Shown here: positions 1 through 64,000 of the stretch, piece after piece
Layout of the letters: every line of letters starts with the position of its first letter
How positions within the stretch are numbered: the stretch's first letter is position 1
NCBI GenBank assembly: GCA_016178595.1
Contig: JACOSY010000023.1
Span: 1 to 64,000, forward strand
DNA length: 64,000 nucleotides
Direction of reading: 5' to 3'
Origin: Ignavibacteria bacterium
GTDB taxonomy: Bacteria > Bacteroidota > Ignavibacteria > UBA10030 > SZUA-254
Notes under the pieces: model-generated
The model's input: only the letters and a program-made list of their open reading frames with translations
What the model was told of the DNA's origin: nothing
Databases searched by the model: none
Translations under genes and position numbers: made by a program

Positions 1-78
1 AATGAACAAACTCTACACGTAACGACATGGCAGACACTGCTTTCCAGGGCATGAGCAACCTCCGTTTGATTGTTGATC

Positions 79-140
79 ATGTCCAAATAAGTGTTTACCA
101 TGTCTCCGAACAAGTGTTACCCATGTCCCCGGTCTGTACA
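79..140 (+). repeat. Three imperfect tandem direct repeats of about 22 nt (ATGTCCAAATAAGTGTTTACC / ATGTCTCCGAACAAGTGTTACCC / ATGTCCCCGGTCTGTACA), possible IS terminus
   Basis: Direct reading; repeated ATGTCYCC...AAGTGTTACC units immediately upstream of yebC. Confidence 0.5.
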
Positions 141-161
141 ATATACAGAGGGTGCTTAGCA

Positions 162-914
162 ATGTCAGGCCACAATAAATGGGCGAAGATTAAGAGAAAG
201 AAAGGCGTGAACGATGCCAAACGTGGGCGGATTTTCACGCGTTTCATCAAAGAAATGACCATCGCTGCCCGCAATGGCGGCGGCAATCCGACAGGCAATC
301 CGCGCCTACGACTTGCAATCGAGAAGGCACAGGCAGCAAACATGCCCGCAGAGAATATCAAGCGCGCCATCCAGCGTGGGACGGGCGAACTCCCCGGTAT
401 TAGTTACGAGGAGGTGACCTACGAAGGTTTTGGACCCGGGGGCGTTGCAATCATGATCGAATCGGTCACTGACAACACGAATCGCACCGTCGCAGAAGTG
501 CGCCATCTCCTTGAGAAGTACGGCGGAAAACTCGGCGCCGCGAACTCGGTCTCCCGTTTGTTCCATCGCAAAGGCATGATGACGATCGCTCGTGAGAGCT
601 TCAACGAGGACGATGTGATGGGAATTGCTCTCGAAGCCGGCGCTGACGATATGCGGACAGATGAAGACTCGTATCAAATAATCACCTCACCGGAGAGCTT
701 TGAAGCTGTCCGTAAGGCGCTCGATACCAAGGGGATTAAGCCGGAAGAAGCAGAAGTCCAGCTGCTCCCTGAGAACACTATTCATCTTGAAGGGAAAGAG
801 GCTGAACAAATCCTGAAATTGATGGAGTCCCTCGAAGATCATGACGACATCCAGCATGTGTATGCAAACTTCGACATCGATGAAAGGATCATGGCGACGT
901 TCAACGCTGAGTAA
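162..914 (+). CDS. yebC: YebC/PmpR family transcriptional/translation regulator
   Basis: MSGHNKWAKIKRKKGVNDAKRGRIFTR N-terminus; start moved from ORF start 27 to ATG 162. Confidence 0.95.
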   Translation: MSGHNKWAKIKRKKGVNDAKRGRIFTRFIKEMTIAARNGGGNPTGNPRLRLAIEKAQAANMPAENIKRAIQRGTGELPGISYEEVTYEGFGPGGVAIMIESVTDNTNRTVAEVRHLLEKYGGKLGAANSVSRLFHRKGMMTIARESFNEDDVMGIALEAGADDMRTDEDSYQIITSPESFEAVRKALDTKGIKPEEAEVQLLPENTIHLEGKEAEQILKLMESLEDHDDIQHVYANFDIDERIMATFNAE

Positions 915-1023
915 GCTGCGAGCATTGAGCGCTGAGCAAAGAATCATTTGTTGTTGCTTATTCGCACCTTCCTGCTACTTGTGTGGACTTTTTCATTCTT
1001 AATTCTGAATTTTACCTGCACTC

Positions 1024-1578
1024 ATGGTCATTCTCGGCGTTGATCCCGGCACTCTCATCACAGGCTACGGAGTTATTGAAACTCGCGGAACCGGTATTCG
1101 TGTCATCATATGTGATGCGATCACAAACGATAGCGCCACAGCAATGCCGGAACGCCTGAAACTCATTCATGACATTCTCAGCAGCGTCATTGATCGGTTC
1201 CATCCCGATGAACTTGCTCTTGAGACTGCGTTCTATGGGAAGAATGCTCAATCGGCGCTCAAGCTCGGACATGCGCGTGGCGTCGCAATGCTTGCAGCCG
1301 TTAACCATGGTATCCCGACATACGAATACTCTCCGCGCGAAGTGAAAAAAGCGATCGTGGGAACCGGAACGGCGTCGAAACAGCAAGTGCAATACATGAT
1401 AAAATCCCTTCTGCACATGAAAGAATCTCCCAAGCGCTATGATGTTACCGATGCACTGGCCGTTGCCGTCTGCCACATGCATCGGCGGCTTGTCAAACGC
1501 TCCAACGGCACATTCAAAAGCTGGAAGACGTTCCTCTCCGCGCATCCCGAGAAAGTTCTGTCCCCCTTCCGGTCATGA
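1024..1578 (+). CDS. ruvC: Holliday junction endodeoxyribonuclease RuvC
   Basis: ILGVDPGTLITGYGVIE; adjacent to ruvA/ruvB. Confidence 0.96.
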   Translation: MVILGVDPGTLITGYGVIETRGTGIRVIICDAITNDSATAMPERLKLIHDILSSVIDRFHPDELALETAFYGKNAQSALKLGHARGVAMLAAVNHGIPTYEYSPREVKKAIVGTGTASKQQVQYMIKSLLHMKESPKRYDVTDALAVAVCHMHRRLVKRSNGTFKSWKTFLSAHPEKVLSPFRS

Positions 1579-2180
1579 TCTCCCACCTCCGCGGCAAGAT
1601 CGTTCATAGGTCGCCTACTGAAATCGTCGTCGATGTCAATGGCGTGGGCTACCGTGTCAACGTTTCCATCACGACATCCGAAAAACTGCATGAATCCGAC
1701 AGCGCCATCACCATCCTCACGCATCTCCACGTGCGCGAAGATTTGATGCAACTCTACGGCTTCGCGACGGAAGCAGAGCGCGATTTGTTTCGCTTACTTA
1801 TATCTGTCTCAGGCATCGGTCCTAAGATGGCACAAGGAATTCTTTCCGGAATGAGTCCGGCGGAATTGCGCGAGGCGATCGTGAGCGGTAATATTCTTGT
1901 ACTCACATCAATTTCCGGTGTAGGAAAGAAAACTGCCGAACGGATCGTTCTCGAGTTACGAAACAAAATGGGCAAGTTAGACATCGTCGACATGACCGGA
2001 ACAACCCCAACAAGCGCGCAGTTGAAGTCGCGATCAGAGGCTCTCGTCGCCCTGATGTCGTTAGGATATCCACGAAGCATTGCAGAGAAAGCAATACGAA
2101 CAGTCCTCAACGAATTGCACGGAAGAGAATTGACTGTGGAGGAACTGATCAAGCGGGCACTGAAACACACTTCGAAGTAA
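1575..2180 (+). CDS. ruvA: Holliday junction DNA helicase RuvA
   Basis: MISHLRGKIVHRSPTEIVVDVNGVGYRVNV; HhH motifs; overlaps ruvC stop. Confidence 0.96.
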   Translation: MISHLRGKIVHRSPTEIVVDVNGVGYRVNVSITTSEKLHESDSAITILTHLHVREDLMQLYGFATEAERDLFRLLISVSGIGPKMAQGILSGMSPAELREAIVSGNILVLTSISGVGKKTAERIVLELRNKMGKLDIVDMTGTTPTSAQLKSRSEALVALMSLGYPRSIAEKAIRTVLNELHGRELTVEELIKRALKHTSK

Positions 2181-2239
2181 TTCTGATCCATCGGGAAGGT
2201 ACTGTTGCTATTCTTCTCCTTTCTCCTTAATTTTGTTCC

Positions 2240-3319
2240 ATGACCAAACGATCCGACCAGGCAACTCCGGAACCGATTGAGAACGAAGTCGAGCTTGATC
2301 GAACTCTTCGTCCTCTGCGTTTCGAAGACTTCGTCGGGCAAAGAAAGATTGTCGACAATCTTGGGGTCTTCATCACCGCAGCAAAAATGCGCGGTGAAAG
2401 TCTCGATCATGTTCTTTTGACCGGCCCTCCCGGCCTCGGCAAGACCACGCTCGCCTACATCATCGCCAACGAGATGTGTGCAGGTATCAAGACGACATCC
2501 GGCCCGGCGCTCGAAAAACCCGGCGACCTGGCAGGAATCCTTACATCACTCAAACCACGGGAAGTTCTCTTCATCGATGAAATCCATCGCCTCCCTGTAA
2601 ATCTCGAAGAGTACCTCTACTCTGCGATGGAAGATCGCCGCGTGGACATTGTGATTGACAGCGGACCGGGCGCCAAAACAATTCAGTTAGGACTCGAACC
2701 GTTCACGCTCGTCGGTGCAACGACGCGTGCGGGATTGCTGAGCTCTCCTCTCCGCTCCCGGTTCGGCATCATGAACCGCCTCGACTACTACACAACCGAC
2801 CAGCTTGAGAAGATCATCCAACGATCGGCAAACATTCTCCACATTCAGTGTGAAGATACTGCTGCACGCGAAATAGCAAAACGCTCACGAGGCACGCCGC
2901 GCATCGCCAATCGATTGCTCAAACGTTGCAGGGATTTCGCACAAGGCGAGCAAACACTTGCACTGCACAAAGGCGTCATAGTAAAAGAGGTCGCTGAGCA
3001 TTCGCTCAATAGACTGGAGGTCGATGAGTTTGGTTTGGATGAGATGGATAAACGCATTCTTACCACAATCGTCGAGAAGTACAAGGGGGGACCGGTTGGC
3101 GTGAACACGCTCGCTGTTGCAGTCGGAGAAGAACCTGGCACGATCGAGGAAGTGTATGAGCCATACCTGATCCAGGAAGGATTTCTCGTGCGCACACCGC
3201 GCGGCAGGGAAGTAACGGAGATGACGTACACGCACCTGCATCTCCCGAAACGCCCTTCGCCCTCCTCACAGCAAGGCCTCGACTTTGCCAACCTCCGGCC
3301 AATCACGAATGACCAATGA
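2240..3319 (+). CDS. ruvB: Holliday junction branch migration helicase RuvB
   Basis: [45 protein letters not shown]. Confidence 0.97.
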
Positions 3320-3750
3320 CGAATTACAAAGTCAAACGAACACTCATGGGTCAGCTTCCATACGGATCCGATTTGTATGATGGGCTGACACAGATTATCC
3401 TGCGAGAGAACATCTGCCTCGGTCGCATCCACGGACTCGGAGCAACCACGTTCGCGCGCGTTGCTTACTACGACCAAAGCACGAAGACGTACAATCCGTT
3501 GGAATTCACCGGCGGAATGGAGATCCTGAATCTCTTCGGCAATGTTAGCATGCGAGATGGGAAACCCTTCGTACACGCTCATATTGTTCTCGGCGATCCG
3601 CAAGGCAGAGTCTTCGGCGGACACTTGATGCCGGGAACGAAACTCTTCGCGTGTGAAGTGTTTATAGAAGAGTTTGATGGCGCGGAACTTGTTCGTGCGC
3701 GGGAAGAGCGAACGGGGCTTCACCTCTGGACATCGGGGGATTTGCTCTAA
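3316..3750 (+). CDS. PPC/DUF296 domain (AT-hook-type DNA-binding) protein
   Basis: [14 protein letters not shown]...[13 protein letters not shown]...[33 protein letters not shown] pattern of DUF296. Confidence 0.8.
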
Positions 3751-3855
3751 GCGTACATGGATTCTTGATTCTCTTTTCTGTATATTCTTTCCGTTCACAT
3801 TTGAAGTCGTCGTACTGATAGAGAATTCCATTTGCTCTACCTTTAGGAGTTGCCA

Positions 3856-5490
3856 ATGCCCCTCGACAAAGACCTCCAGTCCATACAAGAAATGCGCGAC
3901 CTTGTGCAGAAAGCCAAGCAAGCGCAGATCGAATTCCGTGCATACGACCAGGCACGCGTCGACCGGATCGTGAAAGCGATGGCCGACGCCGGGTACGAAG
4001 CCGCCGAGCGCCTCGGCCGCATGGCGCACGAAGAGACAGGCTTCGGCAAGCCGGACGACAAGAAAAAGAAGAACGAGTTTGCGACGCGGCGCGTATGGGA
4101 ATCCATCAAGGACCTCCGCACGGTCGGAGTGATTCGTGAGGATCGTGAGAAGCGCATCATCGAAATCGCCGAGCCGATGGGCGTTGTCTGTGCTCTTATT
4201 CCCTCGACGAATCCAACGTCGACCGTCATGTTCAAGGCAATCATCTCGGTAAAAGGACGCAACGGTATCGTTGCAAGTCCGCATCCGCGCGCTGCGAAGT
4301 GTACCGCAGAAGCAATGAATGTGATTGCACAGGCTGCGGAGGCTGCCGGCGCGCCGCAAGGGTTGATGGGCTGCATCAACGAGCCGACGCTCGAAGCGAC
4401 GAACCAGCTTATGAAGCACAAACTTATCTCGGTGATCCTTGCCACCGGCAGCAATCCGATGGTGAAGAGCGCGTATAGTTCGGGCAAACCGTGTTACGGC
4501 GTCGGTTCCGGTAACGTTCCTGCCTACATCGAAAAAAGCGCCAACATCCGGAAAGCCGTGGCGGACATCGTGTCAGGAAAAATATTTGATCTCGGCGTGT
4601 TGTGTTCGACGGAAGCATCGGTTGTGGTCGACGCTGCCGTCAAGACTGTTGTGGTGGAAGAATTCAAGCGGCGTAATTGCTACTTCGTTGAAGGTGACGA
4701 CAATGAAAAATTAAGTCGACTGATGTTCGATCAGCGCGGCGCGATCAATCCGAACATGGTTGGAAAGCCTGCCGCGTACATCGCCAAGAACGCCGGCATC
4801 AACGTTCCTGCAGAAACTCAAGTTCTCGTCGCCGAGTTGAGCGCTGTCGGGCGAGAATACCCGTTGTCTCGCGAGAAACTTTCGCCCGTACTCTCCTTTT
4901 ACACCGTCGACAATTGGCGAGAAGGGTGCGAGCGCTGCATCGAGCTGCTGGAGTTCGGCGGGATCGGTCACACGCTCGTCATCCACTCGATGGACGAAGA
5001 CATCATCATGAAGTTCGCGCTCGAGAAGCCGGCATTCAGAATTCTTGTCAACACCCAAGCTGCGCTCGGCGCTGTCGGATATACGAACGAACTTCTCCCA
5101 TCGATGACACTGGGACCGGGTACGTTCGGCGGATCGATCATTTCAGAAAACGTTTCGGCGAAACACATGATCAACGTTAAGCGGCTCGCGTTCGAGACTC
5201 GCCCGATCAATCCTCCCGAAGGAGAGACGAAAACCCTGCCCGCTTCGAAGCCGGAAATCCAACCGACCACGAGTCATAACATTCCTCCGGTTATGCCCAA
5301 ACCCTCTCCTTCCAAATCGTGGATGGAAGAAATCGACGAGCGCATCCGCATGAAGGCAGGCAATGCGCCCGTACACAAGAAGGAGGAACAGCTCTCGCAT
5401 TCTGAATCAAAAGACGACGGCCGCACGCTCGGCTCCGGCATTTCTGAAGAAGATGTGGAGCGAATCATCAAAGACTTCTCGAAGCGATGA
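3856..5490 (+). CDS. Acetaldehyde dehydrogenase (CoA-acylating) family protein, EutE/PduP-like, with C-terminal extension
   Basis: EPMGVVCALIPSTNPTSTVMFKAIISVKGRNGIV, VLCSTEASVVV; RBS AGGAG before ATG 3856. Confidence 0.85.
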   Translation: MPLDKDLQSIQEMRDLVQKAKQAQIEFRAYDQARVDRIVKAMADAGYEAAERLGRMAHEETGFGKPDDKKKKNEFATRRVWESIKDLRTVGVIREDREKRIIEIAEPMGVVCALIPSTNPTSTVMFKAIISVKGRNGIVASPHPRAAKCTAEAMNVIAQAAEAAGAPQGLMGCINEPTLEATNQLMKHKLISVILATGSNPMVKSAYSSGKPCYGVGSGNVPAYIEKSANIRKAVADIVSGKIFDLGVLCSTEASVVVDAAVKTVVVEEFKRRNCYFVEGDDNEKLSRLMFDQRGAINPNMVGKPAAYIAKNAGINVPAETQVLVAELSAVGREYPLSREKLSPVLSFYTVDNWREGCERCIELLEFGGIGHTLVIHSMDEDIIMKFALEKPAFRILVNTQAALGAVGYTNELLPSMTLGPGTFGGSIISENVSAKHMINVKRLAFETRPINPPEGETKTLPASKPEIQPTTSHNIPPVMPKPSPSKSWMEEIDERIRMKAGNAPVHKKEEQLSHSESKDDGRTLGSGISEEDVERIIKDFSKR

Positions 5491-5536
5491 TCCCGTCAGA
5501 CCTTACCTCTACGAGTCTACCGACTCCCTACGGGAT
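5490..5536. repeat. Cruciform-type inverted repeat ATCCCGT...ACGGGAT containing GAGTC-tacc-GACTC
   Basis: Arms read directly; overlaps the stop of the aldehyde dehydrogenase gene. Confidence 0.5.
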
Positions 5537-5581
5537 CGTAGATCGAAGAGTCGCAGACCGTAGCCCTTTCCTAAGAGAAGA

Positions 5582-5602
5582 AGGCCGTAGGCCTGTTTTT
5601 TT
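5582..5602 (+). terminator. Short Rho-independent-like terminator AGGCCgtaGGCCT + T7
   Basis: Palindrome followed by gTTTTTTT downstream of the aldehyde dehydrogenase gene. Confidence 0.4.
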
Positions 5603-5613
5603 CCGAAGCCAAA

Positions 5614-5650
5614 GCATCCTCTCCTCGTAGGAGAGGATTATAGGTGAGGT
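5614..5650 (+). repeat. Hairpin repeat (ATCCTCTCCT-cgt-AGGAGAGGAT + tail TATAGGTGAGGT)
   Basis: Same structure as repeats at 21593-21633 and 22086-22126. Confidence 0.85.
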
Positions 5651-5654
5651 CTCC

Positions 5655-6263
5655 TTGGCTCGACTCAAGAAACTCCCCCGCTCATTCTACCGTCGTCCAA
5701 CTCTCACGGTCGCAAAGGATCTGCTTGGCAAACACCTCGTTCGGAAACTAGGACGATCCACACTCATCGGCAAGATTATCGAAGTAGAAGCTTATCTTGG
5801 CGAGAAAGATCCCGCCAGTCACGCTTACCGAGGTCTCACCAAGCGCAATGAAGTCATGTTCAAGGAAGGCGGGCATCTTTATGTCTACTTCACCTATGGC
5901 ATGCACTACTGCTGCAATGTGGTAACGGAGAAAGAGGGAATCGGACACGCTGTTTTGTTGAGAGCCATTGAACCGATTGAAGGCATTGAGATGATGTGGA
6001 AGAACAGAAAATTCACAACGAATTTAACGGATGAAACGGATTATCGGATGCTGACGAACGGGCCGGCGAAACTGTGCCAGGCGTTTGGGATCAGAAAGAA
6101 TGAGAATGGAATCAATCTTCGCGGCAACCTTATTTTCCTTACGGAAGGCGAGAACATTTCACGCTCTTCGACCAGAGCGACGACACGCATCGGCATCACG
6201 GTGGGACGTGAGTTGCGATGGCGATTCTACATCAAGAGGAACCCATTCGTCTCGCGGAAGTAA
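5655..6263 (+). CDS. mpg: DNA-3-methyladenine glycosylase (AAG/MPG family)
   Basis: FYRRPTLTVAKDLLGKHLVRK, EVEAYLGEKDPASHAYRGLTKRNEVMF, YVYFTYGMHYCCNVV; TTG start. Confidence 0.93.
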   Translation: MARLKKLPRSFYRRPTLTVAKDLLGKHLVRKLGRSTLIGKIIEVEAYLGEKDPASHAYRGLTKRNEVMFKEGGHLYVYFTYGMHYCCNVVTEKEGIGHAVLLRAIEPIEGIEMMWKNRKFTTNLTDETDYRMLTNGPAKLCQAFGIRKNENGINLRGNLIFLTEGENISRSSTRATTRIGITVGRELRWRFYIKRNPFVSRK

Positions 6264-6276
6264 AGGCGACGACGTG

Positions 6277-6843
6277 CTAAGGAAGCTCTGCCTCTTCAAG
6301 TAACCGCTTCCAAATATCTGCAACGTGCAAGGTAGTCACCCATTCCCCGAGATAGTTTTTGTCGAGCGCGTCGTGCTGAACCTCATAAACCCGAAGTGCA
6401 TCTGTAAAGTGCTTTTCGCTCCCTCCAGACTTTTTCACCCATGCCAGTTTTGCCAGGATCGTATCTTCGGGTGCTGACACGTGCAGAACACTTCCGAACA
6501 GCTTCTCCGTCACACGCCGGGCAAATCGAGATCGATCGAAGGGCGTGTCCATCAATGTCCAAAAATCAACTTTATCCCCTTCGTCACTATCGATGAGATT
6601 GAACATACTTCTCGACTCGATCGCGGAGACGATGCTTGCCTCGTCGAGATGGAATCTGGGTGGTGGGAACGCTTCAGCCAACTGTCTTGCCGCTGACTTC
6701 GAAATTGCGACGACGATGTCGATATCGTGCGTTGACCGCGGCTCACCCTGCATGCTAGAGACCATTGATCCGGTGATCATGTATTGAATGTCATTCTCAA
6801 CGAGAACCTGAACGACGTTTCTCAATAGTTCCTGTTGTGGCAT
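6277..6843 (-). CDS. Nucleotidyltransferase-fold protein
   Basis: YMITGSMVSSMQGEPRSTHDIDIVV (GS...D.D motif), KVDFW, KLAWVKKSGGSEKHFTDALRV. Confidence 0.75.
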   Translation of the reverse strand: MPQQELLRNVVQVLVENDIQYMITGSMVSSMQGEPRSTHDIDIVVAISKSAARQLAEAFPPPRFHLDEASIVSAIESRSMFNLIDSDEGDKVDFWTLMDTPFDRSRFARRVTEKLFGSVLHVSAPEDTILAKLAWVKKSGGSEKHFTDALRVYEVQHDALDKNYLGEWVTTLHVADIWKRLLEEAELP

Positions 6844-7064
6844 TTATCGAGGCGTTTGAGAAGCAGTGTGTGAAATTCGGACGGCGATGCGTCGGGATGA
6901 CGTTTACGCAGACCGTGGATGAAGAGTTGGTTGACAAAATCCGACAGCTCGAAAGACTTGAGCAATCGTTGCTCCGGTGACAATCGACGAAGGATCTGAA
7001 TGTAGATTCGGTGATTTGGTCGAGGCTTGGCGTTCATACGCATCCTGAATCCAGTATACTTCAT
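6822..7064 (-). CDS. Small conserved-looking protein, overlapping upstream partner of the nucleotidyltransferase
   Basis: 80 aa, RLSPEQRLLKSFELSDFVNQLF...EFHTLLLKRLDKCHNRNY; 22-bp overlap with the downstream gene. Confidence 0.6.
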   Translation of the reverse strand: MKYTGFRMRMNAKPRPNHRIYIQILRRLSPEQRLLKSFELSDFVNQLFIHGLRKRHPDASPSEFHTLLLKRLDKCHNRNY

Positions 7065-7079
7065 TGATCGAAGAAAAGC

Positions 7080-7217
7080 AAGCTGGAGATTTTTTTGCCA
7101 GATGGCAAAAAAGTTCCTTCAACACAAATCGTTTCAACGACGAGGATTGGGATCAAGAATGGAAGGGAAAAGAGGTGGAGGTTTTACATAAAAGAAAATC
7201 CATTTGTCTCTATGTAA
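7080..7217 (+). pseudogene. Remnant of a second mpg gene, 3' end only
   Basis: In-frame read [45 protein letters not shown] matches Mpg C-terminus TTRIGITVGRELRWRFYIKRNPFVSRK* (about 21/26 aa identical over the tail). Confidence 0.85.
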
Positions 7218-10128
7218 GGCTAAGCTCCTGTTTGAGAAATTGCCCCGTGTAAGAAACCTTCACCTTCGCCACCTCCTCCGGCGTCCCTTCTGCAATAATC
7301 TTTCCTCCCTCTTCTCCTCCCTCCGGACCGAGATCGATAACCCAATCTGCAGTTTTAATGACATCGAGGTTATGCTCGATGACGATGACGGTATTTCCTT
7401 TGTCCACCAGTTTGTTCAGCACGGCAAGCAGCATGCGGATGTCTTCGAAGTGAAGACCGGTTGTCGGCTCGTCGAGGATGTAGAGCGTTTGTCCCGTTCC
7501 CACTTTTGATAATTCTGTCGAAAGTTTCACGCGCTGCGCTTCGCCGCCGGAAAGTGTTGTCGCTTGCTGCCCAAGACGAATGTATCCCAATCCGACATCA
7601 TGCAGTGTCCGGAGCTTTCGCTGAAGCCGGGGGATCTCACTGAAGAACCCTACGGCCTCTTCGACCGTCATATTCAATACATCGGCAATCGACTTCCCCT
7701 TATACACGATTTCAAGTGTCTCGCGATTATAGCGTTTTCCTTTACAAACATCGCACAACACGTACACATCCGGCAAAAAGTTCATCTCGATCTTCCGGAC
7801 GCCGTCGCCTTCGCACTCATCGCAACGTCCTCCTTTCACGTTGAAGCTGAAACGACCTGCCTTGTAGCCCCGGATCTTCGCTTCCGGAAGCTGTGTGTAG
7901 AGATCGCGGATAAAGGTGAAGAGCCCCGTATAGGTTGCCGGATTCGAGCGCGGCGTCCGCCCAATGGGCGATTGATCGATATCGATCACTTTATCGATAT
8001 GGGCAAGTCCTTCGATGGATTTGTAGGAAAGCGGAACCTCTTTCGATTTGTAGAATTTCCGAGCGAGGATGCGGTAAAGTGTTTCCGAAATCAGGCTCGA
8101 TTTCCCCGAGCCACTCACCCCGGTGATGACAACAAACTTGGCAAGTGGAATGTGGAGATCGACCGACTGTAAATTATTTCCCGAAGCGCCAAGGAGTGAG
8201 AGACGCTTACCGTTTCCATCCCGGCGACGAAGAGGAACTTCGATCCTTTTCTTACCAATCAAATACAATGCTGTTGATGATTTGCCATCGAACCCATTTC
8301 CATTTTTGACTTTTTCATTTTTCATTTTTAATTGGTTCGGCTTTCCCGTTGTCACCACATGTCCGCCATGCTCGCCCGCGCCCGGCCCAAGGTCGACCAC
8401 AAAGTCGGCGCTCTGGATCATTTCCTTGTCGTGCTCAACCACGATCACCGTATTCCCGAGGTCGCGGAGTTCTTTCAAGCTATCGATGAGTTTCAGATTG
8501 TCGCGCTGGTGGAGACCGATGCTCGGCTCATCGAGGATGTAGAGCACGCCGACAAGCTGCGATCCGATCTGCGTGGCAAGCCGGATGCGCTGCGCCTCGC
8601 CGCCGGACAAGGTTCGAGTGGGGCGGTCGAGCGTAAGATAATCCAAGCCGACGTTGAGAAGAAATTGGAGACGCTGCGTAATTTCTTTCACGATCTGGTG
8701 TGCAATTTCTTGCTGCCGCTCAGTGAACGCGAAGCCGGCAAAGAATGCCTCTGCTTTCCGGAGCGACAGTTGGACAACATCATGGATGTTAACGCTCTCT
8801 CTTGTCTTTGCATGATTGAGCCGAACGGCAAGGCTCTCTGTTCGCAGCCGTCCACCGTTGCACGCCGGGCACGGCGTCGTGTTCATGAACGACTCGACCC
8901 ATTGCCGGATTCCTTCAGAGGATGTTTCATCGAAATAGTGCTTGAGCGTTTCGATCAAGCCATTGAACCGCTGACGATAGGTTACGATCCTTCCCGTCTG
9001 ATAGCGGTACTGAATCTCAAATTTATCGTCGCCGCCACCGTACAGAAAGATATCGATGACCTTCTTCGGAAGTTTCTTGATCGGTGTATCGAGATCGACC
9101 TCGAATCGAGCGGCAACTGCGTGTACCTGGCTCCAAAGCCATGTTTCGCGAGGCTTGCCGAGAGGAGCTAATCCTTCTTGATTGACGCTGCGATTGTCAT
9201 CAGGAATGATCAATCGTGTATCGAATTCTTTCGTCTCCCCAAGGCCATGGCACGTCGGACACGAGCCATACGGTGAGTTGAAGGAAAAGGAATTCGGCGC
9301 AGGCTCATCATAACTGATGCCACAGTCGAGACATGCAAGGTGCCGGCTGAAGAGCTGGTCGGTATTATCTTTCTTTCCCCTTATCTTCCCGGTACGTGAA
9401 CCACGTTCGTTCAGCGAATTGACGATCACGAGTCCGGAACCCATCCGCAACGCCGTCTCGACAGAATCGGCAAGGCGGGAGCGCATATCGTGACGAACGG
9501 CAAGACGATCCACAACTATTTCGATGTTGTGGACTTTGTACCGATCCACTTGCGTCCCCTTCCCGATCTCCTGTACCTCGCCATCGACGCGGATCCGGAG
9601 AAATCCATCCTTGAGAATCTGTTCGAACAACTCGCGGTAGTGCCCTTTGCGTCCACGAATCACCGGCGCGAGAATTTGAATCTTCGTGCCATGCGGATAC
9701 GCCATGACGGCATCGATAATCTGATCGACAGATTGTTTCTGAACTACACGCCCGCAGTTGAAACAGTGCTGAATACCAACCCGCGCAAAGAGAAGACGGA
9801 GGTAGTCGTAGATCTCCGTGACCGTACCGACGGTGGAGCGGGGATTGTGGGAGACGGTCTTCTGCTCGATGGATATCGCAGGACTGAGTCCTTCGATGTT
9901 ATCGACATCGGGTCGTTCCATCAACCCGAGGAACTGTCGCGCATATGCGCTGAGGCTTTCGACGTACCGTCGCTGTCCTTCTGCGTAGATCGTATCGAAG
10001 GCAAGGCTGGATTTGCCCGAACCGGAGAGACCGGTTATGACGATAAGTTCGTCGCGCGGCATCTCCACATCGATGTTCTTGAGATTGTGGACGCGAGCGC
10101 CCTTGACGATGAGTTTGTCTTGTTCCAT
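7210..10128 (-). CDS. uvrA: Excinuclease ABC subunit A
   Basis: [56 protein letters not shown]; two ABC signatures. Confidence 0.97.
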
Positions 10129-10162
10129 ACCTAACCGAATGTTATCATTGACATTAAAAGGA

Positions 10163-10186
10163 AGGCGACGTCACGTGACGTCGCCT
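10163..10186. repeat. Perfect 24-bp palindrome AGGCGACGTCACGTGACGTCGCCT
   Basis: Read directly; lies just upstream of uvrA. Confidence 0.9.
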
Positions 10187-10265
10187 GCAGGAAAAACTGC
10201 TTCGTACAAAATATCAAATCAAGAGGAGAATTGCAATGGATCGCTGTGATATAAATAGATGGAGA

Positions 10266-11360
10266 TTACTCAGCTGTCGTGAAATGGAGAACAAACGGGA
10301 CTGCCATGTTCTTCCCTGTGGCCGATCGAAGAGATGAATCAACTGTAACGGTGTAGAGTGAGAACGGCAACCACGAAGATGCGGGCGAAACGTAGACTAC
10401 AGATCGCGCGGAGGAATACCCGATGATGATGTCGGTCGACGGTATAACCGTAATCGCCTGATGAAGAGTCTGTATATCCACCGCCGCGGTGAAATTCAGC
10501 CTCAGCATACTTGTGCGTGAAACTGCCGTCGCACCGTCCCATGGAGATGAGGACGACACCCGGAATGGAATCGTCGTGAAACGTGAGGAGAAGTCTGAAA
10601 CAAGAACATTTCCGTATTGATCATGCGCCGATGAAGGCAATGCCACGACATAGGTTGTCCCAATATCAAAACCGCGGCGAGTTATCCCTAATGGCTTAAA
10701 CGACAGCATCAGGGCGTTACTCGAAAGACTCCAGTTTCCGGAGATTGCCGGAGTGATCGTAACAAAGGACAGGATCGTGTCAGAAACCGGCGAATTGAAG
10801 GTAATCCGTACGACAGTGTTGAGCTTTGCGTTTGTCGTGCCATTTTTTGGCGTGACGCTGAGAATTCGAAAGACCGGCTCCGGCATGAACGTCATCAAAA
10901 AAGTCTCGTGGAGATGGTTTCCATTGACATCCGATGCGCTACCGGCAATGGTCAGCGTATAACTCGTACCGATCTTCCATCGAAATGAAGCAATCCGCAC
11001 CGAATCTCTCGCACTGATGGTGACGATGTCTCCTTCTTCTGTCGCAATGCTCGTGGTATCGAGAAAGACGCTCTCTCCATCTGCGCTGAACGAGATTGCG
11101 CGCTTCAAGGAGTTGACATCCATAATCTTGTTAAACCGAATCTGAATCCTGTTGTACACATCGAACGGTCCGATACTTTGGTCAGTTGGATCGGTGAAGA
11201 TTACCCGCGGTTGAATAATGGAATCGGCCAAGGCAGAGTAATCCTCACCGCCGACTCCCGCGGGGCCCATGGATCCTTCAGGTCCTCGACACGCGCAACA
11301 GATGCACACGAGAACGATCAACGCGTAGCGGTATGCCATGACAATCGTCATTCGTCTCAA
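10266..11360 (-). CDS. Lipoprotein with tandem bacterial Ig-like (Big_5/SbsA-type) domains
   Basis: Lipobox then CRGPEGSMGPAG; repeats of VRITFNSPVSDTILSFVTITP...YVVALPSSAHDQYGN...F. Confidence 0.75.
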   Translation of the reverse strand: MRRMTIVMAYRYALIVLVCICCACRGPEGSMGPAGVGGEDYSALADSIIQPRVIFTDPTDQSIGPFDVYNRIQIRFNKIMDVNSLKRAISFSADGESVFLDTTSIATEEGDIVTISARDSVRIASFRWKIGTSYTLTIAGSASDVNGNHLHETFLMTFMPEPVFRILSVTPKNGTTNAKLNTVVRITFNSPVSDTILSFVTITPAISGNWSLSSNALMLSFKPLGITRRGFDIGTTYVVALPSSAHDQYGNVLVSDFSSRFTTIPFRVSSSSPWDGATAVSRTSMLRLNFTAAVDIQTLHQAITVIPSTDIIIGYSSARSVVYVSPASSWLPFSLYTVTVDSSLRSATGKNMAVPFVLHFTTAE

Positions 11361-12430
11361 TTCCCCGTCGTGAAGGAAAATGTGTATGGCGACCTCAGAT
11401 GCTTTCCTGAGGATGAACGAAGCGCGGTCGAGACCACCACCGTGTACTGGGTTTGCGACAGAAGGCTATCGGCAGGCTGGAATTCAAACACGAGTCCATT
11501 CTTATCAAACGTCAATCGACCGGCCGTTGCGGGTGTGATGGAATATGCAGCGGGAACTGAGCTCGTATCGCACTCGGCGTTCATGACTATGTCGATGGCC
11601 CAGTTCCGGCCGACAACTGTGGCCCCGTTGCCCGGAGATGTATACGAAACCTGAAGTGGAATCGTCCGGAATGTCGAGTAGAACGGCGTAGGCAAGCGAT
11701 GAGCCTCGCGATCATGTGCCGTCGTATCGACCGTGATCGTGTACACCGAATCGACTTCCAACAACGAATTGAGGGTAAACGTTAACCGTGAAGAATCGCT
11801 GTAGTAATCGAAGCGCCAATATCCGGCGCTCGGAGGATCGATGTGTATCGAAGAGGCGATTCCGGAATCGACAGGTGCGTTGAATTGAAAGGCGATAGGC
11901 GACCCGAGCCAAACATCGGTAGCTCCATCGGAAGGAGTAATCGTTCGCACGCGAAAGAACGGCTCAGGAGAGAACGTCATCGCGTACGACGGTCGGAGAT
12001 GGTTGCCGTTAATGTCGATGGCGCTGTCAGAGACACTCAGCGTGTACACAAGCCCGACTTTCCATCGATTCAAGGATGAACGACCGGTGGTATCGAACGC
12101 AGTAAAGGTAAAGACATCACCCCCGGTAGTGCGCACGCTGGTCGTATCGATAACGATGTTTCCCGCGGGCGCGGAAATCCTCAACGCGCGTTTGACAGAG
12201 AGGGGATTCATAATCTTATTGAATCGAACCGTCATCTGATATGTGAACTCCTGATACGGACCAAGGCTATTCGCCGCCGGCACTGTGAAAATGACTTTCG
12301 GCTGTATGGCCGGATCGGTGAGCGATTCTGTTGCATTATCTCCCGCAGGACCAACCGAACCTTCGGGTCCTCGACAACCGAGGATGACAATGCCGACTGT
12401 AGCTATCGTGAAAGCCAATTGTTTAAGCAT
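11357..12430 (-). CDS. Lipoprotein with tandem Ig-like (Big_5) domains, paralog
   Basis: MLKQLAFTIATVGIVILGCRGPEGSVGPAG; start adjusted from ORF start 12529. Confidence 0.75.
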   Translation of the reverse strand: MLKQLAFTIATVGIVILGCRGPEGSVGPAGDNATESLTDPAIQPKVIFTVPAANSLGPYQEFTYQMTVRFNKIMNPLSVKRALRISAPAGNIVIDTTSVRTTGGDVFTFTAFDTTGRSSLNRWKVGLVYTLSVSDSAIDINGNHLRPSYAMTFSPEPFFRVRTITPSDGATDVWLGSPIAFQFNAPVDSGIASSIHIDPPSAGYWRFDYYSDSSRLTFTLNSLLEVDSVYTITVDTTAHDREAHRLPTPFYSTFRTIPLQVSYTSPGNGATVVGRNWAIDIVMNAECDTSSVPAAYSITPATAGRLTFDKNGLVFEFQPADSLLSQTQYTVVVSTALRSSSGKHLRSPYTFSFTTGN

Positions 12431-12587
12431 AGACTTTGCCTGCGCTAATGTTCTGATGAATGCCGTAGAACGGAGAGACTTTACGAAGGACACCACCGTG
12501 ATGAAAGAAAGTAAGAGAATCCAACGCAAATAGCAATAACACCAATGGGCTTTCCACTATAGCAAAATGCAACTTGAAGCTATCGTC

Positions 12588-14900
12588 TCAGTTCCCGGTC
12601 GTGAACGTTACGACTTGCGGTGAAGTCGGAGTCGCTCCGCCGCGAGAGCGGAGAGACTGCCCGATCGTCACCGTGTACGTCGTGCTCGGCGCGAGCGTGC
12701 TATCCGGGTGGAAGACGAATGATGTCGATGCATCTCCGTACGAGAGGCTGCCGGGAACAGGAGGAGCAATGGCAAATGAAGAAGGAATTGTATTTGGATC
12801 AAGCACGGCATTGAAACCAAAGTACAACGTCGGTGTTCGCGAAACGCCGATACTGCCATTCATCGGACTGGAGATGACCAGATGAAACTCATCCGTCCGG
12901 AAAGAGAACGTGTATGGAGCAGCGAGTGGTACACCACCGAGTGCATGGAGAGTCGTTGAAACGGTGATCGTGTAGGTCGTCGATGGCGCGAACTCGACAA
13001 GCGGCTCGAAGCGAATCAACGTGTTTCCCTGGAAGGTTTCGAGGTTCCCTTCCACCGCAGGCGTGATCGCGAAAGCCTGATGAATGCCGGAGGTATCGAG
13101 CGGGGCATTCAACAATATAAAGAGGAGCGTGTTCAACGGTTGTTTGGTGCTTCCATCTTGTGGCTGTACGCGAATAATCTCAAATGGAGCAGTTGAGAAT
13201 GTAAACGTGTAAGGCTCTGACAAAGAAGAGCCGCTCTTCGAACGCAGGCTTGTCGAAAGAGTGACGGTGTATGTCGTTCCCGGCGAAAACGCCACAGTCG
13301 GAACAAAATCGAACCACGAGCCACCGTCCATTGCTACGATGCTGCCATCGACCGAAGGTACGATGGAAAAAGCTGAACGGATCGTGCCCGTATCAATGGA
13401 GGCATTGCACGTGATATCGATAGATCGGAGGAAAACAGGCTGAACATTGGTACTGCCGTTTCTCGGAGAAGTTTGCAGCACCTGGAACGGTCCTGTCCGG
13501 AAGCTGAACGTGTACGGCGAGGTCAGCGTATCGCCGCGCTTCGAACGCAGGCTTGTCGAAAGAGTAATGGTGTATGTCATTTCCGGCGATAACGCCGCTG
13601 TCGGAACAAAATCGAATCCCGAGGCACCATCCACCGCCACGATGCTGCCATCGACCGGAGGTACAATGGAAAAAGCTGAACGAATCGTGCCAGTATCTAC
13701 GAAGGCATTGCACGTGATACCGATAGATCGGAGGAAAGAAGGCTGACTAATGGTGCTGCCGTCTCTCGGAAAAGTTTGTAATACCTGGAACGGTCCTGTC
13801 CGGAAGCTGAAGGTGTACGGCGAGGTCAGCGTATCGCCGCTCTTCGATCGGAGCGATTGCGCAATCGTCACTGCGTACTCGGTGTTTGCAATCAGGCCAT
13901 CCGTGGGCTTAAAGCTGAATCCACGAGAACCATCCTGCAGAGAAAATGTACCGGTCAGACTCGGATTGACCGTGAATGCATTCCGTACAGAACCGGTATC
14001 AATCGGTATGCTGCACCCAACCGAAATGTTCGTGTTGAGCTGAACGTTGTTGCTGCCATTAAGCGGACTACTCCCGACAAGCGCGAACGATTGAGTCGTG
14101 AAGGAAGATGAAAAAGATCCGACAAGTCGATTGCCAAACTTATCGTGCCCTCCGGCATCGACGGTAATCGTGTAGGTCGAATCGACGCCGGCATTCGAAT
14201 AGAAAAAGCTCAGCATGGTCGAATCGGGATACGGAAAGCGAGGCTCATAATTCCAACTTCCGAGAAGCGGGGGTTCTACGTGAATGAACGAAAGGATGGA
14301 TGTATCGACCGTGCTATTGAAATAGAGATACATGCTGCCTGAAAGAGACGAACGTGTTGCGCCATTCGGCGGGGAGATCGACGTAACCCGAAAGTACGGC
14401 TCAGGCTTGAATGTCATGATGAATGGCGCATCGAGAAGATTGCCGTTGATATCGCGCGCCATCGAATCGATCCGCAGTGTGTACATCTGGCCAATCTTCC
14501 ATGGAGTTCGTGACGACGCAACACCTTTTTGACTAAGGGGGATAACGATAGGACCGCCGGCACCTGTAGTAATACCGTAGCTGAAGTTTTCCGAACTCTG
14601 ATTTGAAACAGAGTTTGTATCGAAGTGAACGTCGTCAAGCGACGAGAAAATGCTGACGGATCGCTTCATCGTTGGCCCATCCATCAGCTTGTTGAACCGA
14701 ACAGAAACACGGTTGCTGAAATTAGCGTAGGGGCCTATGCTGTTGATGGTGGGATAGGTGTAGATGACTCTTGGCTTGATCGCAGGATCGGTGAGCGACT
14801 CCACACCTTCTCCCGGCGGACCCATCACTCCTTCGGGTCCTCTGCAACTCAGTCCTAGGAGACAGAAAAGTATTGCAAATGTTCGGTTGTGCCGATTCAT
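12588..14900 (-). CDS. Large lipoprotein with several tandem Ig-like (Big_5) domains, paralog
   Basis: LLGLSCRGPEGVMGPPG; repeated units 'PFQVLQT.PR.GST...RSI.ITCNA..DTGTIRSAFSIVP..DGSIVA'. Confidence 0.75.
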   Translation of the reverse strand: MNRHNRTFAILFCLLGLSCRGPEGVMGPPGEGVESLTDPAIKPRVIYTYPTINSIGPYANFSNRVSVRFNKLMDGPTMKRSVSIFSSLDDVHFDTNSVSNQSSENFSYGITTGAGGPIVIPLSQKGVASSRTPWKIGQMYTLRIDSMARDINGNLLDAPFIMTFKPEPYFRVTSISPPNGATRSSLSGSMYLYFNSTVDTSILSFIHVEPPLLGSWNYEPRFPYPDSTMLSFFYSNAGVDSTYTITVDAGGHDKFGNRLVGSFSSSFTTQSFALVGSSPLNGSNNVQLNTNISVGCSIPIDTGSVRNAFTVNPSLTGTFSLQDGSRGFSFKPTDGLIANTEYAVTIAQSLRSKSGDTLTSPYTFSFRTGPFQVLQTFPRDGSTISQPSFLRSIGITCNAFVDTGTIRSAFSIVPPVDGSIVAVDGASGFDFVPTAALSPEMTYTITLSTSLRSKRGDTLTSPYTFSFRTGPFQVLQTSPRNGSTNVQPVFLRSIDITCNASIDTGTIRSAFSIVPSVDGSIVAMDGGSWFDFVPTVAFSPGTTYTVTLSTSLRSKSGSSLSEPYTFTFSTAPFEIIRVQPQDGSTKQPLNTLLFILLNAPLDTSGIHQAFAITPAVEGNLETFQGNTLIRFEPLVEFAPSTTYTITVSTTLHALGGVPLAAPYTFSFRTDEFHLVISSPMNGSIGVSRTPTLYFGFNAVLDPNTIPSSFAIAPPVPGSLSYGDASTSFVFHPDSTLAPSTTYTVTIGQSLRSRGGATPTSPQVVTFTTGN
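13236..13841. repeat. 303-bp in-frame tandem duplication within the large Ig-like lipoprotein gene
   Basis: CTTCGAACGCAGGCTTGTCGAAAGAGT at 13236 and 13539; CCTGTCCGGAAGCTGAA[CG]GTGTACGGCGAGGTCAGCGTATCGCCG recurs near 13492 and 13795. Confidence 0.8.
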
Positions 14901-14931
14901 AACTCTTCCCCCAATTCTTTATAACGTGATA

Positions 14932-15843
14932 CTATCCTATCCTCTGCCGCTTATGGAGATATTCAAAAAGTGCCACATCGAAAGGCGTTGCCGTGTCGAG
15001 CAAGACGTAGTCGATATTATGCTCACGGCACTCTTTCTTATACGAAGCAAGGAATTTCTGCATTTCTTCCTGATAAGCTTTCTGGATATGCCAGGGCTGC
15101 GTCGTCAGCTCTTCCGCCGTCTCGAGGTCTTTGAAGATCGCATCGTGGCCGAACGCAAAACTCCGTTCCATCGGATCGAGGATTTGCATGACGATCACTT
15201 CATTTTTCTTGTGGCGGAAGTGCCGCAGCGCCGCCATGATCTCGGCGGGCTTATCGAACAAATCACTCAGGATAATGACGAGCCCGCGCCGCTTGATTCG
15301 CTCGGCAATCGTGTGAAGCGAATTTGCCGTTCCCGTCTTGTTGCCTGCAGTCGTTAATTCTAATTGACGAAAAATTTCTTTGAGGTAGGACTTCGTCGCG
15401 TGCGGCGGCATGTAGGTGCGGATGTTTTCGTCGTAGATCGTCAGTCCGACTGCGTCGCGCTGCTGCACCATTAATTGCGCAAGTGCCGCACAGACGAACG
15501 CCGCGTATTCCAGCTTGGTCATCCGGCCATCGGACGAGAACGCCATCGACCGGCTTGCATCGACAACAAGGTACGACTTCAGGTTCGTCTCTTCCTCAAA
15601 CTGCTTGATGTAGTAGCGATCCGTTTTTCCGTAAATCTTCCAGTCGATGTGGCGAATCTCGTCTCCCGGCATATACTGCCTGTGTTCGGCAAACTCAACG
15701 CTGAATCCATGGTATGGGCTTTTGTGCAAGCCGGTGATAAATCCCTCCACCACGAGTCGCGCAACAAGCTCCATGTTGGCAAGCTTCGCAACAACATCGG
15801 GCTTCAGATACTTCCGGTAGTCCTGAAGAGTTTCAGCCGTCAT
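14932..15843 (-). CDS. DUF58 domain-containing protein (vWA-like, MoxR-associated type)
   Basis: GLHKSPYHGFSVEFAEHRQYMPGDEIRHIDWKIYGKTDRYYIKQFEEETNLKSYLVVDASRSM. Confidence 0.9.
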   Translation of the reverse strand: MTAETLQDYRKYLKPDVVAKLANMELVARLVVEGFITGLHKSPYHGFSVEFAEHRQYMPGDEIRHIDWKIYGKTDRYYIKQFEEETNLKSYLVVDASRSMAFSSDGRMTKLEYAAFVCAALAQLMVQQRDAVGLTIYDENIRTYMPPHATKSYLKEIFRQLELTTAGNKTGTANSLHTIAERIKRRGLVIILSDLFDKPAEIMAALRHFRHKKNEVIVMQILDPMERSFAFGHDAIFKDLETAEELTTQPWHIQKAYQEEMQKFLASYKKECREHNIDYVLLDTATPFDVALFEYLHKRQRIG

Positions 15844-16364
15844 TTTGAAACCTCGCCGCTTTTCTTGTCGGAAGATTGTTCCGTTGACGTGACGTGACCC
15901 GGCATGAGTTCACTGGGGTCCTTGCCAATATTGGAAAGCTCGTACCGTGCCGATGCCGCAAGCTGGTGATTGGGATATTGTTGGAGGAAAAGCTCGTAGG
16001 CAGTTCTTGCGCTATCGAAGTTGTGCAGCTCGTTGTTGTAGAGGAATGCCGAGAGGAACAATGCTGTACCTGCTCGACCGCTTTGTGGGAAGAGTTCATG
16101 AAAGCGCTGGTATGTGTGAACTGCTTTACGCGTATCGTGAAGCTCATTCTGGTAGATCATCGCCACGCGGAACTGCGAACTGTCTGCCCTGGCATCCGTT
16201 GGAAATCTGGCGACAAGTTCTCCGTATCGCTCGACGGCAAGGGCGAAATTTTTCTGGCTTTCCTGTGCCTGTGCTTCGCCGTACAGCTCAACGGCGCTCT
16301 TTCGAGAGCATGATGAGAAAACAAGCAGTGAGAGGATGAATACGGCGGCAATCGGTCTCTTCAT
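15840..16364 (-). CDS. TPR-repeat lipoprotein (BamD/YbgF-like)
   Basis: MKRPIAAVFILSLLVFSSCSRK lipobox, then tetratricopeptide-like repeats; start adjusted to 16364. Confidence 0.7.
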   Translation of the reverse strand: MKRPIAAVFILSLLVFSSCSRKSAVELYGEAQAQESQKNFALAVERYGELVARFPTDARADSSQFRVAMIYQNELHDTRKAVHTYQRFHELFPQSGRAGTALFLSAFLYNNELHNFDSARTAYELFLQQYPNHQLAASARYELSNIGKDPSELMPGHVTSTEQSSDKKSGEVSK

Positions 16365-16477
16365 GGGGAATCCTTCAAAGGTAAACGCTTGTAATCTACG
16401 AATTGTGTGCAGAAGATGCAAAGAAAGATTCACAACGGATTAATCGGATAAGACAGTTAACAGTTAACGGTTAACTG

Positions 16478-17803
16478 TTATCCCCTCTCCATCATCGCAA
16501 TGAAAAAGCCATCGGTCCCGTGCCGGTGAGGATAGAGTCGAACAAAATCTCCCTCGACCGATATGCCGATTGTCGCCATTCGATCTTGCTGCGGCATGAG
16601 ACGAAAGCCTGGATGCCCCGCAAGGAATTCCTGAATAACGTCCTCATTTTCCCGCCGCAGCATCGAACACGTTGCATAGACTAACCGACCGCCGGGTTTT
16701 ACAAACTGTGCGTTGAAGGCGAGTATCTCGCATTGACGTTCCGAGAAATGTTGCACGAGCGATTCCGTTACGCGCCACTTGAACATTGGGTTACGCCTGA
16801 TCGTACCGACGCCGGTGCACGGGGCATCGACGAGCACGACATCTCCCTTGCCAAGGAAATTTTCAGGGATGATGTTTTCTCTCAACTGCGTCCGGATATT
16901 CCGCACGCCTGCTCGCACCGTACGGCTCTCTAACTCTTTCAATCTCTTCGCATCAAGATCAATGGCAACCAACTCCCCATCGTTCCCCATCATCTCCGCC
17001 ATGTGCAGAGCTTTACCTCCGGCGCCGGCGCATCCATCGATGACAACCTGACCGGGTTGCGGATCGGCAATGAGAGCAACGAGCTGGCTGCCTTCGTCTT
17101 GCACTTCGAACCATCCCTCTTTGAACGCGGAGGATGTTTGGATGTTGAAACGCTTTGTTGCAATGAGACCGACCGGTGAGTATCGGGCAAGTTCCGTTTC
17201 AATTCCTTCCATCTGAAGTCGTTTCTGTAATTCCTCACGACTCGCTTTGAGCGTGTTGACTCGCAGCGATACCGGCGCCTGTTGATTGAGTGAAGCAAGC
17301 AGTTGCTCGGTTTCGCTTCCAAGCTGTTCCATCCATTCCTGCACCATCCAATCCTGAAACGAGTAGCGAACTCCAAGGCGAACAACCTCGTCCGTATTCA
17401 AAAAGTCCAGCGATGAATGCTCTTGGATCCACGCAAGAAAAGAATCGAGATCGATACTTGGAAAATATGTCTTCCAATACAATGCGGAAATATTCGAGCG
17501 AGACTGGCTGCTTAATTCCGGAAGATGTGCATAGATGACCGCGAGCGGCAGATAGCGGACATGTACTTTGTCCAACTCGGAATGGGCGGGATGAGAGGCA
17601 ACGTACTGCTCGAGAAGTGTTTCGAGGAAACGACGGTAACGAACTATCCCGTAAAGCGTTTCGGCGACAAACCGTCGATCGTGCGAGCCGAGATATCTTC
17701 GCGTCCGAAAAAATTCTGCAACGAGACGATCGAGAGGCCGGGTGCTTCGATCACTCTCCTCGACAAGCTCGAGGACGTGACCGACCAGCGAGACGATGTT
17801 CAT
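16478..17803 (-). CDS. rsmB: 16S rRNA (cytosine-C5)-methyltransferase RsmB-like
   Basis: NusB-like N-terminus; VIDGCAGAGGKALHMAEMM, DVVLVDAPCTGVGTIRRNPMFKWR, LVYATCSMLRRENEDVI. Confidence 0.9.
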   Translation of the reverse strand: MNIVSLVGHVLELVEESDRSTRPLDRLVAEFFRTRRYLGSHDRRFVAETLYGIVRYRRFLETLLEQYVASHPAHSELDKVHVRYLPLAVIYAHLPELSSQSRSNISALYWKTYFPSIDLDSFLAWIQEHSSLDFLNTDEVVRLGVRYSFQDWMVQEWMEQLGSETEQLLASLNQQAPVSLRVNTLKASREELQKRLQMEGIETELARYSPVGLIATKRFNIQTSSAFKEGWFEVQDEGSQLVALIADPQPGQVVIDGCAGAGGKALHMAEMMGNDGELVAIDLDAKRLKELESRTVRAGVRNIRTQLRENIIPENFLGKGDVVLVDAPCTGVGTIRRNPMFKWRVTESLVQHFSERQCEILAFNAQFVKPGGRLVYATCSMLRRENEDVIQEFLAGHPGFRLMPQQDRMATIGISVEGDFVRLYPHRHGTDGFFIAMMERG

Positions 17804-18702
17804 ATCTGGACAACAGGTGCATCCATCGCGGAGCTGCGGTAGGCGCGCGCCATGCGGGGAGTATTGTAGGAAATCCCGAACTGACCGCGTGTATTCAGCA
17901 CAATCACGCCGCCATGACCATCGACTTTTCGTTTGAGATGCTCGATCCCTTTTTCCGCAGCAGAGCGCGGATCGCCGCCATTCATTTCCATCAAGTCAAT
18001 GACTGTCTTCGCCATGACGACTTTGATCATCCCCTCGCCCCATCCTGTCGTCGAGATGCCGCCAACGGCGCTATCGGCGAACGTGCCGCAGCCGATGAGC
18101 GGCGAGTCGCCGACGCGGCCCGGATGCTTGTTCAGCGTTCCGCCTGTCGATGTACCGACACAAATTTTCCCGGTCCGATCGAGCGCTACCGCACCAACCG
18201 TGTCGGAGGGTTGGTTTTGAAACGGCTGCTTCGTCTGGAAATCCTCTTTCATCCGGATGGAATTCCATAAGTCTATCTCGCGCGAGCAGCGCAGCTCCGC
18301 CGGATTGCAGAGTTGTACGCCATGTTCATGTGCGAAGCGCTCCGCTCCCTCTCCGACTAACAAGATGTGTTCGCTATCGTCCATAATTTTGCGAGAAAGA
18401 GAGATCGGATTCTTGATGCGATGGACGGCTCCGACGGCGCCGCAGCGAAATGTCGTCCCGTCCATGATCGAGGCATCAAGCTCAACATCACCATTGGCAT
18501 TGAGATGCGAGCCACGCCCGGCATCGAAGGTTCCATCATCTTCCATCGATTTGACTGCATGTTCAACGGCATCCACGGCGCTTCCACCGGAAGAAAGGAT
18601 GTTCCAGCCGATCTCCAGCGCTCGTGCAACGCCTGCACGGTGACCTTCGAGAAGAATGTCGGGGATGTTCCATGCACCACCATGAATGATAAGAGCAATC
18701 AT
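17800..18702 (-). CDS. Isoaspartyl peptidase/L-asparaginase
   Basis: MIALIIHGGAWNIPD, GTVGAVALDRTGKICVGTSTGGTLNKHPGRVGDSPLIGCGTFAD; start adjusted to 18702. Confidence 0.92.
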   Translation of the reverse strand: MIALIIHGGAWNIPDILLEGHRAGVARALEIGWNILSSGGSAVDAVEHAVKSMEDDGTFDAGRGSHLNANGDVELDASIMDGTTFRCGAVGAVHRIKNPISLSRKIMDDSEHILLVGEGAERFAHEHGVQLCNPAELRCSREIDLWNSIRMKEDFQTKQPFQNQPSDTVGAVALDRTGKICVGTSTGGTLNKHPGRVGDSPLIGCGTFADSAVGGISTTGWGEGMIKVVMAKTVIDLMEMNGGDPRSAAEKGIEHLKRKVDGHGGVIVLNTRGQFGISYNTPRMARAYRSSAMDAPVVQI

Positions 18703-18802
18703 ACCGTTGTTGAGTTGTTCGATGTCAGAGGAAATAATTGACAAGAAGGTACAAAAAATGAAAGGGAATTACAAAGAGCGAACAATGACACTGCAAAACC
18801 GC

Positions 18803-18863
18803 GAAGGCGACGTTGCGTCTACGACCCTTCGGGTCGATAGACCCGTAGGGTAACGTCGCCTTC
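18803..18863. repeat. Large inverted repeat with 12-bp arms GAAGGCGACGTT...AACGTCGCCTTC
   Basis: Direct reading; internal ACCCTTCGGGT hairpin; core shared with the 10163 palindrome. Confidence 0.85.
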
Positions 18864-18875
18864 AACAAACGAGAG

Positions 18876-21542
18876 CTAATGCATTTCTTCCGTCAGAGCT
18901 CGCTTCGAAAAATGAATGAGTCCCTGGCGATCGAGTCCAACCTCAACCGTATCGCCTTCAGCGAGTTCACCTGCAAGCAGCTTCTCAGAAAGTGTGTTGA
19001 TGATGTGCCGCTGGATGACGCGCTTCAACGGACGCGCGCCAAGCGTCGGATCCCAGCCAAGCTTGCCGAGCCAGTCTTTCGCATCGTCCGTGAATTCGAG
19101 ATGAATGTCTTTCTTTCCAAGCATTTCCCGGACACGTCGTAATTGTAATTCGACAATCTTTCGGAGATCTTCCCGGCTCAGCATCTTGAAGAGGATAATC
19201 TCGTCGATGCGGTTGAGAAACTCCGGGCGTAGCGACTGGCGAAGCATGGTATGAAGGTCGACGCGCAGCTCATCGTAGACGCGATCGACGTCGCCGTTCG
19301 TGCCGGTCAACTGCGATAGCCGTTCCTGGATGACGTGCGAGCCGAGGTTCGACGTCATGATGATGATCGTATTCCGGAAATTCACCGTGCGTCCCTTGCC
19401 ATCCGTCAGCCGACCGTCATCTAACATTTGCAAAAGAATATTGAAAACTTCCGGATGCGCCTTCTCGATCTCATCCAATAAGATGACGGAGTACGGCTTG
19501 CGGCGAACGGCTTCGGTGAGTTGTCCGCCCTCCTCGTATCCGACATAACCCGGCGGCGCACCGATGAGTCGAGAGACGGAGAATTTCTCCATGTACTCGC
19601 TCATGTCGATACGTATGAGCGCGTTCTCGTCATTGAAGAGAAACTCTGCCAGTGCGCGCGCAAGCTCCGTCTTGCCGACGCCTGTGCTGCCGAGAAAGAT
19701 GAACGAACCGATCGGACGTCGATCATCCTGCAATCCCGCCCGACTTCTGCGAATGGCATCGCTGATGGCATGAACCGCTTCCTCCTGATCGACGACACGT
19801 TCGTGGAGCCGGTCTTCGAGGTGAAGAAGTTTCGCCCGTTCGCTTTCGAGCATTCGCGTCACCGGAATGCCGGTCCAGCGCGAGACGATCTCGGCAATGT
19901 CCTCGGCGTCCACTTCCTCTTTCAACATTTTTTTATTTTTCTGGACAACCGCAAGCTTCGCGGTTGCTTCTTTAATCTGCTTCTCGAGCGTCGTCATGCG
20001 GCCATACCGCAGCTCGGCGACTTTCGCAAGATCGCCTTCGCGCTCGTACCGCTCGGCATCGGCACGCGCCTTCTCGATGTCTTCCTTCATCTTCCGGATC
20101 GATTGAATGAGGTTTTTCTCGTTCTGCCAGTGCGCGCGAAGCCCAGACCGCTCCTGATTGAGATCGGCAAGTTCTCGTTCAATTTGTTGGAGTCGGTTCT
20201 CAATCTGATTTTTATCCGTTTCATCCGCATAATCCGCTGTGAACTCGCGCTTCACCGCCTCGCGCTCGATCTCCAGTTGCTTAATGCGCCGCTCGACTTC
20301 ATCCAGTTCTTCCGGCATCGAATCGATTTCGATGCGAAGCTTGGATGCAGCTTCGTCGACGAGATCGATTGCCTTGTCCGGCAGGAAGCGATCGCTAATA
20401 TACCGATAACTCAACTGCGCAGCAGCGATGATTGCCGCATCGGTGATGCGAACACCATGATGCACCTCGTAACGCTCTTTGAGTCCGCGAAGAATAGAAA
20501 TAGTATCCTCGACACTCGGCTCGTCGATGAGCACAGGCTGGAAGCGGCGCTCAAGTGCCGGATCTTTCTCAATGTACTTGCGATACTCGTCGATGGTCGT
20601 CGCGCCGATGGCACGCAGCTCGCCTTTGGCGAGCGCGGGCTTGAGCATGTTTGCTGCGTCGACAGCTCCTTGCGCAGCGCCGGCGCCGACGAGTGTGTGC
20701 AGCTCATCGATGAAGAGGATGATTTCTCCTTCGGATTCCGTTACTTCCTTCAAGAGTGCCTTGAGCCGTTCTTCGAATTGTCCGCGGAAGCTCGTGCCCG
20801 CAACGAGTGAGCCCATATCGAGCGCGATGATGCGTTTCGTTTTCAGGGTCTCCGGCACGTCCCCATGAATGATGCGGTGAGCAAGACCCTCGGCGATCGC
20901 AGTCTTACCAACACCCGGCTCGCCAATGAGAACGGGATTGTTTTTTGTCCGGCGAGAGAGCACCTGCAGCACGCGGCGGATCTCTTCATCGCGGCCGATG
21001 ACCGGATCGAGCTTTCCCTTGCGGGCAAGCTCGTTGAGATCGCGGCCGAAACGCTGAAGCGACTGGTATTTTTCTTCCGGCGTCTGGTCGGTGACGCGCT
21101 GCGTGCCTCGAACATCCTTCAGCGCCTTGTAGATTTGATCTTTGGTGACGCCTTGATCGGCAAGCAGTTGTCCGGCGGAGGACTTTGTTGCAACGAGTGC
21201 GAGCAAAAGATGCTCGGTGCTGACGTATTCATCTTTGAGCGCTTGCGTTTCTTTGAACGCGGCGTCGAATAATTGCACGAGCGCCGGACCGATGTGCTGG
21301 TTGCCAACGCCCGCGCCGGTTACTTTCGGCAACCGCTCGATCAGCTCGTTGATTTTGATCTTGATGTAGTCGGCATTTGCTCCGATTTTTTGTAAAATGG
21401 GAACGACGATGCCGTCGCTGTCCTGCACGAGCGCAGCAAGGAGATGCTCTGGCTCGATCGATTGATTCGAGTAGCTCGCCGCAATCTCCTGCGCATTCTG
21501 CACGGCTTCCTGTGATTTGATTGTGAATTTTTGAAAGTTCAT
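18876..21542 (-). CDS. clpB: ATP-dependent chaperone ClpB
   Basis: [61 protein letters not shown]. Confidence 0.97.
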
Positions 21543-21592
21543 GATTACTCCTTACTACAAAATTGTCGCCCACATTTTTTATCCTTGCCAGA

Positions 21593-21633
21593 GCATCCTC
21601 CCCTCGTAGGGGAGGATTATAGGTGGGGTGGGT
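21593..21633 (+). repeat. Hairpin repeat ATCCTCCCCT-cgt-AGGGGAGGAT with inward tail TATAGGTGGGGTGGGT
   Basis: Read directly; same family as 5614, 22013 and 22086. Confidence 0.9.
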
Positions 21634-22000
21634 CCATCGTGTGTTGAATATGCTCAAAGATTCTCTGCAAAACTCCATCAGTATTTACTAAAACATCTCG
21701 ATCGGAGAAACGAAGAACATCAAAGCCTTTTTCATGTAAGTACGAGTCTCTCTGCTCATCATGCTTCTTCCCCTTTGCAGTGTAATGCTGACTGCCATCT
21801 ACCTCGACAATAAGCTTGGCACTCACACAAAGGAAATCACAGACGTATGGACCTTGAGGAACTTCGCGACGAAAGTGAACGCCGAGTTGATTGTTGCGAA
21901 GCCTTACCCAAAGTTTCCGTCCTGCATCGGTCATCGCGCGACGAATGACTCTGGCTTTCTTCGTTCCCGATTTTGGATATTGCAAACGGTAAACGGTCAT
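21617..22000 (-). CDS. DUF559 (Vsr-like endonuclease fold) domain protein
   Basis: RRAMTDAGRKLWVRLRNNQLGVHFRREVPQGPYVCDFLCVSAKLIVEVDGSQHY...RDSYLHEKGFDVLRFSDRDVLVNTDGVLQRI. Confidence 0.9.
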   Translation of the reverse strand: MTVYRLQYPKSGTKKARVIRRAMTDAGRKLWVRLRNNQLGVHFRREVPQGPYVCDFLCVSAKLIVEVDGSQHYTAKGKKHDEQRDSYLHEKGFDVLRFSDRDVLVNTDGVLQRIFEHIQHTMDPPHL

Positions 22001-22012
22001 TGCGTTTCCTTT

Positions 22013-22050
22013 GGCTCACCTCACCCTAACCCTCTCCTACGAGGAGAGGG
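22013..22050 (-). repeat. Hairpin repeat in opposite orientation (CCCTCTCCT-acg-AGGAGAGGG, tail toward the DUF559 gene)
   Basis: Reverse complement CCCTCTCCTCGTAGGAGAGGGTTAGGGTGAGGTGAGC aligns with the 21593 copy. Confidence 0.88.
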
Positions 22051-22085
22051 GACGCCGGCTTCGCGATGAAAAGCCGAGCTCTAAC

Positions 22086-22126
22086 ATCCTCCCCTGGTAG
22101 GGGAGGATTACAGGCGGGGTGAGTTC
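22086..22126 (+). repeat. Hairpin repeat ATCCTCCCCT-ggt-AGGGGAGGAT + tail TACAGGCGGGGTGAGTTC
   Basis: Read directly. Confidence 0.9.
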
Positions 22127-22127
22127 G

Positions 22128-22198
22128 AGCCTTCGGTAAACTCTCTTTGCTTTTTCGACAGCTTCTTGTGATTTGATCGTGAATTTTTGAAAGTTCAT
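22128..22198 (-). pseudogene. clpB 5'-end remnant (copy 2), with RBS
   Basis: AAGGAGcaaaactATG then [26 protein letters not shown], identical to ClpB for the first 14 codons. Confidence 0.88.
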
Positions 22199-22214
22199 AG
22201 TTTTGCTCCTTCGA

Positions 22215-22254
22215 ACTCATCCCCTCAGCCCCTTCTCTAACTTTAGAGAAGGGG
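22215..22254 (-). repeat. Hairpin CCCCTTCTCTAA-ct-TTAGAGAAGGGG with tail toward clpB remnant copy 2
   Basis: Read directly. Confidence 0.85.
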
Positions 22255-22263
22255 AGCCATTTC

Positions 22264-22305
22264 GTCCCTCTCTAAAATTTAGAGAGGGACTACAGGGTGA
22301 GTTCC
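22264..22305 (+). repeat. Hairpin GTCCCTCTCTAAA-a-TTTAGAGAGGGAC + tail TACAGGGTGAGTTCC
   Basis: Read directly. Confidence 0.85.
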
Positions 22306-22335
22306 TAATTTGATTGTGAAGTTGGGGAAGTTCAT
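22306..22335 (-). pseudogene. clpB 5'-end remnant (copy 3)
   Basis: ATGAACTTCCCCAACTTCACAATCAAATTA encodes MNFPNFTIKL, then runs into the hairpin repeat. Confidence 0.7.
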
Positions 22336-22350
22336 GAGCACAATAATTCA

Positions 22351-23748
22351 TTAGTTGGGACTAATCTCGCCTTCGACCAATGGTGACTCTGGTTTCAGTA
22401 ATTGCAGAATATTCGAAGATCCTTCCTGTACTGCGACTCTCTTAGTGCGCTGAATTCGATTTAGGTCTCTCAGCATTCTTACCAGGTCAGTGGAACCGGA
22501 AGTACATTGTGGGTTTGCAAGTAATGTTTGCAGTATCATCCTCCAACTGTGAAGGTACCAGTCCGCCCGATTGTTGAAATCTACATCTACGAGGTATTTT
22601 ACGACCTCTTCTTCCATTACTCTATGAGCCTCTCCATTTGCGAATTGTGCGGCCTGCTCCAGTGAACGGCGAATAGGATCACTTCCAATACGATCTCCAA
22701 TCTCACGCTCGAAACCCCATTCGATCGCGGGAGCTACGATCTCCCTATAGTCGTCGGCTGGAAGCAGTATTCCTTTCATTAGCATCAACTCAAGAAATCG
22801 CGTACCCGCATAAATCAATCGGATGTCACTTGAGTTCACAACATCATTCACCTTGGCCAGGATTAGAACTCGCTGACCAGCAGGTAGATTCAACATATCC
22901 CGCGGAGAGAAATCATCGAGTGCAGCCTGAAGTTCATGGAGCTTGCCATGGGATAGCACTTCCGAGAGTGGCTTTGCGGGGGCCATAGCGGTAACCAAAC
23001 GCTGCCCGAAAAGCTTCGCGGTCAAAAGTCGCTTCTCTTTAGGTAACAGGCACTCGAGAATGAGAGAATCCATCTGCGGAGGAATTGTCTCGTTGAGCGC
23101 TGAGATTGCTTCATATTGCGCGAAAGGAACCGACTTTCCAGCAAGCGTTTCGTACAACGTGACAGCGAAGGAGAATATATCTAACCGGTAGTCAAGTTCT
23201 TCGCCAACTCGTTGCTCAGGTGACATATATGCGGGTGTTCCAATCACATATCCTGATTCGGTAAGTTTCTTTCCATCCTCCACAGTCAATGCAATACCAA
23301 AATCCACAAGATAGGCCGTTGCCCTGTCGGGGCTGATTATTATGTTGGATGGCTTGACATCCCGATGGACTACACCGAGCGAATGGGCGTGCTCGAGCGC
23401 AGAAGCAATCTGATTGAACCATAATTTCACCTCGTTCAACTGGCATTGCTTTTCGAGATCGAGAATCTCTCTAAGTGTCTTACCCTCGATGAACTGAAAT
23501 GCGATGAGGAAGTGCCCCTTTGAGAAGTCGACATCGTAGATCGAGGGAATGTTCGGATGCGATAGCTTTGCCAATATCCGTGCCTCGCGTCGAAATCGTT
23601 CTTGATCACTCTCCGGGAATTTCGTCGCGAGTGAGTCGAGTACTTTCACCGCAATATCTCGTTCAAGAATGTTGTCACGTCCCCTAATTACTTTCGCAAA
23701 CCCTCCAGTGCCGTGGACGGTCATTTCGAATGTAAATCTGTCATTCAT
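22351..23748 (-). CDS. Soluble Hanks-type Ser/Thr protein kinase with about 200-aa C-terminal domain
   Basis: GTGGFAKVIRGRD, IAVKVLD, VVHRDVKPSNII, VDFGIA, GTPAYMSPEQ; no transmembrane segment seen. Confidence 0.9.
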   Translation of the reverse strand: MNDRFTFEMTVHGTGGFAKVIRGRDNILERDIAVKVLDSLATKFPESDQERFRREARILAKLSHPNIPSIYDVDFSKGHFLIAFQFIEGKTLREILDLEKQCQLNEVKLWFNQIASALEHAHSLGVVHRDVKPSNIIISPDRATAYLVDFGIALTVEDGKKLTESGYVIGTPAYMSPEQRVGEELDYRLDIFSFAVTLYETLAGKSVPFAQYEAISALNETIPPQMDSLILECLLPKEKRLLTAKLFGQRLVTAMAPAKPLSEVLSHGKLHELQAALDDFSPRDMLNLPAGQRVLILAKVNDVVNSSDIRLIYAGTRFLELMLMKGILLPADDYREIVAPAIEWGFEREIGDRIGSDPIRRSLEQAAQFANGEAHRVMEEEVVKYLVDVDFNNRADWYLHSWRMILQTLLANPQCTSGSTDLVRMLRDLNRIQRTKRVAVQEGSSNILQLLKPESPLVEGEISPN

Positions 23749-23863
23749 TTCTTTACTCTCCTATCATAGTGAGTTATCGATACGGTGGATTTAATGAACT
23801 AAATATGCCGAAGCCGCACATCGATTGGCTTTCTCTCACCAATCAACGGCGGCTCAAGTCTGT

Positions 23864-23938
23864 TGACCCTCTCCCCTGTCACTTCGTGACATCCCCTCTC
23901 CCAATTTTGGGAGAGGGGATTATAGGGGTGAGGGTCAC
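23864..23938 (+). repeat. Composite double-hairpin repeat at the dnaK 3' end (TGTCACttcGTGACA + ATCCCCTCTCCCAA-tt-TTGGGAGAGGGGAT)
   Basis: Same composite in opposite orientation at 53392-53467; overlaps the dnaK stop codon. Confidence 0.88.
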
Positions 23939-25890
23939 TTCTTATCCTTATCGTCCACGACTTCGAACGATGCATCCTCGACAACATTGCCATCCTTCTG
24001 TTGTCGTCCAGCATCGGTCTGGCCGCCCGGTTGCTCGCCCGGCTGCGGCCCGGCTTGCGGTCCGCCTGTGCCCGGCGCCCCGGCTGTCGTTTGCTGGTAC
24101 ATCGCGCTGGAGGCTTCGTTCCATGCTGCGTTGAGAACTTCCATCTTCGCTTTGACGTCGGCGATGGTGCCGCTCTTGTTCGCCTGGTCAAGTCCATCAG
24201 CCGCCGTTTCGACTTTGCTCTTCAAATCCGCAGGCATCTTGTCGCCGAAGTCTTTGATCTGCTTGCGCGTCTGGAAGACCAGCGTGTCCGCCTGGTTTTT
24301 CAAATCGACTTCCTCGCGGCGGCGCTTGTCTTCCTGCGAGTGCGACTGCGCATCCTGCTTCATCTTCTCGATCTCTTCCTTCGTCAAGCCGCTCGAGGAT
24401 GTGATGCGGATGCTCTGCTCCTTATTCGTTGCCTTATCCTTGGCTGCCACATGGAGGAGTCCGTTCGCATCGATATCGAACGTCACCTCGACCTGCGGAA
24501 CGCCGCGCGGCGCCGGCGGAATGCCATCGAGATGGAATCTGCCGAGCGTGCGATTGTCGATCGCCATCGGACGCTCGCCCTGAAGAATATGAATCTCCAC
24601 CGACGGCTGGCTATCGGATGCCGTCGAAAATATCTCGCTCTTGCGTGTCGGGATCGTCGTATTCGCGGTGATCATCGGCGTCATGACGCCGCCAAGCGTC
24701 TCAATGCCAAGCGACAGCGGAGTCACGTCGAGCAAGAGAACGTCGGAGACGTCGCCCGCAAGAACACCGCCCTGAATTGCGGCACCCACTGCAACGACTT
24801 CATCCGGGTTCACGCCCTTGTGCCCTTCCTTGCCGAAAATATCCTTGACGAGCTGCTGCACACGGGGCATGCGCGTCATACCTCCAACCATAATGACTTC
24901 ATCGATCTGGTTTGGATTCAAGCCTGAATCGCGCAGCGCTTTCTCAACGGGAGGAACACAGCGTTGAATGAGATCTTCCACAAGCTGCTCGAACTTTGCG
25001 CGCGTAATCGTCATGTTGAGATGGCGCGGTCCTTCGGCAGTCGCAGTAATGAACGGCAGGTTCACTTCCGTCTGCATCAGCTGTGACAATTCCATCTTCG
25101 CCTTCTCGGCAGCTTCGCGCAATCGCTGAAGCGCCATCGGATCTTTCCGAAGTTCGACGCCTTCCTGCTTCTTGAACTCCTCGGCAATGTAATCCAGCAC
25201 GCGCTGATCGAAGTTATCGCCGCCGAGGTGCGTATCGCCGTTCGTCGATTTCACTTCAAAGACGCCTTCGCCAAGCTCGAGGACGGAAATATCGAACGTA
25301 CCGCCGCCGAGATCGAAGACGGCGACCTTGCTGTCCTTGTGTTTCTTGTCCAACCCGTATGCCAATGCTGCCGCAGTCGGCTCGTTGATGATCCGGCGGA
25401 CATTCAATCCCGCAATGTCGCCGGCTTCCTTCGTTGCCTGTCGCTGCGCATCGTTGAAGTACGCAGGCACGGTGATGACCGCGTCGGTGATTTTCGTGCC
25501 GAGGTAATCCTCGGCCGTCTGCTTCATCTTCTGCAAGATCATCGCGCTGATTTCCGGCGGCGAATAGACACGATCGCCGATTTGCACGCGCGCCGTATTG
25601 TTTTCACCCTGGACAACCTTGTAGGGAATCAGCTTCATCTCTTCGGTCACTTCGTTGTGGAAGCGTCCCATGAAACGCTTGATGGAGAAGACCGTGTTCT
25701 GAGAGTTCGTTACCGCCTGGCGCTTCGCCGCCTGACCGACCAGGCGCTCGCCGGCTTTCGTAAATGCGACGACGGAGGGCGTCGTTCGTGCGCCTTCCGC
25801 GTTCGCGATGACGACGGGATCATTCCCCTCCATCACTGCGACGACGGAGTTGGTTGTCCCTAAATCGATTCCAATAATTTTTCCAGCCAT
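23935..25890 (-). CDS. dnaK: Molecular chaperone DnaK (Hsp70)
   Basis: [35 protein letters not shown]; complete. Confidence 0.98.
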
Positions 25891-26082
25891 TCTATAACCC
25901 TCCTAATAAAAGAAGAATAATCCTCTGAGAGAATCTCTCGCGAGAATAGTATGTTTATGTTATCTGCTTTTGTTTGTACAAGCATTATGCCAAGCCAATG
26001 GAATTTTCCTGTTGGAAAAGAGCATACATACGACGATTATTCGGCATCGAAGAGATGTCGATTCATCGTGTTCACACTTATC

Positions 26083-26099
26083 GCTGACACGGTGTCAGC
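26083..26099. promoter_or_regulatory. Palindrome GCTGACAC-G-GTGTCAGC between divergent dnaK and birA
   Basis: Perfect 8-bp arms. Confidence 0.35.
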
Positions 26100-26205
26100 C
26101 GAATTGACTAAAATGACAAGTTTCTCTTATTCTCTGTCAGAACTGCATGTTTGACTTTTGCGATCAATTTCGCTACCATCGAACACCAACTCAGTGAAGA
26201 AACGA

Positions 26206-26967
26206 ATGGTTGAAATTGCAGAGCGGCTTACCACACGAACGTTCGGTCGGCGAATCTTTTCCTTCGATTCAATCGATTCCACAAATTCATTTGCAAAGAA
26301 CATCGCACACGAAGTTGAGGAAGGAACTCTCGTCATCGCTGAAGAGCAAACCGCCGGGCGAGGACGCCTTGGGAGATCGTGGCAATCCGAACGAGAGAAT
26401 AATCTTACCTTCTCCATCATCATCAAGCCCGATATTCTTGCAGAACATCTCGGCGTGCTCTCGCTGTATGCGGGCCTTGCCGTCACTGAAGCGCTTCAAG
26501 CGCAGACACAACTCGTACCGCACTGCAAGTGGCCGAACGATGTCCTGATTGGCGGAAAGAAGTGTTGCGGCATCCTTTCCGAATCCACGCTTGCCCGCGA
26601 AAAAGCGACATCGGTCGTTATCGGCATCGGCATCAACGTTAACCAGAGCAGCTTCCCGGACGATATCCTTGCCACATCCCTTTCGCTCGAAGCAGGAAGA
26701 GTGTTCGATCGAGTGAACGTTCTCGCTGCGGTCCTTGCAAAATTGGAGGAATGGTATCGGTGTATTCGTATGCAGGAGTACACGCGAATTATCGATGCAT
26801 GGAAATCGCATGCGCCGATGCTCGGCAGGCATATGAGAATCAAACACAACGATGATGTGCTGGAAGGAATTGCCCGACGCATCGAAACTGATGGCAGCCT
26901 CATCCTGCAATCGAATGGCCGCGAGCTGAAACTCACAGCAGGAGACGTATCCATTCTGAACAAGTAA
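26206..26967 (+). CDS. birA: Biotin-[acetyl-CoA-carboxylase] ligase
   Basis: FDSIDSTNSFAKNIAHE, GRGRLGRSWQSE, CKWPNDVLIGGKKCCGIL; start adjusted to 26206. Confidence 0.92.
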   Translation: MVEIAERLTTRTFGRRIFSFDSIDSTNSFAKNIAHEVEEGTLVIAEEQTAGRGRLGRSWQSERENNLTFSIIIKPDILAEHLGVLSLYAGLAVTEALQAQTQLVPHCKWPNDVLIGGKKCCGILSESTLAREKATSVVIGIGINVNQSSFPDDILATSLSLEAGRVFDRVNVLAAVLAKLEEWYRCIRMQEYTRIIDAWKSHAPMLGRHMRIKHNDDVLEGIARRIETDGSLILQSNGRELKLTAGDVSILNK

Positions 26968-26972
26968 ATCCT

Positions 26973-27752
26973 ATGATTCTGACAATCGATATCGGAAATA
27001 CAGACACGGTTCTTGGCGTCTTCCGCGGCGAGAAACTCCTGGATGAATGGCGCATCACCAGTTCGTTGAAGCGAACAGACGATGAAGTATGGCCTCATGT
27101 CAAACTCTTCTCTCAAGAATCAAAAATCAATCTGGATAAGATCACCGGAGTGGCGATCGCGTCCGTCGTACCGGCACTGACAGACGTCTTTATGGTCATG
27201 ACGGAGAAATACTTGCACGTAGAGCCCGTGATCATCTCCGGCGATATGCCGGAACTCGGCATGACAATTCGTTATGACGATCCGAAAAAGCTCGGCGCGG
27301 ACCGAATTTGCAACGCGGTTGCAGCATACGCAAAGTACGGCGGCCCGGCTATCGTGGTAGACTTCGGCACCGCAACGACATACGATATTGTTTCAAAGAA
27401 GGGTGAATTTCTCGGCGGGATGATCGCGCCCGGAATCGAGACCGCTGCGTCAAGTTTGAATCGTCGAACCGCAAAACTTCCCAACGCTGCTCTCCAGTTT
27501 CCTCCCTCTGTCATCGGGACGAACACGGTTGCGTGTATTCAGTCGGGAATCATGTACGGCGCTCTCGATGCAATGGAGGGAATGATTCGACGATTGAGAG
27601 ACATCCTCGGAAAAAATACCATCGTGATTACGACCGGAGGCTTCTCCCGCATCATTGCTGCCAAGAGTACTCTCGTTACACATGTCGAGCCGGCGTTGGT
27701 GTTACAGGGGGCGAGATTAATCTACGAACGGGCGACTCAGGCAAAACCCTAA
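26973..27752 (+). CDS. coaX: Type III pantothenate kinase
   Basis: MILTIDIGNTDTVLGVF, YGGPAIVVDFGTATTYDIV, LGGMIAPGIETAASSL. Confidence 0.95.
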   Translation: MILTIDIGNTDTVLGVFRGEKLLDEWRITSSLKRTDDEVWPHVKLFSQESKINLDKITGVAIASVVPALTDVFMVMTEKYLHVEPVIISGDMPELGMTIRYDDPKKLGADRICNAVAAYAKYGGPAIVVDFGTATTYDIVSKKGEFLGGMIAPGIETAASSLNRRTAKLPNAALQFPPSVIGTNTVACIQSGIMYGALDAMEGMIRRLRDILGKNTIVITTGGFSRIIAAKSTLVTHVEPALVLQGARLIYERATQAKP

Positions 27753-27825
27753 GCCGGTCAGAGTGCGGGAGGAAGAACAACACACGAGAACTCCGTGCGT
27801 CACACTGTACCGGCAAGAGAAACGT

Positions 27826-29217
27826 CTATGCTGATGAACCATCAAGAGGCAACATCACGCAGAATTCTGTTCCCGCATTCATCGCGCTTTTTACCGTGAT
27901 GCTTCCACCGTGTGCTTGCACGATCCATTTCGCAATGGCAAGACCGAGTCCCACGCCGCCAAGCTCGCGCGACCTTGCCCGATCGACACGGTAGAATCGA
28001 TCGAAAATACGTGGGATCTCCTGCTCGGAAATGCCGATGCCGGTATCAGCAACCGTAATCTTTGCAACTCCATTTCCCTTTCCGAGAGCCAGCGAAATTT
28101 TCCCGCGCACACGATTGTACTTGATGGCATTGTCAATCAGGTTGAGCAGCATCTGGCGAAGGCGTTGTTCATCACCGATGATCGTTGCTGGAGCGGGGTC
28201 TTTCAGCGTGACCGTGATCTGCTTTGAGGACGAGATCAACACGCTTTCGTCGTACATCTGGTGCATAAGTGCCTTAAGGTCGACCGGTTCCCGGCGCAGA
28301 ATATTTTGTCCCGCATCGCCTTTGGCAAGCAGGAGCAAGTTCTCGATGATTGAACTCATGTGAAGCGCTTCATCGAGACAGTTCGCGATAATTTCCTTCA
28401 TTTCCGCCTGGCTGATACCGCTGTTGAGCGCCATCTCCAGCTGCGTTCGTATGACCGAAAGCGGCGTGCGAAGCTCGTGGGATGCGTCGGCGGAAAATTG
28501 TTTCATCTGGCCGAACGACACATCCAGCCGGGAAATCATTTCGTTGAAGGTTGAAATGATGCGTCCGATTTCATCTTTCGTATCGTGTTCAGGAATGCGA
28601 TCGTGCAGCCTGTCTGCCGTGATGCGCTCGGCGGTTCTGATCACCTGATTGATCTTCGCAAACGATTGCTTTGCGAGGTACATTCCCCCCGCCGCCGCGA
28701 CGACGATGACGATAGGCCCGATCCAGATAAAGATGCGCAGAAGCTGTGAGATGGGAGTTGTCACGCTCTCCATCGGCATCGAGAGTAAGATTGTTGCGTG
28801 CATCGACTGTTGTACGACAAGCCTGATATGATGATCGCGAAACTTTGTTATGGTAACAATCTGGGATGGGGGATGAGCGATATCGATGTATGTTGAAAGC
28901 GTATCACCCGCAAGATTCGGAGAGCCGTAGAAGCGCTGTCCCGTGTTATCCCAGATTTCAACATACTCCTTGATGGGATAGAACGAGGCATGCTCGAAGA
29001 TGTCGTCGCGGACTGCTTGGTCGCTTTCCGTTCGCGTGAATTGCTTTTCGTACCGTGCAGCAACCCACCGAATTTCATTCATGATGGATTCATCCAGCCG
29101 ATCGGAGAGTGTTCGGCTGACGTACTCGTAGATCACCCCGGAGATGAGAGCGAAGGTAAGCGCAAATGCGGTTGTGTACCAGAAGGCAAGCCGAAAACGA
29201 ATCGAGCGAAACATCAC
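27826..29217 (-). CDS. Sensor histidine kinase (HAMP, HisKA, HATPase)
   Basis: FSADASHELRTPLSVIRTQLEMAL, LLNLIDNAIKYN, GGVGLGLAIAKWIVQAHGG. Confidence 0.95.
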   Translation of the reverse strand: MMFRSIRFRLAFWYTTAFALTFALISGVIYEYVSRTLSDRLDESIMNEIRWVAARYEKQFTRTESDQAVRDDIFEHASFYPIKEYVEIWDNTGQRFYGSPNLAGDTLSTYIDIAHPPSQIVTITKFRDHHIRLVVQQSMHATILLSMPMESVTTPISQLLRIFIWIGPIVIVVAAAGGMYLAKQSFAKINQVIRTAERITADRLHDRIPEHDTKDEIGRIISTFNEMISRLDVSFGQMKQFSADASHELRTPLSVIRTQLEMALNSGISQAEMKEIIANCLDEALHMSSIIENLLLLAKGDAGQNILRREPVDLKALMHQMYDESVLISSSKQITVTLKDPAPATIIGDEQRLRQMLLNLIDNAIKYNRVRGKISLALGKGNGVAKITVADTGIGISEQEIPRIFDRFYRVDRARSRELGGVGLGLAIAKWIVQAHGGSITVKSAMNAGTEFCVMLPLDGSSA

Positions 29218-29942
29218 TCTTCCTTCAGAATGAACCCGACGCCGCGAATGGTATGAATCAGGCGCTTGGGGAATCCTTCATCGATCGCTTTCCGGAGGTA
29301 ATTGATATAGACATCGACGACATTCGTACCCGTATCGAAGTTGTATCCCCAAACTTGTTCGGCGATGGTGCGGCGCGTCATGATACGATTCTTATTCCGC
29401 ATGAGCAGCTCAAGGAGAAGAAACTCTTTTTGCGTGAGGTGGATGTTTTTGCTTGCACGCCTGACTGCACGCGTTTCGATATCGAGCTCAAGATCCGCAA
29501 CGTGCAGTACGGGGCTCTGTTCAACACCGTGCCGGCGAAGCAACGACTCAACGCGCGCTATCAACTCTGCGAACGCGAATGGCTTCGAAAGATAATCGTC
29601 GGCGCCGGTTCTCAAGCCTTCCACTCTGTCCTCGATCGTACTCTTCGCCGTCAGTACGAGAATCATGCTTTGAACCTTGTTGCGCCGGAGTTCTTTCAGA
29701 ACAGAGAGACCGTCTTTTTTCGGAAGCAAGAGATCGAGAACGATGAGATGGTACTTCTTCGAGCACGCGAGTTGAAATCCCTCTTCCCCGTCATGGGCAA
29801 TATCGACAAGGTATCCTTCTTCTTGTAGCCGGCGTGCGACAGAATCGGCTAGGTGACGCTCATCCTCGACAACGAGTATGTGGATATTGCGGATACCCGG
29901 TGGAATAGCACCAGCGCGTTCTTGTGGCAGTTTTTTTGGCAT
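29214..29942 (-). CDS. OmpR/PhoB-family response regulator
   Basis: ILVVEDERHLADSVARRLQEEGY, LIVLDLLLPKKDGL, winged-helix C-terminus. Confidence 0.95.
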   Translation of the reverse strand: MPKKLPQERAGAIPPGIRNIHILVVEDERHLADSVARRLQEEGYLVDIAHDGEEGFQLACSKKYHLIVLDLLLPKKDGLSVLKELRRNKVQSMILVLTAKSTIEDRVEGLRTGADDYLSKPFAFAELIARVESLLRRHGVEQSPVLHVADLELDIETRAVRRASKNIHLTQKEFLLLELLMRNKNRIMTRRTIAEQVWGYNFDTGTNVVDVYINYLRKAIDEGFPKRLIHTIRGVGFILKEE

Positions 29943-30049
29943 GGGAACGTTTCCTGGATGGAAAGCTACAAATATTTCAGGCGAACCTCAAGCGTTCTGG
30001 TGAGCACGATAATGCCCATGCAGAAATGACCTGACACGTCCTGCGCGAA

Positions 30050-31555
30050 TCAATGTACACCAAACATGGTCACTGATGCCTGGGCATATTCAACCAAAGG
30101 GCCGAAGTAGATGCCGAGCAGGATCACCGGGGCGAGGAGAGCCAGGAGTAACACTATCTGTGGTATTGAGAGGCTGATGGGCATCGTTGACCGACCTGCA
30201 TCGCGCAAGAACATGTTTCGCAAAACGCGGACATAGTAATAGAGCGATACGACGCTGTTCAACGCGCCGACTACGGCGAGCCAAATCATTTTCGCATTGA
30301 TGAGTGCCGCGAAGAGATATAACTTTCCGACAAACCCTGCCGTTGGAGGAATACCGGTGAGTGAAAGGAGGAAGATCGTCATTGCTACACTGATGAGTGG
30401 CGAACGGTAGCCGAGGCCGCGGTACTCATCAATCTCCTCGCTTCCCGTTTTGTTGGCGACAAGCATCACGAGATAAAAGGCGCCAAGATTCATGAAGAAA
30501 TAGACGACGAAGTAAATGAGAACAGCAGCCAATCCTTGATTACTTAAAACGACGACGCCAAGCAGCATATAGCCTGCATGAGCGATGCTGGAATATGCCA
30601 AGAGTCGCTTGAGATTCCTCTGGCCAAGTGCGGCGAGATTGCCGAGCGTCATTGTGAGGACCGAGAGGATCGCAAGCAGCCGGTTCCATTCGAATCCCTG
30701 GAAGATCGCCCATGAGCCGACAAGCTCCCGGCTGACATTCACATCCAGGAACGAGACCGTGAAGAAACGTATCATCATGGCAAAGCCGGCAGCCTTCGAC
30801 GCAACGGAAAGGAACGCCGTAATCGTGATCGGCGCGCCCTCGTACACGTCCGGTGTCCAGAAGTGAAACGGTGCGGCAGAAATCTTGTACCCAAATCCTG
30901 CAACAATCAGGATTCCCGCAATGATGAGGGCGAGTGTGTTGACATCCTGAAGCATCAAGGCATGTTGGACGCCGTAAATATCGACTGCACCCGTGAGGCC
31001 ATAGAGGATGGAAATGCCATAGAGCATCATGCCGGAGGAAACGGCGCCGTAGATGATGTACTTCAACGATGCTTCGCTCGAATCCTCAGCATCTTTTGTG
31101 TATCCGGCGAGGATATACGAGCTGAGACTTGTCAGCTCGAGCGACAGGTACATCATCAAGAGATTGCTTGCGCCTGTCATCAAGAACATGCCGAGCGTCA
31201 GTGAGATAAGCAGCGCGTAGTATTCGCCAAGTCGCCTCGTTCCGAGCTGCAGCTCATTGGATTGGAGCGAGAAGAGCACGATGACGCCGCTCGCGGCAAG
31301 GATCACGACTTTGAAAAAGATGGAGAAGGCGTCCACTGCAAACATGTTCGTGAAGATGGAGATCGGAGCCCCCATCATTGCAGCCTGTTGCGCAACGAAG
31401 AAACCCGTTACGCTCAGACCTACCAATGCAAGCCATGCTGTTGCATTACTCTTCCGTCGGATGAAAAGATCGGCAAGGAGGAGCAGGCAGAATGTCGTTG
31501 CCAGCGCCGTCTCAGGCCGTAAGAGTTTTGCGCTATCGATTATATGTTGAAGCAT
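30050..31555 (-). CDS. nuoN: NADH-quinone oxidoreductase subunit N
   Basis: Family pattern and position in the nuo operon. Confidence 0.95.
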   Translation of the reverse strand: MLQHIIDSAKLLRPETALATTFCLLLLADLFIRRKSNATAWLALVGLSVTGFFVAQQAAMMGAPISIFTNMFAVDAFSIFFKVVILAASGVIVLFSLQSNELQLGTRRLGEYYALLISLTLGMFLMTGASNLLMMYLSLELTSLSSYILAGYTKDAEDSSEASLKYIIYGAVSSGMMLYGISILYGLTGAVDIYGVQHALMLQDVNTLALIIAGILIVAGFGYKISAAPFHFWTPDVYEGAPITITAFLSVASKAAGFAMMIRFFTVSFLDVNVSRELVGSWAIFQGFEWNRLLAILSVLTMTLGNLAALGQRNLKRLLAYSSIAHAGYMLLGVVVLSNQGLAAVLIYFVVYFFMNLGAFYLVMLVANKTGSEEIDEYRGLGYRSPLISVAMTIFLLSLTGIPPTAGFVGKLYLFAALINAKMIWLAVVGALNSVVSLYYYVRVLRNMFLRDAGRSTMPISLSIPQIVLLLALLAPVILLGIYFGPLVEYAQASVTMFGVH

Positions 31556-31608
31556 GAGATCAATTCAAAAGTCAAAAGTCAAAAAATAGTCACTATCGAA
31601 TATTTTCT

Positions 31609-33213
31609 TCACTGACCGATCATCGCCATGCCGCCGCCCTTATTGACAACGTCGACGAGAGTATTGACGGCGGAGGTCATCAGGTCGATCGCCGGTGACG
31701 GATAAATGCCGAGGAAGATCACGATGATGGCAAGCGGTACCAGTGTGAAAAGCTCGCGTCCGTTGATGTCGGTAAGTTCTTTCCACTTCTCCGGCAACGT
31801 TCCAAGAAATACGCGCTGCAAGGTCCAGAGCATGTACGCTGCAGTGAGGACGATACCGACAGTCGAAACGATAGTGATGACGCGAATTTGCGGCACTTGG
31901 AATGCACCGAGGAATGAGAATGCTTCGCTAATAAAACCGCTCAGGCCCGGTAAGCCGAGTGCTGCAAAAAACGCGATTGTCATAATACCGGCATACTTCG
32001 GCATCTGGTTCATCAAGCCGCCGAAGTCATTCAATCCACGTGTATGGGTGCGATCATAAATCACTCCAACGATCAAGAAGAGCATTGCAGTGATTGTGCC
32101 GTGGTTGAACATTTGCATCACCGCGCCGGTGATGCCCTGTGTATTGAGCGCAGCCATGCCGAGAATGACAATTCCCATGTGGCTGACCGACGAATATGCA
32201 ATGAGTTTTTTGAAATCTTCCTGTGCCATCGCGCAGAGCGCTCCGTAAACGATGTTGATGAAACCAAGTATCGCCAGCGGCACTTGATAGTATGATGTGG
32301 CGTCCGGGAAAATCGGGAAGCTAATGCGGAGGATGCCGTACGTGCCCATCTTCAGCAAGACACCTGCAAGAATAACACTGATGGCAGTCGGCGCCTCGAC
32401 GTGCGCATCCGGCAGCCACGTGTGAAACGGAAAGATCGGCACTTTAATCGCGAAGCCGATGAAGAGCGCAATGAACGCGAGATAACGCCACCACGTATGC
32501 ATGCCGGCCAGGAGCGAGCCTGCATCGAAGTTTGCCGGGTTCATCATCGCAAGCATGTTGAATGTGTGGATCTTCTCCCCCGTTGCAGGATCGGCAACCG
32601 ACACGCTGAAGTAGAGCGCAATCATGGCCAGCAGCATCAGCACGCTGCCGAAAAGTGTATAGAGGAAAAATTTGATCGCTGCATATTCCCGTCGTGGACC
32701 ACCCCAGACGCCGATGAGAAAGTACATCGGAAGAAGCATCACTTCCCAGAAGACGTAGAAGAGGAAGAAGTCGAGCGAGACAAAGACGCCCATCATGCCG
32801 GTCACGAGCAGAAGGAGTAGCGCGAAATAACCCTTGACCGATTTCTCGATCCCCCACGACGCGAAGACGGCAATAAAGGAGATGATGGCCGTCAGGATGA
32901 CCATCAAAACGCTCAAGCCATCGATGCCCATGAAATAATCGATGTGCACGCGGCCAAACCAGGCTGCCGATTTAATATCGATCCAGGTCGCCTTCTCGAT
33001 AAATTGGAAGCCTTCCTGCGTGTTGATTCCTGCCATTCCCCGATTGAAGTTCATGTAGATGAAGACAGCAAGGACAAGCTGGAGGCCGGTGACGATTGCC
33101 GAGGTCCACCGAATTGCATTCTTGTTGTCTTTCGGGAGAAGAAGGACAATGAGCATTCCCACCATCGGCAGGAACGTGATCCAACTGAGTACTCCTAATC
33201 CAAGAAAGCCCAT
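31609..33213 (-). CDS. nuoM: NADH-quinone oxidoreductase subunit M
   Basis: FYVFWEVMLLPMYFLIGVWGG, FPFHTWLPDAHVEAPTAISVILAGVLLKMGTYG. Confidence 0.96.
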   Translation of the reverse strand: MGFLGLGVLSWITFLPMVGMLIVLLLPKDNKNAIRWTSAIVTGLQLVLAVFIYMNFNRGMAGINTQEGFQFIEKATWIDIKSAAWFGRVHIDYFMGIDGLSVLMVILTAIISFIAVFASWGIEKSVKGYFALLLLLVTGMMGVFVSLDFFLFYVFWEVMLLPMYFLIGVWGGPRREYAAIKFFLYTLFGSVLMLLAMIALYFSVSVADPATGEKIHTFNMLAMMNPANFDAGSLLAGMHTWWRYLAFIALFIGFAIKVPIFPFHTWLPDAHVEAPTAISVILAGVLLKMGTYGILRISFPIFPDATSYYQVPLAILGFINIVYGALCAMAQEDFKKLIAYSSVSHMGIVILGMAALNTQGITGAVMQMFNHGTITAMLFLIVGVIYDRTHTRGLNDFGGLMNQMPKYAGIMTIAFFAALGLPGLSGFISEAFSFLGAFQVPQIRVITIVSTVGIVLTAAYMLWTLQRVFLGTLPEKWKELTDINGRELFTLVPLAIIVIFLGIYPSPAIDLMTSAVNTLVDVVNKGGGMAMIGQ

Positions 33214-33309
33214 AGACGATTAATCCTCTGATAAACCATTGAAGTATTCATTCACAACCGACAAAAAGATGACCGGATTGTCTTGTATCCATTCATCTGT
33301 TGTGAATTA

Positions 33310-35565
33310 TTATCGAAACATATAGAACAATACCATCACGCCAAAGATGACGAACGCGATGTACGTCTGTACGCGTCCGGTTTGCAGCTTCTGAAAGAGA
33401 ATACCGAAGAAGCTGGAGAAATATCCGACGCCATTCACCAGACCATCGACCACATTCCGATCGAATCCACCCGCGCCCGACCAGAAGAAATACAATGTGA
33501 GCGCAAAGCTGACAAGCGCCATGACGATTGCCGACGTTACTTCGCCGCGTCCCCAGAACCATTGGCCGATCCAATACGCCACAAGGAGCGATACGATTGT
33601 GCCGACAAACAAGAATGCTGCCGCGCTTAATCGCTTTTCTTTGGCGTGATCGCTGTAGCCGAAGACTACCGCCTTCGTCCAGCTTGCCGTGCCATTCACA
33701 ATGCCATCGACAATGGTATTATCAAACCACCGCAGGAATCGCGTGAATGCAAGCGTACCGCCGATGACGACCGCGTCGTACAATTCATCGAAATACCACT
33801 TGTTCAGCAAAAAGTTATACACTCCGCTGAAGCGAGCCGCCCATGCATCGGCGCTGATTTTTTTCCATTGGTACGTCGCAAAGGCGAGAAGAATGCCCGT
33901 TCCGGCAACAAGAAGCGAGAGCACCATCGCCGGCATGTGCGCGTGGTGATGAGCCGCTTCAAAGACTTCGTTCGTTGCTGCCTGCACGGAGGCCGGAACA
34001 ACTGAAACGGGACGTTCGATTGCGTGCGTGAACCATCCCTCCGATGCATCGATCGGGTTGAATGAGTAGAAGATAAAGAAACTCAGGATCGCAAAGACGA
34101 TGAGCGGTATCGTCATCACCTTCGGCGACTCGTGGATGTGTTCGTAGCGATGATGCTCGACATGCTCGCCGAAGAATGTAAGAATCACCAGACGGAACAT
34201 ATAAAATGCGGTTAAGCCCGCAACAAAAAATCCGACGATGGGAATAAGCCAGTGGCCTGTCAGATCACCGAAGGCAAGCGTCCCGGCAAGAATTGAATCT
34301 TTACTTAAAAAACCCGAAGTGAATGGAACGCCGCTGATCGCGAGTGTGTAGACGAGGAACGCAAGAAACGTGATCGGCATTTTGCCTCTCAGTCCACCCA
34401 TGTTCCGAATGTCTTGCGGATCTGTGGTGTGATCGTGCTGGTGGTGCAGCGCATGGTGCATCGCATGGATCACCGAGCCCGAACCGAGAAAGAGTCCGGC
34501 CTTGAACATCGCATGTGTGACGAGATGGAAGAATCCGGCAGTATACGCACCGACGCCCAACCCCATGATCATGTAACCGAGCTGCGAGATCGTCGAGTAC
34601 GCCAGGACTTTCTTGATGTCGTTTTGCGCGATAGCAATCGTCGCGGAGATGAATGCCGTGATCGCACCGATATAGGCGATGACGACGAGCGCATCGGCGG
34701 TCATCATCGGGAAGGTGCGGGCAACAAGGTAAACACCGGCGGCAACCATTGTCGCTGCATGAATCAATGCGCTGACCGGCGTGGGACCTTCCATCGCATC
34801 CGGCAGCCATACATGGAGTGGGAATTGCGCCGACTTGCCGATTGCCCCGCAGAAAATCAAGATGCCGGCCGCTGTGAGCCAGGCTTCGCTGCCCAAAGGA
34901 ATTTGTCCGGCAGCCATGGATCCGAAGATCTCGGCAAAACCAAAGGTGCGAAACGTTGCATAGAGAATCATGATGCCGGTGAACATGCCGATGTCGCCGA
35001 CACGGTTGACGACAAACGCTTTCTTCGATGCATCCGCCGCCGATTTCTTCTCATACCAATGACCGATCAACAAGTAGGAGCTTAAACCGACAAGCTCCCA
35101 TCCCACGTACATCGTAAAAAAATTATTCGTGAGAACGATGACAAGCATCGAGAACGTGAACACGCCGAGGTATGCAAAGTAGCGCGAATAACGGATGTCT
35201 CCTTTCATGTATCCGATCGAGAACAAATGCACGAGCGAACTCACCAAACAGACCACCACGAGCATTATTGCAGAAAGGTTATCGATCGTAATCCCGAGGT
35301 ACACCTGGAGCGAGCCGAGAACCGGCACAGCGCCGAAATCGATCCACCGGAAACTCAAGACGATTGCCTGCTCGATGACCGTCAACTTCTGGACCATCAC
35401 AACTGCAGACAGTGCAAGGCAGACAAAAAGGATCGACGTGCCGAGCCAGTCACCGCCGCGGGAGAGCCGCTTTCCGAAAAAGATCAACGCAAGAAAGCTG
35501 AGGAGCGGAAGAATGAGTACCGCGATAGCTGTTCGTATAAGTAAATCCTGAGACATTGCCCTCAT
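33310..35565 (-). CDS. nuoL: NADH-quinone oxidoreductase subunit L
   Basis: FPLHVWLPDAMEGPTPVSALIHAATMVAAGVYLVAR. Confidence 0.96.
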   Translation of the reverse strand: MRAMSQDLLIRTAIAVLILPLLSFLALIFFGKRLSRGGDWLGTSILFVCLALSAVVMVQKLTVIEQAIVLSFRWIDFGAVPVLGSLQVYLGITIDNLSAIMLVVVCLVSSLVHLFSIGYMKGDIRYSRYFAYLGVFTFSMLVIVLTNNFFTMYVGWELVGLSSYLLIGHWYEKKSAADASKKAFVVNRVGDIGMFTGIMILYATFRTFGFAEIFGSMAAGQIPLGSEAWLTAAGILIFCGAIGKSAQFPLHVWLPDAMEGPTPVSALIHAATMVAAGVYLVARTFPMMTADALVVIAYIGAITAFISATIAIAQNDIKKVLAYSTISQLGYMIMGLGVGAYTAGFFHLVTHAMFKAGLFLGSGSVIHAMHHALHHQHDHTTDPQDIRNMGGLRGKMPITFLAFLVYTLAISGVPFTSGFLSKDSILAGTLAFGDLTGHWLIPIVGFFVAGLTAFYMFRLVILTFFGEHVEHHRYEHIHESPKVMTIPLIVFAILSFFIFYSFNPIDASEGWFTHAIERPVSVVPASVQAATNEVFEAAHHHAHMPAMVLSLLVAGTGILLAFATYQWKKISADAWAARFSGVYNFLLNKWYFDELYDAVVIGGTLAFTRFLRWFDNTIVDGIVNGTASWTKAVVFGYSDHAKEKRLSAAAFLFVGTIVSLLVAYWIGQWFWGRGEVTSAIVMALVSFALTLYFFWSGAGGFDRNVVDGLVNGVGYFSSFFGILFQKLQTGRVQTYIAFVIFGVMVLFYMFR

Positions 35566-35603
35566 CTTCTATGAGATTTGTTGCATCGGTTATACTTCGA
35601 GAC

Positions 35604-35912
35604 TTACTCTTTCAGACTGCTCACTTCGTCGACGTTTACCGTGTTGAAGCGCTGATAAATATTCAACACGATGGCCAACGCTATTGCGGCTTCAGCGGCG
35701 GCCAGAACGATCACGAAGACGGCGATTGCCTGTCCATCCATGTGCATGCCGCCATAACGGGCAAATGCAACGAAGTTGATGTTTGCCGCATTGAGAATCA
35801 GCTCGATTCCCATTAACACCATGATGGCATTGCGGCGCGTAATGACGCCATAGATGCCGAGCGAAAAGAGAATCGCACTGATGATGAGGAAGTGCGTTAG
35901 AGTTATGTTCAT
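35604..35912 (-). CDS. nuoK: NADH-quinone oxidoreductase subunit K
   Basis: LGIYGVITRRNAIMVLMGIELILNAANINFVAFAR. Confidence 0.95.
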   Translation of the reverse strand: MNITLTHFLIISAILFSLGIYGVITRRNAIMVLMGIELILNAANINFVAFARYGGMHMDGQAIAVFVIVLAAAEAAIALAIVLNIYQRFNTVNVDEVSSLKE

Positions 35913-35975
35913 GTCAATTCAAAATTCAAAATTAAAAAGTAAAAAACTGTTGGTTACATTTTTACTTTTGACATT

Positions 35976-36485
35976 TTAATTTTTAATTGGCGTCTCTTTG
36001 CGCGCAATCAATGCCGCCCCGACCAACGCAACCAACAACACGATGGAAATGACTTCGAACGGCAAGATATAGGTAGTCATGAACATTTCACCGAGGATGT
36101 TGGCCGTGTTGGGGACGTCGGCGACACTGCTGACGATTTTCCAATCGGTCACATAGAAAACCGCGCAGAGTGCGCCGGCAGTCACTGCGACGAGGATCGA
36201 TGCCGGGAAAGTTTGCAGCGTTCCCGTTTTCATTTCAACATTGACGACCTTATTCGTCAGCATTACGCCGAAGAGCAATAACACCAGGATGCCGCCAACG
36301 TAAATCAAGAGCTGCGAGACCGCAATAAAGTCCGCATTCAAGAGAACATAAATGCCGGCAACACCGAAGAATGTAAAGAGGAGCGAGAACGCAGAGTAAA
36401 TAATATTTCGCGAGAAGACGACGATGCCGGCGGAAACGAGCGTAATGATGGCGAAGAAGTAGAAAAGTGTATCGTAAAAATTCAT
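35976..36485 (-). CDS. nuoJ: NADH-quinone oxidoreductase subunit J
   Basis: AFSLLFTFFGVAGIYVLLNADFIAVSQLLIYVGGILVLLLFGVMLT. Confidence 0.94.
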   Translation of the reverse strand: MNFYDTLFYFFAIITLVSAGIVVFSRNIIYSAFSLLFTFFGVAGIYVLLNADFIAVSQLLIYVGGILVLLLFGVMLTNKVVNVEMKTGTLQTFPASILVAVTAGALCAVFYVTDWKIVSSVADVPNTANILGEMFMTTYILPFEVISIVLLVALVGAALIARKETPIKN

Positions 36486-37171
36486 AGACTCGGTTCGGTC
36501 GGCGATGTTGGAGGTGGTGCTTCTTTCGGCGCACCCGGAGCGACTGTTGCCGTTGCCTGAGCAGTTGCGGGCGGAGCCATTGCAGGTTTTGCAGCCGCCG
36601 GCGCTGTACCTGGAGCGGCGGCGCTTGCGGCTTTCGCCTGTGCTGCCGCGGTCGCGGCGGCCGCTTTCTTCACAGCCTGTTCTTTCTCGTACTCTCCTGT
36701 ACGCACTTTGACATCAGCGATCTCCGCTGGCGTCAGCGTCGCGTAATTATAGATCAATTGGTGACGATCAAATTCCGAGAACTCGTAGACATCCGTCATC
36801 TTGATACACTCGGTCGGACATGGATAAACACACAGGCCGCAGTAGCAGCACTTCGCAATGTCGATGTCGAACTTCGTGACCCACAACTTCTTTTTCTGTC
36901 CCGTGGACGTAGTTCCGAGATCCTCTGTCGGCAAGGCTTTTGCCGTCTCGATTGCAAAGCAATCAACCGGACATGCTATATCGCATTGGAAACAGCCGAT
37001 GCAATCATCCATATTGACATAGAGACGGTTTCGTGCGCGTTCGGGAAGTTTCAGCTTGACGTCAGGGTATTGGATCGTGACTGCCGGCGTGAAGAGGTGA
37101 AGGAACGTCACCTTCATGCCAATCAGTACCGACCAGATCCCCTGAAATATGTCGCGAAAATATTTTTTCAT
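36482..37171 (-). CDS. nuoI: NADH-quinone oxidoreductase subunit I with Ala/Pro-rich C-terminal extension
   Basis: CIGCFQCDIACPVDCF and CCYCGLCVYPCPTECI ferredoxin motifs. Confidence 0.94.
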   Translation of the reverse strand: MKKYFRDIFQGIWSVLIGMKVTFLHLFTPAVTIQYPDVKLKLPERARNRLYVNMDDCIGCFQCDIACPVDCFAIETAKALPTEDLGTTSTGQKKKLWVTKFDIDIAKCCYCGLCVYPCPTECIKMTDVYEFSEFDRHQLIYNYATLTPAEIADVKVRTGEYEKEQAVKKAAAATAAAQAKAASAAAPGTAPAAAKPAMAPPATAQATATVAPGAPKEAPPPTSPTEPSL

Positions 37172-37187
37172 ATCGTATCGTTCATTC

Positions 37188-38207
37188 CTACATCATCATC
37201 CAGAACCCAACGCCAAGGATGCACACAAACGCCCAGGGCGTCAACACTTTCCAGGAGACATACATAAGCTGATCGACGCGCAGGCGTGGCAGCGTCCAGC
37301 GAAGCCACATTTGCACGACAACGAAGAACATTCCCTTCGACAGGAACCAGAAAACGCCCCAGATCGGTCCGCCCAAAAAGTCGCCGAACGGGCTATTCCA
37401 TCCGCCCAAAAAGAGTGTCGCGCCGATCGCAGACACTGCGAACATGTTTGCGTACTCGGCAAGGAAAAAGAGCGCGAATTTCATCCCGCTGTATTCCGTA
37501 TGGTAGCCGGCGACAAGCTCTGATTCCGCTTCGGGAAGATCGAACGGCGTACGATTCGTTTCCGCAAGCGATGCAACGAAATAAATAATGAATGCCACGA
37601 ACACGAATGGGAATTTTTTGAAGATGTACCAATGCCAGAACCAGCCCGTCTGCTGCTGATTGATTTCCTGCAAGTTCAGCGTTCCGGCAATCATCACGAC
37701 GGCAAGCAGCGCGAGCGCCGTGGGAATTTCGTAACTCACAATTTGCGCCGCCGAGCGCATTGCACCGAAGAGCGACCACTTATTGTTGGACGACCATCCC
37801 GCCATCAGAATTCCCACGACAACGAGCGTTGAGACGGCGATGACGTAGAATAGTCCGAGATTGATGTTACTCCCGACGTATGCGCTGCTGAACGGTATTG
37901 CCGCGAATGCAGCGTACGATCCGATAAAGACGACCCATGGCGAAAGGAAATGGAGTTTCTTGTCGGCAGCGGAAGGGACGATGTCTTCTTTCTGGACGAG
38001 CTTCAAGATGTCGGCAATGGTTTGTGCCCACCCGTGCCAGCCGCCGACGCGCATCGGGCCGAGGCGATCCTGCATGTGGGCGGAAACTTTGCGTTCCAGC
38101 CACACTGCAAAGAGTGCGTATGGCACGATCCATAAGAGTGGGATGAATGCCATGATAACGTACGCAAGCACGTCGTTGGACAAGAGATCTTTCAGTGGTT
38201 GTTCCAT
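37188..38207 (-). CDS. nuoH: NADH-quinone oxidoreductase subunit H
   Basis: [68 protein letters not shown]. Confidence 0.96.
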
Positions 38208-38213
38208 TCGAAT

Positions 38214-39374
38214 TTACCTGTCGACTTCTCCGAGAACAATATCCGTGCTTCCGGTGATTGCAACAACATCCGCGATCATCGACCCGCGGCAAATCTCCGG
38301 CAGCACGCTGAGATTCACAAACGACGGCGAGCGAGCTTTGACGCGATACGGCGTCGCCGAGCCATCGCTCACAACATAGAAGCCTAACTCGCCGCGCGCC
38401 GATTCGGTTCGCACATACACTTCACCGGCATTCGGACGGATACGCCTGGGAATAGCCGATGCGATGTCTCCTTCGGGAATTTGTGCAAGCGCTTGTTCGA
38501 TGATGTTAAGACTTTGCTCCATCTCGCGGATGCGAACCATGTACCGATCCCAGCAATCACCGGCGGTTCCTACTTCGCCTTTGCCGATTTGAACTTCCCA
38601 GCTGAAGCGGTCGTAGATCGAGTATGGATCGTCACGACGCAGATCCCAGTCGACACCCGAGCCTCTCAGCATCGGGCCGGAGCAACCATACGCAATCGCG
38701 ACATCGGCAGGAAGAACGCCGACATTCGCCGTCCGTTTGATGAAGATTTCGTTGAAGGTGAGAAGATCGTTGTACTCTTTGATCTTCGGACGGAAGTAGT
38801 TGCAGAAGGCTTTTGCTTTGTCGATGAATCCCGGAGGAAGATCGTGTGAGAGTCCGCCAACCCAGATATAGTTATAGAGAAGGCGCGCACCGCACGTTGT
38901 CTCGAAGAGATCGAGAATTCTCTCGCGATCGCGGAACATGTAGAGGAACGGCGTAAACGCGCCGACATCGAGGCCGTACGTGCCGGCAGCGATTAAGTGC
39001 GAGGCGATGCGCTGAAGCTCGTTCATAATGACGCGGATATACTCAACACGTTCCGGCACCTGGATGCCGAGAAGTTTTTCCACGGCAACAACGTACCCCA
39101 TTTCCATGTTCATCGCGGCAACATAATCCATCCTGTCGCAGTACGGAATGACCTGCTGGTAGTTGGTCATGTGCTCGGAATGCTTTTCGAAGCAACGATG
39201 GAGATAGCCGATGTGGGGAATGACGTCGACAACGATCTCACCGTCGACAACAAGCTCAAGCCGCAACACACCGTGCGTGGACGGGTGCTGAGGACCCATA
39301 TTGATAATCATCTCCTCCGAACGAAGCGATCGACCGGTGGAGGTTTTGACTGGGGCTGTGAGAAGATCGGACAT
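38214..39374 (-). CDS. nuoD: NADH-quinone oxidoreductase subunit D
   Basis: [36 protein letters not shown]-like region. Confidence 0.96.
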
Positions 39375-39387
39375 TGAAATAATAAAA

Positions 39388-39867
39388 CTAATACGGCACC
39401 TTCATGCCCTGGTAAAACTCCGGCACTTTGAAATCCTTCCGGAGCGGATGACCGGGATAATCGTCAGGCAACAGCATCCGTCGAAGATCGGGATGGCCTG
39501 TAAAAACGATCCCGTACATATCATATGCTTCGCGCTCGTGCCAGTTCGCCGTCGGCCATACATCGGCGACCGATGGAACTTCCGCCTTCTCCACGGGCAC
39601 GTCGGTCTTTACTGTAATTTTGTGGCGCTTCGTCATCGAGGAGAGATGATACACAACGCCAAGAACATTCTTGCCGTAGTCGATACCACTGAGGCACATC
39701 AAGTAATCGAACTGCATGTCTGCATCGTCGCGAAGAAACAGTGCGAGATCATTCACATTTACTGACGCAACCTTTATGTACGGCTGAATGATTCCTTCGA
39801 TCTTCGCCTCGAGGATCGCGGCGCCAAACTGTGACTGTAATTTCTCGGAAATCTCTTGTGGGCTCAT
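39388..39867 (-). CDS. nuoC: NADH-quinone oxidoreductase subunit C
   Basis: [40 protein letters not shown]. Confidence 0.95.
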
Positions 39868-39873
39868 AGAGTG

Positions 39874-40365
39874 TTATGCGGTTTTCTTCACCAAACTCTC
39901 GTGACGAATTTTTTCCTGCAGCTTGATGAGTCCTTCCATTAACGCTTCAGGGCGCGGCGGACAGCCCGGAACGTAGACATCGACGGGGATAACGCGATCG
40001 ACGCCTTTCAAGACATGGTAGCCATGTTCCCAGTAGGGACCGCCGCAATTCGAGCAGCTTCCCATCGAGATCACGTAGCGCGGTTCCGACATCTGATCGT
40101 AGAGCCGCTTGATGCGGCTCGCCATCTTGAGCGTGACGGTTCCCGCGACGATCATCACGTCGGATTGGCGAGGTGTCGCGCGCGGGATGACGCCGAAACG
40201 ATCGAAATCGTAATGGGATGCGGCAGCGGCCATCATTTCAATAGCACAACAGGCCAGACCGAACTGCATCTGCCACAGCGATGAGAGCCTCGCCCAGTTG
40301 AGCAGATTATCGAGCGAGGTGATGATGACGTTGCTGTTGTTGAATTGTTTATCGAGAAGACCCAT
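39874..40365 (-). CDS. nuoB: NADH-quinone oxidoreductase subunit B
   Basis: [43 protein letters not shown]. Confidence 0.96.
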
Positions 40366-40386
40366 AAGAACTCACTATTGTGCAAC

Positions 40387-40824
40387 TCAGGCTATGACTT
40401 CTTCTTTCGCATACTCAGGCGAGACAGGAGCGGGGGTCTTCATGATGTGCGGAATGGTTGGCTGTGGTTTGTCCCAATCCAGATCGCCTTTGACCCACAC
40501 ATAGGCATAGCCAACGCCGAGAATCGCGAGGAAAATCAACATCTCGATGAAGGCAAAGGCGCCAAGTTTCTGGTACACGAGCGCCCACGGAAAGAGAAAG
40601 ACAACTTCAACATCGAAGATTAGGAAAATGAGGGCAACAACATAGAATCGAATATTGAACTTTACCCAGGAATCTCCGACAGGCTCTTCACCGCATTCAT
40701 AAGAAGTCAGTTTATTGGGATACCAACGATGGGGACGGATAAGCCAGGCAGTAATCAGGCCGCCGGCGACGAATATTGCACCAACCAGGAAGAAGATGAA
40801 GACGCGTCCAAACTCTGTAAGCAT
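40387..40824 (-). CDS. nuoA: NADH-quinone oxidoreductase subunit A
   Basis: [40 protein letters not shown]. Confidence 0.95.
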
Positions 40825-41022
40825 GTATCTGTTGTGATGGAATACTGTGAGCGTATTCTTTTAGGCATGAGAATATAGAAAAAAGTTGTACGAAAGTCAA
40901 AAGAACGAAAAACAAAAACATTTTGCGAAAAGACCATGCCGAAGCGGGACGAAATCAGCGATGCGCGTTAATCAGAAGAATGTCTTGCCGAGATAAAAAT
41001 ATTTCACCAAAAAGAAATTTCC

Positions 41023-41051
41023 TTGACTTTTCAGCATTCTCTTATTATCTT
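41023..41051 (+). promoter_or_regulatory. Sigma70-like promoter TTGACT-N17-TATCTT
   Basis: Predicted TSS about 41056-41058 coincides with the first base of the hairpin stem at 41057. Confidence 0.6.
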
Positions 41052-41055
41052 ACGT

Positions 41056-41131
41056 GTGCATGAGGGCAGGACCCACGGTTTCCGACTTCGCCTCCCAAGT
41101 TGGAATACCACACCTGCCCCATGCATTTTTT
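41056..41131 (+). ncRNA. Candidate small hairpin RNA with C-rich loop and terminator-like U-tract
   Basis: TGCATG(a)GGGCAGG...CCTGCCCCATGCA outer stem, TTCCGACTT/AAGTTGGAA inner stem, loop CGCCTCCC, followed by TTTTTT. Confidence 0.6.
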
Positions 41132-41207
41132 ATGCCTTTCCTCTGTGGTCATATCATTCCACATGCGCTACGAAAAAACCCGTGATCGTTGCAGGGCTTT
41201 CTCCCAG

Positions 41208-41756
41208 TTATTGATCAGGATTCCATTTTGTTTCTGGAGTGTTGCTCACGGCATTGACCCAGCGCGCAAGCACGAACAAAAGATCCGAGAGACGATTGAG
41301 GTATTTGACCGGCATCTCCCCGATATCCTCGTCATGAGCGAGGCGGACAACCAGGCGCTCGGCCCGTCGACAGACCGTTCGCGTAAAATGGAGCATCGCC
41401 GCCGAGCGGTTTCCCCCGGGGAGGATGAAGTTCCTGAGCGGCTCAAGAGTAGTATCAATCCTGTCGATATGGCTTTCAAGACGTATCACTTCTCTTTCCC
41501 TCATTCGAATCACCGTTCTTTTTTCCTCTGATCGCGGTGTTGCGAGATCGGCGCCCAGCCTGAAAAGGTCATGTTGGATTTCATCCAGGATGCGGTCCAA
41601 CTCTTGCGTCGTGTTCATTGATCGACAGATGCCGATGACACTGTTGATCTCGTCAACCGTGCCGTATGCTTCAATCCGGAGGACATCTTTTGAAACTCGC
41701 GTTCCCCCGAAGAGCGACGTCTCACCTTTGTCGCCTGCCTTCGTATAGATTTTCAT
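41208..41756 (-). CDS. PduO-type ATP:cob(I)alamin adenosyltransferase
   Basis: MKIYTKAGDKGETSLFGGTRVSKDVLRIEAYGTVDEINSVIG. Confidence 0.94.
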   Translation of the reverse strand: MKIYTKAGDKGETSLFGGTRVSKDVLRIEAYGTVDEINSVIGICRSMNTTQELDRILDEIQHDLFRLGADLATPRSEEKRTVIRMREREVIRLESHIDRIDTTLEPLRNFILPGGNRSAAMLHFTRTVCRRAERLVVRLAHDEDIGEMPVKYLNRLSDLLFVLARWVNAVSNTPETKWNPDQ

Positions 41757-41889
41757 CAGTCTCTCTGCGGCAACAATATCTCCATCGTTAGCGGAAGGTC
41801 AGGTCCGTGAACTATATCAGTCGGATTGTCCGGATTACCGGCTGTTCGCAGCGCACTACTCCTCACTAGGCCATCAACATCGACCTCAT

Positions 41890-43155
41890 TTAGTAGAAGT
41901 CGCATGGGAAGCCGCGCACGATGGTTCCTCTCAGTCCAACCGCGACGAACCCTCTCGCGCTTCCTGCCGATTGAACGGCCATTAGAAAAGATCGTGTTAC
42001 CAAGGTTGAATGCGTCCACGTCACACCGCCATCTTTCGTTTGATAGAAAATTCCCGCTGAGCCAACGGCAACGCCAGACATAGTATCGAGAAAGCCGACA
42101 CCGTTAAGTTGTGACTCGCTGCTCGCAACAGGCGTCCATGTCTTTCCACCATCGCTGGTGTGAAGGATAACATCCGCACCAACGACAGCCCCATTCATCG
42201 AGTCGCTGAAAGCAAGACCGTAAAAGGACGTGCTAGTCGCAGTGATTTCCCTCGCCCACGACAAACCTCCGTCTGTTGTCTGGACGATCGTACCCCCTGT
42301 GCCAACAGCAATCCCTCTTTGCGCGTCGACAAATGCGAGAGCGGAGAGTTCTGCGGTAACTCCGGCATAAAAGCGCACCCAGTGGGTTCCATCGTCGAAG
42401 GTACGCAAAACGATCCCATGTTCGCCGACAATCACCCAGGTTGATCCTCCGAGAGAGACAACCGCCCTCAATCCGTTCGTGATCGCTGTCTGCAGCACAG
42501 TTGAAACTTGTCCGTCGTGAAGATAAAGAACGGTTGCATGATCTCCCACCATCATACAGTCTCCTGCCAAATTGAATGCGACACCGTGCAGGTCATAGGT
42601 AGTCGGACTTTCGATACTCTGCCATGTTGAGGCTCCGTCTGAGGTTCCAAGAATTGTACCATTTGCTCCGACCGCGATTCCGAGGTCAATTCCGCTGAAA
42701 GCCACACCATACAAATTGTCACTGGATTGGCGGGCAAGGAATATCAAGGAATCCGCCTCCGTGGTCGTCTGGGCAGGGTTGGATTCCGTTGATTGACCGA
42801 ACTGGTTGTAAGCATATATTTGGTACACATAGGTCGTTTGACATTGTAGTCCGGCATCGCGGTATAACCGAGCGAATCGAGGAAGAGAATCAATCGTTTG
42901 CCATTCTGTAGAATTTTGCTCTTTGCTAAGAAGCACATAGCCGCGAGCAAGGTGTGTGGTGTCCGACCATCTGAGGTCGATCTCGTGCGGCGAGATCGCA
43001 GTCGCAACAAAATTATTCGGCGGCAGCGGTAGTCGGGATGAAACACCTCCCCCGTTGTCGCCATTCTCTGTGGGAGCTTCTTGTTTACATGAAAGGGAAA
43101 GAAGAACGCCCAACAGGCAAACTAAAACTGCAAAGAAAGAGGATCGTGTCTTCAT
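41890..43155 (-). CDS. Lipoprotein with fibronectin III-like region and Ycf48/BNR-like beta-propeller
   Basis: MKTRSSFFAVLVCLLGVLLSLSCKQ; GVAFSGIDLGIAVGANGTILGTSDGASTWQ repeats; start adjusted to 43155. Confidence 0.8.
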   Translation of the reverse strand: MKTRSSFFAVLVCLLGVLLSLSCKQEAPTENGDNGGGVSSRLPLPPNNFVATAISPHEIDLRWSDTTHLARGYVLLSKEQNSTEWQTIDSLPRFARLYRDAGLQCQTTYVYQIYAYNQFGQSTESNPAQTTTEADSLIFLARQSSDNLYGVAFSGIDLGIAVGANGTILGTSDGASTWQSIESPTTYDLHGVAFNLAGDCMMVGDHATVLYLHDGQVSTVLQTAITNGLRAVVSLGGSTWVIVGEHGIVLRTFDDGTHWVRFYAGVTAELSALAFVDAQRGIAVGTGGTIVQTTDGGLSWAREITATSTSFYGLAFSDSMNGAVVGADVILHTSDGGKTWTPVASSESQLNGVGFLDTMSGVAVGSAGIFYQTKDGGVTWTHSTLVTRSFLMAVQSAGSARGFVAVGLRGTIVRGFPCDFY

Positions 43156-43301
43156 AGTTGTTACAATACACCTTTCGGCGAACTTTCGATTTTTGGCGCG
43201 GAGATTCGCTCTGCACAGCGTCGCCCTGTGCTGGTAACATGACTGCGGGGTATGGGAATACGAACTACTCATTAGAAGCCTGGAAGCAATGAGAATCCGG
43301 C

Positions 43302-44702
43302 TTACTTTTTTCTTCTCATTTTCATATAGTGTGGCAGCTCATTATAGAAATGCGTGATCGTGCGAATTCCTCCGAAGAAATTCTTCAGATTGAGGAATTC
43401 ATCGGGTGCGTGTGCGTTTTCGTCCGGTAAGCCGAATCCGAGAAGAACGGTATCGAGACCGAGAAGCTGTTTGAATTGTACCACAATCGGGATCGATCCA
43501 CCTTCACGCTGAAAAAGGGGCTTCCTTCCGAATCCTTTCTCCAGTGCAGCGACCGCAGCTTGCACCCCCGGGCTTTCAAGAGGAGTAATAGCAGCTTCAC
43601 CGCCGTGCACATACTTCACGTTGACTTGCACGGACTTCGGCGCAATTTTCTTGATGTGTTTCTCGAAGAGCTTTGCAATCCTCTCCGATTTCTGATCCGG
43701 CACAAGCCGCATAGAGATTTTGGCAAATGCTTTCGCCGGCAGTACTGTCTTTGCTCCTTCGCCGGTGAATCCACCCCAAATGCCGTTGCACTCGAGCGTC
43801 GGGCGAGCCCATACTTGTTCGAGAGCGGTGAATCCTTTTTCACCGTAGAGCTTCCGAACACCGAGATCGTTCGCATACCGTGAGTTGCTCCAGGGAAGTT
43901 TTTTAAAAGCCGCACGCTCTTTCTTCGTCAACGGGCGAACATGATCGTAAAAACCGGGAATCGTGACACGTCTGTTCTTGTCATGCAGTTGCGCAACAAT
44001 CTCGCACAGGGCATGGACGGGATTGTGGATCGAACCGCCGAATGATCCCGAGTGCAAATCTCGATTCGGCCCGACCACTTCGACCTGCATGTAGGCAAGA
44101 CCCCGCAAACCGTAGCATACCGACGGTACATTTTTCGCGAACATCGATGTGTCGGAGATGAGCACAAGATCAGCCTGTAAAAGATTCCTATGCTTTCGAA
44201 CAAAACTATCCAAATGCATGCTGCCAATCTCCTCTTCTCCCTCAATGATCACCTTGAGATTGATTGGGAGTCGTCCTGTATTTTTCATGTATGCTTCGAC
44301 GCTCTTGAGGTGGATGAAAACTTGTCCCTTGTCGTCAGCAGAACCACGAGCGTAGAGATTCTCGCCACGAATCGTTGCTTCGAAGGGGGATGACGTCCAC
44401 AATTCGACGGGATCGACAGGCTGGACGTCATAGTGTCCATATAACAGAATGGTCGGCATACCTCGTGCGTGCAACCAATCAGCATAGACAATCGGATGGC
44501 CCGGCGTTGGAAAGATCTTCACATTTTCCAACCCAACGCTACGCATATGATCTCCAATCCATTGTGCACAACGCTCTAAGTCCGGCTTATTCTCAGGATT
44601 GGTACTAATACTCGGGATGGAGAGAAGGTCTCGTAACTCATCGAGGTAACGTGATTTATTACCTTCGATGTACTCTAAAATTTGGTCCATTGGTACTTTC
44701 AC
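43302..44702 (-). CDS. M20-family dipeptidase
   Basis: ILLYGHYDVQPVDPVELWTSSPFEATIRGENLYARGSADDKGQVFIHLKSVEAYM. Confidence 0.93.
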   Translation of the reverse strand: MKVPMDQILEYIEGNKSRYLDELRDLLSIPSISTNPENKPDLERCAQWIGDHMRSVGLENVKIFPTPGHPIVYADWLHARGMPTILLYGHYDVQPVDPVELWTSSPFEATIRGENLYARGSADDKGQVFIHLKSVEAYMKNTGRLPINLKVIIEGEEEIGSMHLDSFVRKHRNLLQADLVLISDTSMFAKNVPSVCYGLRGLAYMQVEVVGPNRDLHSGSFGGSIHNPVHALCEIVAQLHDKNRRVTIPGFYDHVRPLTKKERAAFKKLPWSNSRYANDLGVRKLYGEKGFTALEQVWARPTLECNGIWGGFTGEGAKTVLPAKAFAKISMRLVPDQKSERIAKLFEKHIKKIAPKSVQVNVKYVHGGEAAITPLESPGVQAAVAALEKGFGRKPLFQREGGSIPIVVQFKQLLGLDTVLLGFGLPDENAHAPDEFLNLKNFFGGIRTITHFYNELPHYMKMRRKK

Positions 44703-44874
44703 TAAGTCACTGATGTCGGATGAGGTTACTGATGGTGCAGCAGTTCTAATATACTAAAGGCGGTCTGGAGTTGCAACAGACTTCTTTGGTATAGAGATTG
44801 TCTTCTTATAATCGGGACTCTTGAATATTACGAGGGTTTTGAGTATCTTGGCTCCAGCAATTGTCATTATTGAT

Positions 44875-45699
44875 ATGCGCTTCCTGGTCAATCTCCTGGA
44901 AATACTCCTCCCTTTCTTCTACTTCTGCACCATTTGGGCATACGCAAAGGCATTTTTCAGTAATCTCAAAGTTGCAGAACGCTGGAGCGGCAGGTTTCTC
45001 CTCTCTACTCTGCTCGTACACACAATGTATATCGTTCTCCGGTCTGTCGAATTCCAACATCCTCCCATCACTTCCATATTCGAGATCCTCTCGTTGATCG
45101 CATTTACCGTTCTCGTCGTGTATACATACATCGAACTGAGAACGAAGAACCTCTCGACGGGCTATTTCATCCTGATGCTTCCATTTTTCTTCCAGTTAGT
45201 TTCTTCGCTCTTCATCAAGGAAGTACCAGAAATTCCACCGATGCTGCGCAGCAACCTCCTCGGCTTCCATGTACTGAGTGCGCTCCTTGGTTATGGCGCC
45301 CTCACTATTTCTGCTGTGTACGGATTTCTCTATATGATGTTATACCATGATATCAAGTCGAAGGAGTTCAGCGTTATCTACAAGCGGCTGCCGAACCTTG
45401 AAGTACTTGAGCGCATGAGTTTTACCGCGACTGTTTTCGGTTTCGTCTTACTGACAATCGCGATTGTGGTGGGGACTATCTGGCTTCCACGCGTTTTGGA
45501 CACACGCTCCTTTGCCGACCCCAAGCTCCTCGGCACATTTATCATCTGGCTAATTTATGCAGGAGGACTTGTTGGAAAAAAACTTGCGGGCTTGCACGGC
45601 CGACGCATGGTCGTGCTTTCGATGTTCGGTTTTGCGCTGGCAATGTTCTCATTGACGATTGTGAACATGTTCTTCAGCGGATTCCATAAATTCTATTGA
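44875..45699 (+). CDS. Cytochrome c assembly/HemX-like (CcsA family) membrane protein
   Basis: Multi-TM; LLGFHVLSALLGYGALTISAVYGFLYMMLYHDIK; upstream of hemA; start adjusted. Confidence 0.8.
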   Translation: MRFLVNLLEILLPFFYFCTIWAYAKAFFSNLKVAERWSGRFLLSTLLVHTMYIVLRSVEFQHPPITSIFEILSLIAFTVLVVYTYIELRTKNLSTGYFILMLPFFFQLVSSLFIKEVPEIPPMLRSNLLGFHVLSALLGYGALTISAVYGFLYMMLYHDIKSKEFSVIYKRLPNLEVLERMSFTATVFGFVLLTIAIVVGTIWLPRVLDTRSFADPKLLGTFIIWLIYAGGLVGKKLAGLHGRRMVVLSMFGFALAMFSLTIVNMFFSGFHKFY

Positions 45700-45756
45700 C
45701 GCATTTCACGTGAAGCCTGCATCGCACATAGTCCGTCTTGATTGCCGACAGTTACA

Positions 45757-47031
45757 ATGAATATCTTCTGTCTCGGCATCAATCATCGTACGGCTCCCAT
45801 CGAAATCCGAGAACGGATGTGGTTCTCAGACGATGAAATTCGCGCAATCATGCCTCTCTTGCATGAGAAGCAACTCATGGAGGCCGTGCTTGTTTCCACG
45901 TGCAATCGTACGGAGCTCTATTACGTCCCGGGCGAGCAGATCACGAACGGAGAGTCTCTCTGGCAAATGCTCGTACGCTTCAAGCATGCCGAAGAAACTG
46001 TTCAAGAAAAATATTTTTATTCGCACTCCGCCTCTGAGGCGGTTGAGCAGGCCTTACGTGTGGCATCCGGCATCGATTCAATGGTCGTGGGTGATGTCCA
46101 GATTCTTAATCAGATGAAAGAGGCATTCGGCATCGCACAGGAGTCGCGGTGCACCGGCATCATGTTGAATCGATTATTCCATACCGCATTCCATGTCGGT
46201 AAGCGGGCACGGACGGAAACCGAAATCGGTGAAGGCGCTGTATCGATCAGCTATGCCGCGGCGGAGCTTGCAACAAAGATTTTTGAAGACCTCTCGAAGC
46301 GGACTGCGCTCCTCGTCGGTGCGGGGGAAACAGGGAAACTCACTGCCAAACACCTCATGAGCCGGAATCTTGGCACACTCCTTTTGGCGAATCGCACTCG
46401 GCAACGCGCGGATGATCTTGTCGTGCAGCTTGGCGGACGCGCCGTCGACTACGAAAAAATCGTATCGGAACTGGCGAATGTCGACATCGCCATCAGCGCG
46501 GTTGAAGCGCCAACGTATATTCTTTCTGTACAAGAAATTCAGCAAATAATGAAGGCCCGATCCAACAGACCGCTCTTCATCATCGACATCGGCGTACCGA
46601 GGAACATCGATCCCCGCGCAAATTCGATCGACAACGTCTTCCTCCACGACATCGATGCCCTCAATCATGTCATCGATCAAAGTCTGGCGCACCGACGCGC
46701 GGAAATTCCTAAGATTCACACAATCATCCAGGAGGAACTCGGAGTGTTCATGCAGTGGCATGACTCACTGCAAGTGACACCTACCATCCAGCAATTACGA
46801 GAACAGTTCGAGGCAATCCGCACGACAGAGCTTGAAAAATTTATCCACCACTTCCCGAGTGACAAAAAGGAAGCGCTTGAGATGCTCACGAAACGCATCG
46901 TCAACAAAATCCTTCACGCACCAATGGTCAATTTGAAGAACGGTACGAACGGCTCCCTCGACAGCGAGACTCGAAACAAGATCGACCTCATCCGGCGTCT
47001 TTTCGGACTCACTACCAAACATCATTCATAA
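45757..47031 (+). CDS. hemA: Glutamyl-tRNA reductase
   Basis: CLGINHRTAPIEIRERMWF, VLVSTCNRTELYYV, ASGIDSMVVGDVQILNQMK. Confidence 0.96.
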   Translation: MNIFCLGINHRTAPIEIRERMWFSDDEIRAIMPLLHEKQLMEAVLVSTCNRTELYYVPGEQITNGESLWQMLVRFKHAEETVQEKYFYSHSASEAVEQALRVASGIDSMVVGDVQILNQMKEAFGIAQESRCTGIMLNRLFHTAFHVGKRARTETEIGEGAVSISYAAAELATKIFEDLSKRTALLVGAGETGKLTAKHLMSRNLGTLLLANRTRQRADDLVVQLGGRAVDYEKIVSELANVDIAISAVEAPTYILSVQEIQQIMKARSNRPLFIIDIGVPRNIDPRANSIDNVFLHDIDALNHVIDQSLAHRRAEIPKIHTIIQEELGVFMQWHDSLQVTPTIQQLREQFEAIRTTELEKFIHHFPSDKKEALEMLTKRIVNKILHAPMVNLKNGTNGSLDSETRNKIDLIRRLFGLTTKHHS

Positions 47032-47038
47032 TTCTGCC

Positions 47039-47995
47039 GTGAAGAACATCATGATCGGAAGCCGCGGCAGCCGGCTCGCACTGTGGCAGGCTGAATGGGT
47101 TCGCTCCGAACTGCAAAAGCATCATCAACACCTTCCCATCGACATTGAAATCATCAAGACAACGGGCGATACAGTTCTCGACTCTCCACTCTCCCTCATC
47201 GGTGACAAAGGACTTTTCACAAAAGAAATTGAAGCTGCACTTGTAAAGAAGCGCATCGATCTCGCCGTTCACAGCCTCAAAGATTTGCCCACGACCTTAC
47301 CGGACGGCCTCATGATCGGGGCAATCACTAAACGCGAAGACGTGCACGATGTTTTCATCGCGCATCCGAAGAAGTTGTATCGACAGCTCAATGATGTGCC
47401 AAAAGGTGGAATAATCGCCACGGGAAGTTTGCGGCGAACGAGCCAGCTCAAGAACTGGCGGCCCGACATTGAGATAGTCGATCTTCGCGGCAATCTGAAC
47501 ACACGCTTTGCCAAGCTCGATGCTTCCGATTGGGATGGAATGATTCTCGCGCGCGCCGGTGTGATTCGACTCGGATGGGAAAACCGCATCACCGAAATTG
47601 TACCGTTCAAAAGAATCCTTCCTGCAGTCGGGCAGGGTGCATTGGGGATTGAAATCCGCGAAGAGGATGAGGAGATCGAACGACTGCTCGCTCCCATCGT
47701 TAGCCGCGCAACGACGCTTGCAACACTCGGTGAACGCGCGTTCCTCCGGTTCCTTGAAGGCGGCTGCCAGGTTCCAATCGGATCGTACGGACGGATCGAA
47801 GAAAATGAATTTGTGTTAGACGGAATGATCGGGAGTCTCGACGGCAAAAAGATTCTACGCGGAAAGACTCACGGCAGACCGGAAGAATCGGAAAAACTCG
47901 GCCGCATGCTCGCGAAGACATTGTATGAGAGCGGAGGGAAAAAAATCCTTGAATCCATTCGTTCACCGAAGACGTCGGAGTGTCCGCTCGTATAG
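47039..47995 (+). CDS. hemC: Porphobilinogen deaminase
   Basis: IGSRGSRLALWQAEWVRSEL, GLFTKEIEAALVKKRIDLAVHSLKDLPT; GTG start. Confidence 0.97.
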   Translation: MKNIMIGSRGSRLALWQAEWVRSELQKHHQHLPIDIEIIKTTGDTVLDSPLSLIGDKGLFTKEIEAALVKKRIDLAVHSLKDLPTTLPDGLMIGAITKREDVHDVFIAHPKKLYRQLNDVPKGGIIATGSLRRTSQLKNWRPDIEIVDLRGNLNTRFAKLDASDWDGMILARAGVIRLGWENRITEIVPFKRILPAVGQGALGIEIREEDEEIERLLAPIVSRATTLATLGERAFLRFLEGGCQVPIGSYGRIEENEFVLDGMIGSLDGKKILRGKTHGRPEESEKLGRMLAKTLYESGGKKILESIRSPKTSECPLV

Positions 47996-48046
47996 TCATC
48001 GGTGCTTGGTGCTTTTTGATTTTTTATTTTTGAATTTTGGATTACT

Positions 48047-48853
48047 GTGAGCCTTCAGGGAAAAACCGTTCTCATCACGCGAGCTGCAGATCAGGCAGAT
48101 TCCTTCGCGCACCTCGTTGAAGAGCGAGGCGGAATCCCTATTGTCTTTCCGACAATCGAAATCGTCCCGGCCGAATCCTGGGAGAACGCTGATCGTGCAA
48201 TCGATGGTCTTTACATGTACGATGGTCTGATCTTCACGAGCATTAATGGTGTGAGGCATTTTTTCCTGCGATTGAGCGGGCGCGAAGTGCCGCTGGACGG
48301 GTTGAAACAGAAAAAAATGTTTGTCGTTGGAGAGAAAACAAGAGAAGCCGTCGAAAATCATGGGCTTACTGTAACAACCATGCCGGAAAAATTCACGGCG
48401 GCAGACCTTGCAAAAACAATCGAGCATGAAGACCTGCACGACCGGGCGTTCCTCTTTCCATGCGGAAGCCTTACTCCCGATACGCTTGCCGATAATTTGA
48501 AGCTGCTCGGTGCAAGCGTCGATCCGATCATCGTGTACCAGACGAAGAAGCCTTCACGCGAAGATATTTTTCGCATCCGCACAATGCTCTTCAACGATGA
48601 GATCAATGCCGTAACGTTTACAAGTCCATCAACGTTCAAGAATTTTGCTGCGCTTTTCTCCAAGATTGATTTACGCAAGCTCCAAGACCACACACGGATT
48701 GCCGTCATCGGTCCCGTAACAGCGCACGCCGTGAACGAAAGCGGACTGGAGGTCGACATCACGGCTGAAAAATCCACCATCGAATCGCTCGTCGACGCAA
48801 TCGCGGGCGCTTTCAAATCTGAAATCGAAAATTCAAAATCAAAAATCACTTGA
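48047..48853 (+). CDS. hemD: Uroporphyrinogen-III synthase
   Basis: GKTVLITRAADQADSFAHLVEERGGIPIVFPTIEI; operon context; GTG start. Confidence 0.92.
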   Translation: MSLQGKTVLITRAADQADSFAHLVEERGGIPIVFPTIEIVPAESWENADRAIDGLYMYDGLIFTSINGVRHFFLRLSGREVPLDGLKQKKMFVVGEKTREAVENHGLTVTTMPEKFTAADLAKTIEHEDLHDRAFLFPCGSLTPDTLADNLKLLGASVDPIIVYQTKKPSREDIFRIRTMLFNDEINAVTFTSPSTFKNFAALFSKIDLRKLQDHTRIAVIGPVTAHAVNESGLEVDITAEKSTIESLVDAIAGAFKSEIENSKSKIT

Positions 48854-49893
48854 TGATCAACGACCTGTTCCTGAAAGCCTGCCTCCGTCAACCCACTCCT
48901 CGCACTCCCGTATGGATGATGCGACAAGCCGGTCGTTATCTTGCCGAGTACCGTGCAATCCGTGCAAAGACAGATTTTCTCATGCTTTGCAAAACACCGG
49001 AACTTGCTGCAGAAGTTACGATTCAACCTGTCGATATCGTCGCTGTGGATGCGGCGATCATCTTCTCCGATATTCTTGTCGTTCCGGAGGCGATGGGCAT
49101 GGAGCTTATTGTGGAAGAAGGAAAAGGCGGGCCGCGTTTTTCTTCGCCTGTTCGAACATCATCTGAAATTGCAAAGCTTTCGGTCCCCGACCCGAACGAC
49201 AAACTCAAGTACGTGATGGATGCATTGAGTCTCGTCCGGAAGCAGCTCAATGGACGAGTGCCGCTGATTGGTTTTTCCGGCTCGCCATGGACGCTCGCAG
49301 CGTATATGGTTGAAGGACGCGGTTCGAAGAATTTTCGCTACATCAAAGAAATGATCTACAACGATTCCCATCTCGCACATAAACTTCTGGAGAAGCTCGC
49401 GCAATCAGTTGCCGCTTACTTGAGCGCGCAGATTGAAGCCGGTGCGCAAGCGGTACAAATCTTCGATACCTGGGGAGGGATTCTCACGCCGGATGCTTTT
49501 CAAGAATTTTCCCTCCAATACATCCGGCAAGTCGTTTCTGAATTGAAGACGAATGGCGCGCCGGTGATTATCTTCTGCAAAGACTGCAGCCACTCATTGG
49601 AGAAGATTGCGGCAACAGGTTGCCAGGTGGTGGGGCTCGATTGGACGGTCGACATCGGCGATGCTCGCACGCTGGTTGGAGATACTGTTGCACTGCAGGG
49701 AAACATGGATCCCACAATTCTGTACGCCAAGCCGGAACAAATCCGGGAGGAAGTGCGTGCAATACTCAGCAAGTACGGCAAAGGGCCGGGCCACATCTTC
49801 AATCTCGGACACGGAATTCTTCCCGATATTCCGGTTGAGCATGCGAAGGAGTTCGTACAAGCCGTGAAAGAGGAGAGCGTGGCGTTTCATTGA
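48853..49893 (+). CDS. hemE: Uroporphyrinogen decarboxylase
   Basis: RTPVWMMRQAGRYLAEYRAIRAKTDFL; GNMDPTILYAKPEQI. Confidence 0.97.
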   Translation: MINDLFLKACLRQPTPRTPVWMMRQAGRYLAEYRAIRAKTDFLMLCKTPELAAEVTIQPVDIVAVDAAIIFSDILVVPEAMGMELIVEEGKGGPRFSSPVRTSSEIAKLSVPDPNDKLKYVMDALSLVRKQLNGRVPLIGFSGSPWTLAAYMVEGRGSKNFRYIKEMIYNDSHLAHKLLEKLAQSVAAYLSAQIEAGAQAVQIFDTWGGILTPDAFQEFSLQYIRQVVSELKTNGAPVIIFCKDCSHSLEKIAATGCQVVGLDWTVDIGDARTLVGDTVALQGNMDPTILYAKPEQIREEVRAILSKYGKGPGHIFNLGHGILPDIPVEHAKEFVQAVKEESVAFH

Positions 49894-50810
49894 TCTCTCT
49901 CAATCGACAAGACAGAATGCACTTTCGCTGGCGGAATCTCGCTCTTGTATTTTTTATCCTTCAGCATGGACCCACAATAGAATCGATTGCTCAGTCTTCA
50001 ATACCGAAAGGCTACCCGCCCACGGCGCTATCTACACCCGTAGAACGCGAGAGGAAACTTCTCCTGTGGAAGCATTTCGTTGAACGATACAAGATCGACC
50101 AGCAAGAACCTGTATTCGATAGCTTGCTTTTAGTGCCGATGGATGGAGCAATCCATGACATCAATATCCGACAGAAAAAATACAGGAGCTTTGGTGCCCA
50201 GCAAGGAAGACGTGAGAAGCTGGATCGAGAGAAAAGAAATTTCCGCGACCTCCTCAGCTTCATCGACGAATGGAAGGATATGTTCAATGTTTCCTCGTCC
50301 GAATTGAAACTTCAGTCCACCTCGAAGAGCACACGACCAACGACCGATTACATTTTCATCCTCAAGAAGGAATTCCCGTATGGGCACGATGTTGTGGGAA
50401 CGGGATTTGGGACAAGCTCACCAAATGAGATTTGGGCTTCTGTGGGAGAAAACGGAATTCTGCGAAGGATATCCTCAACCTGTGCACCAACCCTGCAATT
50501 TTCACCCTTCGATCCGATTGTCTCTCGCGATAGCGCAGAACGACGACTTGAAGGCAAAGAATACATCCGACCGAAAGGATTGACTCCGGACACTTCGGTG
50601 GAACGCGAACATATCAAGACGGGCAACATTCAGTCGGCAACTCTGATGATCGTGATCGTACCGACTCATGATACTCAGGATAAAGGCCGTCCGTTTGGTC
50701 TAGAATATCGAACCGCTTGGAAATTGAATCTCGATCCCAATTGTCTCTCAGACTTCGTCGATGCGATTACGGGCGAAGACTTGGGATTTTACGATCCGTG
50801 TATTTATTAG
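49890..50810 (+). CDS. Hypothetical secreted protein in the heme operon
   Basis: ORF with signal-peptide-like N-terminus (WRNLALVFFILQHGPTIESIAQS); no family recognised. Confidence 0.55.
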   Translation: MISLNRQDRMHFRWRNLALVFFILQHGPTIESIAQSSIPKGYPPTALSTPVERERKLLLWKHFVERYKIDQQEPVFDSLLLVPMDGAIHDINIRQKKYRSFGAQQGRREKLDREKRNFRDLLSFIDEWKDMFNVSSSELKLQSTSKSTRPTTDYIFILKKEFPYGHDVVGTGFGTSSPNEIWASVGENGILRRISSTCAPTLQFSPFDPIVSRDSAERRLEGKEYIRPKGLTPDTSVEREHIKTGNIQSATLMIVIVPTHDTQDKGRPFGLEYRTAWKLNLDPNCLSDFVDAITGEDLGFYDPCIY

Positions 50811-50908
50811 ACATCTGTGAAATTCTAAAATTGCTTAAGACATCATCATTCCGTACTTTCTATCTACTCACTAACCATTCTACAGTATTCTTAAAAAGGA
50901 ACACCCTA

Positions 50909-51331
50909 ATGGCAAATAAGAAAACACTCATCGACGGATTGAACGAAGACCTCGCCAACGAGCTTGGCGCATCAATCCTCTATCTCTATCAAACCTCCGT
51001 TGCAACCGGATGGGACGGCGAAGAACTCCGCGAGTTTCTCTCGGCGGAAGTGACCGGCGAAATGCAGCACGCCATTTTTCTCGCCGAAAAGATTGCGTCG
51101 CTCGGCGGCAAGCCGACCACCATGCCAAAGCAGCACAAGTGCCCCAAGGACGTCAAAGGCATGATGAAGTACGATCTCAAGCTCGAGCTCGAAGCGATCG
51201 AAAGCTACAAACAGCGCGCCATGCAAGCCGAAGAGGCAGGCGAAATCGGACTGAAGATCAAGCTTGAAGAACTGATCGTCGATGAGACCGCACACGCAGA
51301 GCAGATTCAGCGCATCTTGAGAGGAATGTAA
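50909..51331 (+). CDS. Ferritin-like (bacterioferritin/DPS-type) protein
   Basis: LNEDLANELGASILYLYQTSVATG...EMQHAIFLAEKIASLGG...YDLKLELEAIESYKQRA...ETAHAEQI; start adjusted. Confidence 0.88.
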   Translation: MANKKTLIDGLNEDLANELGASILYLYQTSVATGWDGEELREFLSAEVTGEMQHAIFLAEKIASLGGKPTTMPKQHKCPKDVKGMMKYDLKLELEAIESYKQRAMQAEEAGEIGLKIKLEELIVDETAHAEQIQRILRGM

Positions 51332-51339
51332 TGCAATGA

Positions 51340-51380
51340 CAATCCGTCGGGACTAAACCCTCCCGGCGGATTTTTCCTAC
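51340..51380 (+). terminator. Rho-independent terminator after the ferritin gene
   Basis: ATCCGtCGGGA-ctaaaccc-TCCCGgCGGAT + TTTTT. Confidence 0.8.
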
Positions 51381-51403
51381 CACCACCCAACAACGTACCA
51401 TTA

Positions 51404-52309
51404 ATGCCGGTTATTCAATCTCATACAGCCATGAAGACGCGCGTGATCAAATACTTCGCCGGGTTGCAGGATCGCATCTGCTCGAAGCTCGAAGAGATCG
51501 ATCGATCGTCGCGATTCCTCAAGGAGGATTGGTCGCTTGATGGCGGGGCGGGCGGTGGAGCAACGCGTGTCATAGAACATGGAGGGATCTTTGAAAAAGC
51601 CGGCGTCAATTTCTCGGCGGTCACGACACAACTTTCAGAAATGCTGGCAGTGCGTCTCAAGGTTCAACCGCAATCGGCGTTCGCGACCGGCATCTCGCTC
51701 GTTCTTCATCCCGAAAGCCCGATGATCCCGACCGTACACATGAACCTCCGCTACTTCGAGCTTGCGAACGGCGACGCATGGTTCGGCGGCGGCGCAGACT
51801 TGACTCCGTACTATTTGTTCAACGAAGATGCACACCACTTCCACAACGTTTTGAGAGAGATGTGTAATCTGCATAATCCGTTGTGGTACCCCCAGTTCAA
51901 GAAATGGTGCGACGAATACTTTTTCCTCAAGCATCGCAATGAAGCGCGCGGTGTGGGCGGAATCTTCTTCGATTACGAGCGAGAGAATCCCGAACAATTC
52001 TTTGCGTTCGTGCAGGATGCCGGCAACGCTTTCCTTGAGGCGTACGCTCCCATCGTGGAAAAGAGAAGGAACGAGCCGTGGGGTGAGCGCGAGAAGGGGT
52101 GGCAGAAGATTCGGCGCGGGCGATATGTGGAATTCAATCTCGTTTACGATCGGGGCACGTTGTTCGGATTGGAGACTGGCGGCCGGACAGAGTCAATACT
52201 GATCTCGCTACCGCCCGAAGCGCGATGGACATACAACTATGAGCCGGAGGCCGGAAGCCGCGAGGCCGCACTGCTCGAAGTCCTCCAGAAACCGAGAGAG
52301 TGGGCATGA
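51404..52309 (+). CDS. hemF: Oxygen-dependent coproporphyrinogen-III oxidase
   Basis: GGAGGGATRVIEHGGIFEKAGVNFSAV, WFGGGADLTPYY, VEFNLVYDRGTLFGLETGGRTESILISLPP. Confidence 0.97.
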   Translation: MPVIQSHTAMKTRVIKYFAGLQDRICSKLEEIDRSSRFLKEDWSLDGGAGGGATRVIEHGGIFEKAGVNFSAVTTQLSEMLAVRLKVQPQSAFATGISLVLHPESPMIPTVHMNLRYFELANGDAWFGGGADLTPYYLFNEDAHHFHNVLREMCNLHNPLWYPQFKKWCDEYFFLKHRNEARGVGGIFFDYERENPEQFFAFVQDAGNAFLEAYAPIVEKRRNEPWGEREKGWQKIRRGRYVEFNLVYDRGTLFGLETGGRTESILISLPPEARWTYNYEPEAGSREAALLEVLQKPREWA

Positions 52310-53385
52310 ACGCCAACGAACGCATCGGCATTGTACTCTTCCAGCTCGGCGGACCCGATTCTCTCGAAGCCATAGAGCCGTTCCTTTACAATCTCTTCCG
52401 CGATCCGGACATTATCAACTTCCCGGGCGCGTTCCTCGCACGGCGGCCGTTGGCAAAGTTCATATCCTCCCGACGCTCGAAGAAAGTCGCCGAGCACTAC
52501 AAGGAAATCGGCGGCAAATCTCCGATTGTCGATCTCACGAATGCACAGGCAGCCGCGCTTCAACGCGAACTCGACGAACAGATGAGGGCGAAGGTGTTCG
52601 TCGCGATGCGTTATTGGCATCCGATGACGCAAGCGGTCATTCAAGAAATGAAGAAGGAGCGTTTCACCAAGATCGTCCTCCTCCCGTTGTATCCGCAGTT
52701 CTCGAAAGCGACAACGATTTCCAGCATGAAGGAGTGGACGCGACAGTGCAACATCAACAACTTCAACCACATCCCTTCGCTCCCGATCTGCTGTTATTAC
52801 AACCATCCGTTGTACATCGATGCAATTGTCGACAAGATTAACGCGGCATACAAAAAGTTCTCACATCTCAGTCCGGCGGATGTCGATCTCGTCTTCAGTG
52901 CGCACGGAGTTCCAGTAAGCCTTGTGAAGGAAGGCGATCCGTACAAGGTGCAGATCGAAGAGACGGTGAGACTCGTTGTTGAGAAAGGACAATGGAAGTC
53001 GCCGCACTTCTTATGTTACCAGAGTAAGGTCGGACCGGCGGAATGGCTGAAGCCGTCTATCGACAACACGGTGCACGCATTGGCAGCACAGGGGCGCAAA
53101 CACTTGCTCGTCATTCCCGTCGCGTTCGTTACCGAACATATTGAGACGCTTCACGAAATCAACATCGAAACTCGAGAAGAAGCAAAACACCTTGGCATCG
53201 AGCAGTTCGAAATGATGCCTGCGCTGAACGATCATCCGAAATTCATTCAATGTCTTGCCGATCTTGTTCTACAAAAAGTCACAACAGGAAAAAATTGGCT
53301 GCCAATGTGCCGCACGCTATCTCAAGAAAGAGCTGGGGTGATTCCACCAGCGCTCTGCCCTTACTGGACTCGTCCGGAGAAATAA
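52306..53385 (+). CDS. hemH: Ferrochelatase
   Basis: IGIVLFQLGGPDSLEAIEPFLYNLFRDPDII; LVFSAHGVP; FVTEHIETLHEI. Confidence 0.97.
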   Translation: MNANERIGIVLFQLGGPDSLEAIEPFLYNLFRDPDIINFPGAFLARRPLAKFISSRRSKKVAEHYKEIGGKSPIVDLTNAQAAALQRELDEQMRAKVFVAMRYWHPMTQAVIQEMKKERFTKIVLLPLYPQFSKATTISSMKEWTRQCNINNFNHIPSLPICCYYNHPLYIDAIVDKINAAYKKFSHLSPADVDLVFSAHGVPVSLVKEGDPYKVQIEETVRLVVEKGQWKSPHFLCYQSKVGPAEWLKPSIDNTVHALAAQGRKHLLVIPVAFVTEHIETLHEINIETREEAKHLGIEQFEMMPALNDHPKFIQCLADLVLQKVTTGKNWLPMCRTLSQERAGVIPPALCPYWTRPEK

Positions 53386-53391
53386 TCTTTT

Positions 53392-53467
53392 TACCCTCAC
53401 CCCTCGTTCCCCTCTCCCAGTTTGGGAGAGGGGATGTCACGACGAAGTCGTGACAGAGGAGAGGGTC
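53392..53467 (-). repeat. Composite double-hairpin repeat, same as 23864-23938 in opposite orientation
   Basis: CCCTCACCCCTCGTTCCCCTCTCCCAgttTGGGAGAGGGGATGTCACGACGAAGTCGTGACAGAGGAGAGGGT. Confidence 0.88.
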
Positions 53468-53484
53468 GCCATAATACCCGAATT

Positions 53485-54888
53485 ATGAATTTTCATCAGT
53501 CAGAACACAACTCTGTCGTCATCATCGGCGCGGGAATATCGGGACTTTGTGTAGCGCACTGGCTCAAGCAAAAAGGCATCAATGTCACAGTTCTTGAGAA
53601 AGATTCCGAGCCGGGCGGAACGATGAAGACTGTCCTGGACGATGGATGGCTGATCGAAACCGGACCTAACAGCGCGCTCGAAACGACGCCGCTCTTCAGT
53701 CAGCTCTTCGATGAGTTGGGAATTGCAGGAAAGAGGCTCTACGCCAATCCCGCAAGCTCGAAGCGCTACATCGTCAAGCGCGGAAAACTTCTCCCTCTTC
53801 CCACGAATGCCGGGACGTTCCTTACATCGTCATTGTGGTCGATTGGAGGAAAGCTCCGACTCTTGAAGGAACCCTTTACCGGTCGAGCGCGGGCGGAAGA
53901 GAGTGTTGCCGATTTCGTGCGCCGGCGGTTAGGCCGGGAGATTCTCGATTACGCTATCAACCCGTTCGTTGCCGGGGTGCATGCCGGAAACCCCGATGAG
54001 CTTTCCGTGCAAGCGGCGTTTCCGAAGCTGTACGCACTCGAAGAAAAGTATGGCGGACTTATCAAAGGCGCAATCAAATCACGAAAGGAACGAAAGCAGC
54101 GAAACGAGGTGGCAAAGGATCGTGCGAAGCTCTTTTCATTTGCAGATGGAATGCAAACATTGCCGCGGACGCTGGCAACGTCGTTGGGAAATTCGATCAA
54201 GCTCGATGCGACAGTCAGCCATATCGTGCCGATGCGAGCAGGGAAATTCCCCATCTACACCGTCTCCTATTCTCAGAGCGGGATGGATCTCACGATGGAG
54301 GCAAATGCGGTTGTCCTCTCGACTCCTGCGTATGCCACTTCGCAAATCATTCAACGAATCGATCCCGCAATGGCGAAGACGCTCGACTCGATCTACTATC
54401 CGCCGGTGGCAGAAATCTTTTTGGGATTCGAGGAGGATCAAGTCGGCCGACCATTGGATGGATTCGGTTTCCTTGTGCCGGAGGTGGAGAGGCGGCGGAT
54501 ACTCGGAACAATCTGGTCATCCACCCTTTTCCCGAACCGTGCGCCCGAAGGACTTGTTGCACTCACGTCATTTGTCGGCGGTGCGCGCCAGCCCGAGCTT
54601 CTTGCCCTCGATGACGAACAGCTCCTCGACATGGTCTTGAGCGAATTGCATTCGCTCATGGGCGTCACGGGACTGCCGGCCTACACGCGCATTACCCGCT
54701 GGGATCGTGCGATCCCACAATACAATCTTGGCTATCACAATACTCTGAATGCGCTCGATCGGTTCGAGCAGAACTTTCAAGGTGCGTTCATCTGCAGCAA
54801 CTACCGAGGCGGGATTGCCGTGGGCGATTGCGTGATGAGCGCGGAGAAAACCATCGAACGAGTAATTGCTCACCTTTCTCTCATCTAG
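53485..54888 (+). CDS. hemG: Protoporphyrinogen oxidase (HemY/HemG-type)
   Basis: VVIIGAGISGLCVAHWLKQKGINVTVLEKDSEPGGTMKTV; start adjusted from 53422, which lies in the repeat. Confidence 0.93.
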   Translation: MNFHQSEHNSVVIIGAGISGLCVAHWLKQKGINVTVLEKDSEPGGTMKTVLDDGWLIETGPNSALETTPLFSQLFDELGIAGKRLYANPASSKRYIVKRGKLLPLPTNAGTFLTSSLWSIGGKLRLLKEPFTGRARAEESVADFVRRRLGREILDYAINPFVAGVHAGNPDELSVQAAFPKLYALEEKYGGLIKGAIKSRKERKQRNEVAKDRAKLFSFADGMQTLPRTLATSLGNSIKLDATVSHIVPMRAGKFPIYTVSYSQSGMDLTMEANAVVLSTPAYATSQIIQRIDPAMAKTLDSIYYPPVAEIFLGFEEDQVGRPLDGFGFLVPEVERRRILGTIWSSTLFPNRAPEGLVALTSFVGGARQPELLALDDEQLLDMVLSELHSLMGVTGLPAYTRITRWDRAIPQYNLGYHNTLNALDRFEQNFQGAFICSNYRGGIAVGDCVMSAEKTIERVIAHLSLI

Positions 54889-55042
54889 TCATTCTTCGGG
54901 AACATTTTCCCTCCCCACGTAGTAGTATTCGTATCCGCCACCACCTCCATCCCGAAAAAAGTCATTCAAACCTTTTCGCATCGAGCGTCGTCCTTTTAGT
55001 AGAGGATAGATGATCACACAGCACCTCATAACGGAGCTCACC

Positions 55043-55591
55043 ATGGATAAAGAAACCAACGTTGTCGACGTGAGCGATTTCGATGTGATTCAACGGGCGC
55101 GATCCGGAGACACATCGGCGTTCGTCCGGCTGTACCGGGAACACGCCGGGCATCTCTATGCTACCTGCCTCCGCATGCTCGCCAATGCCGTTCAAGCGCA
55201 GGAGCTTGCCCAGATGTCGATCGTTAAGGCGTGGCAGATGCTTGCAAGTTTCCGCGGCGAAAGCCCATTCTCCGCATGGCTTCATCGCATCGCCGTCAAC
55301 ACGGTCCTCGACCATCTTCGTGCGGAAAAGCGACTCGTTGAACGAGTCGAGTTCACCGATGCGATGGAAGACTACGATGTGGATGAAGGCTCGGTGCCCA
55401 TCGAGGAGATGCTCGATCTCGAAGCAGCGATCGCATCGCTTCCTGTCCGGGCACGTACGGTTCTTGTTCTTCATGATATTGAAGGATACCGGCACGAAGA
55501 GATTGCCGCGATGGCTGGCATTGCGGTCGGAACATCCAAGGCGCAGCTTCACCGTGCACGAACATTATTGAAAGAGAGGTTAGAGCGATGA
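55043..55591 (+). CDS. ECF-type RNA polymerase sigma factor
   Basis: ARSGDTSAFVRLYREHAGHLYATCLRMLAN...AQMSIVKAWQML...SPFSAWLHRIAVNTVLDHLR...IEGYRHEEIAAMAGIAVGTSKAQLHRARTLLKERL. Confidence 0.95.
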   Translation: MDKETNVVDVSDFDVIQRARSGDTSAFVRLYREHAGHLYATCLRMLANAVQAQELAQMSIVKAWQMLASFRGESPFSAWLHRIAVNTVLDHLRAEKRLVERVEFTDAMEDYDVDEGSVPIEEMLDLEAAIASLPVRARTVLVLHDIEGYRHEEIAAMAGIAVGTSKAQLHRARTLLKERLER

Positions 55592-58278
55592 ACACACAGC
55601 ATGTGTACGACCGGCTCAGCGAGTACATTGACGGATCGCTGAATTCTGGAGAACGGAAAACTGTCGAGGCACATCTTTTCTCCTGCGAGGCGTGTAGGAA
55701 GGAATACGAATCGCTGCGAAAGTTGGTGGAAGAGCTTCACGAGCTTCCGAAGAAGTTCCAGCTTCCCGCGACGTTCTTCTTGAATGTTGAAGATCGTGTG
55801 AACGAACATCCACAGCGTGATGGAGAGGAGATATTTATGAAGCGAAAGAATGGCGCGGCAGATGAGTTAAACCGGAAGTCTTTGACACAGAACTTTTCAC
55901 AACACATCTCCTTTTATCGTTCGTGGATCGTGCGGATTGCTGCGGTGCTCGTCGTACTCGCGGCAACGGGCATCGTCTGGTTCATCGTGAAGAACTCCGG
56001 CAATGGGGTGCCGGTTGTTGCGGATCGAGTAGACGTTCCTTCCAAACAGCAATCCACGGATGGATCGATCCCTGCTGAAATCGGGAAGACACAAACGGCC
56101 ATCGCTCCAAACTCTTCAAGAAAGCTTGCCGGAGAACGACAGCCGGCCGCGTCAACATTCTCACGATCGGATGCAATGAAATCCGAAGCCCGGGAGTCGA
56201 ATTCCAAGTCGATCGCAATTCACCCGGTTGAATCCCAAAAACTTATTGCAAACGCGGAAGAAACTCCGGAGCCCGTTTCCGTGCAGGCAACCGGGATGCA
56301 GCAAACGAATGCCAAGGCTGCGGCGCCGATGCTCGAGGAATCGGCTGCGCTCGTGGGGAAAATTTCAGGCCGCGTCATGGATAAGACCACGAACGATCCT
56401 CTCGTCGGTGCAGCGGTGCTCGTTGTGGGAAAAACCCTCGGCGCTGCTACCGACATCCATGGGAAGTACACGATCCTTAACGTGCCGCCGGGTGAATGCA
56501 CAGTGCGTGTGAACTACGTGGGATATACACAGCTCGAACAGACGAGTGTCAAGGTTGTGGAGGGAAAGACTACGACGCTCGACTTTCAGCTTGCGCCAGC
56601 GAAGATCGAACTGCAGCCCGTTACCGTGACCGCTGACGCCCAATTGATAAACAAGATGGCAACATCCTCATCACAGACGGTGAACTCAAGGTCGATTGAG
56701 AACATCCCGAACGTCAAGAGCACCCAAGATGTTCTCCGATTGCAAGCGGGATCTGCAAAGGAGAAGGGCGTCAGTTATTCTGCCCTCCGACCCCCGGCAA
56801 ACGAAGGTCGTGCAACTGAATTCCAGCGCGTCGACAAAGACGACGAAGGCAATACGTACTTTCACACCGAAGAGTACGGTCGAATTTACGAAAACGAATT
56901 CCTTGACGCACTCAAGAACCCGTTATCGACGTTCTCCATCGACGTCGATGCGGCATCGTACAGCAACATCCGGCGCTTCATCAATGGCGGACAGCTTCCG
57001 CCGAAGGACGCTGTGCGCATCGAGGAGATGATCAACTACTTTACGTACGATTATCCGCAACCGAGAAATGAGCATCCATTTTCAATCACAACAGAAGTTG
57101 CCGCCTGTCCCTGGAACGACGATCATCAGCTCGTGCTCATCGGATTGCAGGGAAAAAAGATTGCCACCGAGAGTCTCCCGTCGAGCAATCTCGTGTTCCT
57201 GATCGACGTCTCCGGCTCGATGGATGAACCAAACAAGCTGCCGCTCGTGAAGTCGGCATTCAGACTCCTTGTTAATCAGTTACGAGCGAACGATCGTGTG
57301 TCGATTGTCGTCTACGCGAGCAACACAGGACTTGTCCTTCCCTCCACATCGGGAAACGAGAAGGAGAAGATTCTCGACGCGATCGATCGTCTCGAAGCCG
57401 GCGGCTCGACGGCCGGAGGCGCCGGGATTCAGCTTGCGTACAAAATTGCCGAAGAAAATTTTCTTCCGAACGGCAACAACCGCGTCATCCTTGCAACCGA
57501 CGGCGACTTCAATGTCGGCGTCTCCAGCACGAGCGAGCTTGTCAGGGTCGTCGAGGAAAAGCGGGAGAAAGGAGTCTTCCTTTCCGTGCTCGGTTTCGGA
57601 ACGGACAATTACAAAGACGAGCGGATGGAACAGCTTGCCGACAAAGGAAACGGCAATCATTTCTACATCGATAATATCCAGGAGGCAAAGAAAGTATTCA
57701 TCGGACAGATGGCGGGAACGCTGTTCACGATCGCGAAGGACGTGAAAATCCAGATCGAATTCAACCCTGCGAAAGTGAAAGCCTACCGGCTCATCGGTTA
57801 CGAGAACCGTATGCTGAAGAAGGAAGATTTCAATGACGACAAGAAAGACGCCGGCGAACTTGGCGCGGGACACACCGTGACGGCACTGTATGAAGTAGTT
57901 CCGGCCGACGCGAACATCGATCTCCCCAGCGTCGATTCCCTCAAGTACCAGAACGTGCAGGTCGGCCGTGATGAACGTGCGATGAAGGAGCTGCTCACCG
58001 TCAAATTCCGTTACAAGGAACCGACCGCATTGACGAGCAAGTTGATTGTGAAGACGTTGGAATCGGACCACGACACGTTCGAGCGTGCATCGAATAATCT
58101 TCAGTTCGCCGCTTCGGTGGCGGAATTCGGCATGCTGCTGAGGGACTCGAAGTACAAAACCCACGCATCATTCGATCAAGTCCTTGAGCAATCACGCCGC
58201 TCCAAAGGAGATGACGTGGAAGGCTACCGTGCCGAGTTCATCCGGTTGGTTGAAAGCTGCAGGATGCTGGCGAAGTAA
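55588..58278 (+). CDS. Fusion: zf-HC2 anti-sigma domain, TM, CarboxypepD_reg-like domain, von Willebrand factor A (YfbK-type)
   Basis: H...C..C zinc finger (VEAHLFSCEACRKEYESL), TM (IVRIAAVLVVLAATGIVWFIV), SGRVMDKTTNDPLVGAAVLVVGKTLGAATDIHGKYTILNVPPG, NLVFLIDVSGSMDEPNKLPLVKSAF. Confidence 0.9.
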   Translation: MNTQHVYDRLSEYIDGSLNSGERKTVEAHLFSCEACRKEYESLRKLVEELHELPKKFQLPATFFLNVEDRVNEHPQRDGEEIFMKRKNGAADELNRKSLTQNFSQHISFYRSWIVRIAAVLVVLAATGIVWFIVKNSGNGVPVVADRVDVPSKQQSTDGSIPAEIGKTQTAIAPNSSRKLAGERQPAASTFSRSDAMKSEARESNSKSIAIHPVESQKLIANAEETPEPVSVQATGMQQTNAKAAAPMLEESAALVGKISGRVMDKTTNDPLVGAAVLVVGKTLGAATDIHGKYTILNVPPGECTVRVNYVGYTQLEQTSVKVVEGKTTTLDFQLAPAKIELQPVTVTADAQLINKMATSSSQTVNSRSIENIPNVKSTQDVLRLQAGSAKEKGVSYSALRPPANEGRATEFQRVDKDDEGNTYFHTEEYGRIYENEFLDALKNPLSTFSIDVDAASYSNIRRFINGGQLPPKDAVRIEEMINYFTYDYPQPRNEHPFSITTEVAACPWNDDHQLVLIGLQGKKIATESLPSSNLVFLIDVSGSMDEPNKLPLVKSAFRLLVNQLRANDRVSIVVYASNTGLVLPSTSGNEKEKILDAIDRLEAGGSTAGGAGIQLAYKIAEENFLPNGNNRVILATDGDFNVGVSSTSELVRVVEEKREKGVFLSVLGFGTDNYKDERMEQLADKGNGNHFYIDNIQEAKKVFIGQMAGTLFTIAKDVKIQIEFNPAKVKAYRLIGYENRMLKKEDFNDDKKDAGELGAGHTVTALYEVVPADANIDLPSVDSLKYQNVQVGRDERAMKELLTVKFRYKEPTALTSKLIVKTLESDHDTFERASNNLQFAASVAEFGMLLRDSKYKTHASFDQVLEQSRRSKGDDVEGYRAEFIRLVESCRMLAK

Positions 58279-58306
58279 TCGTCCTTTTACTGGAAAGCGT
58301 CTTTTG

Positions 58307-58333
58307 AAAGTCCCCTCGCGCAGGGGACTTTTT
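58307..58333 (+). terminator. Rho-independent terminator AAAGTCCCCT-cgcgc-AGGGGACTTT + T
   Basis: Perfect stem and U-tract after the vWA fusion gene. Confidence 0.85.
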
Positions 58334-58345
58334 GTTTTGGGCTGT

Positions 58346-58444
58346 TTTTTCTTTCGGAGTAACCGAGATAGGGTCGTGTTGGGTGATTGCGTGATGGGTG
58401 CGGAGGGGGCGGTGGAGCGAGTGATGCACCATTTGCGCAGTTAG
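58346..58444 (+). pseudogene. Remnant of a second hemG gene, 3' end only
   Basis: FFRSNRDRVVLGDCVMGAEGAVERVMHHLRS* resembles HemG C-terminus FICSNYRGGIAVGDCVMSAEKTIERVIAHLSLI*. Confidence 0.75.
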
Positions 58445-58451
58445 AAAATGC

Positions 58452-58482
58452 AAAGCCGAGTCCGTTACTTTTGGACCCGGCT
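58452..58482 (-). terminator. Terminator-like hairpin after the T9SS propeller gene
   Basis: AGCCGAGTCC...GGACCCGGCT; minus-strand side followed by TTTGCATTTT. Confidence 0.5.
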
Positions 58483-58511
58483 TGCACCACTCAACGCAGC
58501 AAGGTCACCGA

Positions 58512-61500
58512 CTACTTCAGCAGAATCATTTTCTTGATTTCCGTAAAGTGACCAGCCTCTAAACGGTAGAAATACATTCCACTGGAAAGGCTTGAGGCGT
58601 CAAAGGTGGCAGATTTGAATCCGGCTTGCTGCATTTCATCAACGAGTCGCATAACTTCCTGTCCGAGTACGTTGTAGATTCTCAACCTCACATGTGAATC
58701 TTCCGGGAGGTCATAATGAATTTCCGTAGTGGGATTGAACGGATTCGGGTAGTTCTGGTGTAAAGCGAAGTTGTGCGGCAGTAGCTTTTCAATGCCTTTG
58801 TCCGATTGTCTCTCCGTAAGTTGTGCCGGTGGGCAGGGCTGAGTAGCTTGTGCCTGAACGAGCAAAGTTCCATTGTCAGAACTTGCAATTGTCATTGAGC
58901 CTGTGCCGGTCATCTCCGTTCGTCCCGATCCGCCAGGTGCGATGAACCAGTACCGAGTCCCGTTGTTACGCTTGACATCCCACCTCAAGGTAAGCGGGTA
59001 CGGTGCCGACTTTACGGAGATGGGAAGATTGACAAATGCCTGTGTAGGAGGTACTGCCTCCATAAATTTACCTGACTGGAAGCGTGCGTTGAAAGCACCA
59101 GCGACAGGTTCAGGCGGCATTTCGTCATCGCTACTTAAGCCCGGCGCGATCGCGCGGCCACCGTTACGAACATAGAGTGCTTGACTCCGACTGGTTGCAT
59201 CGGTAACAGTCAAAACATCCATGGAACTGTAGACGGAATAGCTTCCGCCGCAGGGATCCGGTGGAGGCGCACTTGTCGTTCCGAAATTCCACACATCCGA
59301 CCATAAGCTTGTCCCTGCAGCGTTCTTTGCGTTGAGGCGCCAGTAGTATGTTGTGCTGTTTGCAAGTCCTGACACTTGACGAGACGTTGCTGTAATAGTC
59401 GAGTCATCCAGAGTCAGTATCCCGAAGCTTGAACTCGTCGATACTTGGAGTCTGTACCATGCCGCGCCAGACGAAGGGTTCCAACTAAGCGTGAGCGTTA
59501 CCGGCTGATTAGTTGCTCCATTGGAAGGCGCAAGAAGTGTCGGAGCAGGAGGCGGAGGATTTTGCGTATTTGTCGATCCCCCACCCGACGATGAAGTATC
59601 GAGCTTCAACATTCCAGAGTTGCTCACTTTCACCCAATAGCCTTTGCCAGGTCTGAGCGTATCGGTGGGAACGTAGCTGCTTCCGGAATACTCGAAGAAA
59701 TTGGAAATTACGCTTGTGTTCAGTGGCGTCACTTTAAGTTTTGACAGATTGTAAGAAATCGATCCTACTATATTCCATCCTGCGTCGACGTTGACCGTGA
59801 CCGATCCTCTGCGCTCACCGGCATAGTTCACAGTCTTGTTTGTGGCAAACTTCAACCAATAACCATAACCAACCGCTACTGTGTCCTTAGTAACGTACGT
59901 ACCGTTTCGAAATCCAAAAGCAGACGATTGAGCGTCAGGCCACAGCGTCACTTTCGCTGAGTCGAGAACTGCTTCGGGCAAACTTACCAAGTTCCATCCG
60001 CCCGCGACGGACGAGCTCATGGGATAGATGGGAAATCGTGCAATAAATGTCTGATAAGTTCCTCTTCGTGGATCCCACCAGTTCGGTATCACGTAATCTC
60101 CCGTGGTGGTCAGACCCATGTAATCACCAAAGTAACCATATGTACCGGGCACGTATGTTGTGACGAAGGCTGTATCGCTGATCGGATAGTTCTTGAATGT
60201 TTGACCGCCATCGACTGAATGTGCGAGTGTAACTCTGGTCAACAAATTGTTTGTCGGGTCGATTCGACTATCATAGAATGCTACATTCACTCCGCCGTAA
60301 GTGTCTACCTTTAGCCAGGGAAGAAATTGATCGGTCTGTGGACTCGAAACATCATCGTTTACTCGGATCGGCGAACTCCAAGTCGTACCTCCATCAGTCG
60401 ACTTCACAAGAAGTATATCAGGATAGAGACGTCGGACCGTATCAGAGGCATTGGCCCACACAATGTAAATCGTCCCACGATAGGAACCATTGCTACGATC
60501 TACGTCCATCACAGGAAAACTATTTCTGCGTATGAACGAGGTACTATCCGTACCTCTCTTGAAAAATCCCCGAATTGATGAAAAGTGTGGAATCGAAATC
60601 CTTTTTGGGCCAACCCAATTGTTACCCCCCATCAAGTGATTTATTAAACCCCAATGAATCATCCACTGGATTTAGGCTATAATGCCCTACATATACCCAA
60701 GTCGCATAGAGTTCTCCAGATGGTCCAGTTGATAAACACACACCTTGTGCAACGTAGTAACCTGAGGTACCGCTAATATTCTTCCAAGGGTAGGGAAAAC
60801 TCGCGGCACCATCAACAGATTTGGCAAAGCGAACTGGATTTATTCTCACCGTGTCACTCGCATCAGCATAGGTGAAATCCGTCCATCCCACGTAGATACT
60901 GTCTCGGTACGGGCTCGTTGAGTTGACATCAACGATTAAGTGCTCTTTGTCGGCATGGATGGCATCTGCCATGAACGGGTTCTCTCCCCACGTCTGTCCA
61001 TGATCAGTAGATTTACGCACAGATAGGTAGCCCCAACCAGAAATATAAAGACTACTGAAATAAGGGTTGCCGTTGTGGTCATACGCAACGGACGGATCGC
61101 TATCACCTCCAGAATATTCGCTCCTCAACGAATCCCCGCCTGTCCAATTCAGGCCCTGGTTGAGTGAGTAATAATAGCCTTCTCTTCCTATGGTTGGAAA
61201 TGGATAGCTTCTGGGTCGGATGGCATTTGCACCGCTCAACAGATTGTTGCTATTGGAGGGGTCGGCCTCAATAGAAATTTCTGTTTGATGAGTGACGGGA
61301 TTCGGACTGGGAAACAGAATGATGTTTTTGAATGGTGTCGGAGAAGGCACTAACACTGGCGGTGAAAAGACTTGAACCACCCTTCCGGTATCAATGCCAG
61401 GTGGTATGTAGTCTGTGGTCTTAAGCCAGCCTCCCTGGAACTGCCACGCGAATGCGCTTCCGGAACAGAGCAGAATAAGAGACACGATGATAACGAGACA

Positions 61501-61536
61501 ACAGGTATAGCGAGGCATGATCATATGCCCTCCCAA
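58512..61536 (-). pseudogene. T9SS-exported BNR/sialidase-like propeller + Fn3 protein, split by a frameshift at a G6 tract (60622..61536 and 58512..60662)
   Basis: Upstream ORF ends ...GFNKSLDGG*; downstream frame reads GGNNWVGPKRIS and ends with T9SS sorting domain ...LHQNYPNPFNPTTEIHYDLP...MILLK. Confidence 0.75.
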
Positions 61537-61604
61537 TTAGTTGTGAAATGATGGTGGATTAGTAAACGAACAAGCTACAACAGTGATCGCCTGCATATCT
61601 AAAG

Positions 61605-62978
61605 TCAGCGCAGAAGCAGCATCTTGCGAATAAAAACCTGGTGGCCTAAGCTCTCCATAGTCGCACTGCTTTCGTGGTCATAAGCTATCGTGAGTCGACA
61701 GAAGTAGATTCCGCTCGCAGAGTTATTTGCATTCCACTCCTGGCGATATCTTCCCGCCATTCTCCTATCTTCATTTACCAGCATGGCAATACGCTTACCA
61801 AGCACGCCGAATACCTCAAGTGTCACCGTACTTTGCTGCGAGAGATCGAATTCAATTGATGTCGTCGGGTTGAACGGGTTGGGGAAATTTTGGTAGAGCA
61901 TGAAGCCTCGTGGGAGTTGCTCCGCTTCATTTGCAACCCCGGTCACAAGCGTATCCAAAATGTAGATGCCTACAGCCCCAGCGTACATTCTGTTGTTCAG
62001 TGTATCAATCACAAGCGATGTACAAACTCCGGCCGTTGGCAAGAAGCCGTTGCTCAGTTCACTCCAATGATCGCCACCATCTGCAGAATGGAGAACGACC
62101 TTACCGGAGGAATTTTTCACTCCGATGTACACGTTATCGGGATACTTGGGGTGGATGAGAATAGTTCGAATTTGTTTATCCTCTGCGCTTAACCCGGTGT
62201 TTCTTTCTACCCACGTCAATCCTCCATCAGTCGTCTTGAAGACTCCGCTTGGTATTGTCGTATCGATGTTGTAGACGGTTGCGTACACAATGTTTGGATT
62301 ACGCGGATCCACAGCGAGGGACGGCCCGGCCTGCATAAAGAAGCCCAGTGAAAGAGTTGTCCAGCTATTTCCCATATCGGTTGATTTAAAGAGTCCGTCA
62401 ACAAAGCCAGCGTAGATAATACTGTCATTACTGGGTGCAATTGCTAAGGCGGTAAGGTACTGAGCATTAACTGGTGTAAGAGTGTCCCACGTTAGACCCT
62501 GATTTGCAGTACGGTAGACTCGGTTCGACCCTACTCCAACATAGACAGTCTTTGAATCTTTAGGATCAATTTCTATGACCGCAACTGGATAGCCTATCCC
62601 TGTAAAAAGAAGGCGCCAATACGCCCCGCCATCCGTTGACATTAAAATGTCATTACTTTCGAGTCTCAAACCCATGTGCGAAACATACACAATTTGTGAA
62701 TTGGTGGGATCGATTCTGAGTGCGCCGATATCGGTTCCCCACGATGCCACGGTATCCCAGTGGCCGCCGCCATCAGGACTTCTGATAATACTCTCGAGGT
62801 TGATAGCATAGAGCGTATCAGGGTCTTTTCGATAAAGATCAAGTGCAGCAGTCAAGCCGTATGTTCCTGAAGAGCGCCGCCATGGAGCTTGTTGAGAGAA
62901 GCTCGAAGAAGTCACGAGTGACATCAATAGGCTAACTTGAATAAGGAGTTTCATGTCAGCAAATATGTAAGGAACCAC
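61605..62978 (-). CDS. T9SS-exported sortilin/BNR-like beta-propeller protein
   Basis: FKTTDGGLTWVERNTGLS repeats; C-terminal YQNFPNPFNPTTSIEFDLSQQSTVTLEVFGVLGKRIAMLVNEDRR. Confidence 0.85.
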   Translation of the reverse strand: MVPYIFADMKLLIQVSLLMSLVTSSSFSQQAPWRRSSGTYGLTAALDLYRKDPDTLYAINLESIIRSPDGGGHWDTVASWGTDIGALRIDPTNSQIVYVSHMGLRLESNDILMSTDGGAYWRLLFTGIGYPVAVIEIDPKDSKTVYVGVGSNRVYRTANQGLTWDTLTPVNAQYLTALAIAPSNDSIIYAGFVDGLFKSTDMGNSWTTLSLGFFMQAGPSLAVDPRNPNIVYATVYNIDTTIPSGVFKTTDGGLTWVERNTGLSAEDKQIRTILIHPKYPDNVYIGVKNSSGKVVLHSADGGDHWSELSNGFLPTAGVCTSLVIDTLNNRMYAGAVGIYILDTLVTGVANEAEQLPRGFMLYQNFPNPFNPTTSIEFDLSQQSTVTLEVFGVLGKRIAMLVNEDRRMAGRYRQEWNANNSASGIYFCRLTIAYDHESSATMESLGHQVFIRKMLLLR

Positions 62979-63012
62979 TCATACGTCAACGATAGCTTGG
63001 AAATACGTAAGA

Positions 63013-63962
63013 TCAGCGGAGTAGCAGCATTTTTCTCGCGTAAATTTGCCGGATAGTGCGCTCCTCATTTTTCCCGTTGGTTTGAATACTTGCAATTGTG
63101 AGTCGATAAAAGTAGATTCCACTCGGAAAGTTGTCCGCATTCCATTCCTCGTGATATCTTCCTGCCGTTCTCCTATCTCCATTTACCAGCATGGCAATCC
63201 GCTTACCAAGCACGTCGAATACCTCAAGTGTCACCGTACTTTGCTGCGAGAGATCGAACTCGATCGATGTTGTCGGGTTAAACGGATTGGGATAATTTTG
63301 GTAGAGCGCAAACGCTTGTGGGGTTTCAAGAGTCCCCCTATGCACATCTGTTAAGAGCGTGTCCAAAATATAGATGCCAGCAGTGCCGGCATACATACGG
63401 TTGTGTAATGTATCGATTGCAAATGCTGTCACTGTGTAGTTTCCAGACGAAGGCAACCCGTTACTAAAATTTGTCCAGTGTTCACCCCCATCGCTTGACC
63501 GAAACACTAATCTTCCGGAATCACTTGATACCCCTAAAAAAAGATTGTCCGGATGCCGAGGATGGATAAGAAATGAGTAAATGTGTTGGTCGGTTTTTGC
63601 AAGACCGTTGTTTTTCTCTGTCCATGTCACACCGCCATCGGTGGATTTGTATACCCCCCTTGCTGTGTTGTATCATTCGTATAGATTGCAGCATACACAA
63701 TCTCGGAGTTGCGGCTATCAACTGCGAGCGCTGGTCCTGTCTGCATCGGAAAACCAAGCGACAACCGAGTCCAACTCGCCCCTTTATCTGTTGACTTGAA
63801 GATTCCATTGGAATATCCAGCGTAAATAATGCTGTCGTTAGTCTGCGCAATTGCCACTGAGACAAGGAAGGATGCCCCCACTGGCGCATCCAAGGTGTCC
63901 CAATGTTCACCTTGATTGGAAGTGCGGTATATTTTTTCCGGCCCTCCGCGTCCAGCATACAC
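63013..63962 (-). pseudogene. Paralogous T9SS propeller protein, frameshifted at a G6 tract and truncated by the window edge
   Basis: 63627..63962 ends DTTQQGGYTNPPMAV*; alternate frame GVYKSTDGGVTWTEKNNGL continues into 63013..63630. Confidence 0.7.
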
Positions 63963-64000
63963 AGTTTTTGAATCTTCTGGGTCAACTTCTATAACAGCCA

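Follow-up and report, generated by a model that had tools for sequence, protein, structure and literature searches.

The locus and its hairpin RNA gene

The gap upstream of nuoA in this Ignavibacteria genome (3.1 Mb in 61 contigs) raises the question of whether the hairpin found there belongs to a small RNA (sRNA) with a gene of its own, and what such an RNA might do. In the window, which is the whole analysed stretch of 64,000 nucleotides, the element occupies part of a 383-bp gap between nuoA (40387-40824, minus strand) and the gene of a PduO-type cobalamin adenosyltransferase (ATR; 41208-41756, minus strand). The sRNA is encoded on the plus strand and points away from the nuo operon and towards the ATR gene. 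It is a hairpin RNA gene of about 75 nt with its own promoter and terminator, and it adjoins the genes of respiratory complex I. Further along the minus strand (41890-43272) the window encodes a protein that combines fibronectin III with YCF48/PSII_BNR propeller domains; another propeller protein of this kind is encoded elsewhere in the same genome (locus L061, 6863-9121).

The promoter consists of the -35 element TTGACT (41023-41028) and the -10 element TATCTT (41046-41051), from which the transcription start is predicted at about 41057. All 12 nuoA-type homologues share this arrangement: the -35 box is TTGACT (TTGACA once), the spacing to the -10 element is exactly 17 nt, the -10 element follows the pattern TAT(C/A/T)(T/A)T (TACATT once), and the foot of the hairpin begins a few nucleotides downstream. 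The divergent nuo operon promoter, TTGACT-17-TATATT, is a neighbour outside the RNA (40872-40900, minus strand). It is conserved as TTGACTTTC-17-TATATT, with similar promoters upstream of nuoA in most relatives. Of the other 11 nuoA-type loci, 10 have elements of the same type upstream of nuoA on this opposite strand, where TTGACTTTC stands 16 or 17 nt from TATATT or TAAATT, with minor variants; one locus has no clear TTGAC. These suggest that TTGAC/TAtaTT may be the house promoter type of the clade, in place of the Bacteroides -33/-7 type. No strict TTGAC-N16-18-TAnnnT match was found in the regions upstream of 17 sampled tRNA genes, and therefore these genes gave no promoter yardstick and the nuoA promoters served instead.

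The predicted sRNA (41057-41132, plus strand) is a rod-like hairpin with a U tail, and the covariance model built for the family matches it. The 5' arm of the outer stem (41057-41070, with a bulged base at A63) pairs with the 3' arm (41113-41125), which doubles as the terminator stem and is directly followed by the U-tract TTTTTT (41126-41131); a T-rich run stands directly 3' of the stem in all homologues. An asymmetric internal loop separates the outer and inner stems. It reads ACCCAC/ACA in this genome, its 5' side (41071-41076) is nearly invariant in the alignments as A(C/U/A)CCAC, and it was absent from the first-pass annotation. The inner hairpin (33 nt, 41077-41109) has a nearly invariant sequence and, read on the plus strand, contains U.G and G.U wobble pairs; its stem (41080-41088 with 41097-41105) is extended by GGT/ACC across a one-base bulge. 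The apical loop CGCCTCCC (RNA CGCCUCCC; 41089-41096) contains UCCC, which is predicted to be largely unpaired (0.77-1.00 per base). The fold energy is -37.7 kcal/mol, compared with -21.2 +/- 3.2 kcal/mol for shuffled sequences (z = -5.2), and none of 200 shuffles was as stable.

The RNA is assigned to the plus strand because of the promoter, the U-tract and the wobble pairs, which on the opposite strand would turn into A-C mismatches. On the minus strand there is no T-run after the hairpin. A comparison of fold energies between the strands was not decisive, since the minus strand gave the better fold for one homologue and the difference was below 3 kcal/mol for several. The first-pass annotation had described TTGACT-N17-TATCTT, the stems of the rod, the loop and TTTTTT, and these are exact to the base. 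Its proposal of a plus-strand sRNA with its own promoter and intrinsic terminator is borne out by the fixed spacing and the U-tract of the homologues. The aligned loci show a gene with its own sigma-70-like promoter, a hairpin starting at the predicted start site, and an intrinsic terminator formed by the same hairpin and the U-tract.

Conservation of structure and sequence

A first MAFFT alignment of 11 sequences misregistered the outer stem and masked the covariation. The sequences were then aligned to a covariance model derived from a clean subset of them; pair counts from an alignment fitted in this way lean towards the model, and the unfitted subset alignment has four two-sided pairs as well. 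Two-sided changes were found in 8 of the 12 modelled pairs of the outer stem. Over the whole structure 98.8% of the cells are paired, none of 500 shuffles reached any of five measures, and sliding the partner by one base lowers the pairing to 41-48%. The covariation that the first-pass annotation had named as a check is thus present. That check had been confined to the upstream regions of orthologous nuoA genes, where a search would miss a relocated copy in one relative (G001, described below).

The inner hairpin behaves differently from the outer stem. Its 12 pairs show one-sided changes only, mostly to or from U.G and G.U wobbles; 99.2% of its cells are paired, and no pair has two-sided changes. 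The UCCC of the loop is unchanged in all 13 sequences, the diverged G001 copy among them. On the alignments, the outer stem is under selection as structure, and the inner hairpin, the loop and the internal loop as sequence. Chance is excluded by the conservation in 12 genomes together with the fixed promoter spacing and the compensatory changes. Judging from covariation and promoter conservation, the structure and the gene are almost certainly real.

Proposed function and candidate targets

The most likely function, with a probability of roughly 0.55, is that of a free-standing trans-acting sRNA whose UCCC loop captures Shine-Dalgarno (SD) sequences and blocks translation initiation without Hfq. 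The RNA would be transcribed from its own promoter; the exposed UCCC loop would pair with SD sequences such as GGGAG or GGAGG as the strands of the inner stem, weak and rich in wobbles, come apart; and this pairing on a set of mRNAs would block translation initiation independently of Hfq. The outer stem would serve both as terminator and as protection of the RNA. The anatomy fits the UCCC-loop design known from Firmicutes, and by this analogy SD blocking may be inferred. The genome makes use of SD sequences: AGGAG occurs 85 times at -20 to -6, with 7.8 expected, among 982 sampled genes, and the 16S tail GGATCACCTCCTTT carries the usual CCTCC, so that the anti-SD is CCUCC. Hfq was not detected in this genome.

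Pairing of a CCUCC loop with GGAGG sites had been proposed in the first-pass annotation. The invariance of the loop fits this proposal, but no conserved target emerged, and the exact loop complement GGGAGGCG is not enriched at gene starts, with none among the roughly 1,340 start regions sampled from 1.24 of the 3.1 Mb. GGGAGG was found 22 times at the sampled starts against 9.8 expected, an excess no larger than SD use would give, and loop-complement words in general showed no enrichment at gene starts beyond SD use. No target conserved between relatives was found in the 1.24-Mb sample and two follow-ups. These target tests are weak, because the gene starts in the sample were called crudely, as the first ATG or the first start codon of long open reading frames. 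GGGAG stands upstream of a possible start in 49 sampled genes; Pfam searches of ten of them revealed no common function.

Two single matches were rejected as targets. The best match to the complement of the sRNA covers 12 nt where a REP-type transposase gene starts and recurs in none of the relatives; an 11-bp match at the window gene 60625-61524 has no conserved orthologue set. The REP-type (Y1) transposase-like gene itself lies at 6080-6780 of locus L063 (about 70080-70780 of contig C7 of the same genome), and palindromes are repeated around it (GGTAGGACAGGTCTCC...GACCTGTCC and GGACAGAACGGGAGTTCTGTCC).

The next reading, possible although clearly less probable, is that the inner hairpin and the ACCCAC/ACA internal loop form a site that sequesters or guides an RNA-binding protein. 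About 33 nt of hairpin with tandem U.G/G.U pairs have hardly changed in sequence, in contrast to the freely drifting outer stem, and protein recognition would explain an invariant double-stranded inner stem no less well than seed pairing; the missing conserved mRNA target points the same way. However, known sponge RNAs carry repeated protein-binding sites, whereas each of the present RNAs would have a single one, and the UCCC loop matches a known target-recognition motif. Moreover, the same pattern of conservation was reported for IsrR, which blocks SD sequences (PMC9410917). A CsrA sponge in particular was dropped, as the alignment has no conserved GGA in a plus-strand loop.

Distribution and genomic neighbours

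Of the 15 genomes searched within this Ignavibacteria family, 12 carry a homologue of the sRNA: the window's genome, 10 genomes by BLAST and one more by the covariance model. An extra locus (L048) came from a public genome scan and is outside this count. The relatives carrying the element are public assemblies, mostly labelled Ignavibacteria, Ignavibacteriae or Ignavibacteriales, many of them from groundwater. Genus g4, which belongs to the same family, gave no match, and neither did the order's other families (the order search covered 98 genomes, with a more sensitive search of a subset) nor, this family aside, a set of 398 genomes drawn from the phylum; the large searches used strict filters, and very diverged copies could escape them. 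As far as searched, the sRNA therefore seems to be restricted to one Ignavibacteria family.

The neighbours of the sRNA bear on the idea of a cis element, namely an antisense or insulator element for transcripts running from the ATR gene into nuo, or regulation linked to the divergent nuo promoter. The sRNA adjoins nuoA, the ATR gene or both in 11 of the 12 genomes (in relative G010 the contig ends before nuoA), and the divergent promoters share a conserved intergenic region. Against this, the diverged copy in G001 adjoins a response-regulator gene away from nuoA, and the only nuoA relative found in that genome is a distant one with 42% identity. Genus g4 and the other families keep nuoA without the sRNA, their nuoA upstream regions having no such hairpin, and the loop and inner stem are conserved far beyond the needs of an antisense RNA. 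A cis role is thus unlikely. The G001 copy has the loop CUCUCCC, in which UCCC is retained; it has no TTGACT box, the nearest candidate being a TATAAT about 18 bases before the hairpin foot, and its promoter is uncertain. Because this copy sits away from nuoA, the element is regarded as a free-standing gene rather than a nuo leader, and its relocation argues that the RNA would act in trans rather than serve its usual neighbours as leader, attenuator or terminator.

That the hairpin is a mere (possibly bidirectional) terminator of the ATR gene beside a coincidental promoter is highly improbable: Ts do follow the hairpin on one strand, but that strand is not the one carrying the ATR gene, the minus strand has no T-run after the hairpin, and neither the 17-nt promoter spacing at 12 of 12 loci nor the invariant loop would serve a terminator.

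Identity of the RNA family

A diverged housekeeping RNA (SRP RNA or 6S RNA) or a small protein gene would agree with a single-copy, rod-like element under a strong promoter, but has an equally slight probability, as the element has no Rfam match at E<=10, the SRP RNA and, in three relatives, 6S-like RNAs lie elsewhere in the genome, and the homologues share no start or frame.

Rfam 15 gave no match in the window at the gathering thresholds; relaxing the limit to E<=10 yielded three weak matches in the 3.1-kb locus, none of them on the element. The first-pass annotation had named a strong Rfam hit to a different known element as one of the outcomes that would overturn it. The small SRP RNA (RF00169) was rejected, since that of the genome is on another contig (73 bits). 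RF00013 (6S RNA) has no match in the window's genome, and 6S RNA was rejected both for lack of an Rfam match on the element and for size, about 75 nt compared with a rod of about 180 nt with a large central bubble. The protein-coding reading was rejected on the missing common frame and start, in agreement with the earlier view that no open reading frame here is convincing.

Weak 6S-like RNAs occur elsewhere in three relatives that carry the sRNA (G001, G008 and G013). Sub-threshold 6S RNA matches (loci L164, L165, L166 and L167; 35-38 bits against a cut-off of 46 bits) come from four genomes, three in this family and one in another, and are probably genuine Ignavibacteria 6S RNAs that have diverged too far to pass the Rfam threshold.

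On these comparisons the element is a candidate for an undescribed RNA family, absent from Rfam 15, of a known kind, the free-standing intergenic sRNA. The evolutionary evidence for this family is strong, and a full-text search of a library of papers revealed none devoted to small RNAs in the class Ignavibacteria. Its anatomy is minimal, with one rod as both terminator and proposed regulator. More speculatively, and rather doubtfully, the RNA might be a lineage-specific global regulator in a family without detectable Hfq, a single minimal self-terminating hairpin whose whole 33-nt inner domain would be a recognition module, either bound by a new RNA-binding protein or capturing the SD sequences of a set of mRNAs. 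To our knowledge, such a one-hairpin design is known nowhere else in the wider Bacteroidota. The minimal anatomy and the C-rich loop together make it possible to test directly whether sRNAs that capture SD sequences arose outside Firmicutes in lineages lacking Hfq.

Comparison with known systems

The small SRP RNA and 6S RNA are likewise stable rod-like RNAs, whereas the present element matches the Rfam model of neither. Within the wider phylum, GibS of Bacteroides thetaiotaomicron is also an intergenic sRNA in a host without recognisable Hfq (PMC7366714). The mean GC content of sRNAs of this Bacteroides type is about 35%, and several of them seem to lack structure (PMC7366714); in contrast, the present RNA has a GC content of about 55% and folds into a closed rod, and its promoter is of the TTGACT/TATnnT type instead of the Bacteroides TTTG/TAnnTTTG type.

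The closest resemblance in design is to the C-rich-loop sRNAs of Firmicutes (RsaE/RoxS, FsrA, LhrC, SprD and IsrR). RNAIII, RsaE, SprD, FsrA and LhrC bind their targets through the UCCC motif, and UCCC-loop sRNAs of Firmicutes block SD sequences (PMC4132741). The present RNA shares with them the free-standing gene, the intrinsic terminator and a UCCC predicted to be single-stranded in a hairpin loop. The parallel with Gram-positive sRNAs drawn in the first-pass annotation holds for the loop but not for the host, which belongs to the Ignavibacteria (Bacteroidota in GTDB). The RNA differs further in having one C-rich loop instead of several and no match to an Rfam model. In IsrR the C-rich loops are held by stems conserved in primary sequence (PMC9410917), as is the stem around the loop here. 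LhrC does not require Hfq for its stability or for pairing with lapB (PMC4132741), and an Hfq-independent mode would also suit the present genome. What sets the Ignavibacteria RNA apart from these sRNAs is its single hairpin, in which terminator and loop are combined in one rod.
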